Assembly (NCBI GenBank): GCA_022452035.1
Contig: JAKURV010000009.1
Span: forward strand, 14,496-72,952
Origin: Acidimicrobiales bacterium
GTDB lineage: Bacteria; Actinomycetota; Acidimicrobiia; Acidimicrobiales; MedAcidi-G1
Direction of reading: 5' to 3'
Length of the DNA stretch: 58,457 bases
Shown here: positions 1-58,457 of the stretch, in pieces
Layout of the letters: each line of letters starts with the position of its first letter
Numbering within the stretch: position 1 is the first letter of the stretch
Made by a program: the position numbers and the translations under genes
Notes under the pieces: generated by a model
What the model was told of the DNA's origin: nothing
The model's input: the letters and a program-made list of their open reading frames with translations, nothing else
Database searches by the model: none

Positions 1-489
1 GGGAATGGGGTTCGCCCGGTTAGCAGTGAGGAGGCCCTCTTTGGCCAGTTGGCGAAGGATCCGATCCCGCTCGGCGGCCAGACGTCCCAAAGTGAACGTC
101 GGGTCGACCCCGTTCATGATCAGCTGGAGGCGGCCGTTGGGTGGGTAGAAGTCCAGCCGGGCCCGGATCCGGAGTTGGAGGTCGTCGACCAGGGAAAGGC
201 CGCCGGCCTCGGCCAGGGTCCGGTCAACTGCGGCCCGGGAATTCTTGAACAGTGCCACGCTGAGCTTTGCCGATACGGCCTCCCCGGGTATCTCTGACGG
301 CTCGACGAGGTCGAAGTAGGCGTGGCCCGACCGAGCCTCGTGGTAGTTGGAGACCTGTCCTTCCACCCAGAGGTCCTCGGGGAACAGTTCGTTCAGCCCG
401 TCCTTCATCAGGGCACCAAGGGCGCCTACGGTCAGGATGGGCAGGTCTCCAGCCGGGGGGTCGACCAGGCGAGACGATGAGGGGTCCAC
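1..489 (-). CDS. xseA: Exodeoxyribonuclease VII large subunit, N-terminal part (cut by left edge)
   Basis: The minus strand is open from the left edge to 489, giving 163 N-terminal residues. The translation has the order typical of XseA: a LPILTVGALG opening, then the OB-fold region with VEGQVSNYHEARSGHAYFDL, VALFKNSR and FYPPNGRLQLI, then LAAERDRILRQLAKEGLL leading into the catalytic region, which lies beyond the edge. The family degrades single-stranded DNA into oligonucleotides together with the small XseB subunit; xseB would be expected further left. An in-frame TAG at 541-543 limits the start. With no ATG before the conserved region, the GTG at 489 is the best start. The gene diverges from the acyl-CoA synthetase at 713. 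Confidence 0.9.
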   Translation of the reverse strand, partial: MDPSSSRLVDPPAGDLPILTVGALGALMKDGLNELFPEDLWVEGQVSNYHEARSGHAYFDLVEPSEIPGEAVSAKLSVALFKNSRAAVDRTLAEAGGLSLVDDLQLRIRARLDFYPPNGRLQLIMNGVDPTFTLGRLAAERDRILRQLAKEGLLTANRANPIP

Positions 490-712
490 GTCGGCGACCC
501 TACTGAGGGACGGGGACGGCTTGCCGATCCCGGAGAGGCCCTACAGCATCACGGAGTTGTTACAGCGCTGGCTGGTTAAGAAGCTGCGGCTGGGGGTACC
601 GTTCGACCCGCAAACCCAGCGCTTTCACGTTCCGATCACCCAACCACTGACTCTCTCAATTTGGACGTCCTAGGTTTGCACGGCTCGCAGTCGACGATGG
701 AGTGGACAAGCC
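490..712. other. Divergent intergenic region between xseA and the acyl-CoA synthetase operon
   Basis: This 223-base spacer must hold the promoters of both xseA (leftward) and the operon starting at 713 (rightward). A GGAG at 699-702 lies about ten bases before the ATG at 713 and is the likely ribosome binding site. I see no convincing -35/-10 pair and no conserved coding potential. Confidence 0.4.
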
Positions 713-2593
713 ATGGTGCTGACCGATGGTGAACCCGTGGTCGTCGAAGAGTCACCAAGAGCTGTCACGATCGCCAACCAGATCCGGACAATGTCCCTGC
801 TCCGCCCACAAAAGGTGGCGATGCGGGAGAAGGACTTTGGCATCTGGCAGGAGTACACGTGGGAGAAGACCTGGGATCTCGTCCACACGGCGGCCCATGG
901 CCTGCTGGCCCTCGGTGTCGATGTCGGCGACCGGGTCTCGATCCAGTCAGAGAACCGGCCCGAGTGGCTGATCCTGGACTTCGCCACGGTGGCTGTGCGC
1001 GGCATCACCGTCGGCTTCTACCCCACCAATCCCACGGCTGAGGTCGAGTACCTGTTGACCGACTGCGGGTCGGTACTCCACCTGGCTGAGGACCAGGAAC
1101 AGGTCGACCGGGTGCTCGAGATCGATAGTTCGAAGATCGCCGGTGTCCGAAAGATCCTCTACTGCGAACCCCGCGGTGTGCGGCAATACGACGACGAGCG
1201 GCTCCTGTCCTGGGACGACTTCCTGGCCATCGGACGGGAGCATCGGTTGGCCCATGAGCATGCCGTCGAGGACCTCATGGACCAGGCACATGTCGATGAC
1301 GTGATGACGCTCGTCTACACGTCGGGAACGACAGGCCCGCCGAAGGGAGCGATGCTCACCCACGCCAACGTGGCCTACTGCATGTCGTACTTCGACGACG
1401 CTGGCCTTCGGGGCGGACGTGCGCCGGGTAACGACGACGTCCAGGTCTGCTACCTACCGCTGTGCCACGTGGCCGAGCGCATCTTCTCCACGTTCCACGC
1501 AGCCCACATCGGCCTGACCCTCAACTTCGCTGAGTCCATCGACACCGTCCAGGAAAACCTCCGAGAGGTCCAGCCCACCCTGTTCTTCGCCGTGCCCCGG
1601 ATCTGGGAGAAACTCCACGCAGGGGTCACGATCAAGGGCGCAGACGCCAGCGCGTTCAAGCGCCTGTGGCTGAGGTTCGGGCTCTTCCTCGCCGGGGTGA
1701 TCGGTCGGGCCAAGGTGGACAACGGCGGCCTGCACACCTTCTGGAGCCGGTTGTTGGCCGCTATCGGCTACCCGCTGGTGTTCCGGGCCCTGAAGGAAAG
1801 GCTCGGTCTACGACGCTGCTGGTACGCAGGATCCGGTGCGGCCCCCATCGCCCCGGAGATCCTGGAGTTCTTCATGGGGATCGGCGTGCCGGTCTACGAA
1901 CTTTACGGAATGACTGAGAACTCGGCCATCGCCACAGCGAACTTCCCGGGACACCTGAAGTTGGGAACGGTCGGAGAGCCCGTTGGCAAGAACCGACCGG
2001 AGTTCGGCTTTCGTATCGACGAGGAAACAGGCGAGATCCAGGTCAAGCACCCGGGAGTGTTCGCCGGCTACTGGAACAAGCCCGAGCAGACGGCAGAGAC
2101 CTTTACCGATGACGGCTGGCTCATGACTGGCGACGTTGGCGAGTGGGTGGACGGCACCCATGTTCGGCTCGTGGACCGGATCAAGCACATCATCATCACC
2201 TCGGGAGGCAAGAACATCTCGCCCTCGGAGATCGAAAACAGCCTCAAGACGTCGCCCTACGTCAAGGAGGCCATGGTCATTGGGGACCGACGCAAGTTCC
2301 TGTCAGCGCTTATCGGCATCGAACTGGACACCGTCGGCGATTGGGCCCTGCGGAAAAACATCCCCTACACCACGTATCGCGACCTATCCGAAAAGCCCGA
2401 GGTCCTAGAGCTCATCCAGGGTGTCGTCAAGGAAACCAACGAGAAGTTCGCCCGGGTCGAGGAGATCAAGCGGTTCCGGATGATTCCCAAGGAACTGGAC
2501 CACGAGGACGGAGAGCTCACAGCCACCCAGAAGATCAAGAGGTCTTCTATGGAGGAAGCGTTCAACGAGCTCATCGAAGAGATTTACGCGTGA
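713..2593 (+). CDS. Long-chain acyl-CoA synthetase (AMP-binding, FadD15-like)
   Basis: This 626-residue protein of the ANL (acyl/aryl-CoA synthetase) superfamily activates a carboxylic acid with ATP, via an acyl-AMP, to its CoA thioester. The AMP-binding P-loop LVYTSGTTGPPKG starts at residue 200, the adenylate motif YGMTE is at 398-402, a GWLMTGDVG motif follows, and the C-terminal lid carries GGKNISPSEIE and ends with the usual lysine region (TATQKIKR). Length fits the long-chain group. It is the first gene of the operon and overlaps livH by four bases (GTGA). Placing a synthetase before a Liv-type transporter is common and suggests the transported compound is an acid or gives one on catabolism. 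The substrate cannot be read from the sequence. Confidence 0.9.
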   Translation: MVLTDGEPVVVEESPRAVTIANQIRTMSLLRPQKVAMREKDFGIWQEYTWEKTWDLVHTAAHGLLALGVDVGDRVSIQSENRPEWLILDFATVAVRGITVGFYPTNPTAEVEYLLTDCGSVLHLAEDQEQVDRVLEIDSSKIAGVRKILYCEPRGVRQYDDERLLSWDDFLAIGREHRLAHEHAVEDLMDQAHVDDVMTLVYTSGTTGPPKGAMLTHANVAYCMSYFDDAGLRGGRAPGNDDVQVCYLPLCHVAERIFSTFHAAHIGLTLNFAESIDTVQENLREVQPTLFFAVPRIWEKLHAGVTIKGADASAFKRLWLRFGLFLAGVIGRAKVDNGGLHTFWSRLLAAIGYPLVFRALKERLGLRRCWYAGSGAAPIAPEILEFFMGIGVPVYELYGMTENSAIATANFPGHLKLGTVGEPVGKNRPEFGFRIDEETGEIQVKHPGVFAGYWNKPEQTAETFTDDGWLMTGDVGEWVDGTHVRLVDRIKHIIITSGGKNISPSEIENSLKTSPYVKEAMVIGDRRKFLSALIGIELDTVGDWALRKNIPYTTYRDLSEKPEVLELIQGVVKETNEKFARVEEIKRFRMIPKELDHEDGELTATQKIKRSSMEEAFNELIEEIYA

Positions 2594-3564
2594 GCGGCCT
2601 CCCGCTGGTGCTGGCTGCCAACGCTTTGGACACCTTTGTCCAGACGCTCTTCAAGGCTCTCGCGCTTGGGTCGCTCTACGCGCTTCTGGCGCTCGGCTTC
2701 GTCCTCATCTACAAGGCCACCCAGACGGTCAACTTCGCTCAGGGTGCGCTAGCACTTGCTGGAACCTGGTTCCTGTCGATCATCTTCATGGACTGGGAAG
2801 TTCCCGGTCGCTGGATTGGCGGACCAGGCTGGGTCCACTGGTTCATCGCACTTTTGTTGGCTGCAACTGCCACGGCGGTACTTGGCCTGGTCATCGAGCG
2901 TCTGACTATTCGCCCGATGATTGGCGAACCCATCTTCTCGATGGCCGTCATCACCCTCGGGTTGGAAGTCGTGATTCGAGTTGTCGCCTTCGACGCTGTC
3001 AACACCACCCCGCGGGTACTTGGTATCCCATGGGGGACGGAGACGTTCAAAATCGGCGGCGCCATGGTCGCCTGGTCCTATATCGCAGCCATTGGAATGG
3101 CCGGTGTCGCCTTTCTCGGTACCTGGCGGTTCTTCAAGACCCGGACCGGTGTGGCCATGAGGGCCACCGCCTTCGATCAGGAAGCTGCGCTTGCCCAGGG
3201 CATCAACGTTGGTCGGATCTTCGCCATCGCCTGGGCGGTTGGAGCCGCCTTGGCTGCCATCTCTGGGATCTTCGCCTCGATGCCTCCCTGGGGCCCGGCT
3301 GGCTTGGCCAGTCGGGACGGTGCCTTCTTTGCTTTTCGTGCACTGCCAGCGGTGATTCTCGGCGGCCTTGACTCAGTTGTCGGGGCACTGGTCGGTGGCC
3401 TAATCATCGGATTTGCCGAAGTCTTTGCTGGCCAGTACCTCGCGAGTTATACGGGTGTCATCGGCACGGGCTACCAACAGGTGGTGCCCTACGTGGTCAT
3501 GCTCGTTGGTCTTTTGGTGAGGCCCTACGGCATGTTCGGAACAGCAGAGGTTCGCCGGGTATGA
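2590..3564 (+). CDS. livH: Branched-chain amino acid type ABC transporter permease, LivH family
   Basis: This 324-residue inner-membrane permease is one of the two transmembrane subunits of a Liv-type (HAAT) importer. After a short N-terminus it has the LivH signature (ALGSLYALLALGFVLIYKATQTVNFAQG), several hydrophobic segments, and the cytoplasmic coupling region with FDQEAALAQGINVGRIFAIAW followed by GGLDSVVGALVGGLIIGFAE. The GTG start at 2590 overlaps the stop of the preceding synthetase, and its own stop overlaps the ATG of livM (ATGA at 3561-3564), so translation is probably coupled. Longer in-frame extensions upstream lie inside the synthetase and lack the family's N-terminus. The solute may be a branched-chain amino acid, an amide or another small acid. 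Confidence 0.9.
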   Translation: MSGLPLVLAANALDTFVQTLFKALALGSLYALLALGFVLIYKATQTVNFAQGALALAGTWFLSIIFMDWEVPGRWIGGPGWVHWFIALLLAATATAVLGLVIERLTIRPMIGEPIFSMAVITLGLEVVIRVVAFDAVNTTPRVLGIPWGTETFKIGGAMVAWSYIAAIGMAGVAFLGTWRFFKTRTGVAMRATAFDQEAALAQGINVGRIFAIAWAVGAALAAISGIFASMPPWGPAGLASRDGAFFAFRALPAVILGGLDSVVGALVGGLIIGFAEVFAGQYLASYTGVIGTGYQQVVPYVVMLVGLLVRPYGMFGTAEVRRV

Positions 3565-4814
3565 GGGGTCGACCGAACCTTTACACGTCCTACGAGGCCG
3601 AGTCGCAACTCATGCCTACGCGCACCAAGAAAGTCATTCTCGGCCTGTTTCTGGTCGTGGCCGTGCTGATGCCGTTCGACTTGCCGGTAATTGACCAACT
3701 CCCGGTCGTTCGTTTCCTAGGTGACAACGTGTGGCTGCGCCTCGTCAATAGGGCACTCTGCTTCACGATCGCTGCACTCGGCTTGAACATTCTGATGGGT
3801 CTGGGTGGCCAGATTTCGTTGGGCCACACGTTCTTTGGCGGTGTTGGCGCCTACACGGCAGTGCTGATGGGGGGAAAGGCGTCTTCGAATCTGTGGGGTT
3901 GGGGCCTTCCCATGTGGCTGTGGCTTCCGGCTGCCGGAGTCGTTGCCGCGGTAGTCGGTATCGCGGTCGCTCCCGCAGCGGTTCGGGTCCGTGGCCTGTA
4001 CCTCGGCATCGTCACCCTTGGCCTCGTTTTCATCGGGCTTCACCTCTCGCGGGTGTTTCCAGAGATCGCGGGTCCCGGCGCACTGGGCCGCAAGTGGCCT
4101 CGGATGGAACTCCGACTCTGGAAGGAGGATGAACCATTCCTCGACTTTTCTCGAGATGGGCATTGGCTGTGGTTCGATATCAACAAGAACCAGAAGACCT
4201 ACCTGTTCCTTCTGGTCATCGTCATTGTCATGGCTTGGATGGCCGCCAACATTGCTCGCACTAGAACCGGTAGGGCGCTCCAGGCCATTCGCGATCGTGA
4301 CGTCGCCGCTGAGATCATGGGTGTCCCCGAATACCGCTACAAGACCACCGCGTTCGCGATCTCGTCCTTCTACGCCGGGATCGGCGGGTCCCTGTTCGCC
4401 TCGCTCTCCGTGCAACTACCCCCGGAACAATGGAGTCTCATCGGTGCGGTCACGTTCATCGCAGCGCTGCTCATCGGAGGAATGGGACGCGTGTCAGGAG
4501 TCTTGATGGGCTCATTCTTCGTCGTGACATCTCACCGTTTCGTTGAGGAGATCGTGGACTGGATGAAGCACCAGGCCGAGGAGGGAGGCGTGTTCTCAGG
4601 TTTCTTCGATTTCCTGATCAGCACGGGGCAGGGCGACGGAGGCTTCGTATCCGTGATGGAGACCGCCCTGGGCTACCCGTTGCCAGTGAGCGCCCTTGAT
4701 GAGATCATCTACGGCCTCCTAATCATCTTCTTTTTGCTGTTCGAGCCGCTAGGCCTGTACGGCATCTGGATCAAGATTCGCAACTACTGGAAGGGATGGC
4801 CGTTTAGCTACTGA
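3561..4814 (+). CDS. livM: Branched-chain amino acid type ABC transporter permease, LivM family
   Basis: This 417-residue protein is the second membrane subunit of the Liv importer. LivM hallmarks are ALGLNILMGLGGQISLGHTFFGGVGAY near the N-terminus, GLYLGIVTLGLVF in the middle, and the coupling helix region GRALQAIRDRDVAAEIMGV. It is longer than many LivM proteins because of a polar insert around residues 165-210 (REIAG to NKNQKTYLF) and a C-terminal extension around 335-375. The start overlaps livH by four bases. A second ATG at 3612 (MPTRTKKVILG) sits closer to the first membrane segment and could be the true start. A 76-base gap with a GAGGGGA ribosome binding site separates it from the binding-protein gene. 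Confidence 0.88.
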   Translation: MRGRPNLYTSYEAESQLMPTRTKKVILGLFLVVAVLMPFDLPVIDQLPVVRFLGDNVWLRLVNRALCFTIAALGLNILMGLGGQISLGHTFFGGVGAYTAVLMGGKASSNLWGWGLPMWLWLPAAGVVAAVVGIAVAPAAVRVRGLYLGIVTLGLVFIGLHLSRVFPEIAGPGALGRKWPRMELRLWKEDEPFLDFSRDGHWLWFDINKNQKTYLFLLVIVIVMAWMAANIARTRTGRALQAIRDRDVAAEIMGVPEYRYKTTAFAISSFYAGIGGSLFASLSVQLPPEQWSLIGAVTFIAALLIGGMGRVSGVLMGSFFVVTSHRFVEEIVDWMKHQAEEGGVFSGFFDFLISTGQGDGGFVSVMETALGYPLPVSALDEIIYGLLIIFFLLFEPLGLYGIWIKIRNYWKGWPFSY

Positions 4815-4890
4815 ACCGCCGTCCTCCTAAATAGATCTCGGGGCCCAACATGGGCTCAACGGGAACCAACAAGATGAGGGGAAACTCAAC

Positions 4891-7248
4891 ATGAAGCGTT
4901 TGACAAGGGTGTTGGCTTTGTTGCTGACCCTGACGATGATCGCCGCGGCCTGCGGCAGCGACGACGACGGGGATACTGCTCCGGCGACGACGGCTGCTCC
5001 GGCGACGACGGCTGCTCCGGCGACGACGGCTGCTCCGGCGACGACGGCTGCTCCAACGACAGAGGCTCCGGCGGAGTCCTTGTCGGAGTTGAACGTGGCC
5101 TATTTCCTGGAGTGGCCGACGGCCAACCAGGTGGCCCAGGTCGAAGAGACCTATGACGATGCCCTGGGCATGACGGTGAATTGGTTGCCGTTTGGTTCCG
5201 GGGGCGACATGGCGCTGGCCATGGAGTCCGGTGACATTGACATCGCCTATTCACAGGGCCTGACGCCGTTCGCGAACTTCGTGACATCGGGGTCCGAGCT
5301 GGAGATCGTCGGCGTGGCGGTGAGTTACGCGGATGCTGACAACTGTGTGGCCCACCCCGACTACGGGGTGACGGCGGACAACGCGGCTGAGACGTTGGCC
5401 GGCCAGAAGGTTTATGCCCCGGTCGGCAACGTGACGCACTACAAGCTCCTCAAGATGTTGGGGCATCTGGGTGTGGCGTTGGACAGCTTTGAGCATGTGC
5501 CGTCTGATGGTGGCGCTGCTGCAGTCGCCGCTTTTGAAAGCGGTGACGTGGCCATGGCTTGTGCATTCGGTGGCGGTGTGCTGACGATGCTGGCCGCCGG
5601 CGGGAACCTGGTTATGACCGGTTCGGAGCAGGAGGCCATCGGTATCCGGGTGTTCGACATCATCTCGATCCCGACCCAGTTCGGTGTCGACCACGGAGAC
5701 GTTGTTGAGACGTTCCTACAGGTCACCGAGGAGGCCAACGCGGCCTACGCGAGTCACCGTGGGCCTCTTGAGGACACGATCGCTGAGGCGGCGGGTATGA
5801 CGGTGGAGGGTTCGAACGCTCTGCTGGACATGTTCTCGTTCCCGGACCGGGCGACCCAGTTGTCTGATGCGTGGCTGGGTGGAACCGTCCAGGACGTGAT
5901 GAAGCAGCAGATGGACTTCTTCGTCGAGCAGGGAGAGATCCCCAAGGCTCTGGACTCCTACGACGCCTTCGTCAACACCACGTTCCTCGAGGCAATCGAC
6001 GACGTCGAGGTCGTAGTCGTTCCTACCGCCTACGACTATGGGGTCACAGATGACACCATCCGGATCGGCGCTATTGCCGACCTCACTGGCATCTTCGCCC
6101 CGCTGGTCATCCAGATCATCGATGCCCAGACCTCGTACTGGAACATGGTCAACGACCACGGCGGCATCGACGGCAAGCAGGTCGACTTCGTCGTAATGGA
6201 CAACGCCTACGACGTGCCGACCCACCTCGAACGCTACGAGGCGATGAAGGATGAAGACTCTGGTGTCGTATTCCTCAGCCAGTCAACCGGTTCGCCGCAC
6301 ACCGCAGCGATCGCCGAGGATCTGGTTGCGGACGGCCTGGGAGCCATCCCGTTGTCTTGGTACTCCGGTTGGCCTGATCCGGCATTCGGCAAGAACGTTT
6401 TCGAGTCGTACACCAACTACTGCTACGAGTCGATGAACGGTGTGGACTGGCTGGCCAGCAACGTTGTTGAGGGCGACGCCAAACTCGCCGTCATCTCCTA
6501 CCCGGGTGAGTACGGGCAGGACGGTGCGACCGGTGCCAAGATGGCCGCAGAGGCCCTGGGCATTGAAGTCGTCTATGACGGAGAGGGAGCAGCCATCCCC
6601 GGTGCCGATCAGACGCCGGTTATTGCTGGCCTGGTCGAGTCAGGCGCCAACCTGGTATGGGCAACCGTGGGTCCGAGCGTGTTCGCCGAGATCTTCGGTG
6701 GTGCCGCCGCTCAGGGCTTCATGCCGATCTGGTCGGGTAACTCGCCGACCTACAACTACATGCTGCTGGCCACGCCGCTGGCACCGGCGCTTGACGCGGT
6801 CTACTACCAGTCGAGCTATGTGCTGGCGTGGAACACCGGTGACGCACCAGGCATGAAGCACATGGTGGCGGAGCTCCAGGCCCGAATCCCGGACAAGCCT
6901 CTCTCGGATGTCTACGCGGTGGGCTGGACCGAGGCCATGGCTACGCACCAGATCCTCGAGACCGCAGCCAAGAACAAGGACATGACCCGTGCCGGTGTTA
7001 TTGCGGCGGCCAACGAGACGGTCGTGGACTATCAGGGCCTTGCTCCCAACCAGGGCTACGGCGGCGCGGTGAACGACTTCATCGTGAGGGAGTCGTACAT
7101 CTTCGACATCCAGGCTGACCTGTTCGATGTCGCAGCCACGGTTGCTGGTGGCGGAAGCACAGGTTCGGTATTGCTGGCCGACGGCCCGATCATGTCGGAC
7201 CTGGCCCGCGATCACGTCTATGAGACTGCCTGCTTCTCTGCTGGCTGA
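4891..7248 (+). CDS. Substrate-binding lipoprotein fusing a TauA/NMT1-type and a LivJ-type domain
   Basis: This 785-residue lipoprotein has a signal peptide ending in a lipobox with C21 (MIAAAC), a Thr/Ala/Pro linker made of four APATTA repeats, and then two complete binding proteins. Residues about 66-370 resemble TauA/SsuA/NMT1 periplasmic proteins: LNVAYFLEWPTANQ, GSGGDMALAMESGDIDIAYSQG and the ADNCVAH stretch. Residues about 388-785 are a Peripla_BP_6 (LivJ/amide type) receptor: IRIGAIADLTG, NDHGGIDGKQVDFVVMDNAYD, and a C-terminal lobe with VYAVGWTEAM. Typical proteins of either class have one such domain. It sits between livM and livF, so the second half should deliver to LivHMFG. The first half may serve the TauBC-like transporter at 13543-15203, which lacks a binding protein; that is inference. 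The reading frame is continuous and no internal lipobox separates the halves. Confidence 0.85.
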   Translation: MKRLTRVLALLLTLTMIAAACGSDDDGDTAPATTAAPATTAAPATTAAPATTAAPTTEAPAESLSELNVAYFLEWPTANQVAQVEETYDDALGMTVNWLPFGSGGDMALAMESGDIDIAYSQGLTPFANFVTSGSELEIVGVAVSYADADNCVAHPDYGVTADNAAETLAGQKVYAPVGNVTHYKLLKMLGHLGVALDSFEHVPSDGGAAAVAAFESGDVAMACAFGGGVLTMLAAGGNLVMTGSEQEAIGIRVFDIISIPTQFGVDHGDVVETFLQVTEEANAAYASHRGPLEDTIAEAAGMTVEGSNALLDMFSFPDRATQLSDAWLGGTVQDVMKQQMDFFVEQGEIPKALDSYDAFVNTTFLEAIDDVEVVVVPTAYDYGVTDDTIRIGAIADLTGIFAPLVIQIIDAQTSYWNMVNDHGGIDGKQVDFVVMDNAYDVPTHLERYEAMKDEDSGVVFLSQSTGSPHTAAIAEDLVADGLGAIPLSWYSGWPDPAFGKNVFESYTNYCYESMNGVDWLASNVVEGDAKLAVISYPGEYGQDGATGAKMAAEALGIEVVYDGEGAAIPGADQTPVIAGLVESGANLVWATVGPSVFAEIFGGAAAQGFMPIWSGNSPTYNYMLLATPLAPALDAVYYQSSYVLAWNTGDAPGMKHMVAELQARIPDKPLSDVYAVGWTEAMATHQILETAAKNKDMTRAGVIAAANETVVDYQGLAPNQGYGGAVNDFIVRESYIFDIQADLFDVAATVAGGGSTGSVLLADGPIMSDLARDHVYETACFSAG
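4978..5049 (+). repeat. Four tandem 18-base repeats encoding APATTA linker
   Basis: Four near-identical 18-base units (gctccggcgacgacggct) lie head to tail at 4978-4995, 4996-5013, 5014-5031 and 5032-5049, followed by a degenerate fifth unit. They encode the flexible linker between the lipidated cysteine and the first binding domain. Such a repeat can change copy number by slippage, which would alter linker length without shifting the frame. Confidence 0.9.
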
Positions 7249-7279
7249 TCATCTGACGAAGAACCGAAATTGATGGAAC

Positions 7280-7311
7280 GAGGGGGCGGCCGGCTCGCCG
7301 GTCGCCCCCTC
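7280..7311 (+). promoter_or_regulatory. Strong intercistronic stem-loop after the binding-protein gene
   Basis: Arms GAGGGGGCGGCCGG (7280-7293) and CCGGTCGCCCCCTC (7298-7311) pair over 14 positions with one G-U pair and a CTCG loop. There is no T tract. It lies 31 bases after the binding-protein stop and before livF. In ABC operons such hairpins often stabilise the upstream message or attenuate readthrough, giving more binding protein than ATPase. Confidence 0.75.
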
Positions 7312-7352
7312 CGCCCGTCGCGCCGGGGCCAATCGGTCATTAGGGGTCGTTG

Positions 7353-8147
7353 ATGCTTGAAGTGGCCAACCTAGAAGTGGTCTACAACGAGGTCATCCTC
7401 GTCCTGCGCGGCCTGTCCATTGAGGTGCCTGATGGGCAGATTGTCGCTCTCCTAGGGGCGAACGGTGCTGGCAAGACAACGACAACACGTGCCATCACCG
7501 GGCTGTTGGACGTCCATGAGGGCAAGATCACCAAGGGGACCGTCACCCTTGCTGGTGAGCGCATCGACGACCTAGAGCCGTCGCAAATTGTGCGGTCGGG
7601 TATCACCCAGGTTATGGAGGGCCGTCGGGTATTCGCCGAACTCACCGTTGACGAGAACCTGGTCACAGGTGGGATCACCAACACCGATCGGACTTCGATC
7701 ACCGAAGCCCACGATCGGGTCATGACGATGTTTCCGGTTTTGGCCGACCGACGGACTGCTATAGCCGGCTATTTGTCGGGCGGTGAGCAGCAGATGCTCG
7801 CTATCGGACGAGCGCTGATGTCGAACCCGAAATTGCTCATTCTTGACGAGCCGTCCCTGGGCTTGGCCCCCAAACTGGTGGCCCAAATCCGCGACACCAT
7901 CGTCGAGATCAACCGGTCAGGGACCAGCGTCCTGCTCATTGAGCAGAACGCCAACATGGCCCTGTCCATCGCCGACTACGGCTACATCATGGAGACCGGC
8001 AAGATCGTCATGGACGGCGAGGCTGCCAAGCTCCTCAAGGACGAGGACGTCCAAGAGTTCTACCTAGGTCTCCATGGCGATGGGGGCGACCGAAAGTCAT
8101 TCCGCGAGGTGAAGCACTACAAGCGGCGGAAGCGGTGGCTTTCATGA
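7353..8147 (+). CDS. livF: Liv-type ABC transporter ATP-binding protein, LivF family
   Basis: This 264-residue ATPase powers the Liv importer at the cytoplasmic face. Walker A is GANGAGKTTT, the ABC signature is LSGGEQQMLAIGRALM, Walker B is LLILDEPSLGLAP, and MEGRRVFAELTVDENL is typical of LivF rather than LivG. The ATG at 7353 is preceded by AGGGGT at 7342-7347; a TTG directly before it (7350) would add only one residue. The C-terminus is extended by a basic tail (HYKRRKRWLS) that overlaps the start of livG in another frame. Its stop TGA overlaps the livG ATG. Confidence 0.9.
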   Translation: MLEVANLEVVYNEVILVLRGLSIEVPDGQIVALLGANGAGKTTTTRAITGLLDVHEGKITKGTVTLAGERIDDLEPSQIVRSGITQVMEGRRVFAELTVDENLVTGGITNTDRTSITEAHDRVMTMFPVLADRRTAIAGYLSGGEQQMLAIGRALMSNPKLLILDEPSLGLAPKLVAQIRDTIVEINRSGTSVLLIEQNANMALSIADYGYIMETGKIVMDGEAAKLLKDEDVQEFYLGLHGDGGDRKSFREVKHYKRRKRWLS

Positions 8148-8950
8148 ACGGTCCCCAGCAGAACGAACCACTGCTTGAGGTGGACGGCATCAGCCTGTGG
8201 TTCAAGGGCGTCAAGGCCGTCACCGACGTGTCCTTTCAGGTCGGGACCGAAGAGTTGTACGCCATCATCGGTCCCAACGGGGCCGGTAAGACTTCGATCT
8301 TCAACAGCATCAGCCAGGTGTACCACCCGCAGGAGGGCGACATCCGGTGGAAGGGCGAGTCCATCATGGGCAGTCGCCCAGACCGGGTAGCCGAACGGGG
8401 CATTGCCCGTACGTTCCAAAACATCGAACTCTTTCCGCATATGACGGTGCTGGAGAACCTGCTGCTGGGTCGCCACATCCGCATGAAGCGGTCCTGGTTG
8501 GCCGGTGCCCTGTGGTTCGGGCCAGCCAAGCGTGAGGAGATGGAGAACCGGCGGGTCGTAGAGGACATCATCGACTTCTTGGAGATCGAACAGTGGCGGA
8601 AGCACCCGGTGGCGCTGCTTCCCTACGGCTTCCAGAAGCGCGTGGAACTGGGCCGGGCCCTGGCCATGGAGCCGGAACTGCTCCTGCTGGACGAGCCAGT
8701 GGCCGGCATGAACCTGGAGGAGACCGAGGACATGGCCCGGTTCATCCTCGACATCCGGGAGGAACTCGGCATCTCGGTCGTCCTGGTGGAGCACGACATG
8801 GGCCTGGTCATGGATATCGCCGACCGGGTGCTGGTGCTGGACTTCGGACAAAAGATCGCCGAGGGCGTGCCGGCCGACGTGCAGCGAGACCCGGCGGTGA
8901 TCGCCGCCTACCTGGGTGACGAGGCGGGCCTGGCCACTACCGACCCATGA
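8144..8950 (+). CDS. livG: Liv-type ABC transporter ATP-binding protein, LivG family
   Basis: This 268-residue ATPase is the partner of the preceding LivF-type protein. It has Walker A GPNGAGKTSIFN, the LivG-type stretch RTFQNIELFPHMTVLENLLLG, a Walker B LLLLDEPVAGMNLEE and an H-loop VEHDMGLVMDIADRVLVLDFG. The expected signature LSGG is replaced by LPYGFQKRVELGRAL, a variant seen in some LivG homologues. The ATG at 8144 overlaps the livF stop; a GTG at 8135 is possible but would overlap livF more. The stop overlaps the MarR gene start (ATGA at 8947-8950). Confidence 0.9.
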   Translation: MNGPQQNEPLLEVDGISLWFKGVKAVTDVSFQVGTEELYAIIGPNGAGKTSIFNSISQVYHPQEGDIRWKGESIMGSRPDRVAERGIARTFQNIELFPHMTVLENLLLGRHIRMKRSWLAGALWFGPAKREEMENRRVVEDIIDFLEIEQWRKHPVALLPYGFQKRVELGRALAMEPELLLLDEPVAGMNLEETEDMARFILDIREELGISVVLVEHDMGLVMDIADRVLVLDFGQKIAEGVPADVQRDPAVIAAYLGDEAGLATTDP

Positions 8951-9447
8951 TCGACGGGCCGCGGTCCGACCCGTTCCTGAAGCAGGCCACCGACCGGGTG
9001 GCCGGGTCGGATCCGGGCGTCGACCTCGATCTCTTCCGCCTGTCGTTCGCCCTGACCCGGGCGGCCAACCGGTTTACCCGACACGTGGAGTCGGCGGTCC
9101 ACCGGCCGCGCAACCTGTCCACGGCGGGGTTCCGAATCCTGTTCACCGTCTGGGCCTGTGGTCCGCTGGCCGCCCACCGGATCGCCGTGCTGGCCGGCCT
9201 GTCCCGAGCCTCGGTGTCCAGCGTGGTCAACACGTTGGAACGCGACGGCCACGTGGTGCGCTCCAGAGAGCATGACGACCGCCGGCTGGTGACCGTGTCG
9301 CTGACCCCGACCGGCGAGGACGCGGTGCGCGATGCCTACGGGGGCCAACACGAGGTAGAACGCGACCTCTACGCAACCCTCGGGGCAGGAGACCGAGAGG
9401 TCCTGGCTCGCCTTCTGGAGTCCCTGCTCGACACCCCACTGGACTGA
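8947..9447 (+). CDS. MarR-family transcriptional regulator
   Basis: This 166-residue protein has a winged helix-turn-helix of MarR type: LSTAGFRILFTVWACGPLAAHRIAVLAGLS, then the recognition helix RASVSSVVNTLERDGHVV and the wing SREHDDRRLVTVSLTPTGE. MarR proteins are usually dimeric repressors released by small aromatic or acyl ligands. It is the last gene of the operon and is translationally coupled to livG, so it probably autoregulates the operon, possibly sensing the imported compound or its CoA ester. The operator would be expected in 490-712, where I could not identify one. Confidence 0.9.
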   Translation: MIDGPRSDPFLKQATDRVAGSDPGVDLDLFRLSFALTRAANRFTRHVESAVHRPRNLSTAGFRILFTVWACGPLAAHRIAVLAGLSRASVSSVVNTLERDGHVVRSREHDDRRLVTVSLTPTGEDAVRDAYGGQHEVERDLYATLGAGDREVLARLLESLLDTPLD

Positions 9448-9460
9448 CCGGTCCGGGTGA

Positions 9461-9476
9461 ACGGGACGGTTCCCGT
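9461..9476. terminator. Small hairpin between convergent genes
   Basis: ACGGGA (9461-9466) and TCCCGT (9471-9476) pair around a CGGT loop in the 40-base gap between the MarR gene and the convergent flavoprotein gene. The stem is only six pairs and has no T tract, so function as a bidirectional terminator is tentative. Confidence 0.4.
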
Positions 9477-9487
9477 GCCGGGATCGC

Positions 9488-11935
9488 CTAGAGACGGACC
9501 TGCAGGCTGTCCGGGTCATAGAACGGTCGGTAGGAGGCCGTCGCCGGAACCAGTACGCCGTTCACCGACACCTCGAAAGTCCCCTCGATGACGGCGGCCC
9601 TAGGGGTGTCCGGCTCGCAGCCCACATAGGCCATACCCAAGGCCCCGCCCACCGTGTGGCCGTACATGCCCGAGGTGATACGGCCCACCAGAGCGCCGTC
9701 CCGGAACACCGGCTCGTCGTGGTAGAGCAACGGTCCGGGGTCGTCGAGGCGGAACTGGACCAACCTCCGCGTTATCCCCGTCTCCTTCTGGGCTAACAGG
9801 GCTTCCCGACCGAGGAAACCACCGGGCTTGTCGAAGGCCACTCCCCATGAGAGGCCGGCCTCCAGTGGGGTGTCCTCCTCGGCGATGTCGTCGCCCCAGT
9901 GGCGGTAGGCCTTCTCCATCCGCAGGGAGTTCATGGCGTGGTAGCCGGCCGGGGTAAGGCCGGCCGAGGCGCCGGACTCCCAGAGGGCGTCGAAGGCGCC
10001 GACAGCGAACTCGGTAGGTACGTACAGCTCCCAGCCCAGTTCGCCCATGTAGGTCCGGCGTACGGCGATAGCCCGGGCGTAGGCCAGGTCGATCTCTTGC
10101 AGGGTGCCGAACGGGAAGGCCTTGTTAGACAGGTCAGCGTCGGTCAGCGGCGCCACTATGTCGCGGGCCCGGGGACCGAACACGCCCAGCACGGCGTAGC
10201 CGGAGGTTACGTCTGTGACCGTCATGCGGGCGTCGTCTGGGGTATTGCGGGCGATCCAGTCGGCGTCCTTGACCTGGGTGGTGTAGGCGGTGACCACCAG
10301 GAATCTTTCCTCGTCCAGGCGGTTGACGGTGAGGTCGGCTTCGATCCCGCCCCGATCGTTCAGCCACGTGGTGTACACCGACGTGCCCGGTTCGACGTCG
10401 ATGTCGGCCGACGAGATCCGGTCCAGCACGGCGCGAGCGTCGGGACCCTGGACGAGCAACTTGGCCAGCGAGGTCTGGTCGAACAGGGCCGCACCCTCCC
10501 GGCAGGCCCGGTGCTCGGCCGCCGAGTGCTCGAACCAGTTCTGGCGCCCGTAGGTGTACTCGTAGACCGGCTCCACGCCCTCAGGGGCGTACCAGTTCGG
10601 CCGTTCCCAGCCGCCGTTCTCACCGTGGCAGGCCCCAAGGTCCACAAGGCGGTCATGGACCGGGGAGCGGCGAACGCCACGGGCCGTCTCGACCTGGCGG
10701 AACGGCCAGTGCATGGCGTACAGCAGACCGAGGGCCTCAACCGACCGGTCGTGGAGGTACCGGCGGTTGGTTTGGAAGGGCTGCATGCGGCGGATGTCGA
10801 CGTCCCACAGGTCCATGGGGGGCCGTCCGTTGACGATCCACTCGGCGAGCACCTTGCCGGCTCCTCCGGCCGACTGCATGCCGATGGAGTTGAAGCCGGT
10901 GGCTACCCAGTGGTTCCGCAGCTCCGGGGTCTCGCCCAGTAGGTACCGGTCGTCGGGGGTGAATGACTCGGGACCGTTGAAAAACAGGCGGATGCCCACG
11001 TCGACCAGGGCCGGGATGCGCTTGCACGCCGCCTCCCACACCGGGGCCAGGTGCTCCCAGTCCTCGTCGAGCTGCATAAACGGCCGGTCGGTGGGGATGC
11101 CATCCATACCGAACGGCTTGGCCACCGGCTCGAAGGCGCCGACCATCAAGCGGCCAGCCTCCTCCTTGACATAAATACAGTTGTCGGTGTCGCGCAACAC
11201 CGGCAGGCCTGACGGCAGGTTCGGGATCGGTTCAGTGACCAGGTAGAAGTGCTCGCAGGCGTGCAGCGGGATGTTGACACCGATGTCGCGGCCCAGCTGG
11301 TGTGACCACATGCCGGCCGCCGTGACGACGTGTTCGGCGTCGATCGGGCCCTGGTCGGTGTCCACGCCGATAGCTCGGCCGTCGGCGGTGCGGATGCGCC
11401 CCACCGATACGCCCTCAAGGATCCGGACGCCCTTCTCCTTGGCCACGGCGGCCAAGGCCATGGTGGTGTCGACCGGCGAGGCTTGGCCATCGCCGGGCAG
11501 CCACACGCCACCGACGATCCCCTCGGGGTTGAGCAGCGGGTAGCGCCCGCAGAGGTCCTCGGCGGTTATCACGTCCACGTCCACGTCGAAGGCGTTAGCC
11601 ATGCCGGCGCCCCGGACGAGTTCCTCCATTCGTTCCGGGTTGTCGGCCACGCTGAGCGATCCGACCTTCCGGAAACCGGTGGGGTGACCCATCTCATGCT
11701 CAAGGGCGTCGTAAAGCTCAGCCGAGTAGGCGGCCAAACGGGTCATGTTGTGAGTGGCCCGGAGGCAGCCAACGAGGCCAGCCGCGTGCCAGGTGGTGCC
11801 GCTGGTCAGCGTGTTGCGCTCCAGCAGGACCACGTCGTCCCAGCCCAGTTCGGCAAGGTGGTAGGCCACGCTGGCGCCGACTATGCCACCACCGATGATG
11901 ACGACCTGGGCCCGATCGGGGACTTGCTTGGCCAT
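9488..11935 (-). CDS. Dimethylglycine/sarcosine dehydrogenase-like FAD protein with GcvT domain
   Basis: This 815-residue protein has the DMGDH/SARDH architecture. Residues about 9-370 form a DAO-type FAD domain (VIIGGGIVGASVAYHL at 12-27) with TSGTTWHAAGL containing H50, the position at which this family attaches FAD covalently. A middle FAO_M region follows, and residues about 430-815 form a folate-binding GcvT/aminomethyltransferase domain (RMEKAYRHWGDDI and LGREALLAQKE). These enzymes remove N-methyl groups oxidatively, passing formaldehyde to tetrahydrofolate. It is divergent from a taurine-type aminotransferase. Given the sulfonate genes beside it, N-methyltaurine is a possible substrate as well as dimethylglycine or sarcosine; that is inference. 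Confidence 0.85.
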   Translation of the reverse strand: MAKQVPDRAQVVIIGGGIVGASVAYHLAELGWDDVVLLERNTLTSGTTWHAAGLVGCLRATHNMTRLAAYSAELYDALEHEMGHPTGFRKVGSLSVADNPERMEELVRGAGMANAFDVDVDVITAEDLCGRYPLLNPEGIVGGVWLPGDGQASPVDTTMALAAVAKEKGVRILEGVSVGRIRTADGRAIGVDTDQGPIDAEHVVTAAGMWSHQLGRDIGVNIPLHACEHFYLVTEPIPNLPSGLPVLRDTDNCIYVKEEAGRLMVGAFEPVAKPFGMDGIPTDRPFMQLDEDWEHLAPVWEAACKRIPALVDVGIRLFFNGPESFTPDDRYLLGETPELRNHWVATGFNSIGMQSAGGAGKVLAEWIVNGRPPMDLWDVDIRRMQPFQTNRRYLHDRSVEALGLLYAMHWPFRQVETARGVRRSPVHDRLVDLGACHGENGGWERPNWYAPEGVEPVYEYTYGRQNWFEHSAAEHRACREGAALFDQTSLAKLLVQGPDARAVLDRISSADIDVEPGTSVYTTWLNDRGGIEADLTVNRLDEERFLVVTAYTTQVKDADWIARNTPDDARMTVTDVTSGYAVLGVFGPRARDIVAPLTDADLSNKAFPFGTLQEIDLAYARAIAVRRTYMGELGWELYVPTEFAVGAFDALWESGASAGLTPAGYHAMNSLRMEKAYRHWGDDIAEEDTPLEAGLSWGVAFDKPGGFLGREALLAQKETGITRRLVQFRLDDPGPLLYHDEPVFRDGALVGRITSGMYGHTVGGALGMAYVGCEPDTPRAAVIEGTFEVSVNGVLVPATASYRPFYDPDSLQVRL

Positions 11936-12087
11936 AGACGGCGACTCTTTCGTATTGTCGACGGTGGTTCCGACGGGACCTTGCCGTTAGATCGAATCGC
12001 TAATAGGTTACGAACTCTAACTCCGGCGAGGCCGACGGTCGACATCAAGTTCGCAGGAGTGTACGACCCGAAACCCCGGGAGATCCC
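11936..12087. promoter_or_regulatory. Divergent promoter region between flavoprotein and aminotransferase genes
   Basis: This 152-base spacer separates two divergent genes. Its centre (about 11985-12035) is richer in A and T than the surroundings, with TTAG/CTAA half-sites around 11988-12004, as expected for promoters. A GGGAGA at 12078-12083 is the likely ribosome binding site for the aminotransferase. No firm -35/-10 pair was identified. Confidence 0.4.
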
Positions 12088-13458
12088 ATGAGCACCCATC
12101 GGGAACTGGCCAGGAAGCACCTCGTACCCCACTTCACCCCGAAGGCGGCATGGCACAGCGACAGCCTGCCCGTCATCGAACGCGGTGAGGGCTGCTACCT
12201 CTACGACGTCGACGGCAACGAGTACCTGGACGGCTTAGCCGGCCTGTTCTGCGTCAACATCGGCCACGGGCGCCCAGACCTATCGGCTGCCGCAGCCAAG
12301 CAGATGGACAAGCTGGCCTACTCCACCAACTGGGGCTTCGCGCACCCGCCATCCATCGAAGCGGCGACCATGATCGCCGGCTTCGCTCCCGGGGATCTGA
12401 GCGAGACCTTTTTCGTGAGCTCAGGGTCCGAGGCCGTGGAGTCAGCCATCAAATTCGCCCGTAATTACCATCTGGCCCGGGGAGACGAGGACCGGTACAA
12501 GGTCATCTCCCGCAACTGGGCCTATCACGGCACCACCCTGGGGGCGCTCTCGGTGACCGGCATTCCCAAGTTTCGGGATCCCTACCTGCCGATGCTGTCG
12601 GACGGCACCCGCCACGTGCCCAATACCCGGCAGTGCACCTCACCGGCCGGCACCCCGGTCGCCGAGTTGTCCTGTGTGCAGGCCATCGAAGAGACCATCC
12701 TGGCCGAGGGCCCAGAGACGGTTTCGATGGTTATCGCCGAGCCGATCCAGAACGGTGGTGGCGCCCTGGTCCCGCCCGACGGGTACTGGCAGGAACTCCG
12801 CCGCATCTGCGACCGTTACGGCGTGCTGCTGGTGGCCGACGAGGTCATCTGCTCGTTCGGCCGGTTCGGTCACTGGTTCGCCAGCGAGCGCAACGGTGTG
12901 GTGCCCGACATGATTACCTTCGCCAAAGGCGTCACGTCGGCCTACCAGCCCTTGGGTGGCGTGGTCATCCGGGGCCCGCTGGTCGACGAGGTCTTCGACT
13001 CCTCCATTGGCTCGTATGTGCACGGTTCCACCTTCGGGGGCCATCCGGTGGCCACCGCAGTGGCTGTTGCCAACATGACCGCTATGCGCGACGAGGGAGT
13101 GATGCAGCACGTTCTGGACACCGAGGGCTACTTCACAGACCAGCTCCAGGCCATGGGCGAAGCCCATGCCTGCGTCCGGGAGGTCCGGGGTACCGGCTTC
13201 TTCTACGCCGTCGACCTGTGCGCCGACTCGGGCTCCGACCGGGACCTCAGCACGACCCAGGAGGCCGGTCTACGGGGTGGCACCCTGGGTGGCATGGTCC
13301 GCGAGGAGCGCATGACGGTGCGTCCCGACGACCGTGGTTATACCGGCCTGACCATCTCACCGCCCCTGGTCGCCGACCGGACGGTGATCGACGACCTGGT
13401 GGCCCGGGTCGACCGGGTGGCCGACCGGATCGACGCCTGGCTGGCCGGGAACGACTGA
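12088..13458 (+). CDS. Class III aminotransferase, taurine-pyruvate aminotransferase-like
   Basis: This 456-residue PLP enzyme belongs to class III (omega-amino acid) aminotransferases. Visible motifs are YLDGLAGLFCVNIGHGR, FFVSSGSEAVESAIKFAR, WAYHGTTLGALSVTG, the PLP-binding aspartate D251 in LLVADEVICSFGR, and the Schiff-base lysine K280 in TFAKGVTSAYQPLGG. The family moves an omega-amino group to pyruvate or another oxo acid. The taurine-pyruvate call (Tpa, giving sulfoacetaldehyde and alanine) rests mainly on context: TauBC-like transport genes and phosphate acetyltransferase follow directly. Beta-alanine or another omega-amine is the alternative. The protein has no signal peptide and is cytoplasmic. 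Confidence 0.8.
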   Translation: MSTHRELARKHLVPHFTPKAAWHSDSLPVIERGEGCYLYDVDGNEYLDGLAGLFCVNIGHGRPDLSAAAAKQMDKLAYSTNWGFAHPPSIEAATMIAGFAPGDLSETFFVSSGSEAVESAIKFARNYHLARGDEDRYKVISRNWAYHGTTLGALSVTGIPKFRDPYLPMLSDGTRHVPNTRQCTSPAGTPVAELSCVQAIEETILAEGPETVSMVIAEPIQNGGGALVPPDGYWQELRRICDRYGVLLVADEVICSFGRFGHWFASERNGVVPDMITFAKGVTSAYQPLGGVVIRGPLVDEVFDSSIGSYVHGSTFGGHPVATAVAVANMTAMRDEGVMQHVLDTEGYFTDQLQAMGEAHACVREVRGTGFFYAVDLCADSGSDRDLSTTQEAGLRGGTLGGMVREERMTVRPDDRGYTGLTISPPLVADRTVIDDLVARVDRVADRIDAWLAGND

Positions 13459-13542
13459 CCGGACTTCGGGCAACCGGCCGACCGGCCTGCCCTACGATCT
13501 GCGAGGCTCCGCCCAGCGCGGTGGGGCAAGGGGAGTGACCAG

Positions 13543-14349
13543 ATGAAGGATCTCTCGGTCGATGGGCTGGGCATGGTCTACGAGCTGCCGAAGGGCGGTT
13601 CGGTCGAGGCCCTGCACAACGTCTCTTTCGACCTCAAGGCAGGACGGCTCCTGACGCTGCTCGGGCCCTCGGGGTGCGGGAAGACCACGCTGCTCAACAT
13701 CATCGCCGGCTTTCTGGCGCCGACCTCCGGCTTGGTCACCCTAGGAGGGGACCCCATCACCGGTCCCGGACAGGAACGGGGCATGGTGTTCCAGCAGGGC
13801 GCCCTGTTCGAGTGGCAGACGGTCTCCCAGAACGTGGCCTTCGGACCCCGGATGAACCGGAAGAAGCGCTCGGAGACCGAGACCCTGGTCCGTGACCTGC
13901 TTTCCACCGTCGGGCTCCAGGGCTTTGGCGACAAGGCGGTTTATGAGCTGTCGGGCGGGATGCAGCAGCGCGTCGCCCTAGCCCGCTGCCTTGCCAACGA
14001 CCCTGAGGTCATCCTCATGGACGAGCCACTCGGTGCCCTTGACGCCCTCACTCGGGAGAAGATGCAGGGGCTCATCCTCAAACTCTGGCAGGAGACCGGC
14101 AAGACGATCATTCTGGTCACTCACAGTGTGGAAGAGGCCCTCTACCTGGGGGACCGCCTGTTCGTGATGGCCCCCCGGCCGGGTCGGATCGAGCGGGAGT
14201 ACGAACTGCCCTTCGCCAAGGAGGGCCTGGACGTAGACCCACGCGAGATGAAGGCCTCTCCCGAGTTCATCGCCAAGCGGGAGGAACTGCTGTCCCTCAT
14301 CTGGGAGATGGAGGAGCAGATCATGGGCCACGAGGGGGCGGTGTCATGA
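13543..14349 (+). CDS. TauB/SsuB-type ABC transporter ATP-binding protein
   Basis: This 268-residue ATPase is of the nitrate/sulfonate/taurine (NMT) group. It shows Walker [18 protein letters not shown], a Q-loop [15 protein letters not shown], the signature [16 protein letters not shown], Walker [18 protein letters not shown] and an H-loop [18 protein letters not shown]. It ends in a longer tail than many homologues. A GGGAGTG motif precedes the ATG and the stop overlaps the permease start (ATGA at 14346-14349). No binding-protein gene accompanies this pair; the only TauA-like domain in the window is in the fused lipoprotein at 4891. Confidence 0.88.
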
Positions 14350-15203
14350 CCGCCTTGGCCCGCTTCCGACCTGCTGGCCGCAACAGGAGTGCCGGTGCCC
14401 GCAAGACGGTGACCTTCGGGGACGCCTCGGAGGTCAAAGGCTCGCCATCGTGGAGCATCGCATCGTTGATCTTCCTGTTCCTGGTCTGGTGGTGGATCAA
14501 GCGGGGACCGGACCCCATGGTCAACGACCGCACCTTCCCGTCGCTCCGACAGAGTTGGGATGCCTTCTTCGAGCTCGTGGACATCGGCTACCGGCGGGTC
14601 GGGTTGTGGGACCACACCTGGGCCAGCCTGTGGCGGGTGCTCAAGGGCCTCATCTACGGAGTGGTGGTGGGTGTGCCCGTGGGCTTCGCCATGGGACTTT
14701 CCAACCGGCTCCGGGGCATCTTCGACCCCATCGTGGAACTCCTCCGCCCCGTGCCCCCCCTGGCTCTTCTACCGCTGTTCATCGTGTGGTTCGGCATCGG
14801 CGAGGGCTCGAAGGTCAACCTCCTGTTCTTCGCCGCGGTGTGGATCATGATCATCGCGGCGAGGGCCGGCGTGCTGGGCGTACAGGGCTCCAAGGTCCAC
14901 GCTGCCTACTCGTTGGGGGCCAACAGGTGGCAGATCCTGCGCTACGTGATCCTCCCCAACGCCCTACCCGACATCTTCACTGGGATGCGGGTGGCCCTCG
15001 GCGTGTGCTGGGGGACCCTGGTGGCCGCAGAACTCACCGGAACTACCACCGGCCTGGGAGCCATGATCTTTGCCGCCTCGAAGTTCTTCCGGATGGACAT
15101 CGTTGTGGTGTCGATCATCATCATCGGGGTCATCGGCGTGACCATGGACCTCATCATGCGGCTTCTGGAACGACGTCTCATCCCCTGGCGAGGCAAGGGC
15201 TGA
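14346..15203 (+). CDS. TauC/SsuC-type ABC transporter permease
   Basis: This 285-residue inner-membrane permease has the BPD_transp_1 fold of the nitrate/sulfonate/taurine family. After a cytoplasmic N-terminal extension of about 35 residues come five to six hydrophobic segments. The family-typical stretches are [48 protein letters not shown] and the EAA loop around [34 protein letters not shown]. It is coupled translationally to the ATPase before it and followed within 12 bases by the phosphate acetyltransferase gene. Confidence 0.88.
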
Positions 15204-15214
15204 CGCCCTCCCGG

Positions 15215-16114
15215 ATGATCCGTCCCACCCCGATCGTTGCCGGCTGGTACGCCCAGGCGGTCGCCGATCCGGCTCGGGTGGTCCTGGCCGATGCCGGAGA
15301 TCCGCGGGCCGACGAGGCGACGGCCCGCCTGGTCAACGAGGGCCTAGCCGTGCCAGTTCCCCCGACAGTGGACCCCGCCGACGCCCGTCAGGACGAGGCC
15401 ATAGCCCGGGCTATCGAGGCGGGCCTGGATCCCGACGACCCGGTGGTGGCGGCCGCCGTGCTGGTCCGGTCCGGGGTAGCCGACGCCGCGGTGGCCGGGG
15501 CGACTCGGCCCACGGCCGACGTGGTCCGTGCCGGCCTGCGGGTGATCGGGATGGCAACGGACGCCGACGTGGTGTCCAGTTGCTTCCTCCTGGTCCTGCC
15601 CGACGGCCGTCCGTTGGCCTACGGAGACTGCGGCGTAGTGCCCGACCCGGATGCAGCCCAACTGGCCTCTATCGCATCGGCCACTGCCGCAACGTTCACC
15701 GCGCTGGTTAACGAAGAACCACGGGTGGCCCTGTTGTCGTTTTCAACCCGGGGGAGTGCCGAACACCCGAGGATCGACAAGGTCCGGGAGGCTACGGCAC
15801 TGGTCGCCGACCGGTGGCCCGGCCTGGCCGTAGACGGTGAGCTCCAGTTCGACGCAGCATGGGTGCCTGAGGTGGCAGCGGCCAAGGCTCCGGGGTCGCC
15901 GGTAGCCGGATCGGCCAACGTGTTCGTGTTCCCCGACCTGGACAGCGGCAACATTGCCTACAAGGTCACTGAGAGGTTGGGCGGAGCCCGGGCCTTCGGG
16001 CCACTGCTCCAGGGCCTCGACGGGGTCATTCACGACCTGTCACGAGGCTGTTCGGCCGACGACGTCGTAGACGTAGCGGTGATCGCCGGGTTGCAGGCCC
16101 GCGCCACGGCCTGA
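15215..16114 (+). CDS. pta: Phosphate acetyltransferase (PTA_PTB family)
   Basis: This 299-residue protein matches the catalytic domain of phosphotransacetylase, which interconverts acetyl phosphate and acetyl-CoA. Recognisable blocks are [96 protein letters not shown] and the C-terminal [19 protein letters not shown]. There is no DRTGG or long N-terminal regulatory extension; the start is slightly short compared with bacterial Pta. In taurine dissimilation Pta follows Xsc, converting the acetyl phosphate it releases. Its place after Tpa- and TauBC-like genes supports that role, but Xsc itself is absent here. Confidence 0.9.
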
Positions 16115-16127
16115 CCGACGCCACCCC

Positions 16128-16925
16128 ATGCCGGCTACCGCCGTCCTCCTGGTCCTCGTCTCGACCGTCCTCCACGCGGGCTGGAACACCCGCCTCCACC
16201 GGTCGGCCGACCCGGAGACGACCGTGGCCCTGTCCTATCTCCTGGTGGGCATCGTCCTGCTTCCGGCAGTCTGGTTCGATCCACCATCCGAGGTTCCGGG
16301 CTGGGTGGTGGCCTCCGCGGCGGCCCAAGGGGGGTACATGGCCCTGCTGGGGACCGCCTACCGAACGGGCAGCCTGAGTGTCGCCTACCCAATTTCCCGG
16401 GGTACCGCCCCCCTGCTGGTCGGCCTCGGCGGGTGGCTGCTGCTGGACGAGACGCCAACAGCGGCCACGGCCGCCGGGCTGGTGGTATTGGTGGGAGGGC
16501 TCCTGGTCCTGGCCGGGTTGGGCAACCAGCTCCAGGAGAGACGTGCCGTGGTGCTGGCCGCGATCACCGGCCTGTGCACGGTGGCCTACTCGCTCATTGA
16601 CGCCCGGTCAGTGGACCTGACGGGATCACTGGGCTACCTGTCGATGGTCATGATCCTCAGTTCAGGAGCCGTGCTCCTGGGGCGACGGCCGGGGTGGGCC
16701 CGGATGCGGTCCATGCTGGGCGATTCGGCGGTCGTAGGCGCCGGCCAGGGAGGGGCGTATGCCCTCGTCCTGTTGGCCTTTCAGCAGGCCCAGGCCGGGC
16801 AGGTGACCGGGCTACGCCAGGTCTCCGTGGTGCTCGGAGTGTTGCTGGCCCGGGAGGCCCTCGGCCCCCGGGCGCTCTGGGGTTCTTTGCTGGTGACCGC
16901 CGGAGCCGTCCTAGTCATCTGGTAG
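16128..16925 (+). CDS. EamA/DMT-family permease
   Basis: This 265-residue integral membrane protein has about nine to ten hydrophobic segments and two EamA-like halves. The first ends in YPISRGTAPLLVGLGGWLLLDETPT and the second in GLRQVSVVLGVLLAREALGP, the usual positions of EamA signatures. Drug/metabolite transporters of this type generally export amino acids or small metabolites. It starts 14 bases after pta and probably belongs to the same operon, so an exporter of a sulfonate-pathway product (alanine or an overflow metabolite) is possible. The substrate cannot be told from sequence. Confidence 0.75.
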   Translation: MPATAVLLVLVSTVLHAGWNTRLHRSADPETTVALSYLLVGIVLLPAVWFDPPSEVPGWVVASAAAQGGYMALLGTAYRTGSLSVAYPISRGTAPLLVGLGGWLLLDETPTAATAAGLVVLVGGLLVLAGLGNQLQERRAVVLAAITGLCTVAYSLIDARSVDLTGSLGYLSMVMILSSGAVLLGRRPGWARMRSMLGDSAVVGAGQGGAYALVLLAFQQAQAGQVTGLRQVSVVLGVLLAREALGPRALWGSLLVTAGAVLVIW

Positions 16926-17013
16926 GCGACTTAATGGTCGAGTCAGGGTTGGCTCACGAAAACAGAACCGCTCCTAACTGGAAGGTAAGAGCATCTAACA
17001 GTAGGATCAGGGG

Positions 17014-17589
17014 GTGAGCCGAGGGACCCTGGACACGCAGCAGGTGGTGGAGAGCGCGGCGGCTCTGGCCGACGCCGAGGGGCTGGACGCCGTGACCCTC
17101 ACCCGGGTGGCCGAGCACCTGGGCGTGCGCCAGCCGGCCCTGTACCGCCACGTCGACAACTTCGACGCTCTGATCCGAGCTCTCGGCCTCCGGGGTCGCG
17201 GAATCCTTGCCGACCGCCTGGGGGCGGCTGCCGTGGGAATGGCCGGGGACGATGCCGTGCGGGCCATGGGCGCGGCGTGGCGGTCCATGGTGGCCGACCA
17301 TCCAGGCCTCTACGCGGCGACCGACCGCTATCCGTGCGCCACAGACCCGGAACTGGAGGAAGCGGTGGAGCGGGTGGTCGAGGTGCTGGGTCAGGCCCTA
17401 ACCGCCTACGGGTTGAGCGACGTCGACCGCGTCCACGCCGCCCGTTCCATGCGGAGCGTGTTCCACGGCTTCGCCCACCTCGAGTCGGGTGACGGGCACC
17501 CCTACGCCCTCGACCTGGACGACAGCTTCAACCACCTGGTCGACCTGCTGTGTGCCGGCATCCGGCAGATGGCGACCGTGCCCGTCTGA
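17014..17589 (+). CDS. TetR-family regulator with WHG-type C-terminal domain
   Basis: This 191-residue regulator starts at GTG 17014. The N-terminal helix-turn-helix reads VVESAAALADAEGLDAVTLTRVAEHLGVRQPALYRHVDNFDAL. The C-terminal ligand/dimer domain contains the FHGFAHLESGDG region typical of the WHG (TetR_C_33) subgroup. It stands 40 bases before the iron-sulfur/NrfD gene in the same direction, so it probably controls that respiratory operon and perhaps itself. The 88 bases upstream contain repeated CTAAC elements (about 16976 and 16997) that could be part of a promoter or operator, but no clean inverted repeat. Confidence 0.88.
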   Translation: MSRGTLDTQQVVESAAALADAEGLDAVTLTRVAEHLGVRQPALYRHVDNFDALIRALGLRGRGILADRLGAAAVGMAGDDAVRAMGAAWRSMVADHPGLYAATDRYPCATDPELEEAVERVVEVLGQALTAYGLSDVDRVHAARSMRSVFHGFAHLESGDGHPYALDLDDSFNHLVDLLCAGIRQMATVPV

Positions 17590-17629
17590 TCCGACCGCAC
17601 GTTCCGACGACTCGACGAGTGCTTTTGCC

Positions 17630-19177
17630 ATGACCCGCCTCGGCTTCGTCCTGGACTCCGGGAGTTGCATCGGCTGCCACGCCTGCACGGTGGCCTGCAA
17701 GAGCGAGCACGATATTCCGCTGGGTGTCAACCGCACGTGGCTCAAGTACGTGGAGACCGGAACCCATCCGAAGACCGAACGCCACTTTTCGGTTATGCGG
17801 TGCAACCACTGTGACGACGCCCCGTGCATGACCATCTGCCCGACCTCGGCACTCTTTCGCTCCGACAACGGCGTTGTCGACTTCGACGACGACAACTGCA
17901 TCGGCTGCAAGGCGTGCATGAACGCCTGCCCCTACGACGCCATCTACCTCAACCCACAGACGAACACCGCCCACAAGTGCAATTTCTGCAACCACCGACT
18001 GGAGGACGGCCTGGAGCCGTCGTGCGTCGTGGTGTGCCCCACCCAGGCCATCAGAGTCGGCGACCTAGACGATCCGTCGTCGGAGATCTCCCGCCTCCAC
18101 GCTGCCGGCGGGATGGTCCGCTCACCGGAGCAGAACACTCGGCCCAAGGTTGTCTACACGGGTTCCACGTCGGCTTCGCTGGACCCTCTGGCCTCAGCCA
18201 TCGCCGGTGACGGAATGATCTGGGCCGACACAACGCCCGCCCACTCCACACCCACGCCGGTCGCGTTGACCGCCGCCCCCGTACGGGACGACGGACAGGA
18301 CATGGCCCGCACCACCTACACCACCCAGCATCCGCCGGTCTGGGGATCAATGGTGTCGGGGTACCTGGTCACCAAAGCCATCGCCGCCGGCGTGATGCTG
18401 GTGGCCGCCCTTCTGGTCCTCCTCGGGCACGGGGACGACCGAACGGCCGTCGGCGTGGTTCCTCCCGTGGTGGCCGGTGCGTTCCTGGCCCTCACCGGGG
18501 TGCTGCTGGTCGGTGACCTCAAGCAACCGAAGCGATTCGTCTACCTCCTTACCCGAGGCAACCGAACATCCTGGCTGGTCAAGGGGGCCTGGGTCCTTGC
18601 TGCCTTCGCGGCCTGCCTGGCTGCCTGGTGGATCGCCGGCCTGGCCGGCGCCGGGAGCGCGCTCGCGGCGCTAGTGGTTCCGACCGTCCTACTGGCCCTG
18701 GGAACGGCCGGGTACACGGCGTTCCTGTTCGGCCAGTGCGAGGGCCGGGACCTGTGGCAGGAACCGCTTCTACTGCCGGTGCTGGTGAGCCAGGCCGTCA
18801 TGGCCGGTGGGGCCGTCTATTCGCTGCTCGACCTGTTCCTGGACGTTCCGTCCCACGGGGCTGTCAAGTGGGCCTTCCTGGCCGGCCTGGTGGCCAACGC
18901 CGGACTCGTGGCCGCCGAACTGACCGGCGGGCACTCCCGCCACGTGACCATGGCCCTAGCCGAGTTACGGCGGGGCGGCCAGCGGAAGCGTTACCGCGAG
19001 TTCGCTTTCTGCACGGTTTTTTCGCTGGTGTTCCTTGGCTTGGACGTCATATTCGGCGAGATCGTCTTCGACTGGTCCGGTCCGGTCCAGCCGCTCGTCC
19101 CCCTGGCCGCCCTATACGGCCTGTTCGCCTACGAAGACGCCTACGTGCGGGCCGGCCAGTCGGTCCCGCTCTCCTAG
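17630..19177 (+). CDS. Fused four-cluster ferredoxin subunit and NrfD-like membrane subunit (SoeB-SoeC-like)
   Basis: This 515-residue protein joins two subunits that are normally separate. Residues about 1-200 form a DmsB-like electron-transfer protein with four cysteine groups: CIGCHACTVACKSE, CNHCDDAPCMTICP, CIGCKACMNACPY and CNFCNHRLEDGLEPSCVVVCP. After a linker, residues about 235-515 form an NrfD/DmsC-like membrane anchor with about eight hydrophobic segments and GDLKQPKRFVYLLTRGNRTSWLVKG. It should carry electrons between the molybdoenzyme encoded next and the quinone pool. No Tat or Sec signal precedes the FeS domain, so the clusters face the cytoplasm. The ATG at 17630 is chosen because it opens the conserved MTRLGFVLDSGSCIGC. 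A continuous in-frame extension further upstream lies in the TetR gene and is spurious. Confidence 0.85.
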   Translation: MTRLGFVLDSGSCIGCHACTVACKSEHDIPLGVNRTWLKYVETGTHPKTERHFSVMRCNHCDDAPCMTICPTSALFRSDNGVVDFDDDNCIGCKACMNACPYDAIYLNPQTNTAHKCNFCNHRLEDGLEPSCVVVCPTQAIRVGDLDDPSSEISRLHAAGGMVRSPEQNTRPKVVYTGSTSASLDPLASAIAGDGMIWADTTPAHSTPTPVALTAAPVRDDGQDMARTTYTTQHPPVWGSMVSGYLVTKAIAAGVMLVAALLVLLGHGDDRTAVGVVPPVVAGAFLALTGVLLVGDLKQPKRFVYLLTRGNRTSWLVKGAWVLAAFAACLAAWWIAGLAGAGSALAALVVPTVLLALGTAGYTAFLFGQCEGRDLWQEPLLLPVLVSQAVMAGGAVYSLLDLFLDVPSHGAVKWAFLAGLVANAGLVAAELTGGHSRHVTMALAELRRGGQRKRYREFAFCTVFSLVFLGLDVIFGEIVFDWSGPVQPLVPLAALYGLFAYEDAYVRAGQSVPLS

Positions 19178-19198
19178 GCCACGATCCGGAGCACGACG

Positions 19199-22027
19199 AT
19201 GACCACTGACGGAACCACCGCCGGGCTCTCCAGCTATCCGCCCGAGGAGACCTGGGACCACGTGGAGTCCCTGGACGCCGCCGCTTGGCCCACGAAGGTC
19301 CGGCGGGCCCATCGCCTCGTTCCCACCACCTGCTTCAACTGCGAGGCCAACTGCGGCCTGCTGGCCTGGGTGGACAAGGAGACGGGCCGGATCACCAAGT
19401 TCGAGGGAAACCCGGTTCACCCGGCCAGTCGGGGCCGGAACTGCGCCAAAGGCCCGGCCACCATCAACCAGGTCGAGGACCCCGAGCGGATCTTGTACCC
19501 GATGAAGCGGGTCGGCGAGCGAGGAGAGGGCCTCTGGGAGCGCATCAGTTGGGACCAGGCACTCGACGACATCGGTAGTCGGATCGGCCGGGCGTTCCGC
19601 GAGAACCGCCACCACGAGGTCATGTACCACGTCGGTCGGATGGGCGACGACAGCTACATGGAACGGGTGCTTCACTCGTGGGGAATCGACGGCCACAACA
19701 GCCACACCAACATCTGCTCTAGCGGTGCCCGGGTGGGCTACGCCTCCTGGATGGGCTTCGACCGACCGTCGGCCGACTTTGCCAACGCCAAGGTGATCTT
19801 CCTCATTTCATCGCACCTAGAGGCCGGCCACTACTTCAACCCCCACGCCCAGCGGATCATCGAGGGGCAGCAGAACGGAGCGACCGTCATCTGCGTCGAC
19901 CCGCGCCTGTCCAACACGGCCTCCAAGGCCGACCACTGGTTTTCAGCGTGGCCGGGCACCGAGGCCTTCCTGCTGCTGGCCATCGCCCGCCTACTGGTCG
20001 AGAACGACACCTGGGACCAGGCCTTCTTCGAGCGTTGGGTCAACTGGGAGACCTTCCTTCGGGAGGCCCGACCCGACCTGGACCCGGTGTTTAACAACGT
20101 GGGCCCAGCCCTGCTGGACCACTACGCCGACTACACGCCGGCCGCCGCGGCCCGGATGTGCGGTATCGACGAGGACCGCATCCGGACCGTGGCCGACATC
20201 ATCGGCGACGGCCTAGGGGCCTTCGCATCACACACCTGGCGGGCTTCGTCGGCGGGCAACGAGGGTGGCTGGATGGTGGCCCGGTGCCTCCAATTCCTGA
20301 ATGTGCTGACCGGCTCGGTGGGCACCGAGGGTGGGACCAACGCCAACGGCTGGAACAAGTTCATACCCGTTACCCCGGCCCACCCCGAACCCCAGGGTCG
20401 GTGGAACGAGCTCCAGTGGCCCATCGAGTACCCGCTCTCCCACCATGAGCTGTCGATCCTGCTGCCCCACTTCCTGAAAGCCGGGCGGGCCACGCTGGAC
20501 ACCTACTTCACCCGCGTCTACAACCCGCTGTGGACCAACCCCGACGGTTTCACCTGGATGGAGGTGCTTCGGGACCCGGAGAAGATCGGCTGCCATGTGG
20601 CGCTGACGCCGACCTGGAACGAATCGGCGTGGTTCGCCGACTACGTGCTCCCCATGGGGCATGCCTCGGAGCGCCACGACGTATCCAGTTTTGAGACCCA
20701 CAACGGTCGGTGGATCGGGTTCCGCCAGCCGGTCGCCCGGCGCCACCGCGAGTTGGACGGCGAGGTGTTCGAGCGCACCTACGAGGCCAACCCGGGCGAG
20801 GTGTGGGAGGAACAGGAGTTCTGGATCGACCTGTCGTGGCGCATCGATCCGGACGGCTCGCTGGGCATCCGGTCCCAGTTCGAGAGCTGGGAGAACCCGG
20901 GAACCCCGCTGACCCTCGACGAGTACTACACGATGCTCTTCGAGAGGTCGGTTCCCGGCCTTCCTGAGGCAGCCGAGGCCGAGGGCCTCGCGCCTTTGGA
21001 GTACATGCGGCGCAAGGGGTCATTCGCCCTTCCCGGAGACCAGGTAAAGGTGTACGAACGGGACGTACCGGAGGTCGACCTGGTCGGCGCCGACCGCGAC
21101 GAAGACGGGGTGTGGCGTCGGCCGGGCACGGCCGGCTCCTACGAGTCGCTGGACGACATCGCCGGCCACATGCCGTTCATCGGCGACGGCTCGCCGGCCG
21201 TGGACATTAACGGTCAGGCCAAGCTCGGCTTCCCGACGCCGTCCAAGAAGCTGGAGCTCTTCTCGGAGACAATTCGCGACTGGGGGTGGCCCGAGTACGC
21301 GCTCCCGGCCTTCATCCGGAGTCAGGTCCACTGGGAGGACCTGGACCTGACGGCCGGTGAGCGGATCCTCGTGCCGACGTTCCGGATCCCAACCCTGATC
21401 CACACCCGATCGTCCAACAGCCAGTGGCTGAACGAGATCAGCCACCGCCATCCGCTGTGGTTGCATCCGTCAGACGCCGAACAGCTGAACATTGAAGAGA
21501 ACGGCCTAGTCCGCATCACGACCCGGATCGGCCACTTCGTCATCTCGGCGTGGCGTACGGAGGGGATCCGTCCCGGCGTGGTTGCGGCCAGCCACCACAT
21601 GGGCCGTTGGCGGTTAGAAGAGGAGGCGGCCCGCTCCTGGGGGACGGGTAAGGCCTCCATCGATCGGGACGACGACGGCCGGTGGCGGCTCCGCCGGGAG
21701 CACGGTCAGGCGTCCTATGGGAGCGACGACCCGGACACCGGGCTGATCTGGTGGACCGACACCGGCGTGCACCAGAACCTGACCTTCCCCGTACAGCCCG
21801 ATCCGATCAGCGGTATGCACTGCTGGCTTCAGCGGGTCACGGTGGCCCCGGCAGAGGCCGGCGATGCCTACGGCGACGTCGTGGTCGACACCGAGGCCTC
21901 GCACCGCGTCTTCGAGGAATGGCTTGCTAAGACCCGGTCCGGTCCTGGACCCGGTGGGCTGCGTCGACCCCTGTGGATGGCCCGGCCGGTCAAGCCGAAA
22001 GCCACCGCCTTCGGCTACGACAGCTGA
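19199..22027 (+). CDS. Molybdopterin oxidoreductase catalytic subunit (SoeA/PsrA-like)
   Basis: This 942-residue DMSO-reductase-family protein carries an N-terminal [4Fe-4S] site made of C45, C48, C52 and C82 (CFNCEANC and NCAKG), a Mo-bis-PGD core with SHTNICSSGARVGY, where C173 is the best candidate molybdenum ligand, and a C-terminal dinucleotide-binding domain with TRSSNSQWLNEISHRHPLWLHPSDAEQL. There is no Tat signal, so it should be cytoplasmic like SoeA, unlike PsrA, PhsA and DmsA, which are exported. With the fused FeS/NrfD partner 22 bases upstream it forms a two-gene version of a SoeABC-type complex. Beside taurine-type genes, sulfite oxidation is the leading guess; other sulfur or arsenic substrates remain possible. 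Confidence 0.85.
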   Translation: MTTDGTTAGLSSYPPEETWDHVESLDAAAWPTKVRRAHRLVPTTCFNCEANCGLLAWVDKETGRITKFEGNPVHPASRGRNCAKGPATINQVEDPERILYPMKRVGERGEGLWERISWDQALDDIGSRIGRAFRENRHHEVMYHVGRMGDDSYMERVLHSWGIDGHNSHTNICSSGARVGYASWMGFDRPSADFANAKVIFLISSHLEAGHYFNPHAQRIIEGQQNGATVICVDPRLSNTASKADHWFSAWPGTEAFLLLAIARLLVENDTWDQAFFERWVNWETFLREARPDLDPVFNNVGPALLDHYADYTPAAAARMCGIDEDRIRTVADIIGDGLGAFASHTWRASSAGNEGGWMVARCLQFLNVLTGSVGTEGGTNANGWNKFIPVTPAHPEPQGRWNELQWPIEYPLSHHELSILLPHFLKAGRATLDTYFTRVYNPLWTNPDGFTWMEVLRDPEKIGCHVALTPTWNESAWFADYVLPMGHASERHDVSSFETHNGRWIGFRQPVARRHRELDGEVFERTYEANPGEVWEEQEFWIDLSWRIDPDGSLGIRSQFESWENPGTPLTLDEYYTMLFERSVPGLPEAAEAEGLAPLEYMRRKGSFALPGDQVKVYERDVPEVDLVGADRDEDGVWRRPGTAGSYESLDDIAGHMPFIGDGSPAVDINGQAKLGFPTPSKKLELFSETIRDWGWPEYALPAFIRSQVHWEDLDLTAGERILVPTFRIPTLIHTRSSNSQWLNEISHRHPLWLHPSDAEQLNIEENGLVRITTRIGHFVISAWRTEGIRPGVVAASHHMGRWRLEEEAARSWGTGKASIDRDDDGRWRLRREHGQASYGSDDPDTGLIWWTDTGVHQNLTFPVQPDPISGMHCWLQRVTVAPAEAGDAYGDVVVDTEASHRVFEEWLAKTRSGPGPGGLRRPLWMARPVKPKATAFGYDS

Positions 22028-22035
22028 CCGTCGGC

Positions 22036-22058
22036 GCCGACCAGGTTCCCGTGTCGGC
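22036..22058. terminator. Hairpin between convergent molybdoenzyme and TetR genes
   Basis: GCCGAC (22036-22041) pairs with GTCGGC (22053-22058) within the 35-base gap between two converging genes. An overlapping perfect palindrome, GTCGGCGCCGAC, ends at 22041. No T tract follows. It could act as a bidirectional terminator. Confidence 0.4.
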
Positions 22059-22062
22059 CGGA

Positions 22063-22773
22063 TTACAGGTAGGCGTTGGCCGTCAGGTCGGCAGGAACGA
22101 TTGAGTCGACCACGGCTCGCAGCGTGGCTTCGAAGAGCGACGGTAGGTCGCTACTAGTGGCCAGGGCCTCACGGGTTGCCGGGTCTAGGTCCGGGTCGTC
22201 GAGGTCGGCCAGCACCGAGGTGCGGCGGTGGTCGGCTGGGACGAGGTCGTCCAGCATGGTGGTCACGATGAAGCCGCCCACGCACGCCGTGATGGCCCGC
22301 AGGGCGTCGCGGGCCGCCTCGCCCACAACCCCGGACTCTTGCAACTCGCGTGCCATTGCCAACTCCAGATGCTGGGCGTGGAGCGACGCAGCCCCGTGGG
22401 CGCTGGCTAACCGGGTGATCTCCCGGTGGGTGATGGCGCTCTCCCAGATGAGGCGGGCCACAGCCAGGACACGGTCGCGCGCCGTGTCGCCCTCCACAGG
22501 GGCCTCGGCCAGCCGGGCACCGTGGCGGCGGACCAGAGCGGTGATCAGCTCGGCGCGGTTCCCGACGTGCCAGTAGATGGTGGTTGTGGCCACGTCCAGC
22601 TCGTTGGCCAGGCTCCGCATGGTCAGGGCGTCGGCCCCGTCAGCCTCGACCATGGTGATGGCCCGGTCCAGGATCTCTGGGGCTCCGATGCCAGTCCGGC
22701 GTCCGGAGTGCCGGGGACCCTCGCCGGTCGGTTCGGGTAGCGACATTTCCAGTGCCTCGGGGTTGTGTTCCAT
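22063..22773 (-). CDS. TetR-family transcriptional repressor
   Basis: This 236-residue regulator has a TetR helix-turn-helix: EILDRAITMVEADGADALTMRSLANELDVATTTIYWHVGNRAELI. The rest is a helical ligand domain of TetR_C type ending in ATLRAVVDSIVPADL. The start ATG at 22773 is favoured; an ATG at 22745 would trim a non-conserved tail. A longer in-frame extension to 22917 would run over the operator and into the divergent gene, so I reject it. It diverges from two amidohydrolase genes and an SDR, with a clean inverted repeat in the shared 88-base spacer, and very likely represses that operon. Confidence 0.88.
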   Translation of the reverse strand: MEHNPEALEMSLPEPTGEGPRHSGRRTGIGAPEILDRAITMVEADGADALTMRSLANELDVATTTIYWHVGNRAELITALVRRHGARLAEAPVEGDTARDRVLAVARLIWESAITHREITRLASAHGAASLHAQHLELAMARELQESGVVGEAARDALRAITACVGGFIVTTMLDDLVPADHRRTSVLADLDDPDLDPATREALATSSDLPSLFEATLRAVVDSIVPADLTANAYL

Positions 22774-22786
22774 GCGCGATCTCTGC

Positions 22787-22817
22787 GACAGTGTACAAGA
22801 TCGAGTAGAACACTGTC
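22787..22817. promoter_or_regulatory. Inverted repeat, probable TetR operator
   Basis: GACAGTGT (22787-22794) and ACACTGTC (22810-22817) are perfect inverted arms separated by 15 bases, lying between the divergent TetR gene (start 22773) and amidohydrolase gene (start 22862). The size and position fit a TetR-family operator overlapping both promoters. Confidence 0.75.
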
Positions 22818-22861
22818 CAAGAGGCAATCGCTGCCCGAGGACCGAGAAACCGGAGGAAACC

Positions 22862-24142
22862 ATGGACCGCCAGGTCAGCACCGGCGACGAGCCGTACATC
22901 GTTGTCTCGTCCGACACCCACGCCGGGCTGCAGTGTGAGGAATACCGGCCGTACCTGGACTCCGCCCTCCACGAGGAGTTCGACGGCTACGTGGCCGAGC
23001 GCCACAAGCACCGCCAAATCGCCGAGGAAGTAAACGCCGAGTTTCTTGCCGAGTGGGAGGGCGAGAACGAATGGGGCCTGCAGGGCGCCTACGACCCGGA
23101 GGTCCGCGACCCGGTACTGGACGCCGACGGCGTGGCCGGTGAGATCATCTTCGCCGACGGCGACGCTGTCACCGGCCAGGAGTCCCCACCCTTCGGCGCA
23201 GGCCTGGCCGCCGGCATGATCACCGACCCCCGGCTGGCCTTCGGGGGGGCCCGAGCACACAATCGCTGGTTGGAGGAGTTCTGCGCCACCGAACCGGTGC
23301 GCCGTGCCGGGGTGGCGCTGGTGCCGGCTACCCATGACGTGGATCTGGCTGTGGCCGAAGTCGAGTCCTTGGCCGGCCGGCCGGGCATCAAGGGCGTAAT
23401 GGTCCCGACCATGTGGCACGGCTTCCCGGCCTACGGGTCCGACCACTACGACCGCTTCTGGGCGGCGTGCGCCGACGCCGGACTGGTCGTGCACACCCAC
23501 TCGGGCGAAGCCGACTTCCGAAGCTATGGCGAGAACGTGGCCATGTACATCAGCGAGGTGCCGTTCTGGACCCACCGGATCCTCTGGCAGCTCCTCTTCT
23601 CCGGGAAGTTCGACAAGTACCCGAACCTCCGCTACGCGGTGGTCGAGTGCGGTTCCTACTGGGTGGGGGACCTCCTCTGGAAGGCCGACGTCAACTTCGG
23701 GGCCAGTTGGAAGGTCAAGAAGATGGGCTCCCGGATGAAGGGGCTCATCACTCGCCTCCCGTCGGAGTACTTCGGGACGAACGTGTTCATCGGTGCCTCC
23801 ACCATGTCGGTCGAGGAGATCCGGCGCAGGCACACAAACGGCATCGACGCCCTGATGTGGGGTACGGACTACCCGCACCCCGAGGGATCGTGGCCCCACA
23901 CTCGGGAACGTCTGGAGAACGACTTCCGGGACGTCTCCATCGAGGACGCCCGGCTACTGCTGGGCCTCAACGCAATCGACTGCTACGGGCTGGACGAGGC
24001 GGGCCTGCGCCAGGTTGCCGACCGGGTCGGACCGACCCCGGAGCAGCTAGGCCAGGACCCCGGCCTGCGTACCGCCGAAGGAGCCACCCGCACCGCTCGG
24101 TGGTGGCTCGACGAGTACGGCTGCGAGATGCAGTACGCCTGA
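22862..24142 (+). CDS. Amidohydrolase 2 family metal-dependent hydrolase (first copy)
   Basis: This 426-residue protein belongs to the ACMSD-like amidohydrolase_2 family (TIM-barrel metal hydrolases or decarboxylases). Family landmarks are VVSSDTHAG near the N-terminus in place of DxHxH, HTHSGEADF in the middle, the long FWTHRILWQLLFSGKFDKYPNLRYAVVE region, and MWGTDYPHPEGSWPHTRE carrying the catalytic aspartate. A strong GGAGG ribosome binding site precedes the ATG at 22862. It heads a three-gene operon with a paralogue and an SDR under the divergent TetR gene. The substrate is unknown. Similar gene sets in actinobacteria are usually assigned to breakdown of cyclic or aromatic compounds, which I cannot confirm here. 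Confidence 0.85.
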   Translation: MDRQVSTGDEPYIVVSSDTHAGLQCEEYRPYLDSALHEEFDGYVAERHKHRQIAEEVNAEFLAEWEGENEWGLQGAYDPEVRDPVLDADGVAGEIIFADGDAVTGQESPPFGAGLAAGMITDPRLAFGGARAHNRWLEEFCATEPVRRAGVALVPATHDVDLAVAEVESLAGRPGIKGVMVPTMWHGFPAYGSDHYDRFWAACADAGLVVHTHSGEADFRSYGENVAMYISEVPFWTHRILWQLLFSGKFDKYPNLRYAVVECGSYWVGDLLWKADVNFGASWKVKKMGSRMKGLITRLPSEYFGTNVFIGASTMSVEEIRRRHTNGIDALMWGTDYPHPEGSWPHTRERLENDFRDVSIEDARLLLGLNAIDCYGLDEAGLRQVADRVGPTPEQLGQDPGLRTAEGATRTARWWLDEYGCEMQYA

Positions 24143-24167
24143 CCGGACCGACCAGGGAGACCACGCC

Positions 24168-25463
24168 ATGAGCGAACGACACGTCGTCATCTCGGCCGAC
24201 AGCCACTGCGGAGCCGACCTCTGGGACTACAAGGGGTACCTGGAGTCCAGGTACCACGAGGAGTTCGACGACTGGGCCCGGTCCGTCGAGGCAGCCCAGG
24301 CCCGCATCGCTGAACAGTTCAAAGACTCTCCCCGGTCCACGTTGAACGTGGGTGTGGACGGGGACCCTGCCGAGGACGGCGACCGGAACTGGTCAAGCGA
24401 ACGGAGGTTGCGGGAGCAGGAGGCCGACGGGGTGGTGGCCACCGTGCTATTCCCCAACACACAGCCGCCATTTGCCCCGGCGGCGGCCAGCCAGTTCGAG
24501 GCTCCGCCTTACAACGACGACATGGAGCACAGGTGGGCCGGCCTGCGGGCCCACAACCGCTGGCTGCTGGACCTCGTCTCTGAGGCCCCGGAACGGAGGG
24601 CCGGCATCGTCCAGATCTTCCTAGGCGACGTGGAGGGCTCGGTGGCCGAGATTGAGTGGGCGGCCGAGAACGGACTCCGAGGTGGGATCCTTGTTCCCGG
24701 CGCCCCGCCCGACTCGCCGTTCGACCCGCTCTACTCCAAGGCCTATCGGCCGATTTGGGAAGCAGCGGCGGCCAACGACATGCCGCTGAACCACCATTCG
24801 GGTGGGGCGACGCCGAGCTTCGGCAGCCACTTCCCGGCCTCGCTGGCCATCTTCCTGCTGGAAGTCTCCTGGTGGAGCCACCGGGGGCTCTGGCACCTGA
24901 TGTTCTCCGGGGTTTTCGAACGCCACCCAAACCTGCAGTGGGTCAACACCGAGACAGGGACGGCTTGGGTGCCCGACACGCTTGAGAAGTTGGACTCCTT
25001 CTACGACCGGATGAAGTACTCCACCTACGGGTCGGAGTCCATCTTTGGGGGCATGGCGGTGGCGGAGATGTCGCTGCGACCGTCGGAGTACTGGCAGCGG
25101 CAGTGTCATGTGGGAGCCAGCTTCCTACGTCCCACCGAGACCGAGATCGTGCGTCAGATCGGCATTGACAACGTGATGTGGGGCTCGGACTACCCGCACA
25201 TCGAAGGCTCCCACCCCCACACCGACAAGCATCTGCGCTTGACGTTCGGGCAGATGACCGAGGACGAGGCCACCAAGTTGCTGACCACTAACGTGGCGAA
25301 GCTCTACAAGTTCGACGTCGAGAAGCTGCGGCCCCTGGCCGAGTTGCACTGCCCGACCAAGGCCCACGTGGCCAGCGGCATCTCCTACTCGGAGATCCCC
25401 GAGAAGGCCAAGGGCTGTCCGGGCATGGCCCCGCAGAACCAGACCCAGGAAGTGGTCGCTTGA
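24168..25463 (+). CDS. Amidohydrolase 2 family metal-dependent hydrolase (second copy)
   Basis: This 431-residue paralogue of the preceding protein has the same plan: HVVISADSHCGADLWDYKGYLESRYHEEFDDW at the start, LNHHSGGATPSFGSH in the middle, WWSHRGLWHLMFSGVFERHPNLQWVNTETG, and MWGSDYPHIEGSHPHTDKHLR near the end. It is 25 bases downstream of its paralogue and its stop overlaps the TTG start of the SDR gene. Two similar but clearly diverged hydrolases side by side may act as a heteromer or on successive intermediates of one pathway. Confidence 0.85.
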   Translation: MSERHVVISADSHCGADLWDYKGYLESRYHEEFDDWARSVEAAQARIAEQFKDSPRSTLNVGVDGDPAEDGDRNWSSERRLREQEADGVVATVLFPNTQPPFAPAAASQFEAPPYNDDMEHRWAGLRAHNRWLLDLVSEAPERRAGIVQIFLGDVEGSVAEIEWAAENGLRGGILVPGAPPDSPFDPLYSKAYRPIWEAAAANDMPLNHHSGGATPSFGSHFPASLAIFLLEVSWWSHRGLWHLMFSGVFERHPNLQWVNTETGTAWVPDTLEKLDSFYDRMKYSTYGSESIFGGMAVAEMSLRPSEYWQRQCHVGASFLRPTETEIVRQIGIDNVMWGSDYPHIEGSHPHTDKHLRLTFGQMTEDEATKLLTTNVAKLYKFDVEKLRPLAELHCPTKAHVASGISYSEIPEKAKGCPGMAPQNQTQEVVA

Positions 25464-26359
25464 GCGGGCCCCCACCGCTGGAGGTCGCCGGCTCGGTCGC
25501 CGTCGTCACCGGTGGGGCCAACGGCATTGGGCGGGGGGTCGTCCGGGCCCTGCTGGAAGCCGACGCCACGGTGGTCGTGGCCGACGTCGAGCAGGACGTG
25601 ATGGACACCACGGTGGCCGCCCTGTCGGCGTCCCACCCGGGGCGGGTGTCGGGGATCCTGACCGACGTGTCCGATGACGCCTCGGTCGAGGCGTTGGCCG
25701 ACCAGGTATTCGCCGTGCACGGCCAGTGCAACCTGTTGTTCAACAACGCTGGCGTCGGGTCGGGTGGCGGCGGCCGTGTCTGGATGCACGAGCCCAACGA
25801 CTGGCGCTGGTGCTACGGCGTCAACGTGTTCGGGGTGGCCCACGGCATCATGGCCTTTGTGCCCCGGATGCTGGAGTCGGGCGAGCCGGGGCACATCGTG
25901 AACACCTCGTCGGGTGACGGGGGCTTCGCTCCGGTACCGACGGCGGCCCTCTACGCCTCTAGCAAAGCCGCAGTGAGTTGCATGACCGAGTCGCTGGACC
26001 ACCACCTCCGTCAGGATTCCGGGGTCATGGGGGCATCGGTCTTCTACCCGTCGGGCGGGCTCATGGACACCGGCCTGTTCACCTCTCAGAGGAACCGGCC
26101 GCTGGAGTTGGAGCGGGTCCGGGGGAGCACCGGTCGGGCAAGCATGACGTTCACCGAGATGAAGGACCGCCTGGAGAAGGCCGGTCGGACCGTGAAGGTT
26201 GCCGACCTAGACGAGCTCGGCCGCTTTGTCGTGGAGTGCGTGGCCCGGCGCCAGTACGTGATCGGCCGAGAGCTAGAACGGACGGTCGAGCTGCTCCACA
26301 CCCGAGCCGACGCCATCGGCCGCTTCGAGATGCCCCCACCCCACGACATGGGCCTCTGA
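25460..26359 (+). CDS. Short-chain dehydrogenase/reductase
   Basis: This 299-residue classical SDR has the cofactor motif VVTGGANGIGRG, the NNAG motif (LLFNNAGVGSGGGG), the active-site serine in VNTSSGDGG and the YxxxK pair in LYASSKAAV. It is longer than a minimal SDR, with a tail after the substrate loop (DELGRFVVECVARRQYVIG). The TTG start at 25460 overlaps the preceding stop (TTGA), a sign of translational coupling. It probably oxidises or reduces an alcohol or ketone intermediate made by the amidohydrolases. Confidence 0.88.
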   Translation: MSGPPPLEVAGSVAVVTGGANGIGRGVVRALLEADATVVVADVEQDVMDTTVAALSASHPGRVSGILTDVSDDASVEALADQVFAVHGQCNLLFNNAGVGSGGGGRVWMHEPNDWRWCYGVNVFGVAHGIMAFVPRMLESGEPGHIVNTSSGDGGFAPVPTAALYASSKAAVSCMTESLDHHLRQDSGVMGASVFYPSGGLMDTGLFTSQRNRPLELERVRGSTGRASMTFTEMKDRLEKAGRTVKVADLDELGRFVVECVARRQYVIGRELERTVELLHTRADAIGRFEMPPPHDMGL

Positions 26360-26376
26360 CCGCTATCGGTTAGCGG
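26360..26376. terminator. Hairpin between two convergent SDR genes
   Basis: CCGCTA (26360-26365) pairs with TAGCGG (26371-26376) around a five-base loop, directly after the plus-strand SDR and overlapping the stop codon of the minus-strand SDR. No T tract is present; a compact bidirectional terminator is plausible. Confidence 0.45.
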
Positions 26377-27200
26377 GCGTGCGCGCCCTCCAACGAGACA
26401 GCCAGCCCCTCGTTGTTGGCCGGCCGGCTTCGAGACAGGAACGCCCCAGCATCGGCCAGGAGAAACTGGCCGGTAATGCACCGGGCCAGGTCGCTGCACA
26501 AGAACACGGCCAGGCGGGCCAGCTCGTCGTGCTCGACCATGCGCCGCAGCGGGGTGGCAGCCACCAGGGCGGCCATGCGTTCCTCGGTGAAGGCGGCGGC
26601 CACCGTTTCGGTGAGGGTGGTCCCTGGGGCGATGGCGTTCACCCGGATCTCTTCGGGGCCCAACTCGACGGCCATGGTGGTCACCAGGTGGTTCACCGCT
26701 GCCTTGGCCGCTGCATAGGCCGCGTTGTAGGGCGCCGGACGGGTGGTCTCTCCGGACGTCACGAACAGGATGGATCCCCCGCCCGTCCCGGCCATCACCG
26801 CCGCTTCGGCCCGCCCGCACAGTGCAGCCTGGATCAGGTTCTGGCCGACGATGTCCCGCCAGTCGTCGCCTCCGTATTCCACGAACGGCCGGGGTCGTCG
26901 TCCCGGGGGGAGCATCCCGACGTTGTTGACGGCCAGGTCCAGGCCGCCTAGCCGGTCGACGGTCGCATCGACCAGGGCGTCGACCGCTTCGTCGTCCCGG
27001 CAGTCGGCGGGCAGCGCCACGGCCCGCCCGCCCTCGGCGGTGATCTCCGCCACCACGGCCTCGGCCCGGTCGCCGACCAGGTCGTTGACGGCCACCGCGG
27101 CTCCGGCCCGAGCCAGCCAGCGGGCGACCTCCCGTCCGATACCGGCCCCGGCTCCGGTCACCAGGGCGTTGCGTCCGGTGTGGTCGATGGCGATGGTCAT
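26370..27200 (-). CDS. Short-chain dehydrogenase/reductase in the selenoprotein operon
   Basis: This 276-residue SDR shows ALVTGAGAGIGREVA (cofactor binding), LAVNNVGML, LFVTSGETT (active-site serine position) and YNAAYAAAKAAV (YxxxK), followed by VNAIAPGTT and the C-terminal GQFLLADAGAFL. It is the last gene of a minus-strand operon: its ATG overlaps the stop of the selenoprotein gene (ATGA at 27200-27197). It is not a close copy of the SDR converging on it at 25460. A role in a reductive or oxidative step shared with the selenoprotein is likely but unspecified. Confidence 0.88.
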   Translation of the reverse strand: MTIAIDHTGRNALVTGAGAGIGREVARWLARAGAAVAVNDLVGDRAEAVVAEITAEGGRAVALPADCRDDEAVDALVDATVDRLGGLDLAVNNVGMLPPGRRPRPFVEYGGDDWRDIVGQNLIQAALCGRAEAAVMAGTGGGSILFVTSGETTRPAPYNAAYAAAKAAVNHLVTTMAVELGPEEIRVNAIAPGTTLTETVAAAFTEERMAALVAATPLRRMVEHDELARLAVFLCSDLARCITGQFLLADAGAFLSRSRPANNEGLAVSLEGAHAR

Positions 27201-27760
27201 GTCGGGGTTGTCCCTTCTCGGGTGTCGGAGTCCGGGCGGTGAGCTGAGCCGGTAAGCAGGGCCAGGACCTCGTCCACCGCCCCGTCGGCCCGTGCTTCAA
27301 TGGTCGCCTGGTCCACCCCGCCGATCGGGTGCTGGACGTAGACCACCCGAAGGTCGGGCAGCCCCAGGTCGACCGCCGTCCGGTCGGCCAGCGGACGTAG
27401 TTCCCCGGTGGCCACCAGGACAGTGGGCAGCCCGGCGGTTTCCAGTCTCACGGTGTCGTGGACACTCCACGACGTACAGCTGCCTCAATCGGCAGTGCCG
27501 GTGAGGACCAGCTCCACCTCCTCGGCGAGTCGTCCCAGGACCTGGTCCTCGCACGGGACAGCGGCGTTCTTGACCTCCACAAGGGTCACCTCGGCGCCGG
27601 TGCGCTGGGCCAGGCGGTCAGCCAGGCGGTGCAGCAGGACGTCGGCATTGGGCTTCCGGTTGTCCAGGATCCCGATGCGTCGACCGGCCAGCACCGGGGG
27701 CGAGGGGGCCAGGACGGCCGGCGGGGCGCATGTCGGGCCGTCGGGTCGGTGCACGTACAT
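27197..27760 (-). CDS. UGSC-family selenoprotein (in-frame UGA = selenocysteine)
   Basis: Reading through one TGA (27487-27485) joins two open segments in the same frame into a 187-residue protein. The segment before TGA ends in ELVLTGTAD and the codons after it give GSCTSWSVHDTVRLETAGLPTVLV, so the readthrough residue U92 forms the exact UGSC motif that names this selenoprotein family, known from marine bacterial surveys. Immediately downstream is an eight-pair hairpin that fits a bacterial SECIS. A strong AGGAG (27766-27770) precedes ATG 27760. The gene lies 8 bases after the unknown gene upstream and overlaps the SDR downstream, so the operon is intact around it. A U-x-x-C pair suggests a redox role; the substrate is unknown. 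The SelA, SelB, SelC and SelD machinery must lie elsewhere. Confidence 0.88.
27455..27473 (-). promoter_or_regulatory. Bacterial SECIS-like hairpin for UGA recoding
   Basis: On the minus strand, GTCGTGGA (27473-27466) and TCCACGAC (27462-27455) form a perfect eight-pair stem with loop GTG. The loop begins 19 bases after the UGA and has a G at its first position, both within the usual range for bacterial SECIS elements, which are bound by SelB. Confidence 0.8.
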
Positions 27761-27768
27761 GGGGTCTC

Positions 27769-28809
27769 CTAGGGCTCGACGGGGAGGGTCACGCTGCGGG
27801 TCATGCCCCAACTAGGGATAACCGAGCTGTGCTTGCCGGCCCCCCCTACGACCAGGATCCGGATATTGCCCGGATGTGCGGTCATCGGCGTGGGGGCGTC
27901 GTCGTCCAGGTGCTCCATCCACGGTGCCCAGGCTCGGAGGTCGAAGGCCCGGGTCAGCTCGCCGGCCGGCAGCCGGGCCTGCTGGAACAGGTAGGACGAC
28001 ACGTCGTTCCGGGACCAGCCCGCCCGGGCGCAGGTGGCGGCGTGCTCCGGGCACAGGGCGACCAGGTACTCCCCCTGGCTGATGCAGGCGTTGTTCTGGG
28101 CCGTGGTGGTCATAGCTGAGGCCACCTTGTCCAGGATCCGGGCCGGGTGGTCGGACTCCATGTCGTGGACGTTGTGGGGGGCCTCTCCGCAGTGGACGGT
28201 CACCGCTGACGGTGAATCCACCCCGATACTGGGGGCATAGCCTGCCCAGGGCGAGGCGTCGAGGTTCTCGGCCACGCAGTACCCGTATTTGGCCGGCCCA
28301 CCCTGGGTGGAAGCGTCGCCGTCGCCCGGTGTGGCGCCGGCGACGTGGAGGAGAACCAGCCGCACGGCCCGGCCGGTGGCGGCGTTGGCCCGGTTCCCGG
28401 GTCCGAAGGCCCCGAGCCCGCCGTTGTAGCCGGCGGTCCGGGCCACCTCGCCATGGACTACCAGCAGAGGGGCCACGCAGTGGGTGGTGGCGTTGACGCC
28501 CCTCAGGTTGAGCTCGGGTCGGGCCAGGGCCCTCACAGCCGACACCACGACCGGGAGGTGTTCGGGTCGGCATCCAGCCATCACGGCGCTGACGGCGATG
28601 GTCTGTCGAGAGGCCTCGCCGAACCTGGGGGGCAGGACGGCCACCACCTCGTCGGGGTCGGCACCGCCGCATCCGGACAGCATTTCGGCGACCCGTTCCG
28701 GGGTGGGGGCGACCACCGGGAGGCCGTCGCCCCAGCCGTGGCCGGCCAGCGAGGCTGTCACGTCCCCGTCGTCGGGGATTTCCAGCAGGTTAGTAGTGTC
28801 TACAGACAT
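27769..28809 (-). CDS. Conserved protein of unknown function, partner of the UGSC selenoprotein
   Basis: This 346-residue protein is not one I can name. It opens with ASLAGHGWGDGLPVVAPTPERVAEML, has HCVAPLLVVHGEVARTAGYNGGLGAFGPGNRANAATGRAVRL in the middle, a region with AMTTTAQNNACISQGEYLVALCPEHA, and ends with RILVVGGAGKHSSVIPSWG. Ten or so Cys and His residues are spread through it, and there is no signal peptide or membrane segment. It is first in the operon ahead of the UGSC selenoprotein and an SDR. The ATG at 28809 lies inside a long palindrome and has no visible ribosome binding site, so the message may be leaderless or the true start may be further in. The tight coupling suggests it works with the selenoprotein. 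Confidence 0.8.
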   Translation of the reverse strand: MSVDTTNLLEIPDDGDVTASLAGHGWGDGLPVVAPTPERVAEMLSGCGGADPDEVVAVLPPRFGEASRQTIAVSAVMAGCRPEHLPVVVSAVRALARPELNLRGVNATTHCVAPLLVVHGEVARTAGYNGGLGAFGPGNRANAATGRAVRLVLLHVAGATPGDGDASTQGGPAKYGYCVAENLDASPWAGYAPSIGVDSPSAVTVHCGEAPHNVHDMESDHPARILDKVASAMTTTAQNNACISQGEYLVALCPEHAATCARAGWSRNDVSSYLFQQARLPAGELTRAFDLRAWAPWMEHLDDDAPTPMTAHPGNIRILVVGGAGKHSSVIPSWGMTRSVTLPVEP

Positions 28810-28832
28810 CAGACATAAGTCTGTCTGATGTC
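28805..28832. promoter_or_regulatory. 28-base palindromic operator with 11-base arms
   Basis: GACATCAGACA (28805-28815) and TGTCTGATGTC (28822-28832) are perfect inverted arms around TAAGTC. The site covers the start codon of the minus-strand operon (28809) and lies 38 bases before the preferred start of the TetR gene (28870). It is the obvious operator for that regulator. Confidence 0.85.
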
Positions 28833-28869
28833 GACTAGGTTGGCAAGTACGCCGGGAGGGGCGCGTGAC

Positions 28870-29466
28870 ATGGCCGCACGACGAGGGGTGACCGCCGACC
28901 AGGTCGTCGCGGCGGCGCTGGCTGTTCTGGACGAGGCCGGACGGGTGACCGACGTGCGACCGGCCGCGGTGGCCAAACGCCTGGGGATCCGGAGCCAGTC
29001 CCTCTACGCCCACGTAGACGGAGCGGCAGGGCTCCGACGCCTACTGGCCCTGCGGTCGCTCGATGACCTGGCCGAGGCGGTGACCACAGCCGCCGTGGGG
29101 CGATCCGGTCGCGACGCCGCCGAAGCCGTGGTTCGGGCCCACCTGTCGTTCGCTCTGGCGTACCCGGGCCGGTTCAGCGCGGCCATCCACCCACCCGGAG
29201 GGGATCCCGACCTGGAGGCCGCCGTTAACCGGGTCAGTCGCCCGTTGCAGACCGTCCTGCAGTTCCTGGGCCTGGACGACGGGCCCCGAGTGCACTGGAC
29301 GCGCCTGCAACTGGCCGTCACCGCTGGGTTCGCCTCCCTGGTCCACGGTGAGCAGCTCACCCTGGCTCCCGGAGCCGACGACACGGTGGAGCACCTGGTG
29401 GCCATGCTGCTCGGCCATCTGGACGACATGGTCGGTGCTGGCCCACTGGTGACTAGCGGGCCCTAG
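28870..29466 (+). CDS. TetR-family regulator of the selenoprotein operon
   Basis: This 198-residue regulator has the helix-turn-helix VVAAALAVLDEAGRVTDVRPAAVAKRLGIRSQSLYAHVDGAAGLRR and a C-terminal WHG-type domain with YPGRFSAAIHPPGG and VTAGFASLVHGEQL. ATG 28870 is preferred because GGGAGGGG lies at 28854-28861; an in-frame ATG at 28828 falls inside the palindrome and lacks a binding site. It diverges from the unknown protein/selenoprotein/SDR operon and should repress it through the palindrome. The ligand is probably the pathway substrate. Confidence 0.87.
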   Translation: MAARRGVTADQVVAAALAVLDEAGRVTDVRPAAVAKRLGIRSQSLYAHVDGAAGLRRLLALRSLDDLAEAVTTAAVGRSGRDAAEAVVRAHLSFALAYPGRFSAAIHPPGGDPDLEAAVNRVSRPLQTVLQFLGLDDGPRVHWTRLQLAVTAGFASLVHGEQLTLAPGADDTVEHLVAMLLGHLDDMVGAGPLVTSGP

Positions 29467-29487
29467 GTCAGGCGGGTCCGGACACGA

Positions 29488-29516
29488 CGGTGACCGGGTC
29501 GGGGACCCGGTCACCG
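29488..29516. terminator. Strong hairpin between TetR gene and tRNA-Ser
   Basis: CGGTGACCGGGT (29488-29499) and ACCCGGTCACCG (29505-29516) form a perfect 12-pair stem with loop CGGGG. It lies 22 bases after the TetR stop and six bases beyond the 3' end of the convergent tRNA, so it can stop transcription from both sides. Confidence 0.75.
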
Positions 29517-29522
29517 GGATGG

Positions 29523-29609
29523 CGGAAGGTGTGGGATTCGAACCCACGGTGACCCGGAGGCCACAACGGCTTTCGAGGCCGCCCCATTCGTCCGCTCTGG
29601 CAACCTTCC
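29523..29609 (-). tRNA. tRNA-Ser (anticodon CGA)
   Basis: On the minus strand GGAAGGT at the 5' end pairs with ACCTTCC at the 3' end. The anticodon arm is GCGGC-CTCGAAA-GCCGT with CGA as anticodon. A long variable arm of class II type and the T arm GTGGGTTCGAATCCCAC follow. CCA is not encoded. Length is 87 bases. Confidence 0.95.
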
Positions 29610-29657
29610 GTCGCCGAGACTACTGAGGTGCCGCTGGGCGGCCAACCGAGCGTTGCT

Positions 29658-30140
29658 TCAGCGACGGTCGGCGAAGAACCGGGTGAGGAGGGCCGCGCCC
29701 TCGTCAGCCCGGACCCCGGGCACGACGGCGAACTCGTGGTTGAGGCGTGGGTCCGCCCCAAGGTGGTAGAGGGAGCCGGCCGCCCCGGCCTCCTCGTTGG
29801 CCGCCCCCCAGACCACACGACCGACCCGGGCCGCCCAGGCGGCGCCGGCACACATGGGGCAGGGCTCCAGCGTCACGACCAGCGTGGCGCCGTCGAGACG
29901 CCACGAGCCGACGGCCGTTGCGGCATCCCGGAGGGCTAGGACCTCAGCGTGGGCCGTGGGGTCACCGGTCCCCTCACGTTCATTGTGGCGCCGGGCTACC
30001 ACCCGGCCGTTCACCGCCACCACGGCGCCGATCGGCGCCTCACCGGCCTCCGCTGCAGCCGCCGCTTCAGCTAGGGCCAGGCCCATGAGGTCGTGGTCGG
30101 TCGGCTCGGGTTCGATCAGGGGGGCGGGGTGCTGGTCCAC
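29658..30140 (-). CDS. tadA: tRNA-specific adenosine deaminase
   Basis: This 160-residue zinc deaminase converts A34 to inosine in tRNA-Arg(ACG). It shows PIGAVVAVNGRVVARRHN, the HAE zinc/proton-shuttle motif in PTAHAEVLALRDA, and the PCxxC zinc site in TLEPCPMCAGAAWAARVGRVVWGA. The start is set at GTG 30140 because the family begins with a helix carrying DHDLMGLALAEA; the internal ATG 30086 would cut into that helix. A longer open frame upstream runs through the SRP RNA gene and is not coding. It lies between the two tRNA-Ser genes. Confidence 0.9.
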   Translation of the reverse strand: MDQHPAPLIEPEPTDHDLMGLALAEAAAAAEAGEAPIGAVVAVNGRVVARRHNEREGTGDPTAHAEVLALRDAATAVGSWRLDGATLVVTLEPCPMCAGAAWAARVGRVVWGAANEEAGAAGSLYHLGADPRLNHEFAVVPGVRADEGAALLTRFFADRR

Positions 30141-30182
30141 CCGGTCGACGATAGGCCCAGGCGCCGAGGCACCCGTCCTCGA

Positions 30183-30292
30183 GCGTGGCGGCCAGGTGAT
30201 CTGCGGCACCCCGGGGGTTCCGCTGAGAGCTGCTGCCTTCCGGCCCTGACTCGGTTCACGGGCTCCGGTCGCACAGGACCCGACCGCCACAC
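30183..30292 (-). ncRNA. ffs: Signal recognition particle RNA (small 4.5S type)
   Basis: The minus strand carries the SRP RNA signature GTCAGGGCCGGAAGGCAGCAGC (two short blocks, GTCAGG and GGAAGGCAGCAGC, joined by GCC), the domain IV loop that binds Ffh. The ends GTGTGGCGG and CCGCCACGC pair over nine positions, fixing the RNA at about 110 bases. It acts with Ffh in co-translational targeting. It is next to dnaX and tRNA-Ser, a common arrangement in actinobacteria. Confidence 0.9.
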
Positions 30293-30423
30293 TCCAGAAC
30301 GGGTGCCCGACAACGATACCCCTGTTGCCCGGATCGCACCCCGGGGGACGTTCCGGCCTTCCGTATCCCGTCGTCGGGCTGGATACCCTTGGCGCCCGGA
30401 TCCCGGCTCCCGGGTCGGGTCCC

Positions 30424-30510
30424 GGAGGGATGCGAGAGCGGACGATTCGGCACGCCTGGAACGCGTGTGTGGCTTCACGGTCACCGTGGGTTCGAATCCC
30501 ACTCCCTCCG
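30424..30510 (+). tRNA. tRNA-Ser (anticodon GGA)
   Basis: GGAGGGA at 30424-30430 pairs with TCCCTCC at 30503-30509. The anticodon loop CTGGAAC carries GGA, the variable arm is long (class II), and the T arm reads GTGGGTTCGAATCCCAC. CCA is not encoded. It is 58 bases upstream of dnaX. Confidence 0.95.
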
Positions 30511-30568
30511 CCGAACTGACGCCTTGACGCCACCGGTCGGGGTCTCGGGGCCGCTGTAGGGTCGGCTC

Positions 30569-32323
30569 ATGGAGTACACGTCGCTCTACCGGCGCTTCAG
30601 GCCCCGACGGTTCTCGGAGGTCCGAGGCCAGGAGCACGTGGTGGCCGCCCTGCAGAACGCGGTGCGTGAAGGCCGCGTCCTGCACGCCTACCTGCTTAGT
30701 GGTCCCCGGGGAACAGGCAAGACCACGGCGGCCCGAATCCTGGCCAAGGCCCTGAACTGCACGGGTGAGGCCACCGACGGTGAACCGTGCTGCTCCTGTG
30801 ATTCGTGTGAGGCCATCGACGCCGGCACTTCGTTCGACCTTCACGAACTGGACGCCGCCTCGAACAACAAGGTCGATGACATTCGGGACCTACTGTCCAA
30901 GGTGGCCCTGGGGACCCCTGGTCGGACCAAGGTGTACCTCCTGGACGAAGTCCACATGTTGACCGCCGGAGCAGAGAACGCCCTGCTCAAGACGCTGGAG
31001 GAGCCCCCCGACCACGTCGTCTTCGTACTGGCCACCACCGAGCCCCACAAGGTCGTGGAGACCATCCGCAGCCGCTCCCAGCACCTGGAGTTGAACCTCC
31101 TGGGCGCCGAGGATCTGGAGTCACTGGTCCGCGACGTGGTGGTCGAGGCAGGTCTCGACGTCGATGATGCGGGCGTCGATCACGCCGTTCGGGCCGGTCG
31201 GGGTTCGGCCCGCGACGCCCTGTCGGCCCTGGACCGCGTGGTGGCCGGAGGTATCACCGACGACGACACCTCAGTCGATGAGCTCCTACGAGCACTTTCC
31301 GAGCGGGATCCTGGGCGGGCCCTGGGGGCCTTGGCCGCGGGGATCGCCAGGGGCCGCGAGCCGCGGGTGACCGGGGAAGCCCTCCTGGGAGCGCTGAGGG
31401 AGGCTTTCCTGGTGTCCATGGGGGTTCCGCCATCGCAGCTGGCTGCTGCCGACCGGGAACGCGCTGAACGATTTACCGAGGAGGCACCTCCGGCCGTGAT
31501 CACCCACGCCCTAGAGGTACTGGGGACCGCCTTGGTGGATATGCGCCGATCTCCTGATCCGCGGGTTGATCTGGAAGTGGCCTTGGTCAGGTTGACCGGA
31601 CCGGAGGTGTCCGGGTCTGGCGGTCCGGGCTCCTTGGACGAGCTGACCAGACGAGTGGAGGCGCTCGAGGTCGCCTTGGCGTCGGCATCGGACAGGTCGG
31701 TTGGGCGGGGTCCGGTCGCTCCACCGCCTCCACCGCCTCCACCGCCGTCCCGGCGTTCCGGCCCGGCAGCTGAGGGACGTTCGGGGTTGACTCCCGTCAC
31801 CCCGTCACCCCCGGTGGCCACCGAGGCAGCGTCCACTGAGCCGCCTGCGCCCCCGACAGAGCCCGACGCATTGCCGGCAGCCGCCGCTCCTCCCACCGCA
31901 ATACCCAGCCGGGACGAGCTGGTCATGGCCTGGGGTGACGACCTCATGGACCGACTGAGCCGCAAGGCCCGGGCGCGCTTCTCGGCCGCCCGGTTCATCG
32001 ACGTGCAGGACGGCACTGCCGTCATGGCCTTACCCAACGAACCTCACCTCCGGCGCTGCGAGGACCTTCGCGGTGAGTTGGAGAATGTGCTGGCGGCGCG
32101 GTTCGGTGGAAGCCTGCCCGTGCGCCTGGTGGTGGACGACGGGTCCTCAGCTCCAACCGTGACCCCGACGACTAAACCACGCCCCGTTGCTGTCGACGAG
32201 TCGACGGTTGCCGACGAGTCGATCGACATGGACGAGCTGGTCGACGCCGACGTGGCCGAGGGCTCGGCGGTGGACCGCCTGACCCAGGCCTTCCCCGGCG
32301 CCGCGCTGGTCGAACCGGACTGA
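30569..32323 (+). CDS. dnaX: DNA polymerase III subunit gamma/tau
   Basis: This 584-residue clamp-loader ATPase has Walker A GPRGTGKT (45-52), the zinc-binding cysteines in [19 protein letters not shown], Walker B LLDEVHML, sensor 1 LATTEPHK and the SRSQHLELN arginine-finger motif (normally SRC). A Pro/Ala/Thr-rich linker with a run of prolines at about 387-394 leads to a tau-type C-terminal domain. No canonical A-AAA-AAG slippery site is visible, so only one product is expected. The usual ybaB gene is missing between dnaX and recR. Confidence 0.95.
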
Positions 32324-32343
32324 GCGGGCGGAGGGCGGTTGCG

Positions 32344-32946
32344 GTGTACGCCGAAGCGGTGCAGCAGGTCATCGACGAATTGGGACGCCTCCCGGGGATC
32401 GGGCCGAAGTCGGCCCAGCGACTGGCCTTCCACCTCATGAAGTTGCCGACGGAGGACACAGCCCGGCTCACGGCAGCCATCGACGAGATGAAGGCCCGGG
32501 TTCGGTTCTGCGACCGGTGCTTCAACGTGTCGGAATCCGAGTTGTGCACGATGTGCGCCGACGATCGCCGGGACGCCACGTTGCTGTGTGTGGTTGAAGA
32601 ACCCCGGGACATCGTGGCCGTGGAGCGCACCGGCGGCTTCCGTGGCCGGTACCACGTGCTGGGAGGGGCTATCAGCCCGATTGAGGGGATCGGCCCTGAC
32701 CAGCTCCGGGTCCGTGAGCTGATGGCCCGCCTGGAGCCCGAAGGTGTGGCCGAGGTCATCCTGGCCACTAACCCCAACATCGAGGGTGAAGCCACGGCCA
32801 TGTACCTGGCTCGCCTACTGGAGCCCCTGGGGGTGGAGGTCACCAGGATCGCCAGCGGTCTGCCCGTAGGCGGTGACCTGGAGTACGCAGACGAGTTGAC
32901 GCTAGGCCGTGCGCTGGAAGGCCGGCGGCCGCTCGACAGGGGGTGA
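32344..32946 (+). CDS. recR: Recombination mediator protein RecR
   Basis: This 200-residue protein has the helix-hairpin-helix [20 protein letters not shown], the zinc finger [17 protein letters not shown], and the Toprim domain [37 protein letters not shown], ending in the Walker-like [22 protein letters not shown]. It loads RecA in the RecFOR pathway. The start is GTG 32344, 20 bases after dnaX. Confidence 0.95.
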
Positions 32947-33251
32947 TGGCCTGTGGAAGAAGAACTTCGAAGATGGGAACGCCCCCCGGTGGCTCCCGCC
33001 GGCCCGAGGGGTCGTTCCCGAGTTGGGTGGAGGGGTGGTTCCCAACTATTGCGACTACGTTACGACAGTGACGAGATTATTACAAGTCAGGCCCAATCTG
33101 TTGTGTCAGTGTCACAAAGGGGCTGGTGGGAGGCCTCCGATGGGTGGGGCCCTGAAATACGAGTTATCCACAGGTTGATCCACAGGGTCGGGTTTTCAGG
33201 GGGTCCCGGGGACCTCCGGACCGGCCCCGACCGCTCCCCGGGAGGCTCACC
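32947..33251. other. 305-base spacer with DnaA boxes, no clear gene
   Basis: A frame of about 100 codons is open here, but its composition is unlike a conserved protein and it has no ribosome binding site, so I do not call it. The centre (33050-33100) is relatively A+T-rich for this genome. Two DnaA-box-like sites lie at 33164-33184, and GGAGG at 33241-33245 serves the epimerase gene. Confidence 0.5.
33164..33184 (+). promoter_or_regulatory. Two tandem DnaA boxes
   Basis: TTATCCACA (33164-33172) is an exact consensus DnaA box, and TGATCCACA (33176-33184) is a one-mismatch box in the same orientation, 12 bases downstream. They could serve DnaA-controlled expression of the following gene or titrate DnaA. 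No other strong boxes were seen in the spacer. Confidence 0.6.
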
Positions 33252-33653
33252 TTGCTGCTGACCCAGATCGACCATGTGGCCATCGCCGTCCACGACCTGG
33301 AGGCGGCCATCGCCTACTACCGGGCAGCGTTCGGTGCTGAGGTCCACCACCGCGAAGTGGTGGAACGTGACGGGGTGGACGAGGCCCTCCTGAAGGTGGG
33401 TGAGTCCTATATCCAACTCACCACGGGGACCCGGCCCGACTCGGCTATCACGACCTTCCTGGAGAAGCGGGGTGAAGGCATCCACCACGTCGGCTACAGG
33501 GTCGACGACTGCGCTGAGGCGCTGGCTGCTCTTGTGGCCGCTGGAGGGCGGGCCATCGACGAGGCCCCCCGCCCTGGCTCGCGGGGGACCACCGTTGCCT
33601 TTGTTCACCCGAAGGGCTCGTTCGGCACTCTGATCGAGCTGGTGCAGGAGTAA
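33252..33653 (+). CDS. mce: Methylmalonyl-CoA epimerase
   Basis: This 133-residue VOC-fold protein interconverts (R)- and (S)-methylmalonyl-CoA in propionate metabolism. It has the metal-binding IDHVAIAVHDLEAAIAYY, the ESYIQL region, EGIHHVGYRVDD and the C-terminal GSFGTLIELVQE. The start is TTG 33252 behind GGAGG. It is near an acyl-CoA carboxylase beta/epsilon pair (35223-36973), which would make methylmalonyl-CoA if it is a propionyl-CoA carboxylase. Confidence 0.9.
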   Translation: MLLTQIDHVAIAVHDLEAAIAYYRAAFGAEVHHREVVERDGVDEALLKVGESYIQLTTGTRPDSAITTFLEKRGEGIHHVGYRVDDCAEALAALVAAGGRAIDEAPRPGSRGTTVAFVHPKGSFGTLIELVQE

Positions 33654-33672
33654 CGGGACGGCGGAAGGCACC

Positions 33673-34563
33673 GTGGCCCCCTTCGACGTCCATCTGGTGG
33701 ACGGCACCTACGAGCTCTTCCGGTACCACTTCGCCGTGCCGTCTCACGTCACCGCTGAGGGGGTGGAGGTGGCCGCCGCCCGGGGCGTGCTCGGCTCCAT
33801 GCTCGGGCTGGTGGCCGACGGCGCCACCCACGTAGGGGTGGCCACCGACCGGGTCATCGAGTCTTTCCGGAACGACCTCTTCGCTGGTTACAAGACCGGC
33901 GAGAGCACTCCGTCGGAACTGTTCGCCCAGTTCCCCCTTGTGGAGGCCGCCTTGGAGGCCGCCGGGTTCGTGGTTTTCGGGATGGTGGAGCACGAAGCTG
34001 ACGACGCCCTTGGGGCGGCTGCTGTGCGGGCCGCCGCTGACCCCCGGGTAGGGAAGGTCCTGGTGTGCACCCCGGACAAGGACCTGGCCCAGGTGGTCGA
34101 CGACGGGGCGGGCATTGTCCAGGTGGATCGGCGCCGGGAGACCGTTTACGACCGGGCCGCCGTGGTTGCCAAGTTCGGTGTCGAGCCGGCGTCTATTCCC
34201 GACTGGCTAGCTCTCGTCGGGGACACGGCCGACGGTATTCCCGGTCTGCCCGGTTGGGGGGCTAAGTCCTCGGCCGTCGTGCTGGCTCGGTACGGCCACC
34301 TGGAGGACATCCCCGACGATCCGGACGACTGGGATGTGGCGGTACGGGGGGCCACCAAGTTGGGCGCTGTGCTGGCCGGGGCACGCGACGACGCCCTGCT
34401 TTACCGGCACCTAGCCACCCTGGATCTCACCGCACCGGTCATGGCCGACGTGGAGGACCTGCGGTGGACCGGGCCGGCCAATCACCTGGAGGCGCTGTGT
34501 GCCCACCTGGACGCCCCGCGGGCCGCCGAACGGGCCCGCCGCCTGGCCGCCGATCGGGCCTGA
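33673..34563 (+). CDS. 5'-3' exonuclease / flap endonuclease domain protein
   Basis: This 296-residue protein corresponds to the N-terminal 5'-3' exonuclease domain of Pol I without a polymerase. Motifs include HLVDGTYELFRYHF, HVGVATDRVIESFRNDLFAGYK, EHEADDALGAAAV, VLVCTPDKDLAQVV and the helix-hairpin-helix region LALVGDTADGIPGLPGWGAKSSAVVL, with the metal-binding acidic residues in place. Such stand-alone nucleases can remove RNA primers or flaps. The start is GTG 33673, 19 bases after the epimerase stop. Confidence 0.88.
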   Translation: MAPFDVHLVDGTYELFRYHFAVPSHVTAEGVEVAAARGVLGSMLGLVADGATHVGVATDRVIESFRNDLFAGYKTGESTPSELFAQFPLVEAALEAAGFVVFGMVEHEADDALGAAAVRAAADPRVGKVLVCTPDKDLAQVVDDGAGIVQVDRRRETVYDRAAVVAKFGVEPASIPDWLALVGDTADGIPGLPGWGAKSSAVVLARYGHLEDIPDDPDDWDVAVRGATKLGAVLAGARDDALLYRHLATLDLTAPVMADVEDLRWTGPANHLEALCAHLDAPRAAERARRLAADRA

Positions 34564-34589
34564 CCTAACCCAACGACCGACCAGCGGGG

Positions 34590-35156
34590 TCAGCGGTCCA
34601 GCACCGTCAGGACGTCGGCCACCGTGGTCACCCGCGAGACGATGGATGGGTTGGCCGGCTTGACGAACCCATCGTTGACGGCTCGATCCAGGAACGCTTC
34701 CAGCTCCAACCAGAAGCCGTTGTGGTCGAGCAGCACAACCGGCTTGGGACCGTCGTGTAGCCCGAGTTGGGTCCAGGTCGCCGCCTCGAACACCTCGTCG
34801 AGGGTTCCGTAGCCCCCAGGCAGGGCGCAGAAGGCGTCGGCGAGGGCGTACATGGTTCGCTTGCGGGTGTGCATGTCTTCTACTTCGATCAACTTGGTTA
34901 GCCCTGGGTGGGCGATCTCCCGTTTGATCAGGCCTACCGGGATTACCCCCACCACCCTGCCGCCCTGGGCCAACACGGCGTCGGCGAGGGTCCCCATGAT
35001 GCCGACCTCCGTGCCCCCGTAGACGAGATCCACTCCGGCGTCGGCCAGGGCCGTCCCGAGCTGACGGGCCAGGGTGTGCACGCCGTCGTCAGTTCCGGGC
35101 CGGGAGCCGCAGAACACGGCCAGGGCCGGAGACCGGGTAGCGGTGGAGTCAGACAC
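34590..35156 (-). CDS. LOG family protein (TIGR00730-like phosphoribohydrolase)
   Basis: This 188-residue protein has AVFCGSRPGTDDGVHTLARQLG, LVYGGTEVGIMG and the catalytic LOG motif LPGGYGTLDEVFEAATWTQLG. Members hydrolyse nucleoside 5'-monophosphates (cytokinin ribotides in plants) to base and ribose 5-phosphate. GTG 35156 is chosen; a start at 35234 would overlap the divergent carboxylase gene. The spacer of 66 bases to that gene holds both promoters. Confidence 0.88.
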   Translation of the reverse strand: MSDSTATRSPALAVFCGSRPGTDDGVHTLARQLGTALADAGVDLVYGGTEVGIMGTLADAVLAQGGRVVGVIPVGLIKREIAHPGLTKLIEVEDMHTRKRTMYALADAFCALPGGYGTLDEVFEAATWTQLGLHDGPKPVVLLDHNGFWLELEAFLDRAVNDGFVKPANPSIVSRVTTVADVLTVLDR

Positions 35157-35222
35157 CGTCGGAACGTACCGTCTGGCGCCACCCTGTGTCCGGTGATTCC
35201 CGTTCGGTACCCTGTGCCCACC

Positions 35223-36779
35223 ATGGCCGACCACCCGATGACCGAGCGCCTCGACGAGTTGCAGAAGCGCAAGGAGGCGGCGCTACATGCCGGGCCCGAG
35301 CGGGCCGTCCAGCGCCAGCACGACAAAGGCAAGATGCTGGCCCGGGAGCGGATCGACTACTTCCTGGACCCCGGCTCGTTCCACGAGCTGGACATGCTGG
35401 CCCGCCACCGGGCCCACGAGAGCGGGATCGAGGAACGCCCCTACACCGACGGCGTCATCACCGGGTGGGGCACTGTGGATGGCCGGAAGGTTTTTCTGTT
35501 CGCCCAGGACTTCACCGTGTTCGGTGGTGCTTTGGGTGAGGTGTTTGCCGAGAAGATCCACAAGGTCATGGACCTGGCCCTGAGCGTGGGTGCGCCCATG
35601 ATTGGTCTCAACGACGGTGCCGGGGCTCGTATCCAGGAGGGCGTGGTCAGCCTCGACGGTTACGGAGGGATCTTCTGGCGCAACGTGCAGTCGTCCGGTG
35701 TCATTCCCCAGGTCAGCGTGATCCTCGGACCGTGCGCGGGCGGGGCCGTTTATAGCCCAGCCATGACCGACTTCATCTTTATGGTCCGGGAGAAGTCGCA
35801 CATGTTCATCACCGGACCCGACGTGGTTAGGACGGTTACCGGCGAGGAGGTCAGCCTCGAGGAGTTGGGCGGAGCGGGCAGCCACTCCACCAAGTCGGGC
35901 GTGGCCACCTTCGTCGGCGAGGACGAGCACGAGGTCCTCGACGAGGTAAAGGCGCTGCTGGCCCAGTTGCCGTCCAACAACCTTGAGCAGGCTCCGGTGG
36001 TTCCCACCGACGACCCCCCTGATCGGGCCTGCCCGGAACTTAACGACCTCATGCCAGACAGCGCGAACCTCCCGTACGACATGCGTACCGTCATCGAGAC
36101 GGTGCTCGACGACGGCGGCTTCCTCGAGTACCACGCTGCGTGGGCCGGAAACATCGTCTGCGGATTCGGGCACCTGAACGGCCGCAGCGTCGGCGTGGTG
36201 GGCAACCAGCCCATGCACTTCGCCGGGGTGCTGGACATCGAAGCTTCTGAGAAGGCGGCCCGGTTCGTCCGCACCTGCGACGCCTTCAACGTGCCCCTGA
36301 TCACCTTTGTTGACGTGCCAGGGTTTCTGCCCGGCGTTGGCCAGGAGTACGGCGGCATCATTCGCCACGGGGCCAAGCTGCTCTACGCCTACTGCGAGGC
36401 CACGGTGCCCCGGATCCAGGTCATCACCCGCAAGGCCTACGGCGGGGCGTACGTGGTCATGGACTCCAAGTCGGTGGGCTCCGACCTGTCGTTGGCCTGG
36501 CCATCGGCCGAGTTGGCCGTGATGGGACCCCAGGGGGCGGTGGAGATCGTGTACCGCCGCGAGCTTCAGGACGCCGACGACCCGGCGACTCGCCGGGCCG
36601 AGCTGGTTGACGAGTACACGGAGAGGTTCGCCAACCCGTACGTGGCTGCTGAACGGGGCTATGTGGACGACGTAATCGACCCGGCCGACACGCGGGCCAA
36701 ACTGGTGGCCGGCCTCGAGATGCTGGTCTCTAAACAGGACGAGACCCCCCGTCGCAAGCACGGGAACGTCCCGCTCTAG
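35223..36779 (+). CDS. Acyl-CoA carboxylase beta subunit (propionyl-CoA carboxylase type)
   Basis: This 518-residue carboxyltransferase moves carboxyl from biotin to acetyl- or propionyl-CoA. It has the two crotonase-like halves: N-terminal KMLARERIDYFLDPGSFHELD, DFTVFGGALGEVFAEK, LNDGAGARIQEGVVSLDGYGGIFWRN and CAGGAVYSPAMTDF; C-terminal SVGVVGNQPMHFAGVLDIEASEKAARFVRTCDAFNVP, FVDVPGFLPGVGQEYGGIIRHGAKLLYAYCEA and TRKAYGGAYVVMDSK. Length fits PccB/AccD5. It is followed by a small epsilon-type gene, an actinobacterial feature. The biotinylated alpha subunit is not in the window. Confidence 0.92.
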   Translation: MADHPMTERLDELQKRKEAALHAGPERAVQRQHDKGKMLARERIDYFLDPGSFHELDMLARHRAHESGIEERPYTDGVITGWGTVDGRKVFLFAQDFTVFGGALGEVFAEKIHKVMDLALSVGAPMIGLNDGAGARIQEGVVSLDGYGGIFWRNVQSSGVIPQVSVILGPCAGGAVYSPAMTDFIFMVREKSHMFITGPDVVRTVTGEEVSLEELGGAGSHSTKSGVATFVGEDEHEVLDEVKALLAQLPSNNLEQAPVVPTDDPPDRACPELNDLMPDSANLPYDMRTVIETVLDDGGFLEYHAAWAGNIVCGFGHLNGRSVGVVGNQPMHFAGVLDIEASEKAARFVRTCDAFNVPLITFVDVPGFLPGVGQEYGGIIRHGAKLLYAYCEATVPRIQVITRKAYGGAYVVMDSKSVGSDLSLAWPSAELAVMGPQGAVEIVYRRELQDADDPATRRAELVDEYTERFANPYVAAERGYVDDVIDPADTRAKLVAGLEMLVSKQDETPRRKHGNVPL

Positions 36780-36796
36780 AGGCGGCGGAGGTTCCG

Positions 36797-36973
36797 ATGG
36801 TCCGCATCGTCGCCGAGGGCGCCACCGAACAGGAGTTGGCTGCTATCGCCGCCGCCTACGAGGAACTGTGGCCGAACCCGTCCGAAGCCCGGAAGGTTCC
36901 GGAGCCGCCCACGGAATGGCGGTTCTCCGGGCGCTGGTGGCACGGCAGCGATCCCGGCCCCGACGCTCGCTGA
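36797..36973 (+). CDS. Small acyl-CoA carboxylase epsilon-type subunit
   Basis: A 58-residue frame starts at ATG 36797 with GGAGG just upstream and ends at 36973. It reads MVRIVAEGATEQELAAIAAAY, then a short EELWPNPSEARK linker and TEWRFSGRWWHG. The helical ATEQELAALxAA start and Trp/Arg tail match the actinobacterial ACC epsilon (AccE/PccE) family, which stabilises the alpha-beta complex. It is 17 bases after the beta subunit gene. Confidence 0.8.
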   Translation: MVRIVAEGATEQELAAIAAAYEELWPNPSEARKVPEPPTEWRFSGRWWHGSDPGPDAR

Positions 36974-36980
36974 GGCGAGC
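36965..36980. terminator. Hairpin over the epsilon stop codon, before convergent aat
   Basis: GCTCGC (36965-36970) pairs with GCGAGC (36975-36980) around TGAG, which contains the epsilon subunit stop codon. It stands between convergent genes and could act as a short terminator; there is no T tract. Confidence 0.4.
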
Positions 36981-36992
36981 TGAGAATCTCCC

Positions 36993-37667
36993 TCAGGCCG
37001 GCCAGTCGGGACCGTCGGCTAGGACCAGGTCGGGCAGGCCATCCAGGTAGGCCTCCCGGTCGATCTCCACGGCACCCAGCCGGGCCAGGTGTGGGGTGCA
37101 CCACTGCACATCAACTAGCCGGTCGGAACCGTTGCCCATCAGGTCGACCAGGCCAGCCAGGGCCACCTTGGAGGCATCGGACCGCCGGTGGAACATCGAT
37201 TCGCCGGCGAACAGCCCGCCGATGGCTACCCCGTAGAGCCCACCGGCCAAGCCATCACCGTCCCAGCACTCCACCGAGTGGGCCCACCCCAGCCGGTGAA
37301 GCGTGGCGTAGGCGTCGGTGATCCGCTCGTCGATCCACCCGTGGTCCCGTGCCGGATCGGCGCAGGCCACCATCACCTCGGCGAACGCGGTGTCGATCCG
37401 GACCTCGTAGCGGTTCTTCGACCGGCGCAACGACCGTGAAATCCGCAGGTCCGCAGGCCGTAGTACCCCCCGGGGGTCCGGAGACCACCAGGCCATCGGC
37501 CCCCCGGCCTCTACCGGCATCGGGAACAAGCCCCTCCGGTAGGCGGCCAGGAGGGTGCCCGGGTCGACATCGGCGCCGACACCCACCACACCGTGATCGT
37601 CGGCCGTATCGGCCGGGGGAAAGGCCCAGGTGCTGGCCGGCGGCTCAACCGGTCCCGACGCGTCCAC
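36993..37667 (-). CDS. aat: Leucyl/phenylalanyl-tRNA-protein transferase
   Basis: This 224-residue enzyme of the N-end rule adds Leu or Phe to proteins with N-terminal Lys or Arg, marking them for ClpAP/ClpS degradation. Family motifs are STWAFPPADTADDHGVVGVGADVDPGTLLAAYRRGLFPMP, MAWWSPDPRGVL, HGWIDERITDAYATLHRLGWAHSVECWD, GLYGVAIGGLFAGESMFHRRSDASKVALAGLV, and DVQWCTPHLARLGAVEIDREAYL. It lies 30 bases from the convergent cyclophilin-type gene downstream in the same direction. Confidence 0.95.
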   Translation of the reverse strand: MDASGPVEPPASTWAFPPADTADDHGVVGVGADVDPGTLLAAYRRGLFPMPVEAGGPMAWWSPDPRGVLRPADLRISRSLRRSKNRYEVRIDTAFAEVMVACADPARDHGWIDERITDAYATLHRLGWAHSVECWDGDGLAGGLYGVAIGGLFAGESMFHRRSDASKVALAGLVDLMGNGSDRLVDVQWCTPHLARLGAVEIDREAYLDGLPDLVLADGPDWPA

Positions 37668-37697
37668 GTTTCTCGGGTTCGGTCCGCTGACCGGGGC

Positions 37698-38492
37698 TCA
37701 GCCAACCTCGATGGTGACCGACCGGACCACGACGTCCCGGCTGGGCCCGCCACCGTACGGCGAGGTTTCGTCCACCCGGTAGAGGCCCATCAGGGCCTCC
37801 AGGACGGCCTGCCCCGCCAGGTCGGCGTGTCCGAAGACGATGTAGGTGCCCTGGGCGTCAAGGAGGCCCACCTCGGGGCCGGTGGCGAAGAAGAACTGGG
37901 CACCCGAACTGTTGGGGCCTGCCGAACGGGCCATCACCAGGTCGCCCGGCTGGTAGGTGAAGGGGCCTATCAGCCCACCGTTGGAGAGGGGAAGAAACTG
38001 GCCGCCCTCGTCGGGAATGGTGTAGCCCGGTCCCGGATCAGACCAGTCATTGGTCTTCGGGGCTCCACCCTGGATGATTGCGATGGACGGGTCGAACCGG
38101 AACAGGAGGGTGTCGTCGTAGTAGCCGTACCGGGTGAGCACGACGAAGTTGTTCACCGTCTCCGGCGTCCGCTCGCGGTCCAGGACTACCCGGATCTCGC
38201 CTTCCGTCGTGTCGAAAACAGCCGTGTAGGTGGTCCCGTCGTCAAGGCACCAGGTCGGGCGACTGGAGAAGGACAAGCGTGGTCCGTCAGACTTGTCGAC
38301 GGCCGGGCAGTCCTTGGGCGCCGGAACGGTCACAGGTGCTGGCGTGTTGTCGCCGCCCCGGCCGCCGGCCACCACGACAAAGATCAGGCTTCCCACCATC
38401 ATCAGGGCCGTCAGCCCCGACACCAGGCGGACGGCCGGCGAGAATCGGGCCGCGGGAGGCGGGGGAGCTGGTCGGCGGGACTTCTTGGCCAT
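37698..38492 (-). CDS. Membrane-anchored cyclophilin-type peptidyl-prolyl isomerase
   Basis: This 264-residue protein has a basic N-terminus, one hydrophobic segment (LVSGLTALMMVGSLIFVVVAG, two short blocks around residues 23-43) that anchors it outside the cell membrane, a short linker and a cyclophilin domain: TTEGEIRVVLDRERTPETVNNFVVL, LLFRFDPSIAIIQGGAP, LVMARSAGPNSSGAQFFFATG and YIVFGHADLAGQAVLEAL. Cyclophilins isomerise X-Pro bonds in folding proteins. ATG 38492 is taken as the start; the longer frame upstream has no conserved sequence. Confidence 0.88.
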   Translation of the reverse strand: MAKKSRRPAPPPPAARFSPAVRLVSGLTALMMVGSLIFVVVAGGRGGDNTPAPVTVPAPKDCPAVDKSDGPRLSFSSRPTWCLDDGTTYTAVFDTTEGEIRVVLDRERTPETVNNFVVLTRYGYYDDTLLFRFDPSIAIIQGGAPKTNDWSDPGPGYTIPDEGGQFLPLSNGGLIGPFTYQPGDLVMARSAGPNSSGAQFFFATGPEVGLLDAQGTYIVFGHADLAGQAVLEALMGLYRVDETSPYGGGPSRDVVVRSVTIEVG

Positions 38493-38657
38493 GGGGCGGC
38501 ACCCTAGCGACGACCGGTGGGCATGGACCGTGCCGCGTCGGGCAGTTGCGGACGTCAGTTGAGATGGCGGCGTGGTTGGCAGGGGGTGCTGAAACCGGAG
38601 GTCGGGCACCGAAACCTGCGACAGAGCCCCTGACCGGCGCCGGTAGCGTGGTGCCCC

Positions 38658-39875
38658 GTGGCCCTCCTCGTAAAGAAGTTCGGTGGTACCTCGGTCTCGG
38701 ATGCTGGGCGTATGCGCGAGGTGGCTGACCACGTGGCCCGCGCTGTGCGGAGTGGCGACCAGGTGGTGCTCGTGGTCTCAGCCATGGGCAAGGAGACCGA
38801 CGACTTGTTGCGCCTGGCCGGTGAGGTATCGGCCGTTCACCCGGGCCGCGAGATGGACATGCTCGTCACTGCCGGTGAGCGCAAGGCCATGGCCCTGGTG
38901 TGCATGGCCCTCCACGACAGTGGGATCGACTCCGAGTCGTTCACCGGCAGCCAGGCAGGGTTCCTGACCGATACCAGCCATCAGAACGCCCGGATCGTGG
39001 AGGTCCGTCCCGACCGCGTCCAGGCCTCGCTAGGCGCCGGACGGGTTCCGGTGATCGGCGGGTCACAGGGCGTGTCGACCGACAACGACGTGACCTTCCT
39101 GGGACGAGGGGGCTCAGACACCACGGCGGTGGCCCTGGCCCATGCCCTGGGAGCCGACGCCTGTGAGCTCTACACCGATGTAACCGGGGTCTTCACCACT
39201 GACCCCCGGGTGGTTCCAACCGCCCGCCGGATGGCGACTGTCTCTTTCGAGGAACTGCTCGAGATGACGGCCACCGGGTGCCCGAAGCCGGCTATGCGGT
39301 CGGTGGAATACGCCCGTACCCACGGGGTGCGGCTGCACGTCCGTTCTGCCTTCACTTGGCAGGAAGGGACGTGGGTCGATGAGGAGGAAACCGATATGGA
39401 ACAGGCCATCGTCTCGGCGGTCACCCACGACACGACCGAGGCCAAGATGACGATCGCCGGCGTGCCCGACCAGCCGGGGGTGGCGGCCACCGTGTTTCGC
39501 GCCATGGCCGACCTGGACGTCAACGTGGACATGATCGTGCAGAACGTGTCCGACCACGGGGTAACCGACATCTCGTTCACCGTGCCCCACAAAGACCTAG
39601 CCCGGTCCGTGGAGCTGAGCGAGCGGCTGGCGGCCGAGATCGGCGCCACCGGGGTGTCGTCCGACGACTCGATCGCCCGAGTAAGCGTGATCGGTGCCGG
39701 CATGCGTACCAACCCGGGCGTGGCGGCCACCATGTTCGAAACGCTCTCGGCGTGCGGTGTGAACATCCAGATGATCTCCACATCGGCCATCCGGGTGAGC
39801 TGCATGGTTGACGGGGGCCAGGTGGAGGAAGCGGTTCGTGCTCTCCACGACGTCTTCGGGCTGGCCGAGGCCTGA
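38658..39875 (+). CDS. lysC: Aspartate kinase
   Basis: This 405-residue enzyme phosphorylates aspartate, the first step to Lys, Thr, Met and diaminopimelate. It has VKKFGGTSVSDAGRM (ATP/Asp binding), GSQGVSTDNDVTFLGRGGSDTTAVALAHAL, YTDVTGVFTTDPRVVP, and two C-terminal ACT domains (GVPDQPGVAATVF and GAGMRTNPGVAATMFETL). The start is GTG 38658. Inside the gene, GAGGAGG precedes an in-frame ATG at 39396, which would start a separate beta chain containing only the ACT domains, as in the alpha2-beta2 aspartokinases. Asd is encoded 1.9 kb downstream. Confidence 0.95.
   Translation: MALLVKKFGGTSVSDAGRMREVADHVARAVRSGDQVVLVVSAMGKETDDLLRLAGEVSAVHPGREMDMLVTAGERKAMALVCMALHDSGIDSESFTGSQAGFLTDTSHQNARIVEVRPDRVQASLGAGRVPVIGGSQGVSTDNDVTFLGRGGSDTTAVALAHALGADACELYTDVTGVFTTDPRVVPTARRMATVSFEELLEMTATGCPKPAMRSVEYARTHGVRLHVRSAFTWQEGTWVDEEETDMEQAIVSAVTHDTTEAKMTIAGVPDQPGVAATVFRAMADLDVNVDMIVQNVSDHGVTDISFTVPHKDLARSVELSERLAAEIGATGVSSDDSIARVSVIGAGMRTNPGVAATMFETLSACGVNIQMISTSAIRVSCMVDGGQVEEAVRALHDVFGLAEA
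39381..39398 (+). promoter_or_regulatory. Internal ribosome binding site and start for the lysC beta chain
   Basis: GAGGAGG (39381-39387) is followed eight bases later by ATG 39396, in frame with lysC (M247, MEQAIVSAV). Corynebacterial and Bacillus aspartokinases start a beta subunit at the same structural point. Confidence 0.7.
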
Positions 39876-39882
39876 ACCACCC

Positions 39883-40928
39883 GTGCCGCCCTCCCGCCCG
39901 GCTTCGGCCGGCCTAGTGGTCCTGTCTGTCCTGCTTGCCGCCTCCTCGCTGGTGGCCTGTGGTTCCATCGGGGAGTCTGCGGCGCCGCCCACCACCATCT
40001 TGGCGGTGGCGACTACGACGGTGAGCCCCGCCGACGCCCGCTCGGACTTCGTTTCCGAGGTTGCCGGCTCGGCACCCATCCTCGAGGGTCTCAGTGACCA
40101 GGACCTGGGCTGCGTGGCCGACAGGCTCCTCGAAGACCTGGATCCCGCGGAGGTTGTAACCCTGACCCGCAACGGACCGCGTCCCGACCAGGCGACCCTG
40201 ACCGTCGATGCCCTGCGGTCCTGTGGTCTGATCCTCGACGTGGTGACCCTGGGATTGCAGCAGGCCATCGACGCCGATCCGGGCGCGCCGCCCGTCGAAG
40301 CGACCTGCATCCTTGAAGGCATCGCCGACGAGGACCTCGTGCCCTACCTCGAGGCTCGCTTTGAACACGGCTTCGTGGAACTGGACGACGACGAAGCGGA
40401 CATCCTGCTGGAGGACACACCGATCATGGCCAACACCATGCGGTGCAGCACGCTGGCCCTCTTCGGCCAGGTCGATGTCGAGGCCCCGCCGGTATGTACT
40501 GGCCTGGCCTACCGGATGGGCGACATGATGGCTGAACTCCTGGCGATGGGTGAGACGCCGGCCGATGGTCCAGACCTCTCGATCCTCACCGGGGTATTCG
40601 CGGCCACCGACGCCATCTTCGCCTGGCTGGCCGACGAGGTCCCGCCCGAGCTACGTGACGACGCCGTTCTGGTGCGAGACACCACGTCGCGGATCGGTGC
40701 CCTAATGGCTGAGGGCTTTGCGAAGGTGGCGGCGGCGGATCCCGGCGACGAGGAGGCGGCGATGACCGCATTCTTGAGCGTCATGGCCCGGGTCTCGGCC
40801 GAAATGGAGTCGTCGGCATCCGCGGTGGAAGCGTCGACAGAGCGCCTGCGCGACTACCTGGTGGCTACCTGCGGGGAATCCGTCCTGACCCTCTTCGAGC
40901 TGTTGTCCGGGGTGGGGGCCACCACCTA

Positions 40929-40929
<1 letters not shown>
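39883..40929 (+). CDS. Putative lipoprotein of unknown function (first of a pair)
   Basis: This 348-residue protein starts at GTG 39883, seven bases after lysC. Its signal peptide SAGLVVLSVLLAASSLVAC ends in a lipobox. Downstream it is acidic and helical with scattered cysteines (LGCVADRLLEDLDPAEV, LRSCGLILDVV and ATCGESVLTLFELLSGV). There is no recognisable enzyme motif. The C-terminal C-G-x-x-x-x-L-x-x-L pattern also ends the next protein, suggesting the two are distantly related and may work at the cell surface together. Confidence 0.7.
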
Positions 40930-42756
<1,827 letters not shown>

Positions 42757-42778
42757 GGCCCGCCAGGCCACCCGGTCC

Positions 42779-43030
42779 CTACGGCGGATCGGTGACGTAC
42801 CGGGCCATTGCCTCGTCCAGCGACAGCTCCAGTTGGTTAGCCAAGCTGGCCAGCCAGGCCAGCACATCGCCCAACTCGTGGAGCTGCTCGTCGGCTGTTC
42901 CCTTTCGGGCGGCCTGGGCTAACTCCCCGAGTTCCTCGCACAGCCAGGCCACGGTGGCCGGAACCCCGCGGTCACGGTCGACGGGACCGTAGAGCTCCTC
43001 CATGAGGGCCTGAACCTCAGCAAGTTCCAC
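42779..43030 (-). CDS. MazG-like nucleotide pyrophosphohydrolase
   Basis: This 83-residue protein is a single MazG-type all-alpha NTP pyrophosphohydrolase domain. The metal-binding motif is split as WLCEELGELAQAARKG and HELGDVLAWLASLANQL (ExxE then ExxD), with a short N-terminal helix MELAEVQALMEELYG. Such small proteins hydrolyse dNTPs or related nucleotides to monophosphates. It converges on asd, 22 bases away. Confidence 0.85.
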   Translation of the reverse strand: MELAEVQALMEELYGPVDRDRGVPATVAWLCEELGELAQAARKGTADEQLHELGDVLAWLASLANQLELSLDEAMARYVTDPP

Positions 43031-43097
43031 GTCGCGGACCGTATCGGCTGGAGAGACGGCGGTTGCCGATCAACCCCTGAGGATCCACGCGTCGCGC

Positions 43098-43427
43098 GTG
43101 TGTTCGGTCCACACTCGATGGGTGCTCACCGACCACGAAGCCACCCATGTCCTGAGAGCCCTGGACGCCCTGGACCAGTTGGAGGAAGCAGCGATGAAGT
43201 TGGTCCGGGCTGAGTTGGCCTGCGGCCCAGCGCTAGACGGCCTGATTGCCGATCCGCTGACCGAGGGCACCCGGCTGGACCAGTTGAGCTTGGTCGACAC
43301 ACTGGCTGTCGACCTACTGGCCGCCCTGGGCCGGCACGACACGGTACGGCGCCTAGTCGACGAGGCTCCGGCGGGGTGTGCCCGCGACGCTCTGGTCGAC
43401 CACCTAGCGGGACGAGGTAGCGCCTGA
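43098..43427 (+). CDS. Small protein of unknown function
   Basis: This 109-residue frame begins at GTG 43098. It is mostly helical: THVLRALDALDQLEEAAMKLVRAELA, then LIADPLTEGTRLDQLSLVDTLAVDLLAAL and a short tail. No motif or signal peptide is visible. It is flanked by the MazG-like gene (divergent) and the YbaK-like gene (convergent). The codon pattern is compatible with a real gene, but the start is uncertain; GTG 43122 is possible. Confidence 0.5.
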   Translation: MCSVHTRWVLTDHEATHVLRALDALDQLEEAAMKLVRAELACGPALDGLIADPLTEGTRLDQLSLVDTLAVDLLAALGRHDTVRRLVDEAPAGCARDALVDHLAGRGSA

Positions 43428-43471
43428 CCGACGGGTCGCCGGCCCCTCTCGGTAGCCCGACGAAGAGCCCT

Positions 43472-43996
43472 TCAGCCCCCCGGGGGAGGAGCCGGTCGGG
43501 CCAGGTCCTCAACGGCCTCGCTTCCGGGGAGCCGTAGCAGCCCTCCGGGGGGGAGCAGGATCTTGCGGTCCCGGGAGCCCCCGCCGACCACCACCCGATC
43601 GCGGGCCAGGACCGCTCCATCGACCCAGATGGGCACGGAGGTGGGCAGGCCAAACGGGGTCACCCCACCGATCTGCATGCCAGTCAACTCGGCTGTCTCC
43701 TCGGCGCTAGCGAACGAAGCCTTGCGGGATCCCAGGCGTTGGCGGACCATGCCGTTCACGTCGAGGCGGTAGGTGGCCAGCACCAGGCATAGGGCGAACG
43801 GCTGCCTCTCATCGGGCCGGGCCTTACCGGCCACCAGGATGGCGTTAGCCGAGTCCTCAAGGGCGATCCCGTAGGCCTCGCAGAAGGCCGCCGTGTCAGC
43901 CAGGGCGGGATCGCAGGCCATGACCTCGTGATCCACCCCAAGGGAGGCCAGTTGTTCCAGAACCGGGTCGCCGGTCGGTTCGGACGGCCGGTTCAT
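43472..43996 (-). CDS. YbaK/EbsC-type aminoacyl-tRNA deacylase
   Basis: This 174-residue protein has the YbaK/ProX editing fold: DPVLEQLASLGVDHEVMACDP, GIALEDSANAILVAGK (the conserved lysine region), VRQRLGSRKASFASAEETAELTGMQIGGVTPFGLP and IWVDGAVLARDRVVVGGGSRDRKI. Family members hydrolyse mischarged tRNAs such as Cys- or Ala-tRNA(Pro). It overlaps the EamA gene upstream by four bases. Confidence 0.87.
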   Translation of the reverse strand: MNRPSEPTGDPVLEQLASLGVDHEVMACDPALADTAAFCEAYGIALEDSANAILVAGKARPDERQPFALCLVLATYRLDVNGMVRQRLGSRKASFASAEETAELTGMQIGGVTPFGLPTSVPIWVDGAVLARDRVVVGGGSRDRKILLPPGGLLRLPGSEAVEDLARPAPPPGG

Positions 43997-44910
43997 GACT
44001 GCCGCGGAGGGACCAGGCCCGTTTCACGAGCCGGCCCGGTCAGGCCGTAAAAGACGGCCACCACCACGATGGCTCCTCCGATGAAGGTGGGCGTCGGGGG
44101 AACCTCCTCGAACCACAACCAGACCCAAAGCGAGGCGGCCACCGTCTCGACGGGGGTGAACAGGCTGACCTCGGCGGCCGGAGCGTGCCGGGTGGCCGTA
44201 GACATACACAGGCGGGCCACCGGTCCAAAAAAGCCACCCATGAGCATCGTGGCCAGAAAAGCCCGACGATCCAACAGCGAGACGTCGGCCGGGACCGCGG
44301 TGACCAGAGCGATGAATGTGGCGGTCACGGCCACCACGAGGGTTCGAGGCAGCTCGGGGTGGCGGCGCCAGATCACGAGGTTGATCGAGAATCCCCCGAT
44401 GGCTACGAGGGCCAGCAGATCGCCACCCACCCCGCCCCCGCTCATCGATCCGCCCACGATGACAGCGATGCCGGTCGCCGTCGCCCCGATAGCCCGCCAG
44501 GTCCGTCCCGAGGTGCGCTCGCGAAGAGCGAACCGAGCCAGGACGGCGGCGAAGATGGGACAGGCGGCGATGATGGCCACCACGTTGGAAGCCGCGGTGA
44601 GGGTCACGGCGGTCAGAAAAGACGTAGTCGAGACAGCACCCAGCAGGCCGGTCATGGCCAACGTGCCCCGCCACCGGGCCACGGTGGCCACCGTGCCCCG
44701 ACCGAGGGAGCGAAAGGCGAGCGACCATGCCACCGGCGTAGAGAAGAGTCCGACCATGAAGGCGATGGTCCAGCCGTTCACCTCGGAATCGCGCTCAGCG
44801 ACCCGGACCAACAGCGCATCGCTGGATACCAGGAACATCCCGGTGAAGGCCAACAACAGGCCGAAAGACCGCCCGGACCGCGGAATCCGGTCAACGAGCG
44901 CGAGGTTCAT
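43993..44910 (-). CDS. EamA/DMT-family permease
   Basis: This 305-residue integral membrane protein has about ten hydrophobic segments in two EamA repeats, ending in AEVSLFTPVETVAASLWVWLWFEEVPPTPTFIGGAIVVVAVF. It is probably an exporter of a small metabolite. Its stop overlaps the start of the YbaK-like gene, so the two are likely cotranscribed. It diverges from the sulfatase gene at 44976. Confidence 0.8.
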   Translation of the reverse strand: MNLALVDRIPRSGRSFGLLLAFTGMFLVSSDALLVRVAERDSEVNGWTIAFMVGLFSTPVAWSLAFRSLGRGTVATVARWRGTLAMTGLLGAVSTTSFLTAVTLTAASNVVAIIAACPIFAAVLARFALRERTSGRTWRAIGATATGIAVIVGGSMSGGGVGGDLLALVAIGGFSINLVIWRRHPELPRTLVVAVTATFIALVTAVPADVSLLDRRAFLATMLMGGFFGPVARLCMSTATRHAPAAEVSLFTPVETVAASLWVWLWFEEVPPTPTFIGGAIVVVAVFYGLTGPARETGLVPPRQS

Positions 44911-44975
44911 CGCCGGACACTAGCTACGGGGGCTGGCAGGATGGCCTGCCGAGGCTCCGACGACCGGAGGGACAC

Positions 44976-46442
44976 GTGCCCCGACCGAACATCTTGCTGG
45001 TCACCTTGGACCAGTGGAGAGGCGACTGCCTGGGAGCGGCCGGCCATCCGGTGGTCCGTACACCCCATCTGGACCGGTTGGCCGCCGAGGGGATTCGGTT
45101 TACTTCCCACTACGCCCAGGCGGCGCCGTGCGGTCCTAGCCGGGCCAGCCTGCTGACCGGCACCTACCAACATGTGCACCGGTCGGTTCAGAACGGCACT
45201 CCGCTGGACGCCCGCTTTACCAATGTGGCCCTCGAGGCCCGAGTTGCTGGATACGACCCGGTGCTGTTCGGCCACACCGATACCACGGTGGACCCGCGCA
45301 CCGTGCCTGACGACGATCCCCGTCTCGAGGACTACGAGGGCCCGCTGCCCGGATTCCGCGTAGCCCTGGAACTCCCCGAGCATCGGGAAGCTTGGTACCG
45401 GTGGCTGGAGGATCGGGGCCATGACATCTCGGACCGCGGGCGGTTCCTGCGACCCCGCGCCGACGTGTCCATCCCCGACGGACGGGGAGCCAGTTGGCCT
45501 CCTTCCCCGTTCGCTACAGACGAGACGGAAACGGCGTTTGTGGTGGGCGAGGTGCTCGACGAGCTGGAGCGGTTGTCGGCCGATGGCGAACCCTGGTTTG
45601 TCCACGCCTCGATCTACCGTCCCCACCCCCCGTTCGTGGTACCCGAGCCATACAACGACCTGGTGGACCCGGCCGAAGTCCCGGAACCGATCGTCGACGA
45701 ACCGGGCGACAACCACCCGTTCCTGGCGGCCGCGCGAGCCTGGGTCGCGCCGCCCGCGGATCCGTTGGACCTCCGCCAGGTGCGCGCCACCTACTACGGG
45801 ATGATGGCCGAGGTGGATGCCCAGATGGGGCGTCTACTCACGGGTCTTGACGACCTAGGGGTGGCCGACCAGACGGTGGTCGTGGTCACGTCAGACCACG
45901 GCGAGATGCTGGGAGATCACGGCCTCATGTCCAAGCTGGGGTTCTTTGACCAGTCGTTCCACATCCCGCTGATCATCCGGTATCCGGCTCTTGACGGGCC
46001 GGCAGGCGGGGTGGTGGACCGGTTTACGGAGAACGTGGACCTAATGCCCACCCTGCTGGATCTGGCCGGTGCCGAGGTTCCGAGGCAGTGCCAGGGGCGG
46101 TCGCTACGTCCCTTTCTGGCCGGCGAGGAGCCCGACCAGTGGCGGTCGGCCGTTCACTGGGAGTACGACTTTCGCCTCTTTGCCGGGGTGGCGGACCTGC
46201 CCGGGAACCAGTGCAACCTGGCTGTGCACCGCGACCGGACGGGTAAGTACGTCCACTTCGCCGGCTGGCCGGCGCTGTTCTACGACCTCGTCGACGACCC
46301 AGGCGAGCGTCGACCGTTGGCGGCTCACCCCTCGATGGCTGACCATGCGGCGGCCCTCCTGGGTTGGAGAATGGCCACCGACGAACAGGAGTTGTCCGAC
46401 CACCTCGCCCTGCCGGGTGGGATGGTCGTCTTGGACGCCTGA
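44976..46442 (+). CDS. Sulfatase of the phosphonate monoester hydrolase type
   Basis: This 488-residue alkaline-phosphatase-superfamily enzyme has NILLVTLDQWRGDCLG (metal ligands), TPHLDRLAAEGIRFTSHYAQAAPCGPSRASLLTG with C52 in a C-x-P-S-R motif for conversion to formylglycine, and TSDHGEMLGDHGLMSK. The order QNGTPLDARFTN, GYDPVLFGHTDTTVDPRT and YRPHPPFVVPEPY closely follows bacterial phosphonate monoester hydrolases and their promiscuous sulfatase relatives. A formylglycine-generating enzyme is required and not in the window. No signal peptide is seen, so the enzyme is probably cytoplasmic. It is a stand-alone gene facing a convergent MFS gene. Confidence 0.88.
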   Translation: MPRPNILLVTLDQWRGDCLGAAGHPVVRTPHLDRLAAEGIRFTSHYAQAAPCGPSRASLLTGTYQHVHRSVQNGTPLDARFTNVALEARVAGYDPVLFGHTDTTVDPRTVPDDDPRLEDYEGPLPGFRVALELPEHREAWYRWLEDRGHDISDRGRFLRPRADVSIPDGRGASWPPSPFATDETETAFVVGEVLDELERLSADGEPWFVHASIYRPHPPFVVPEPYNDLVDPAEVPEPIVDEPGDNHPFLAAARAWVAPPADPLDLRQVRATYYGMMAEVDAQMGRLLTGLDDLGVADQTVVVVTSDHGEMLGDHGLMSKLGFFDQSFHIPLIIRYPALDGPAGGVVDRFTENVDLMPTLLDLAGAEVPRQCQGRSLRPFLAGEEPDQWRSAVHWEYDFRLFAGVADLPGNQCNLAVHRDRTGKYVHFAGWPALFYDLVDDPGERRPLAAHPSMADHAAALLGWRMATDEQELSDHLALPGGMVVLDA

Positions 46443-46448
46443 CAGCTG

Positions 46449-46482
46449 CCTCGGGAGTGGGGGCGACACCGGAGTCCCGAGG
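46449..46482. terminator. Hairpin between sulfatase and convergent MFS gene
   Basis: CCTCGGGA (46449-46456) pairs perfectly with TCCCGAGG (46475-46482); the 18-base loop is G/C-rich. It lies between two convergent stops and suits a bidirectional terminator. Confidence 0.55.
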
Positions 46483-46492
46483 TGTCTCTCAG

Positions 46493-47764
46493 TTAGACCT
46501 CTCGTCTGCCGTTGAGAAGGAAATGACGGCGGTACATCACCGCCATGACTGCCACTGCTAGTGGGGCAGCTGTGAATGCGAGGCTGGCGCTCCGGTAGTC
46601 GCCGAACACGTCACTACCGAGCGAGAAGGCGAGTGCTCCCATTGAGGAGCCCAGAACACTCAGAAAGCCCAGGAAGCCGGTAATTGACCCAAGGTGTCCG
46701 ACTCCGAAAAGTGCAGGGAGCAGAGCAGCATTCATGGAGGCCATAGCCCCCATGCTCAGTCCGAGCATCAGGACATAGCCGAGAACCGCCCCGAACGAGA
46801 TCGCAGAACCCCCGAGGAAGGTCGTCAGGGCTACCAGGACGGCAGAAGTAGCGGGCAGCCAAGGGCGGATCGCGCGGTCTGCAAGCCAGCCGACGCTCAG
46901 GCCCCCCACTATCGATCCCACGGCCGTAGGTAGGAACATGGCGGCGGCCTCGGAGTTCGAGTAACCGATCTCGCCTAGGAGATTGCTCTGGTGGAATATC
47001 AGGCCGGTCCCAAGAAGCGAACCACTAACCGTCACCGCTGCCAGTGTCCAAAACGACCCCGTTCGCACCGCCACAGCCCGGACCACCGATGTAACACCAC
47101 GATCCAAGAGGATTGGAGTGTCGGAGTTACCGCCGTCAGGCACCTGACCGAGATTGGCGGGTCGGTCCACAAAGCCGAATAGACCGATCGGGACCACTGT
47201 TAGGAAGATCGCCGCCGCGGCTACCAACCAGGCTTGCCGCCAACCCCAAGTTTCGATGGTGAGGGCCAGAAGAACTGGAACGACGCTCATTCCGCTAAAG
47301 GTCACCGTTGTCTTCACACCCATGGCGAATCCGCGACGTTGGTTGAACCAGTGCGCCACAGCCACGTTTGAAGTCAGGCTAAGAGCGCCCTGACCTAGGA
47401 AGCGGATCCCTAGGAAACCGACTGTCAGCCAGACAACGCCGTGGATCATCGACATGTGGGCGAGGGCGCCAGCGAAGATCACACCGAGTATCACTGTGGC
47501 CCGCCGAACACCGACGCTATCGACCCAAGTCCCGAGTCTCGGCTGGAGGCCAGAAGCCACCAATGTGCCGACTAGGTATGCGCTGGCGATGGCCGAATCG
47601 GAAAGATCAAGGCCCGACGAAAGGTGTTCACGAAAAACCGAGACGCCCATCGACTGACCGGGTCCTGTGAGGATGCCGACAAGGGAAGCCAGCCCGACCA
47701 TGTGCCAGCCATAGAAGCCAGCAGGCGAGCGGGCGCCCCTACGGGCTGGACCTTCTCGAAGCAT
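46493..47764 (-). CDS. MFS transporter (monocarboxylate/oxalate-formate antiporter-like)
   Basis: This 423-residue protein has about twelve membrane segments. It begins FYGWHMVGLASLVGILTGPGQSMGVSVF, with the AHWFNQRRGFAMGVKTTVTFSGMSVVP segment typical of the MCT-like group, and a second half starting near SFWTLAAVTVSGSLLGTGLIFHQSNLLGEIGYSNSEAAAM. The substrate is probably a small organic acid. Two 60-base samples of this gene have 57% and 63% G+C, against 75% in a sample of lysC, so it may be a more recent arrival. Confidence 0.85.
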   Translation of the reverse strand: MLREGPARRGARSPAGFYGWHMVGLASLVGILTGPGQSMGVSVFREHLSSGLDLSDSAIASAYLVGTLVASGLQPRLGTWVDSVGVRRATVILGVIFAGALAHMSMIHGVVWLTVGFLGIRFLGQGALSLTSNVAVAHWFNQRRGFAMGVKTTVTFSGMSVVPVLLALTIETWGWRQAWLVAAAAIFLTVVPIGLFGFVDRPANLGQVPDGGNSDTPILLDRGVTSVVRAVAVRTGSFWTLAAVTVSGSLLGTGLIFHQSNLLGEIGYSNSEAAAMFLPTAVGSIVGGLSVGWLADRAIRPWLPATSAVLVALTTFLGGSAISFGAVLGYVLMLGLSMGAMASMNAALLPALFGVGHLGSITGFLGFLSVLGSSMGALAFSLGSDVFGDYRSASLAFTAAPLAVAVMAVMYRRHFLLNGRREV

Positions 47765-47942
47765 CAGGGAACGCTAGTGCTCAAGGAATTATCTAACTGG
47801 TCCAAGGAGAGCAAGTCGTAAGTGCGCTACGGGGCACGCAACATCTGCCACACGCGGCCCAGTGGCCTAGGTGTCTCTGCACCAAGGGGATCGTTCCTCG
47901 CCTACCACGCTCCTCATGAAGACATGACAGACTCCAACCGCG
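47765..47942. other. Divergent intergenic region
   Basis: This 178-base spacer separates the MFS gene (leftward) and the DUF2061 gene (rightward). It should contain both promoters. I see no convincing operator, RNA or gene. Confidence 0.4.
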
Positions 47943-48488
47943 ATGAGGGAGCATCCCGAAAACCCGATCTTCGGACCTGAGGACCCGCGCCTGGATCCTC
48001 CTAATCCTCCAGAGATCCAGCCGGCGCGCTCGATCGCCAAGGCGATCTCCTGGCGGGTGGTGGGGACACTCGACACCCTGATCCTGTCCTTCGTCATCCT
48101 GAGCTTTCTCGGTCCATTCTTCGGTCTTGAGGAAGCAAGCAGCGCCGACAAGATAAGAACTGCGGCCTTCATTGCGTTAACCGAAGTCGCAACCAAGATG
48201 GCGCTCTACTACCTGCATGAGCGGCTCTGGTCCCGGCTGCAATGGAACCGCACCCTGGACGAGGAAGGCCACTACCGGGACGGTCGGTGGCGTTCGGCCA
48301 CCAAGACAGCGACGTGGCGGGTGTTAGCAAGTGCGGACACCATGTTGCTGGGGTTCATCTTCACCGGCAATCTGGCGACAGCCATCTCGATCGGCGGGTT
48401 CGAGATCATCACAAAGTTGGTGCTCTATTTCTTCCACGAGCGGTACTGGGCTCGGATCCGCTGGGGGATCATCCCGGGGACTGTGTGA
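47943..48488 (+). CDS. Membrane protein with two DUF2061 domains
   Basis: This 181-residue protein carries two copies of the DUF2061 unit. The first is RSIAKAISWRVVGTLDTLILSFVILSFLG with EVATKMALYYLHERLWSRLQW; the second is RSATKTATWRVLASADTMLLGFIFTG with EIITKLVLYFFHERYWARIRW. Each unit has two hydrophobic helices and a conserved YxHERxW end. The function of the family is unknown; in some genomes it neighbours sulfate-assimilation genes. It converges on the siderophore-interacting protein gene. Confidence 0.85.
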   Translation: MREHPENPIFGPEDPRLDPPNPPEIQPARSIAKAISWRVVGTLDTLILSFVILSFLGPFFGLEEASSADKIRTAAFIALTEVATKMALYYLHERLWSRLQWNRTLDEEGHYRDGRWRSATKTATWRVLASADTMLLGFIFTGNLATAISIGGFEIITKLVLYFFHERYWARIRWGIIPGTV

Positions 48489-48527
48489 GGTTCGAGCCGG
48501 ATCACAAGTTGTCCAAATACAGGCCCA

Positions 48528-48550
48528 AAACCGACGGCCTCAGTCGGTTT
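48528..48550. terminator. Bidirectional hairpin with A/T ends
   Basis: AAACCGAC (48528-48535) and GTCGGTTT (48543-48550) form a perfect eight-pair stem with a seven-base loop. The A and T runs at its ends give a short T tract in both directions, as expected between convergent genes. It overlaps the stop of the siderophore-interacting protein gene. Confidence 0.65.
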
Positions 48551-49331
48551 CAGAAACGCCGCCGCGGCCGTGCTTCCAGTAGCCCCGGACAACAGCGTGG
48601 GAGCGGGAAAGACCCCGCTCGTCGAAGAGATGACGGCGAATGCGCTGGACGGCGGCCGCCTCGCCGGCAGCCCATACCCGTGCGTCAGGAGCTATCTGTG
48701 CGCTGGTGACAGCGGCGAAGAGAGAATCGCCAGGGGTTGAGCCAGCCTTAAGTTGACACCACTGAATGGTCGCACCTGGGTGAGCGGGCAACTCGAGGCG
48801 TCCGTCAGGATGCCGGACCTCGATGAGTACCTCCACCTCGGCCTCCGGAGGCAGCGCTCGAAGAAGCATGGAGATGGCAGGAAGTGCCGACTCGTCACCT
48901 GCGAGCAGGAACGAGCGAACTGCCGGATCAATCTCGTATCCGCGCCCTGTGCCAGAGACGGCAACACGATCCCCTGCCTTGGCCGTATCTACCCACGCGG
49001 AAAGAATCCCGTTTCCGTGTCGGACAACCTCGATATCGAGTTCGAGCGGACCGGGCCTGAACGAGAGCGGGGTGAGTGTTCGGATAGTCGGCCGGCTGCC
49101 GTCCGCGAACAGGAACTCATTCCCGGCCCATGTGGGCAGGACGACCTCGGTTGGATCTCCCGGAAGCAGGACACGCACGCTGGCGGCCGGTAGCCCGGGG
49201 TCGAGCCCTTGGAGCATCGGCCCGGCGAGAGTGATCCGAACCATGTGGGGGTTACGTGGCTCAATCCGAGCCACCTCGACTATGCGAAACGGTGGGGGTT
49301 CCCGACGGGCGCGAATCGCTTTCACGACCAC
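48540..49331 (-). CDS. Siderophore-interacting protein (FAD-dependent ferric-siderophore reductase)
   Basis: This 263-residue protein has the SIP/ViuB architecture. The N-terminal FAD domain contains PHMVRITLAGPML, TIRTLTPLSFRPGPLELDIEVVRHGNGILSAWV and VSGTGRGYEID. The C-terminal NAD(P)-like domain contains FLLAGDESALPAISMLL and ends with the family signature VVRGYWKHGRGG. Members release iron from imported siderophores in the cytoplasm. No siderophore transporter is nearby. Confidence 0.9.
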   Translation of the reverse strand: MVVKAIRARREPPPFRIVEVARIEPRNPHMVRITLAGPMLQGLDPGLPAASVRVLLPGDPTEVVLPTWAGNEFLFADGSRPTIRTLTPLSFRPGPLELDIEVVRHGNGILSAWVDTAKAGDRVAVSGTGRGYEIDPAVRSFLLAGDESALPAISMLLRALPPEAEVEVLIEVRHPDGRLELPAHPGATIQWCQLKAGSTPGDSLFAAVTSAQIAPDARVWAAGEAAAVQRIRRHLFDERGLSRSHAVVRGYWKHGRGGVSETD

Positions 49332-49402
49332 GCAGCAGTGCCGTATTCGGTGCAGAACCCGCCCTGGTCGGCCACGCGGCGAGTCTTACACCCAGCCGCC
49401 TC

Positions 49403-49424
49403 AACTGGTTTGGTCGAACCAGTT
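49403..49424. promoter_or_regulatory. Palindrome between DUF971 and siderophore-interacting protein genes
   Basis: AACTGGTT (49403-49410) and AACCAGTT (49417-49424) are perfect arms around TGGTCG. It lies 13 bases past the DUF971 stop and 72 bases upstream of the next start, so it could be a terminator for one gene or an operator for the other. Confidence 0.5.
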
Positions 49425-49436
49425 CGGGACGTCCTC

Positions 49437-49751
49437 CTAGTCGTTGCTCCAGTCACTCATCTCCCGCAACAATTCGAAGGTGTAGATGCCCGTGCTGTGA
49501 TCGTCGTTCCAGATGATGTTCAATCCCCATGCGCCATGGAGTGCGGCATCCTTGATCTGTAGTCGGGCTGGGCTGCCATGACGGGGCCAGGCTGCCTCTC
49601 CACGTTCCCGTAGTGAACGACAGGCCGCGCATGGGCAAAACAGGCGAAGTCGCATTAAATCGAGTTCCGCAACGTGCCCGTCAGCGAACGTGACAGTCAG
49701 CCCACGACTTCGTTTGACGACAACATCAACGACGTCGTGACGGTCCTCCAC
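49437..49751 (-). CDS. DUF971 family protein
   Basis: This 104-residue protein is a stand-alone DUF971 (gamma-butyrobetaine hydroxylase-like N-terminal) domain. It has LTVTFADGHVAELDLMRLRLFCPCAACRS with the CPCAxC metal site and GAWGLNIIWNDDHSTGIYTFELL. The fold binds zinc or iron and has been linked to iron-sulfur metabolism and to 2-oxoglutarate oxygenases. Its neighbour encodes an iron-release protein, consistent with an iron theme. Confidence 0.87.
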   Translation of the reverse strand: MEDRHDVVDVVVKRSRGLTVTFADGHVAELDLMRLRLFCPCAACRSLRERGEAAWPRHGSPARLQIKDAALHGAWGLNIIWNDDHSTGIYTFELLREMSDWSND

Positions 49752-49923
49752 TTAGACATCATGCCTCGGCATCGAACCCGACTTGTTAGGCCACCACCTG
49801 GCAGTAGGCGAGGCCCTCCACAGGACATGCGCACAACGGTGTCGAAATAGAGTCAAAACTGGAGTTCAACGTGTGGCATGCAGAACCGAACGAGGAATAC
49901 GTGCCCAACACTCGAAAAGTTCA

Positions 49924-50550
49924 ATGATGACCAACGTGTCCGGCGGCAGCGACGGGCGTTCCGTTGTTAAGGGGACCATCTCGTCAGCGGCATTTGCCAG
50001 CGGAGACCAGTTCGTCATCGGTTACTGGCCACAGTCACCGCTCGGGCCCTTTCACGACATCATGTGGCTCGACGCGAACGACACCAGAACCCTGATTGCC
50101 TCCTCACGAGACGCAGCCAACTTCATCACGAGTACCTATCACTTCGATCACGTCCTGGTCGCGTCGCTTCATGTTGAGAGCGAGGGAGCAACCACGACGG
50201 CTTGGACCGACAAACTTGAGATACAGATGGCCGGAGGCCGGCTACGCCCCCTTCCGCTCCGGCGCCCACTCGCCGCGACCCGCTACATCGAAGCGCCCAT
50301 CGCAAGATGGCTAATGGGTGTCGAAACCTACGGGTTGAGCCCGACCGGCGCCCGCGAGTGGTATCAGACCCGCGGTTGGCGGTGGGTAAGGACCGCCACC
50401 GCCCGGAACAAAAACGAGGACCTTGGGGAACTGGTCGAGGTCACCCGACCCATGAACGTCGGATTCTCCAACCCACCGAGGCGAGCTTCGATCGTCGCGG
50501 TCACCGTCACGATCGAACGACCCGCCGCCGGCAGCGAGTCTGGGACCTGA
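49924..50550 (+). CDS. Protein of unknown function
   Basis: This 208-residue protein begins MMTNVSGGSDGRSVVKGTIS. It then has FVIGYWPQSPLGPFHDIMWLD, a middle part SSRDAANFITSTYHFDHVLVASLHVESEG, and a C-terminal half with EAPIARWLMGVETYGLSPTGAREWYQTRGWRW and a beta-rich tail. No family, signal peptide or membrane segment is recognised. The ATG at 49924 is preferred over upstream in-frame starts because the sequence before it is low-complexity in character. It lies 18 bases before the permuted amine oxidase gene and may share its transcript. Confidence 0.6.
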   Translation: MMTNVSGGSDGRSVVKGTISSAAFASGDQFVIGYWPQSPLGPFHDIMWLDANDTRTLIASSRDAANFITSTYHFDHVLVASLHVESEGATTTAWTDKLEIQMAGGRLRPLPLRRPLAATRYIEAPIARWLMGVETYGLSPTGAREWYQTRGWRWVRTATARNKNEDLGELVEVTRPMNVGFSNPPRRASIVAVTVTIERPAAGSESGT

Positions 50551-50568
50551 GCACGGAGGCCCACCGGA

Positions 50569-51957
50569 ATGTCGAACACCCACATCCCCTACTCGCCGCT
50601 ACGCAGTCGTCGCGAGGTACTAGCCGGGCTGTCGTCTTTGGTCCTGGCAACCACGCTGGGCTGTGGACGCAGCGACCGCACCACGACCCCACCACTAACC
50701 ACGACCTCAAAGCTCCCAGCGTTATTCGACCATCGAATCACCCGCTGGGGTCAGGACCCCTGGTCCCGAGGTTCGTATTCGTACCTGGGTCCGGGAGCGT
50801 CGTCAGCTACCCGTCGGATGCTCGCCCGACCAATCGACGATCGTCTGTTCTTCGCCGGCGAGGCAACCGACACCGAGCACCCGGCAACCGTCCACGGTGC
50901 TCTCGCCTCAGGACAGCGGGCGGCTATCGAAATCCAGGAAGCCAGTAAGCCTGGTCCCATCGTGGTGATCGGTGCGGGCGTCGCCGGATTGGGAGCAGCA
51001 CGTGATTTGACCGCCGCTGGACGCGAGGTGGTAGTGCTCGAGTCACGCCAACGCATCGGGGGTCGTGTCTGGTCGGACACCGTGGGCGGTGCCCCAGTTG
51101 ACCTTGGCGGCTCCTGGCTACACGGGCTGCGGGACAACCCGCTGACCGATCTAGCGGCCTCGCTGGACATCGACCTGATCCGCACCGACTACGAAGACGC
51201 GGTGCTGTTCGATGCCGACGGCAGGCTGGTGGACTGGTCCAACCTGGACCACCTGTACGACCTGGTTGAAGACATGCTGTCGTCTAGTCGGTCCACCAAA
51301 TCGATGGCGACAGCCGTGGATGAGTTACGCCGTCAGGTCGAGGTCGAGGACCGAAGACATCTGGAGTACGTGCTGGCCTCAGAGATTGACCACTGGTTCG
51401 CGGCGGGACCCGAGGACCTCGCCTTCTCCGGAGTCCACGAAGGTGGATGGTCACGAGGCGGTGACGCCATTCCCGCTACCTCCTACCGGCCGATCATCGA
51501 GCACCTGGCGACCGGCCTCGACATCCGTCTAGGTCATCCGGTTTCTGAAGTCATTCGCACCGAAAGCGGAATCCGGGTTACTACGGAGGAGACCGAGTTC
51601 CGCGGAGGGGCCGTCGTCATAACGGTCCCATTGGGAGTTCTCCAAGCCGGGACCATCCGGTTTGACCCCGCGCTCCCAACGGTTAAGTCGACAGCCATCC
51701 AAACCCTCGGCATGGGAACCATGGACAAGGTGGTGCTCCACTTCGAGGAGCCGTTCTGGGATCCCGACGTGGACCTGATCGCCTACGCCTCATCCGAACC
51801 CGGTCGGTTCATCGAGTGGTACAACGCAATTCCGTGGACCGGCCACCCGATCCTGGTCGGGTTCAACGCCGGCAGACCGGCAGTAGAGGTCGGATCCTGG
51901 AGTGACGAACGGATATTGACCGCCTCCCTGGACGTTCTAGGCCGCCTCCGCTGGTGA
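50569..51957 (+). CDS. Circularly permuted flavin amine oxidase, Tat lipoprotein
   Basis: This 462-residue secreted FAD enzyme has MAO-family parts in swapped order. Residues 12-32 are a Tat-like, lipoprotein-type signal (SRREVLAG and C32). Residues about 50-122 then contain what is normally the C-terminal end of the family: ITRWGQDPWSRGSYSY, RLFFAGEAT (92-100) and HPATVHGALASGQRAA. Only seven or so residues later comes the normal N-terminus: IVVIGAGVAGLGAARDL (131-147), LESRQRIGGRVWS and DLGGSWLHG. The protein ends in the middle domain (EPFWDPDVD to LDVLGRLRW), exactly where normal relatives continue into TRW. So sequence order is C-part then N-part with an intact frame of family-normal length. 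Substrate is unknown. Confidence 0.85.
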   Translation: MSNTHIPYSPLRSRREVLAGLSSLVLATTLGCGRSDRTTTPPLTTTSKLPALFDHRITRWGQDPWSRGSYSYLGPGASSATRRMLARPIDDRLFFAGEATDTEHPATVHGALASGQRAAIEIQEASKPGPIVVIGAGVAGLGAARDLTAAGREVVVLESRQRIGGRVWSDTVGGAPVDLGGSWLHGLRDNPLTDLAASLDIDLIRTDYEDAVLFDADGRLVDWSNLDHLYDLVEDMLSSSRSTKSMATAVDELRRQVEVEDRRHLEYVLASEIDHWFAAGPEDLAFSGVHEGGWSRGGDAIPATSYRPIIEHLATGLDIRLGHPVSEVIRTESGIRVTTEETEFRGGAVVITVPLGVLQAGTIRFDPALPTVKSTAIQTLGMGTMDKVVLHFEEPFWDPDVDLIAYASSEPGRFIEWYNAIPWTGHPILVGFNAGRPAVEVGSWSDERILTASLDVLGRLRW

Positions 51958-51995
51958 ACAAGCATGCCAATGTGGTCCGACGAGGACGGTGAGAG

Positions 51996-52646
51996 ATGGC
52001 TGACGGTGACTTTGACCTGGCTGACGCCTACGCCGTAGAGACCCCGGACGACAACCGTGACCTCTACGCCCGCTGGGCGGCGACCTACGAGTCGGCGTTC
52101 ATTGCCGACAACGGGTACGTGTACCACCTCGGGGTGGTCGGGTCGTTCGTCGACACGGCATCAGATGAGGACGACCCCGTCCTGGACGTGGGCTGCGGTA
52201 CCGGCCTGGTGGGAGTCGCCCTTCGGGCCACCGGCCCTTGGACTGTCGACGGGCTGGACCTGTCAACTGAGATGCTCGGAGAAGCCCGGGTCAAGGTCGC
52301 TGGTGAAGGGGATCCCGTCTACCGGCACCTCCATGAGGGCGACCTGACGGCCACTCTGGATATTCCGTCCGGGACCTACGGCGCCGTGGTCAGCTGCGGA
52401 ACCTTTACCCACGGACATGTTGGTCCAACGGCCTTCGACGAGCTGTACCGCATTACCCGACCCGGGGGGCTGTTCGCTATTGGGATCAACCCGGACCACT
52501 TCACGAACCTGGGTTTCGCCGATCGATTCGTCGACGACGTGGCGGCCGGTCGCATCACCGAACCGGTGATCCGACGGGTGAATACCTACGAGGCGGGTGA
52601 CCACGCCGGCCAACTCTCGCCAGTGGCCGTCTTCCGGACGCTCTAG
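51996..52646 (+). CDS. SAM-dependent methyltransferase (class I)
   Basis: This 216-residue protein has motif I VLDVGCGTGLVGVAL, motif II DGLDLSTEMLGEARVK, HLHEGDLTATLD, and motif III with AFDELYRITRPGGLFAIGIN. It begins with an acidic DFDLADAYAVETPDDNRDLYARWAATYES helix typical of small-molecule methyltransferases. It follows the amine oxidase gene by 38 bases and may act on the same compound. The substrate is unknown. Confidence 0.82.
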   Translation: MADGDFDLADAYAVETPDDNRDLYARWAATYESAFIADNGYVYHLGVVGSFVDTASDEDDPVLDVGCGTGLVGVALRATGPWTVDGLDLSTEMLGEARVKVAGEGDPVYRHLHEGDLTATLDIPSGTYGAVVSCGTFTHGHVGPTAFDELYRITRPGGLFAIGINPDHFTNLGFADRFVDDVAAGRITEPVIRRVNTYEAGDHAGQLSPVAVFRTL

Positions 52647-52664
52647 ACGCCCTCGCGGGCTGGT

Positions 52665-52859
52665 TCAGGCGACAGCGCAGGACATATCGGCGCCACAGCA
52701 CAAAGGCGATTTGATCTTGCCGTGGCCGTTAGGGCATTCGGAAACCTGGACGGTCGAGCCGTCATCCTTGGTCAGGATGGCGTCAACCAACGGTGTGTCA
52801 CAGGCTCCACAGGAGGCGTTGACGGACATGCCGCAGGACGAACATTCATAGGTGGCCAT
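52665..52859 (-). CDS. Small cysteine-rich zinc-ribbon-like protein
   Basis: This 64-residue protein starts at ATG 52859 behind GAGAGGGGA. It reads ATYECSSCGMSVNASCGACDTPLVDAILTKDDG, then a CPNGHGKIKSPLCCG tail. Eight cysteines in CxxC-like pairs suggest one or two metal-binding knuckles. It converges on the methyltransferase gene. Such proteins can be redox or metal chaperones; the role is unknown. Confidence 0.7.
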   Translation of the reverse strand: MATYECSSCGMSVNASCGACDTPLVDAILTKDDGSTVQVSECPNGHGKIKSPLCCGADMSCAVA

Positions 52860-53066
52860 TGGAGTTCCCCTCTCGCTAACGGTCGCCGTAAATCCTTCCA
52901 TACAGCCACTTCCTGCCCCAGGGATGCGAATGCCGGCCCAGTGTTCGGAGAGGCCCGACTCGAATACCCACCGTCTTGAACCCAGCGTCAGCTACCGCTC
53001 GGTGCCTCTGGCCCATCGAGTTCATGAGGAAACAGTTTCGCGGGCTCCTGTGATCTACTCATAGGG

Positions 53067-53837
53067 GTGGATCGTTCTGAGTTCTCCGACCATGTGGCAT
53101 CGAACCGGATCGTTTGGGACAGCTGGGCTGACGAGTACGTGGCGGCGGGCCGGCGGGCCTGGGGTGACGATCAGCCCCAGTGGGGGATTTACGGCATCCC
53201 AGAGTCTGCGGTTGGGTTGATCGACCCCTTCGATGGTGGCGATGTGATCGAGTTGGGGTGTGGAACGGCTTACGTTTCGGCGTGGTTAGCGCGACGGGGT
53301 GGCCGACCGGTCGGGATCGACAACTCGGCGGCACAACTGGCGACTGCGGCGAGTTTCCAGAAAGAGTTCGACCTGCGGTTTCCGCTCATCCACGGCGACG
53401 CGGAGAGGTTGCCGTTCGCCGACGAGAGCTTCGACTTTGCGATCTCCGAGTACGGATCGGCCATCTGGTGTGATCCGTACCGGTGGCTTCCCGAAGCGGC
53501 GAGAGTGCTGCGCCCCGGAGGCCGCCTGGCGTTCCTAGGAAACTCCGTGTTGATGACACTTTGCGTGTTCGACGACAACGAGCCAGCCAGTGACCGGTTA
53601 CAGCGTCCGCAATTCGGGATGCATCGCTATGAGTGGCCCGACGATCCGGGGGTCGAGTTCCACATCTCCCATGGTGACCGCATCCGACTCTTGCGCGCCT
53701 GCGGGTTCGAAGTCGAAAACCTCATCGAACTTCAACCACCTGTCGACGCCGAAGAAACCCGCTATCCGTTCGTGAACCTCGACTGGGCGAGGCAATGGCC
53801 GATCGAAGAAGCGTGGATTGTCCGCAAGACGGGTTAA
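53067..53837 (+). CDS. SAM-dependent methyltransferase (class I)
   Basis: This 256-residue protein has DVIELGCGTAYVSAWLARRGGRPVGIDNSAAQL, then FPLIHGDAERLPFADESFDFAISEYGSAIWCDPYRWLPEAARVLRPGGRLAFLGNS, the standard order of motifs I to III. The ending IEEAWIVRKTG is typical of a subgroup of actinobacterial methyltransferases. GTG 53067 has no upstream ribosome binding site; a TACTCAT a few bases before it could be a -10 element of a leaderless message. Substrate unknown. Confidence 0.82.
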   Translation: MDRSEFSDHVASNRIVWDSWADEYVAAGRRAWGDDQPQWGIYGIPESAVGLIDPFDGGDVIELGCGTAYVSAWLARRGGRPVGIDNSAAQLATAASFQKEFDLRFPLIHGDAERLPFADESFDFAISEYGSAIWCDPYRWLPEAARVLRPGGRLAFLGNSVLMTLCVFDDNEPASDRLQRPQFGMHRYEWPDDPGVEFHISHGDRIRLLRACGFEVENLIELQPPVDAEETRYPFVNLDWARQWPIEEAWIVRKTG

Positions 53838-53846
53838 CCAGGGCGA

Positions 53847-54380
53847 CTAGGGAGACACCCCGTGGGTGTCGGTCTCGAGGACGAAGACCCGAATGACACG
53901 GTGGTCGGCCCTCCCCCGGTATTTGGTGTAGCCGGGGTAGACGGCACTGGCCAGATCAAAGATCCGATCCGTTTCGGCTTCGTCGGCCCGGCGGGCCACC
54001 ACTTCCACGGAACGGTCCTGGTATCCGACGGTTGCCGACGGATCGGCTTCGAGGTTGTACACCCAGCCAGGTGTGTTCTTCTGGCCGTAGTTGGATCCGA
54101 TCACCGCAAGGTCTTCTCCCACCGGGATGCCGAGAAGCGGCATAGTCCGGCGCTTCCCGGTCTTCGCTCCAGTAGTGGTGAACATCACCACTGGCAACCC
54201 TGCCAGGAGGGCCGGGACGGTCAGCCGACCTCCAGAGACCTTGAACAGTGCCTTGTCCTGTTGGTAGAGGGTCTTGGAAAACAGCCACGCCATGGGCGGT
54301 GTCGAGGTCACCGTCTGGATCATCCGTTGTAGAGCGTTGGCTGGTTTCACTTCAAAGCCCAACTCGCGCAGTGCACCCAT
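53847..54380 (-). CDS. F420H2-dependent (Ddn-like) reductase
   Basis: This 177-residue protein belongs to the deazaflavin-dependent nitroreductase family. It has RLTVPALLAGLPVVMFTTTGAKTGKRRTMPLLGIPVGEDLAVIGSNYGQKNTPGWVYNLEADPSATV and the C-terminal YPGYTKYRGRADHRVIRVFVLE. Members bind F420 in a split beta-barrel and reduce quinones or other acceptors. The cofactor is a good marker for actinobacteria. It is convergent with the methyltransferase gene. Confidence 0.9.
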   Translation of the reverse strand: MGALRELGFEVKPANALQRMIQTVTSTPPMAWLFSKTLYQQDKALFKVSGGRLTVPALLAGLPVVMFTTTGAKTGKRRTMPLLGIPVGEDLAVIGSNYGQKNTPGWVYNLEADPSATVGYQDRSVEVVARRADEAETDRIFDLASAVYPGYTKYRGRADHRVIRVFVLETDTHGVSP

Positions 54381-54499
54381 AACTCACCTCCCAGCAAGAA
54401 GTTAACCACTGGCCGGCCGCACGGTCCCGGTGGGGAACCCCGAGGCTGACGCGACCTGTTGAATACATCACCCGAGTTGAAAGCGGCGTTGCGGTTCTC

Positions 54500-55429
54500 T
54501 CAGTTGTCGGAACACGCGGTGTAGAGCCGGTCCTTGAAGGCGGCTTCGTCGACATGCCACACCACGCGAATGTTCGGGGGCTCGGAGTTGATCCGACGAT
54601 CAGGGAGCGTGGCGCCGCGGGTAGGTCCGTCGAGACCGACCACTAGACGTTCTTCGGTCGCCTCGGTGACGATCGAGTCATCGAGGGCGACGGCCATGGC
54701 TACGGGATCGGGGAAGTCCATCCCCTCCAGACCATTGGCACGACAGAACTTTTCGACCTCCGCGTTGATGTCAACCGCGAACCGGCCCAGCCGACCGCAC
54801 GATTGCAGTCGTTCCGTCTCCGGAGGAGTCATCACCGCGTAAGTGCGGCTGATGTTCCACCCGATCATGGTTTTTGCCCCGGCAGCATCGAACACGGCTG
54901 TAGCTGCCTCGGGATCGGCCCAGACGTTGTACTCCCCGACGGGATTGACGTTGCCCACCCCATCAGGCGAGCCGGCCATCAGGAAGGTGTGCACGAATCG
55001 GGAAAGGAAGTCAGGATCCTCGGCAAGGGCCGAGGCGATGTTGGTAAGCGGGCCCAGGGTGACCAGCGTGTGCCGGTTTGGTTCTTCGGTGGCCACTCGA
55101 AGCAAAGCATCCACAGCATTCTCAGGTTCCGGCTCACGTGACGGTGCTGGCAGATCGGCGCCCCCCATCCCGTCCTCACCGTGGACCATCTGTGCGGTCT
55201 CAAGAGGTCGAAGAAGTGGCTGGTCGGCCCCTACGTGAACGGGCACGGTGGCGTGATCAACAAGATCCAGGGTGACGATGGCGTTACGCACAGCCAGGTT
55301 CTGTGGGACGTTGCCGGCGACAACGGTGACCATGCGGATGTCGACCGAAGGATCCCGTGCCGCCAACACGAGAGCGACCGCATCGTCAGAAGCAGTGTCG
55401 GTGTCGACAATGAAGCTCCGCCTCGTCAT
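54500..55429 (-). CDS. Inosine-uridine type nucleoside hydrolase
   Basis: This 309-residue enzyme has the calcium-binding N-terminal motif FIVDTDTASDDAVALVL (DxDxxxDD), VTVVAGNVPQNLAVRNA, TLVTLGPLTNIASALA, FLMAGSPDGVGNVNPVGEYNVWADPEAATAVF and the C-terminal DFPDPVAMAVALD. It cleaves ribonucleosides to base and ribose. Its start overlaps the stop of the cupin-like gene (ATGA at 55429-55426), so the two are one transcript. Confidence 0.9.
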   Translation of the reverse strand: MTRRSFIVDTDTASDDAVALVLAARDPSVDIRMVTVVAGNVPQNLAVRNAIVTLDLVDHATVPVHVGADQPLLRPLETAQMVHGEDGMGGADLPAPSREPEPENAVDALLRVATEEPNRHTLVTLGPLTNIASALAEDPDFLSRFVHTFLMAGSPDGVGNVNPVGEYNVWADPEAATAVFDAAGAKTMIGWNISRTYAVMTPPETERLQSCGRLGRFAVDINAEVEKFCRANGLEGMDFPDPVAMAVALDDSIVTEATEERLVVGLDGPTRGATLPDRRINSEPPNIRVVWHVDEAAFKDRLYTACSDN

Positions 55430-55950
55430 ATCGAATACCCGAGTGACTCAGAGGCGCCGGCCTCCGCCGAGACCCCAGAAGTGTTCGGCCGGGCGTTGCG
55501 TATGGCGAGGTACTCCCTGTGGTCCTGATAGTTCCCGTCGATGACGAAGCCCCAGCCGCGGCCGTGTGGCTTGCCGGCAGCGAAGATCGTCCACACCGGA
55601 CGGTCGCCCCGGGTGCTGACAATGCGGTGGACAGTGTCGGCGTCGATCCGGTTGACCTGCCCCGGGCGGTACTTACGCACCTCGTCGCCATACGGACCGC
55701 GTTCTTCGACGTAGCTGCCCTTCACAATCAGGCTGCGGGACCACGAGAACGGATGGGTATGGGGATAAGGGTCACGGTCAGGAAGATTGATGGAATGCAG
55801 GAAAATCGAAACGAACGGTGTGTCGAATCGCCACCGCTCCAGATAAACCCGCTCCGGTTCGACAACGTCGTAGATGAGCTGTCGCCGGGCAAACGACCAA
55901 CGCCATTCGCCATCAACCAGGTTCTCCCTGTGACGCCAACCCCATTTCAC
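55426..55950 (-). CDS. Cupin-fold protein of unknown function
   Basis: This 174-residue protein looks like a single cupin: HSINLPDRDPYPHTHPFSWSRSLIVKGSYVEE, then KYRPGQVNRIDADTVHRIV and PVWTIFAAGKPHGRGWGF. The H-x-HxH region and later His suggest metal binding. It is cotranscribed with the nucleoside hydrolase downstream. A sugar-binding or isomerase role in nucleoside salvage is possible but not shown. Confidence 0.75.
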   Translation of the reverse strand: MKWGWRHRENLVDGEWRWSFARRQLIYDVVEPERVYLERWRFDTPFVSIFLHSINLPDRDPYPHTHPFSWSRSLIVKGSYVEERGPYGDEVRKYRPGQVNRIDADTVHRIVSTRGDRPVWTIFAAGKPHGRGWGFVIDGNYQDHREYLAIRNARPNTSGVSAEAGASESLGYSI

Positions 55951-56084
55951 TACGACTCAGGGTAACGAACGACTCCCTAGATTTCAGATTCGTACCTCGG
56001 CGGCAGCCCGGATGGCTACTGATGTCTCGAAGGTTGGTTGAATGATCGGCCAACAACGATCGAAGCGACCCACAGGAACCATCC

Positions 56085-57053
56085 ATGACCCGGCTCGGCT
56101 ACCAGATTCCCAACTTCACCTACCCCAATACCCCGGAAGCGGGCATTTTCGATTCCGTAATTGCGCAGGCCAAGGCGGCAGAAGCTGCCGGTTTCGACAG
56201 GGTTTTCGTAATGGACCACTTCTACCAACTCCCGGGACTTGGCGCCCCCGAAGAGCCAATGCTTGAGTGCTATTCGGTCCTGTCCGCACTCGCTCAACAC
56301 ACCGAGACAGTCCGACTTTCTGCACTGGTGACCGGCAACACCTACCGGCATCCGACCCTTCTGGCCAAGACGGTGACCGCTCTGGATCACCTCTCGTCGG
56401 GACGGGCGACGTTGGGGATCGGTGCCGGGTGGTTCCAACTCGAACACGACTCCCTCGGTTTTGAGTTCGGCACGTTCACCGACCGGTTCGAGAAGCTCGA
56501 AGAGGCACTGCAGATCGTGATTCCGATGCTTCGCGGAGAGAAGGTGAGTTTCGCGGGGAAGCACTATCAGGTCTCCGACGCGGTCAACTCCCCGCCGCCT
56601 GTTTCCCGTATTCCGATCATGATCGGCGGCAGTGGTGAGAAGAAGACGCTGCGGATGGTCGCCCAGTACGCCGACGAGTCCAACCTCTCGAGCGGTCCGA
56701 TCAACGAGATCCCACACAAACTCGAGGTTCTTGAGGAGCACTGCGAACGTCTAGGCCGCGACCGATCAGAGATCGTCGTCACGAAACTGCAGATGGTCTG
56801 CGTGGCCCCAACCATGGAAGAAGCAGAATCGGACCTGCGCGAGGTCGGAGCAGCAAAAGGATGGTCCGACGAGGTCATCGAGATGGCCAAGATGATCCTG
56901 ATCTACGGCGATCCCGACACCGTCGGAGAAAAACTCCAAGCGTGCATGGACACCGGCATCGACGGGATGACCATCAACCTCGCCGCCAACGGTCACAAGA
57001 CCGAACGCATCGGCCTCCTCGGCGAAATCGGATTGGCAGCAACGGCGAGTTGA
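56085..57053 (+). CDS. LLM-class F420-dependent oxidoreductase
   Basis: This 322-residue TIM-barrel flavin or F420 enzyme (luciferase-like) has GFDRVFVMDHFYQLPG, VRLSALVTGNTYRHPTLLAKTVTALDHLSSGRATLGIGAGWFQLEHDSLGFEFGTFTDRFEKLEEAL, FAGKHYQVSDAVNSPPPV and PIMIGGSGEKKTLRMVAQYADESN, which are standard for the F420-dependent branch. It is a single gene between convergent and divergent neighbours. The substrate is unknown. Confidence 0.9.
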   Translation: MTRLGYQIPNFTYPNTPEAGIFDSVIAQAKAAEAAGFDRVFVMDHFYQLPGLGAPEEPMLECYSVLSALAQHTETVRLSALVTGNTYRHPTLLAKTVTALDHLSSGRATLGIGAGWFQLEHDSLGFEFGTFTDRFEKLEEALQIVIPMLRGEKVSFAGKHYQVSDAVNSPPPVSRIPIMIGGSGEKKTLRMVAQYADESNLSSGPINEIPHKLEVLEEHCERLGRDRSEIVVTKLQMVCVAPTMEEAESDLREVGAAKGWSDEVIEMAKMILIYGDPDTVGEKLQACMDTGIDGMTINLAANGHKTERIGLLGEIGLAATAS

Positions 57054-57075
57054 TAATTGGCGTTCTGATTACCGC

Positions 57076-57939
57076 TCAACACGCCCGGCTTCCAGCTAAT
57101 GCCAGCGCCGCTCGATCTGCCGGAGTGATCGAAGAGTTCAGGGCGATCACGGGGTACATGTAGCTGTCAGGGTCGTTGGAGTGGCCGATTCCGAAAACGT
57201 GCGAGAGCTCGTGGGCGATGGCCATCTTCTTAGACAACCTGTCAATCTCACCTTCGGGCATGGTGTCGAAGAGGCTGCTCGAGAGTCGAATCCTGGTGCT
57301 TCGCGGGGTCTGTTGACCACGCTTATGGGTGGCCCACATCGTTGCGGCTGCGAGTTCATTCGGATGCATCACCGTGTTCTCCTTGTCGATCCAGTGGATG
57401 GCAATGGTGTCGTCGCCAGGCTTGGAGATCCGCTGCGCTGCTGTTGAGAACTCCTCGCCCCGTTCGCTCGCCCCCTTGGTCACAACGACGTTCAGACCGG
57501 TCAGTTCCTTCAGGCTCAGGAGTACCGAGATGGTTGCGTTTCTCATCTGGGGACGAGTCGCCGCTGCAATATCTTTATCAATGAAGATCTCAGTGGTGAT
57601 TCTCGTGCACTGCGGCCAGAGCAGGTTGCCGAATCGATTCGACACGGACGGGTTGCTCCCTGCCAGGTCAAGTTCGGAGATGAAGTTTCCCGATCCGGTC
57701 GGGTAGATCGCGAGCAGTTTCGCTGCCTCCCAGTCCAACTCGACGCGGATGTTTCCTTCTTTAATCGCTGGTGACCAGGATTTCCCGTCCAGGGTGAGGT
57801 TGTAACGAAGTGCGACCTCGGGTTCCTTCTGTTCCGGCCTGGCTAGGAAGCCGACCAGCACCAGGCCGGCAACTATGCCGGCCAGAAGCAGCGAGATCCG
57901 CCTGAGTAGGCGGCGACGGTCCTCAGGGCTTCTGGCCAT
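57076..57939 (-). CDS. Membrane-anchored metzincin-type zinc metalloprotease
   Basis: This 287-residue protein has a basic N-terminus and one hydrophobic segment (residues about 15-33), a beta-rich region with CTRITTEIFIDKDI that resembles matrixin N-termini, and near the end the metzincin site HELSHVFGIGH (242-252) followed by SYMYP with the Met-turn. The third His ligand is H252. It is similar to small matrixin-like proteases (archaemetzincin/matrixin group) and should act outside the membrane. A probable surface protein is encoded in the same direction upstream. Confidence 0.8.
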   Translation of the reverse strand: MARSPEDRRRLLRRISLLLAGIVAGLVLVGFLARPEQKEPEVALRYNLTLDGKSWSPAIKEGNIRVELDWEAAKLLAIYPTGSGNFISELDLAGSNPSVSNRFGNLLWPQCTRITTEIFIDKDIAAATRPQMRNATISVLLSLKELTGLNVVVTKGASERGEEFSTAAQRISKPGDDTIAIHWIDKENTVMHPNELAAATMWATHKRGQQTPRSTRIRLSSSLFDTMPEGEIDRLSKKMAIAHELSHVFGIGHSNDPDSYMYPVIALNSSITPADRAALALAGSRAC

Positions 57940-58017
57940 TGGATGCCTAGTTGCGCCGGGTCAATCGAGGACCGGGGCGAACCGGTTCGGTAGGTGAGCC
58001 ATCGCATGCGGCCACCA

Positions 58018-58457
58018 TCACGATTCTCGGCGTCGTTTGAGTTCGTGGTGGTCGCCGTCAGGGTTGTCGGCGCAGTCAGGGTTGTCGTCCGGGTCGACGA
58101 GAACACCGTCGCGGTCGGTGAGACGCTTCTCGCAGTGTTGGCAGCGGCGACGCCGAGAGACGAGCAGAAGAAGCAACCCGGCGGCTAGGGCGGCGACGAC
58201 CGGTTTCCACCAGTTGGTGCCACTCCCGGTGCCCTCAGGTTCGGCGGAGGTGAGGGATTGACGAATCACCCCGTCGCCCGGGTCGCTGGCGTCGAACGGG
58301 TCGGTGCCGAGTTGGTTGATTTCTTGGCTGTCGCTGATCCCGTCCCCGTCGCTGTCCTGGGTTTCCGGCGATTCAGGCTCTTCGGTGGTGTCTGGGCCTT
58401 CGGTGGTGGTGGTAGTGGTGTCTGGGCCCTCGGTGGTGGTGGTGTCTAGGCCTTCGG
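58018..58457 (-). CDS. C-terminus of a surface protein with TSP3-like calcium motif (cut by right edge)
   Basis: The minus-strand frame is open from the right edge to 58018 and gives about 146 C-terminal residues. They contain a Thr/Glu/Gly/Pro/Asp repeat region (EGPDTTTTTTEGPD), a DSDGDGISDSQEINQLGTDPFDASD block matching thrombospondin type 3/calcium-binding repeats, one membrane-spanning segment (VVAALAAGLLLLLVS), a basic stop-transfer patch, CQHCEKR and an acidic tail (DPDDNPDCADNPDGD). This is a typical anchored exoprotein end. The upstream part is beyond the window. Confidence 0.75.
   Translation of the reverse strand, partial: EGLDTTTTEGPDTTTTTTEGPDTTEEPESPETQDSDGDGISDSQEINQLGTDPFDASDPGDGVIRQSLTSAEPEGTGSGTNWWKPVVAALAAGLLLLLVSRRRRCQHCEKRLTDRDGVLVDPDDNPDCADNPDGDHHELKRRRES
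58385..58457 (-). repeat. Imperfect tandem repeats encoding (E)GPDTTTT
   Basis: About two and a half units of 24-30 bases share ccttcggtggtggtggt and gtgtctgggcc; they encode Thr-rich linker units in the surface protein. The array may continue beyond the right edge. Confidence 0.6.

Follow-up and report, generated by a model that had tools for sequence, protein, structure and literature searches.

The gene at 50569-51957 (+) of the window, by which we mean the whole stretch of 58,457 nucleotides analysed, is very probably a natural circularly permuted flavin amine oxidase of the LSD/polyamine-oxidase branch; this is the overall explanation that we favor. The segment with which normal relatives end stands first in this protein, and the Rossmann segment with which they begin comes after it. 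The permuted architecture is present in two phyla, and the finding is larger than a single unusual gene. The initial annotation had proposed a natural permutation and deemed it unusual for the family. The permutation has held up as the best reading, its order being conserved across many assemblies; the idea of one rare gene has not, for the architecture is widespread, in 48 genomes.

Layout of the gene and comparison with known oxidases

Direct reading of the sequence gives one uninterrupted frame of 462 amino acids, from ATG to TGA, its annotation being backed by the same order in relatives; frame and total length are unbroken, as originally described. The leader (50569-50667, +) contains SRREV at residues 13-17 and a lipobox-like TLGC ending at Cys32. 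The former C-terminal FAD/aromatic-cage segment, residues 47-125 (50707-50943, +), delimited by the LSD1 and LSD2 C-termini and by the structure model, bears TRW (58-60), GSYSY (68-72), FFAGEAT (94-100) and PATVHGA (105-111), then SG and the last helix. A linker of residues 126-129 (50944-50955, +), lying between the helix 111-125 and the strand 131-134 of the model, connects the two old termini. The former N-terminal part, residues 130-462 (50956-51954, +), was assigned by alignment of the model with maize polyamine oxidase and comprises the Rossmann FAD segment and the substrate domain; within it are GAGVAG, the dinucleotide-binding motif read and aligned at residues 135-140 (50971-50988, +), His185 of WLHG (51121-51123, +) and Lys387 (51727-51729, +), the latter placed by the LSD1 alignment. 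Both the GxGxxG Rossmann motif and the GEAT..TVHGA FAD-contact motifs are thus present, with the C-terminal motifs of the MAO family (residues 58-115 in the initial annotation) in frame and ahead of GAGVAG, as had been noted at the outset.

The Pfam profile PF01593 recognizes the protein with 217.9 bits against a curated cut-off of 19.8. Its best stretch aligns residues 138-460 with profile positions 1-364 of 443, so that the last 80 or so profile positions are absent from the C-terminus of the protein; the chain indeed stops where normal relatives run on into TRW. Since the canonical order of the family (Rossmann first, TRW..TVHGA last) is not the one found, we class the protein as a permuted homologue rather than a canonical PF01593 member. 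Both parts come from one parent family, are swapped and share one frame, which is what circular permutation entails. In a phmmer search of PDB, LSD1 (9dbp chain) was matched in three stretches in swapped order: residues 47-122 on its C-terminus 567-654 (i-E 5.2e-11), residues 109-223 on 88-201 (3e-14) and residues 306-457 on 400-560 (2.9e-16), a sequence match far beyond chance. A profile of 26 permuted proteins aligned with LSD2 in PDB over 335-695 (profile 127-464) and 697-775 (profile 45-123); with one stretch ending at 695 and the other beginning at 697, the cut falls at LSD2 chain residue 696 with nearly no sequence lost. None of the best 60 of the 113 PDB rows found with this profile has a best stretch spanning the junction, all of them starting at position 126 or later. 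The chains themselves likewise lose almost nothing at the cut. One permuted protein, L032, ends in ...LRTIYGP and the window protein in ...LDVLGRLRW, at a point where normal relatives continue ...LRAMFGDVPEP and the normal-order protein L059 reads ...LRAMFGDVPEPVDALSTRWGSDPW; after its leader, L032 restarts with stretches such as VPEPDGWVVTRW.

An AlphaFold2 model built on a shallow alignment of 11 rows has a mean pLDDT of 74.4 and a pTM of 0.78. In it, a short loop connects helix 111-125 to the Rossmann strand 131-134, the blocks of residues 111-140 having mean pLDDT values of 89, 90 and 94. The moved segment has weaker stretches (61-80, mean 59; 101-110, mean 51), and pLDDT drops below 50 at residues 1-42, 104-108 and 274-297. 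The top Foldseek matches were LSD2, LSD1 and maize polyamine oxidase, and VIA gave Z scores of 26.3, 26.1 and 24.2 for these three and 22.8 for murine acetylpolyamine oxidase. Residues 129-462 of the model lie on residues 5-378 of the 459 of the maize enzyme (1b37), which leaves the C-terminal part of that enzyme for residues 47-122; residues 128-462 lie on 5-405 of 5lae. The comparison with LSD1 and polyamine oxidase folds called for at the outset therefore comes out positive for residues from about 123 or 129 to 462, parts of 47-122 being of low confidence. We infer that the moved segment occupies its usual place at the FAD-contact site. Alternatively, the protein could be a domain-swapped dimer whose N-terminal segments each complete the active site of the neighboring molecule instead of their own. 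In favor of this are the short join between the old termini (residues 126-129, from helix to strand in the model) and the domain swapping reported for a helix of another flavoprotein, BorF (PMC13327496). The single-chain model, with its pTM of 0.78 and its joining helix and strand at pLDDT of about 89-94, speaks against such a dimer even if the moved segment is partly of low confidence, and we regard it as improbable.

In the permuted oxidase as we picture it, the old C-terminus, that is the last helix of the FAD domain, would be joined by the short linker to the old N-terminus, the first Rossmann strand, and the new termini would open in the loop between the last helix of the substrate domain (...LRxMFG in normal relatives) and the TRW strand. 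The chain would then refold into the usual two-domain enzyme, with FAD held between the Rossmann and the GEAT/TVHGA segments. The closest solved folds are the amine-oxidase domains of LSD2 and LSD1 (4fwe, 4gu0, 2z5u). LSD1 shares with the window protein TRW..DPW, GSYSY, FFAGE.T, PATVHGA and an aligned active-site lysine; unlike the window protein, however, LSD1 and LSD2 have the normal order and are not Tat lipoproteins. They also carry SWIRM and other extra domains and have a nuclear role. The N1-acetylpolyamine, spermine and plant polyamine oxidases (5lae, 7oxl, 1b37) share the fold of the model over residues 128-462 (5lae) or 129-462 (1b37) and are matched in both halves by the permuted profile, in two stretches, but they too are of normal order. 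L059-L061, normal-order oxidases of the same bacterial order, are 34-40% identical to the window protein in the N-part and 58-59% in the C-part; in them, Rossmann segment and substrate domain precede VPxP..TRW..TVHGA. These proteins have a twin-Arg, lipobox-like leader as well and, by reading, an Arg at the position of Lys387.

Distribution and integrity of the permuted order

A scan of species genomes gave full or near full-length matches at 92-93% (L004, L005) and 65-66% identity (L006, L007). Within the genus and family the permuted order occurs at identities of at least 49%; it recurs in Pseudomonadota and the phylum's other families, where the N-part is about 28-42% identical. With the order checked in the ORFs, it was found in 22 of 61 relatives (11/17 in the genus, 9/20 in the rest of the family, 2/24 in other families of the order), including one gene in two pieces (G010) and two cut by contig ends (G002, G026). 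In G002 a single contig holds the C-part and the first 20 or so N-part residues, and in G026 a single contig runs from the end of the C-part into the N-part; G022 and G028, with fragments only, were left out of the count. Six of the 17 genus genomes gave no permuted match, and many relatives are without the gene.

Beyond these relatives, a 144-aa junction query found uninterrupted matches in 22 of 395 genomes of the class and 11 of 396 genomes of the phylum, all permuted in the ORF. Normal-order genes whose junction match contained a stop (G122 and G196 in the class, G523 in the phylum) or ran only over positions of about 27-139 (G159 in the class, G651 in the phylum) were left out. A junction profile detected the permuted order in 3 of 299 genomes of Pseudomonadota, the Hydrogenophaga phylum, and gave no uninterrupted match in 146 genomes of Myxococcota, 46 of which had partial matches; junction matches thus do not, as a rule, arise in normal-order genes. 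Together, by hand count, these make 48 genome handles, three from Pseudomonadota and the rest from 13 family groups of the window's phylum. Three phyla were sampled (the window's own, Pseudomonadota and Myxococcota), and all these counts are lower bounds set by samples and thresholds. Among plasmids, 28 records matched, none covering more than 80% of the junction. The search for homologues with the same order has in this way succeeded at every level from near relatives through class and phylum to Pseudomonadota. Some copies are damaged: the permuted gene of G010 (L030) is split over two overlapping frames, those of G243 (L047) and G750 (L069) are broken by an in-frame stop, and a fragment in G022 (contig C12) carries three TGA stops.

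Both halves are under purifying selection. Five pairs of relatives gave dN/dS values of 0.04-0.11 for the C-part and 0.13-0.20 for the N-part, with higher values, 0.26-0.77, for the leader. For the short junction stretch, four pairs returned a value, ranging over 0.08-0.46, with the 0.46 coming from the 24 residues, hence few sites, of the L006-L007 pair. Conservation of the permuted order with low dN/dS discounts the possibility that assembly or binning exchanged the two parts of a normal gene. It is true that the window comes from a draft genome of 65 contigs and that contig ends fall within the permuted gene in G002 and G026. Against this, many genomes have the junction within a single unbroken frame, at identities that begin at 93% and fall to about 28-42% for the N-part, and two genomes with the permuted order, G640 and G669, consist each of one contig and are listed as 100% complete. 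We give an artefact practically no credence: many further assemblies carry this order unbroken, and the refuting outcome envisaged at the start, an assembly error, thereby fails. A frameshift was rejected for the single uninterrupted frame and the order common to relatives.

A tandem helper gene supplying the C-terminal part, the other arrangement envisaged at the start, was rejected as well, since none turned up in the genome search or downstream. At E <= 0.001, the search of the window genome for a second C-terminal-part gene returned only two weak partial matches, on contig C6, and the next genes downstream of the oxidase are methyltransferases. Upstream, a 255-aa frame without a Pfam match (49783-50550, +) ends 18 bases ahead of the oxidase gene, and only near relatives keep it, at 88-92% conservation; genes for a siderophore-interacting protein and a GBBH-like N-terminal domain protein adjoin (48540-49331, - and 49437-49751, -). 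Because the neighbors of the window gene are conserved in near relatives only and the frames flanking L016 differ (an APH-type kinase and HemD), we name no operon partner for the oxidase.

Catalytic residues, leader and candidate function

Across the 26 rows of alignment A2 the GAG..G columns do not vary, and the FAD-contact motifs are kept in these divergent rows. Lys387 lines up with the LSD1 lysine in the phmmer alignment, and we take it to be the counterpart of the active-site K661 of LSD1. Lys occupies this column in 38/44 permuted and 62/70 normal rows; the six permuted exceptions are L070-L073 of family f123 (V, A, T, T), L033 (H) and L048 (R), and with the loss of this lysine permuted members may differ in chemistry; L070-L073 perhaps have a different chemistry or a non-oxidase role. 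His185 of WLHG, presumably the counterpart of the WIHG histidine of acetylpolyamine and spermine oxidases, falls in a column that has His in 33/44 permuted and 52/70 normal rows. The window protein thus has both polyamine-oxidase markers, the active-site Lys and the WxHG His.

The six rows without the lysine, together with the broken copies in G010, G243 and G750, are what one might cite in favor of a decaying or non-catalytic relic of a normal oxidase. Yet the window gene and 44 of the 49 permuted ORFs are unbroken by a length filter (the other five being contig-cut or broken), dN/dS is well under 1 in relatives of the window gene, and the FAD-contact motifs have been retained over the 26 divergent rows. 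A relic is accordingly very unlikely.

The leader announced in the initial annotation is present up to Cys32 and looks of the Tat/lipoprotein type: by reading and simple patterns rather than a trained predictor, SRREV..TLGC combines a twin arginine with a lipobox Cys. Most permuted members start with such a twin-Arg, lipobox-like leader. By the same simple patterns, 42 of 44 permuted rows have a twin Arg ahead of the C-part and 32 of 44 a lipobox; the former figure includes leaderless rows, in which the twin Arg does not act as a signal. No leader is seen in L058, L095 and L096; that of L094 has the twin Arg but does not match the lipobox pattern. The window protein would be exported in folded form by the Tat system and then anchored as a lipoprotein through Cys32; with this anchoring, the permutation would place the membrane anchor at the hinge of the substrate domain and not at the Rossmann strand.

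Two permuted proteins, L056 (G406) and L057 (G273), have a GNAT acetyltransferase domain (PF00583) ahead of the oxidase, a domain order suggestive of a possible one-chain enzyme that acetylates and then oxidizes. SSAT and acetylpolyamine oxidase follow this logic, acetylation and then oxidation. The GNAT fusion fits it, which makes a polyamine the leading guess for the substrate; the analogy is suggestive. The permuted enzyme may oxidize an amine, probably a polyamine, outside the cytoplasm with the help of FAD, Lys387 and O2. FAD binding, activity, substrate, export and a benefit of the permutation are all put forward here as inferences.

Origin of the permutation and its significance

The permuted gene may go back to a duplication and fusion with subsequent loss of the outer halves, as in the model that PMC3320104 describes. 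The permuted oxidases fit this duplication-and-truncation model. An HMM search that counted C-parts, not doubled N-parts, found a second C-part in none of 119 ORFs having both parts (70 normal and 49 permuted, the latter counting one gene twice, as L056 and L086 of differing length). Tandem neighbors of normal genes in G783 and G523, considered as intermediates, proved to be different paralogues. At L054 a distant normal-order paralogue lies directly upstream of a permuted gene, their stop-to-stop frames (691-2058 and 2025-3251, -) overlapping by 34 bases; the origin is not thereby demonstrated.

Trees of the parts set in common order were poorly resolved. Nine order changes are needed in a careful tree of 40 permuted and 18 normal rows (58 in all), which still allows one origin. 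In AU tests, a single permuted clade had p values of 0.308 (34 permuted, 14 normal rows) and 0.245 (34 permuted, 20 normal), L054_N and L012_N as long branches and near-copies being left out of both and L109_N of the second. In the largest tree (35 permuted, 33 normal; normal rows with an N-part score below 230 and rows more than 75% alike left out), it was weakly rejected at p 0.027. Without L056-L058 and L094-L096 the value was 0.229 (29 permuted rows), and without L095 and L096 only, 0.103 (33 permuted rows), both subsets having been picked after the tree was seen. Partial ORFs were left out of the rows throughout (L030, L047, L069; in the later set L009, L030, L031, L047, L069). Several origins of the permutation, or reversals, are suggested. 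It is conceivable, though we lean against it, that the permutation arose repeatedly at the same hinge, or was undone in some lineages, because an N-terminal Tat-lipoprotein anchor or a GNAT partner enzyme can then be attached on the substrate side.

Circular permutation and the flavin amine oxidase family are both already known; we did not meet their combination in the literature searched. A natural circular permutation has been proposed in another flavin-binding domain, as cited in PMC13327496 and PMC2395249. Among the matches listed in a search of the open-access PMC literature, we found no natural permuted flavin oxidase of the MAO/PAO/LSD family. The other flavin-binding domain, with its proposed permutation, has a different fold, a beta-barrel without a GxGxxG Rossmann domain.

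The MAO/PAO/LSD family comprises heavily studied drug targets and biocatalysts, and its permuted members, found in two phyla, are divergent and for the most part unbroken. An annotation that takes one best stretch sees in such proteins a shortened oxidase with an odd leader, and they are therefore easily misread. As the FAD domain is built from both ends of the chain, the permutation tests a change of connectivity with the active site kept; and since normal and permuted enzymes occur in the same bacterial orders, the folding, anchoring and evolution of the permutation are directly testable.
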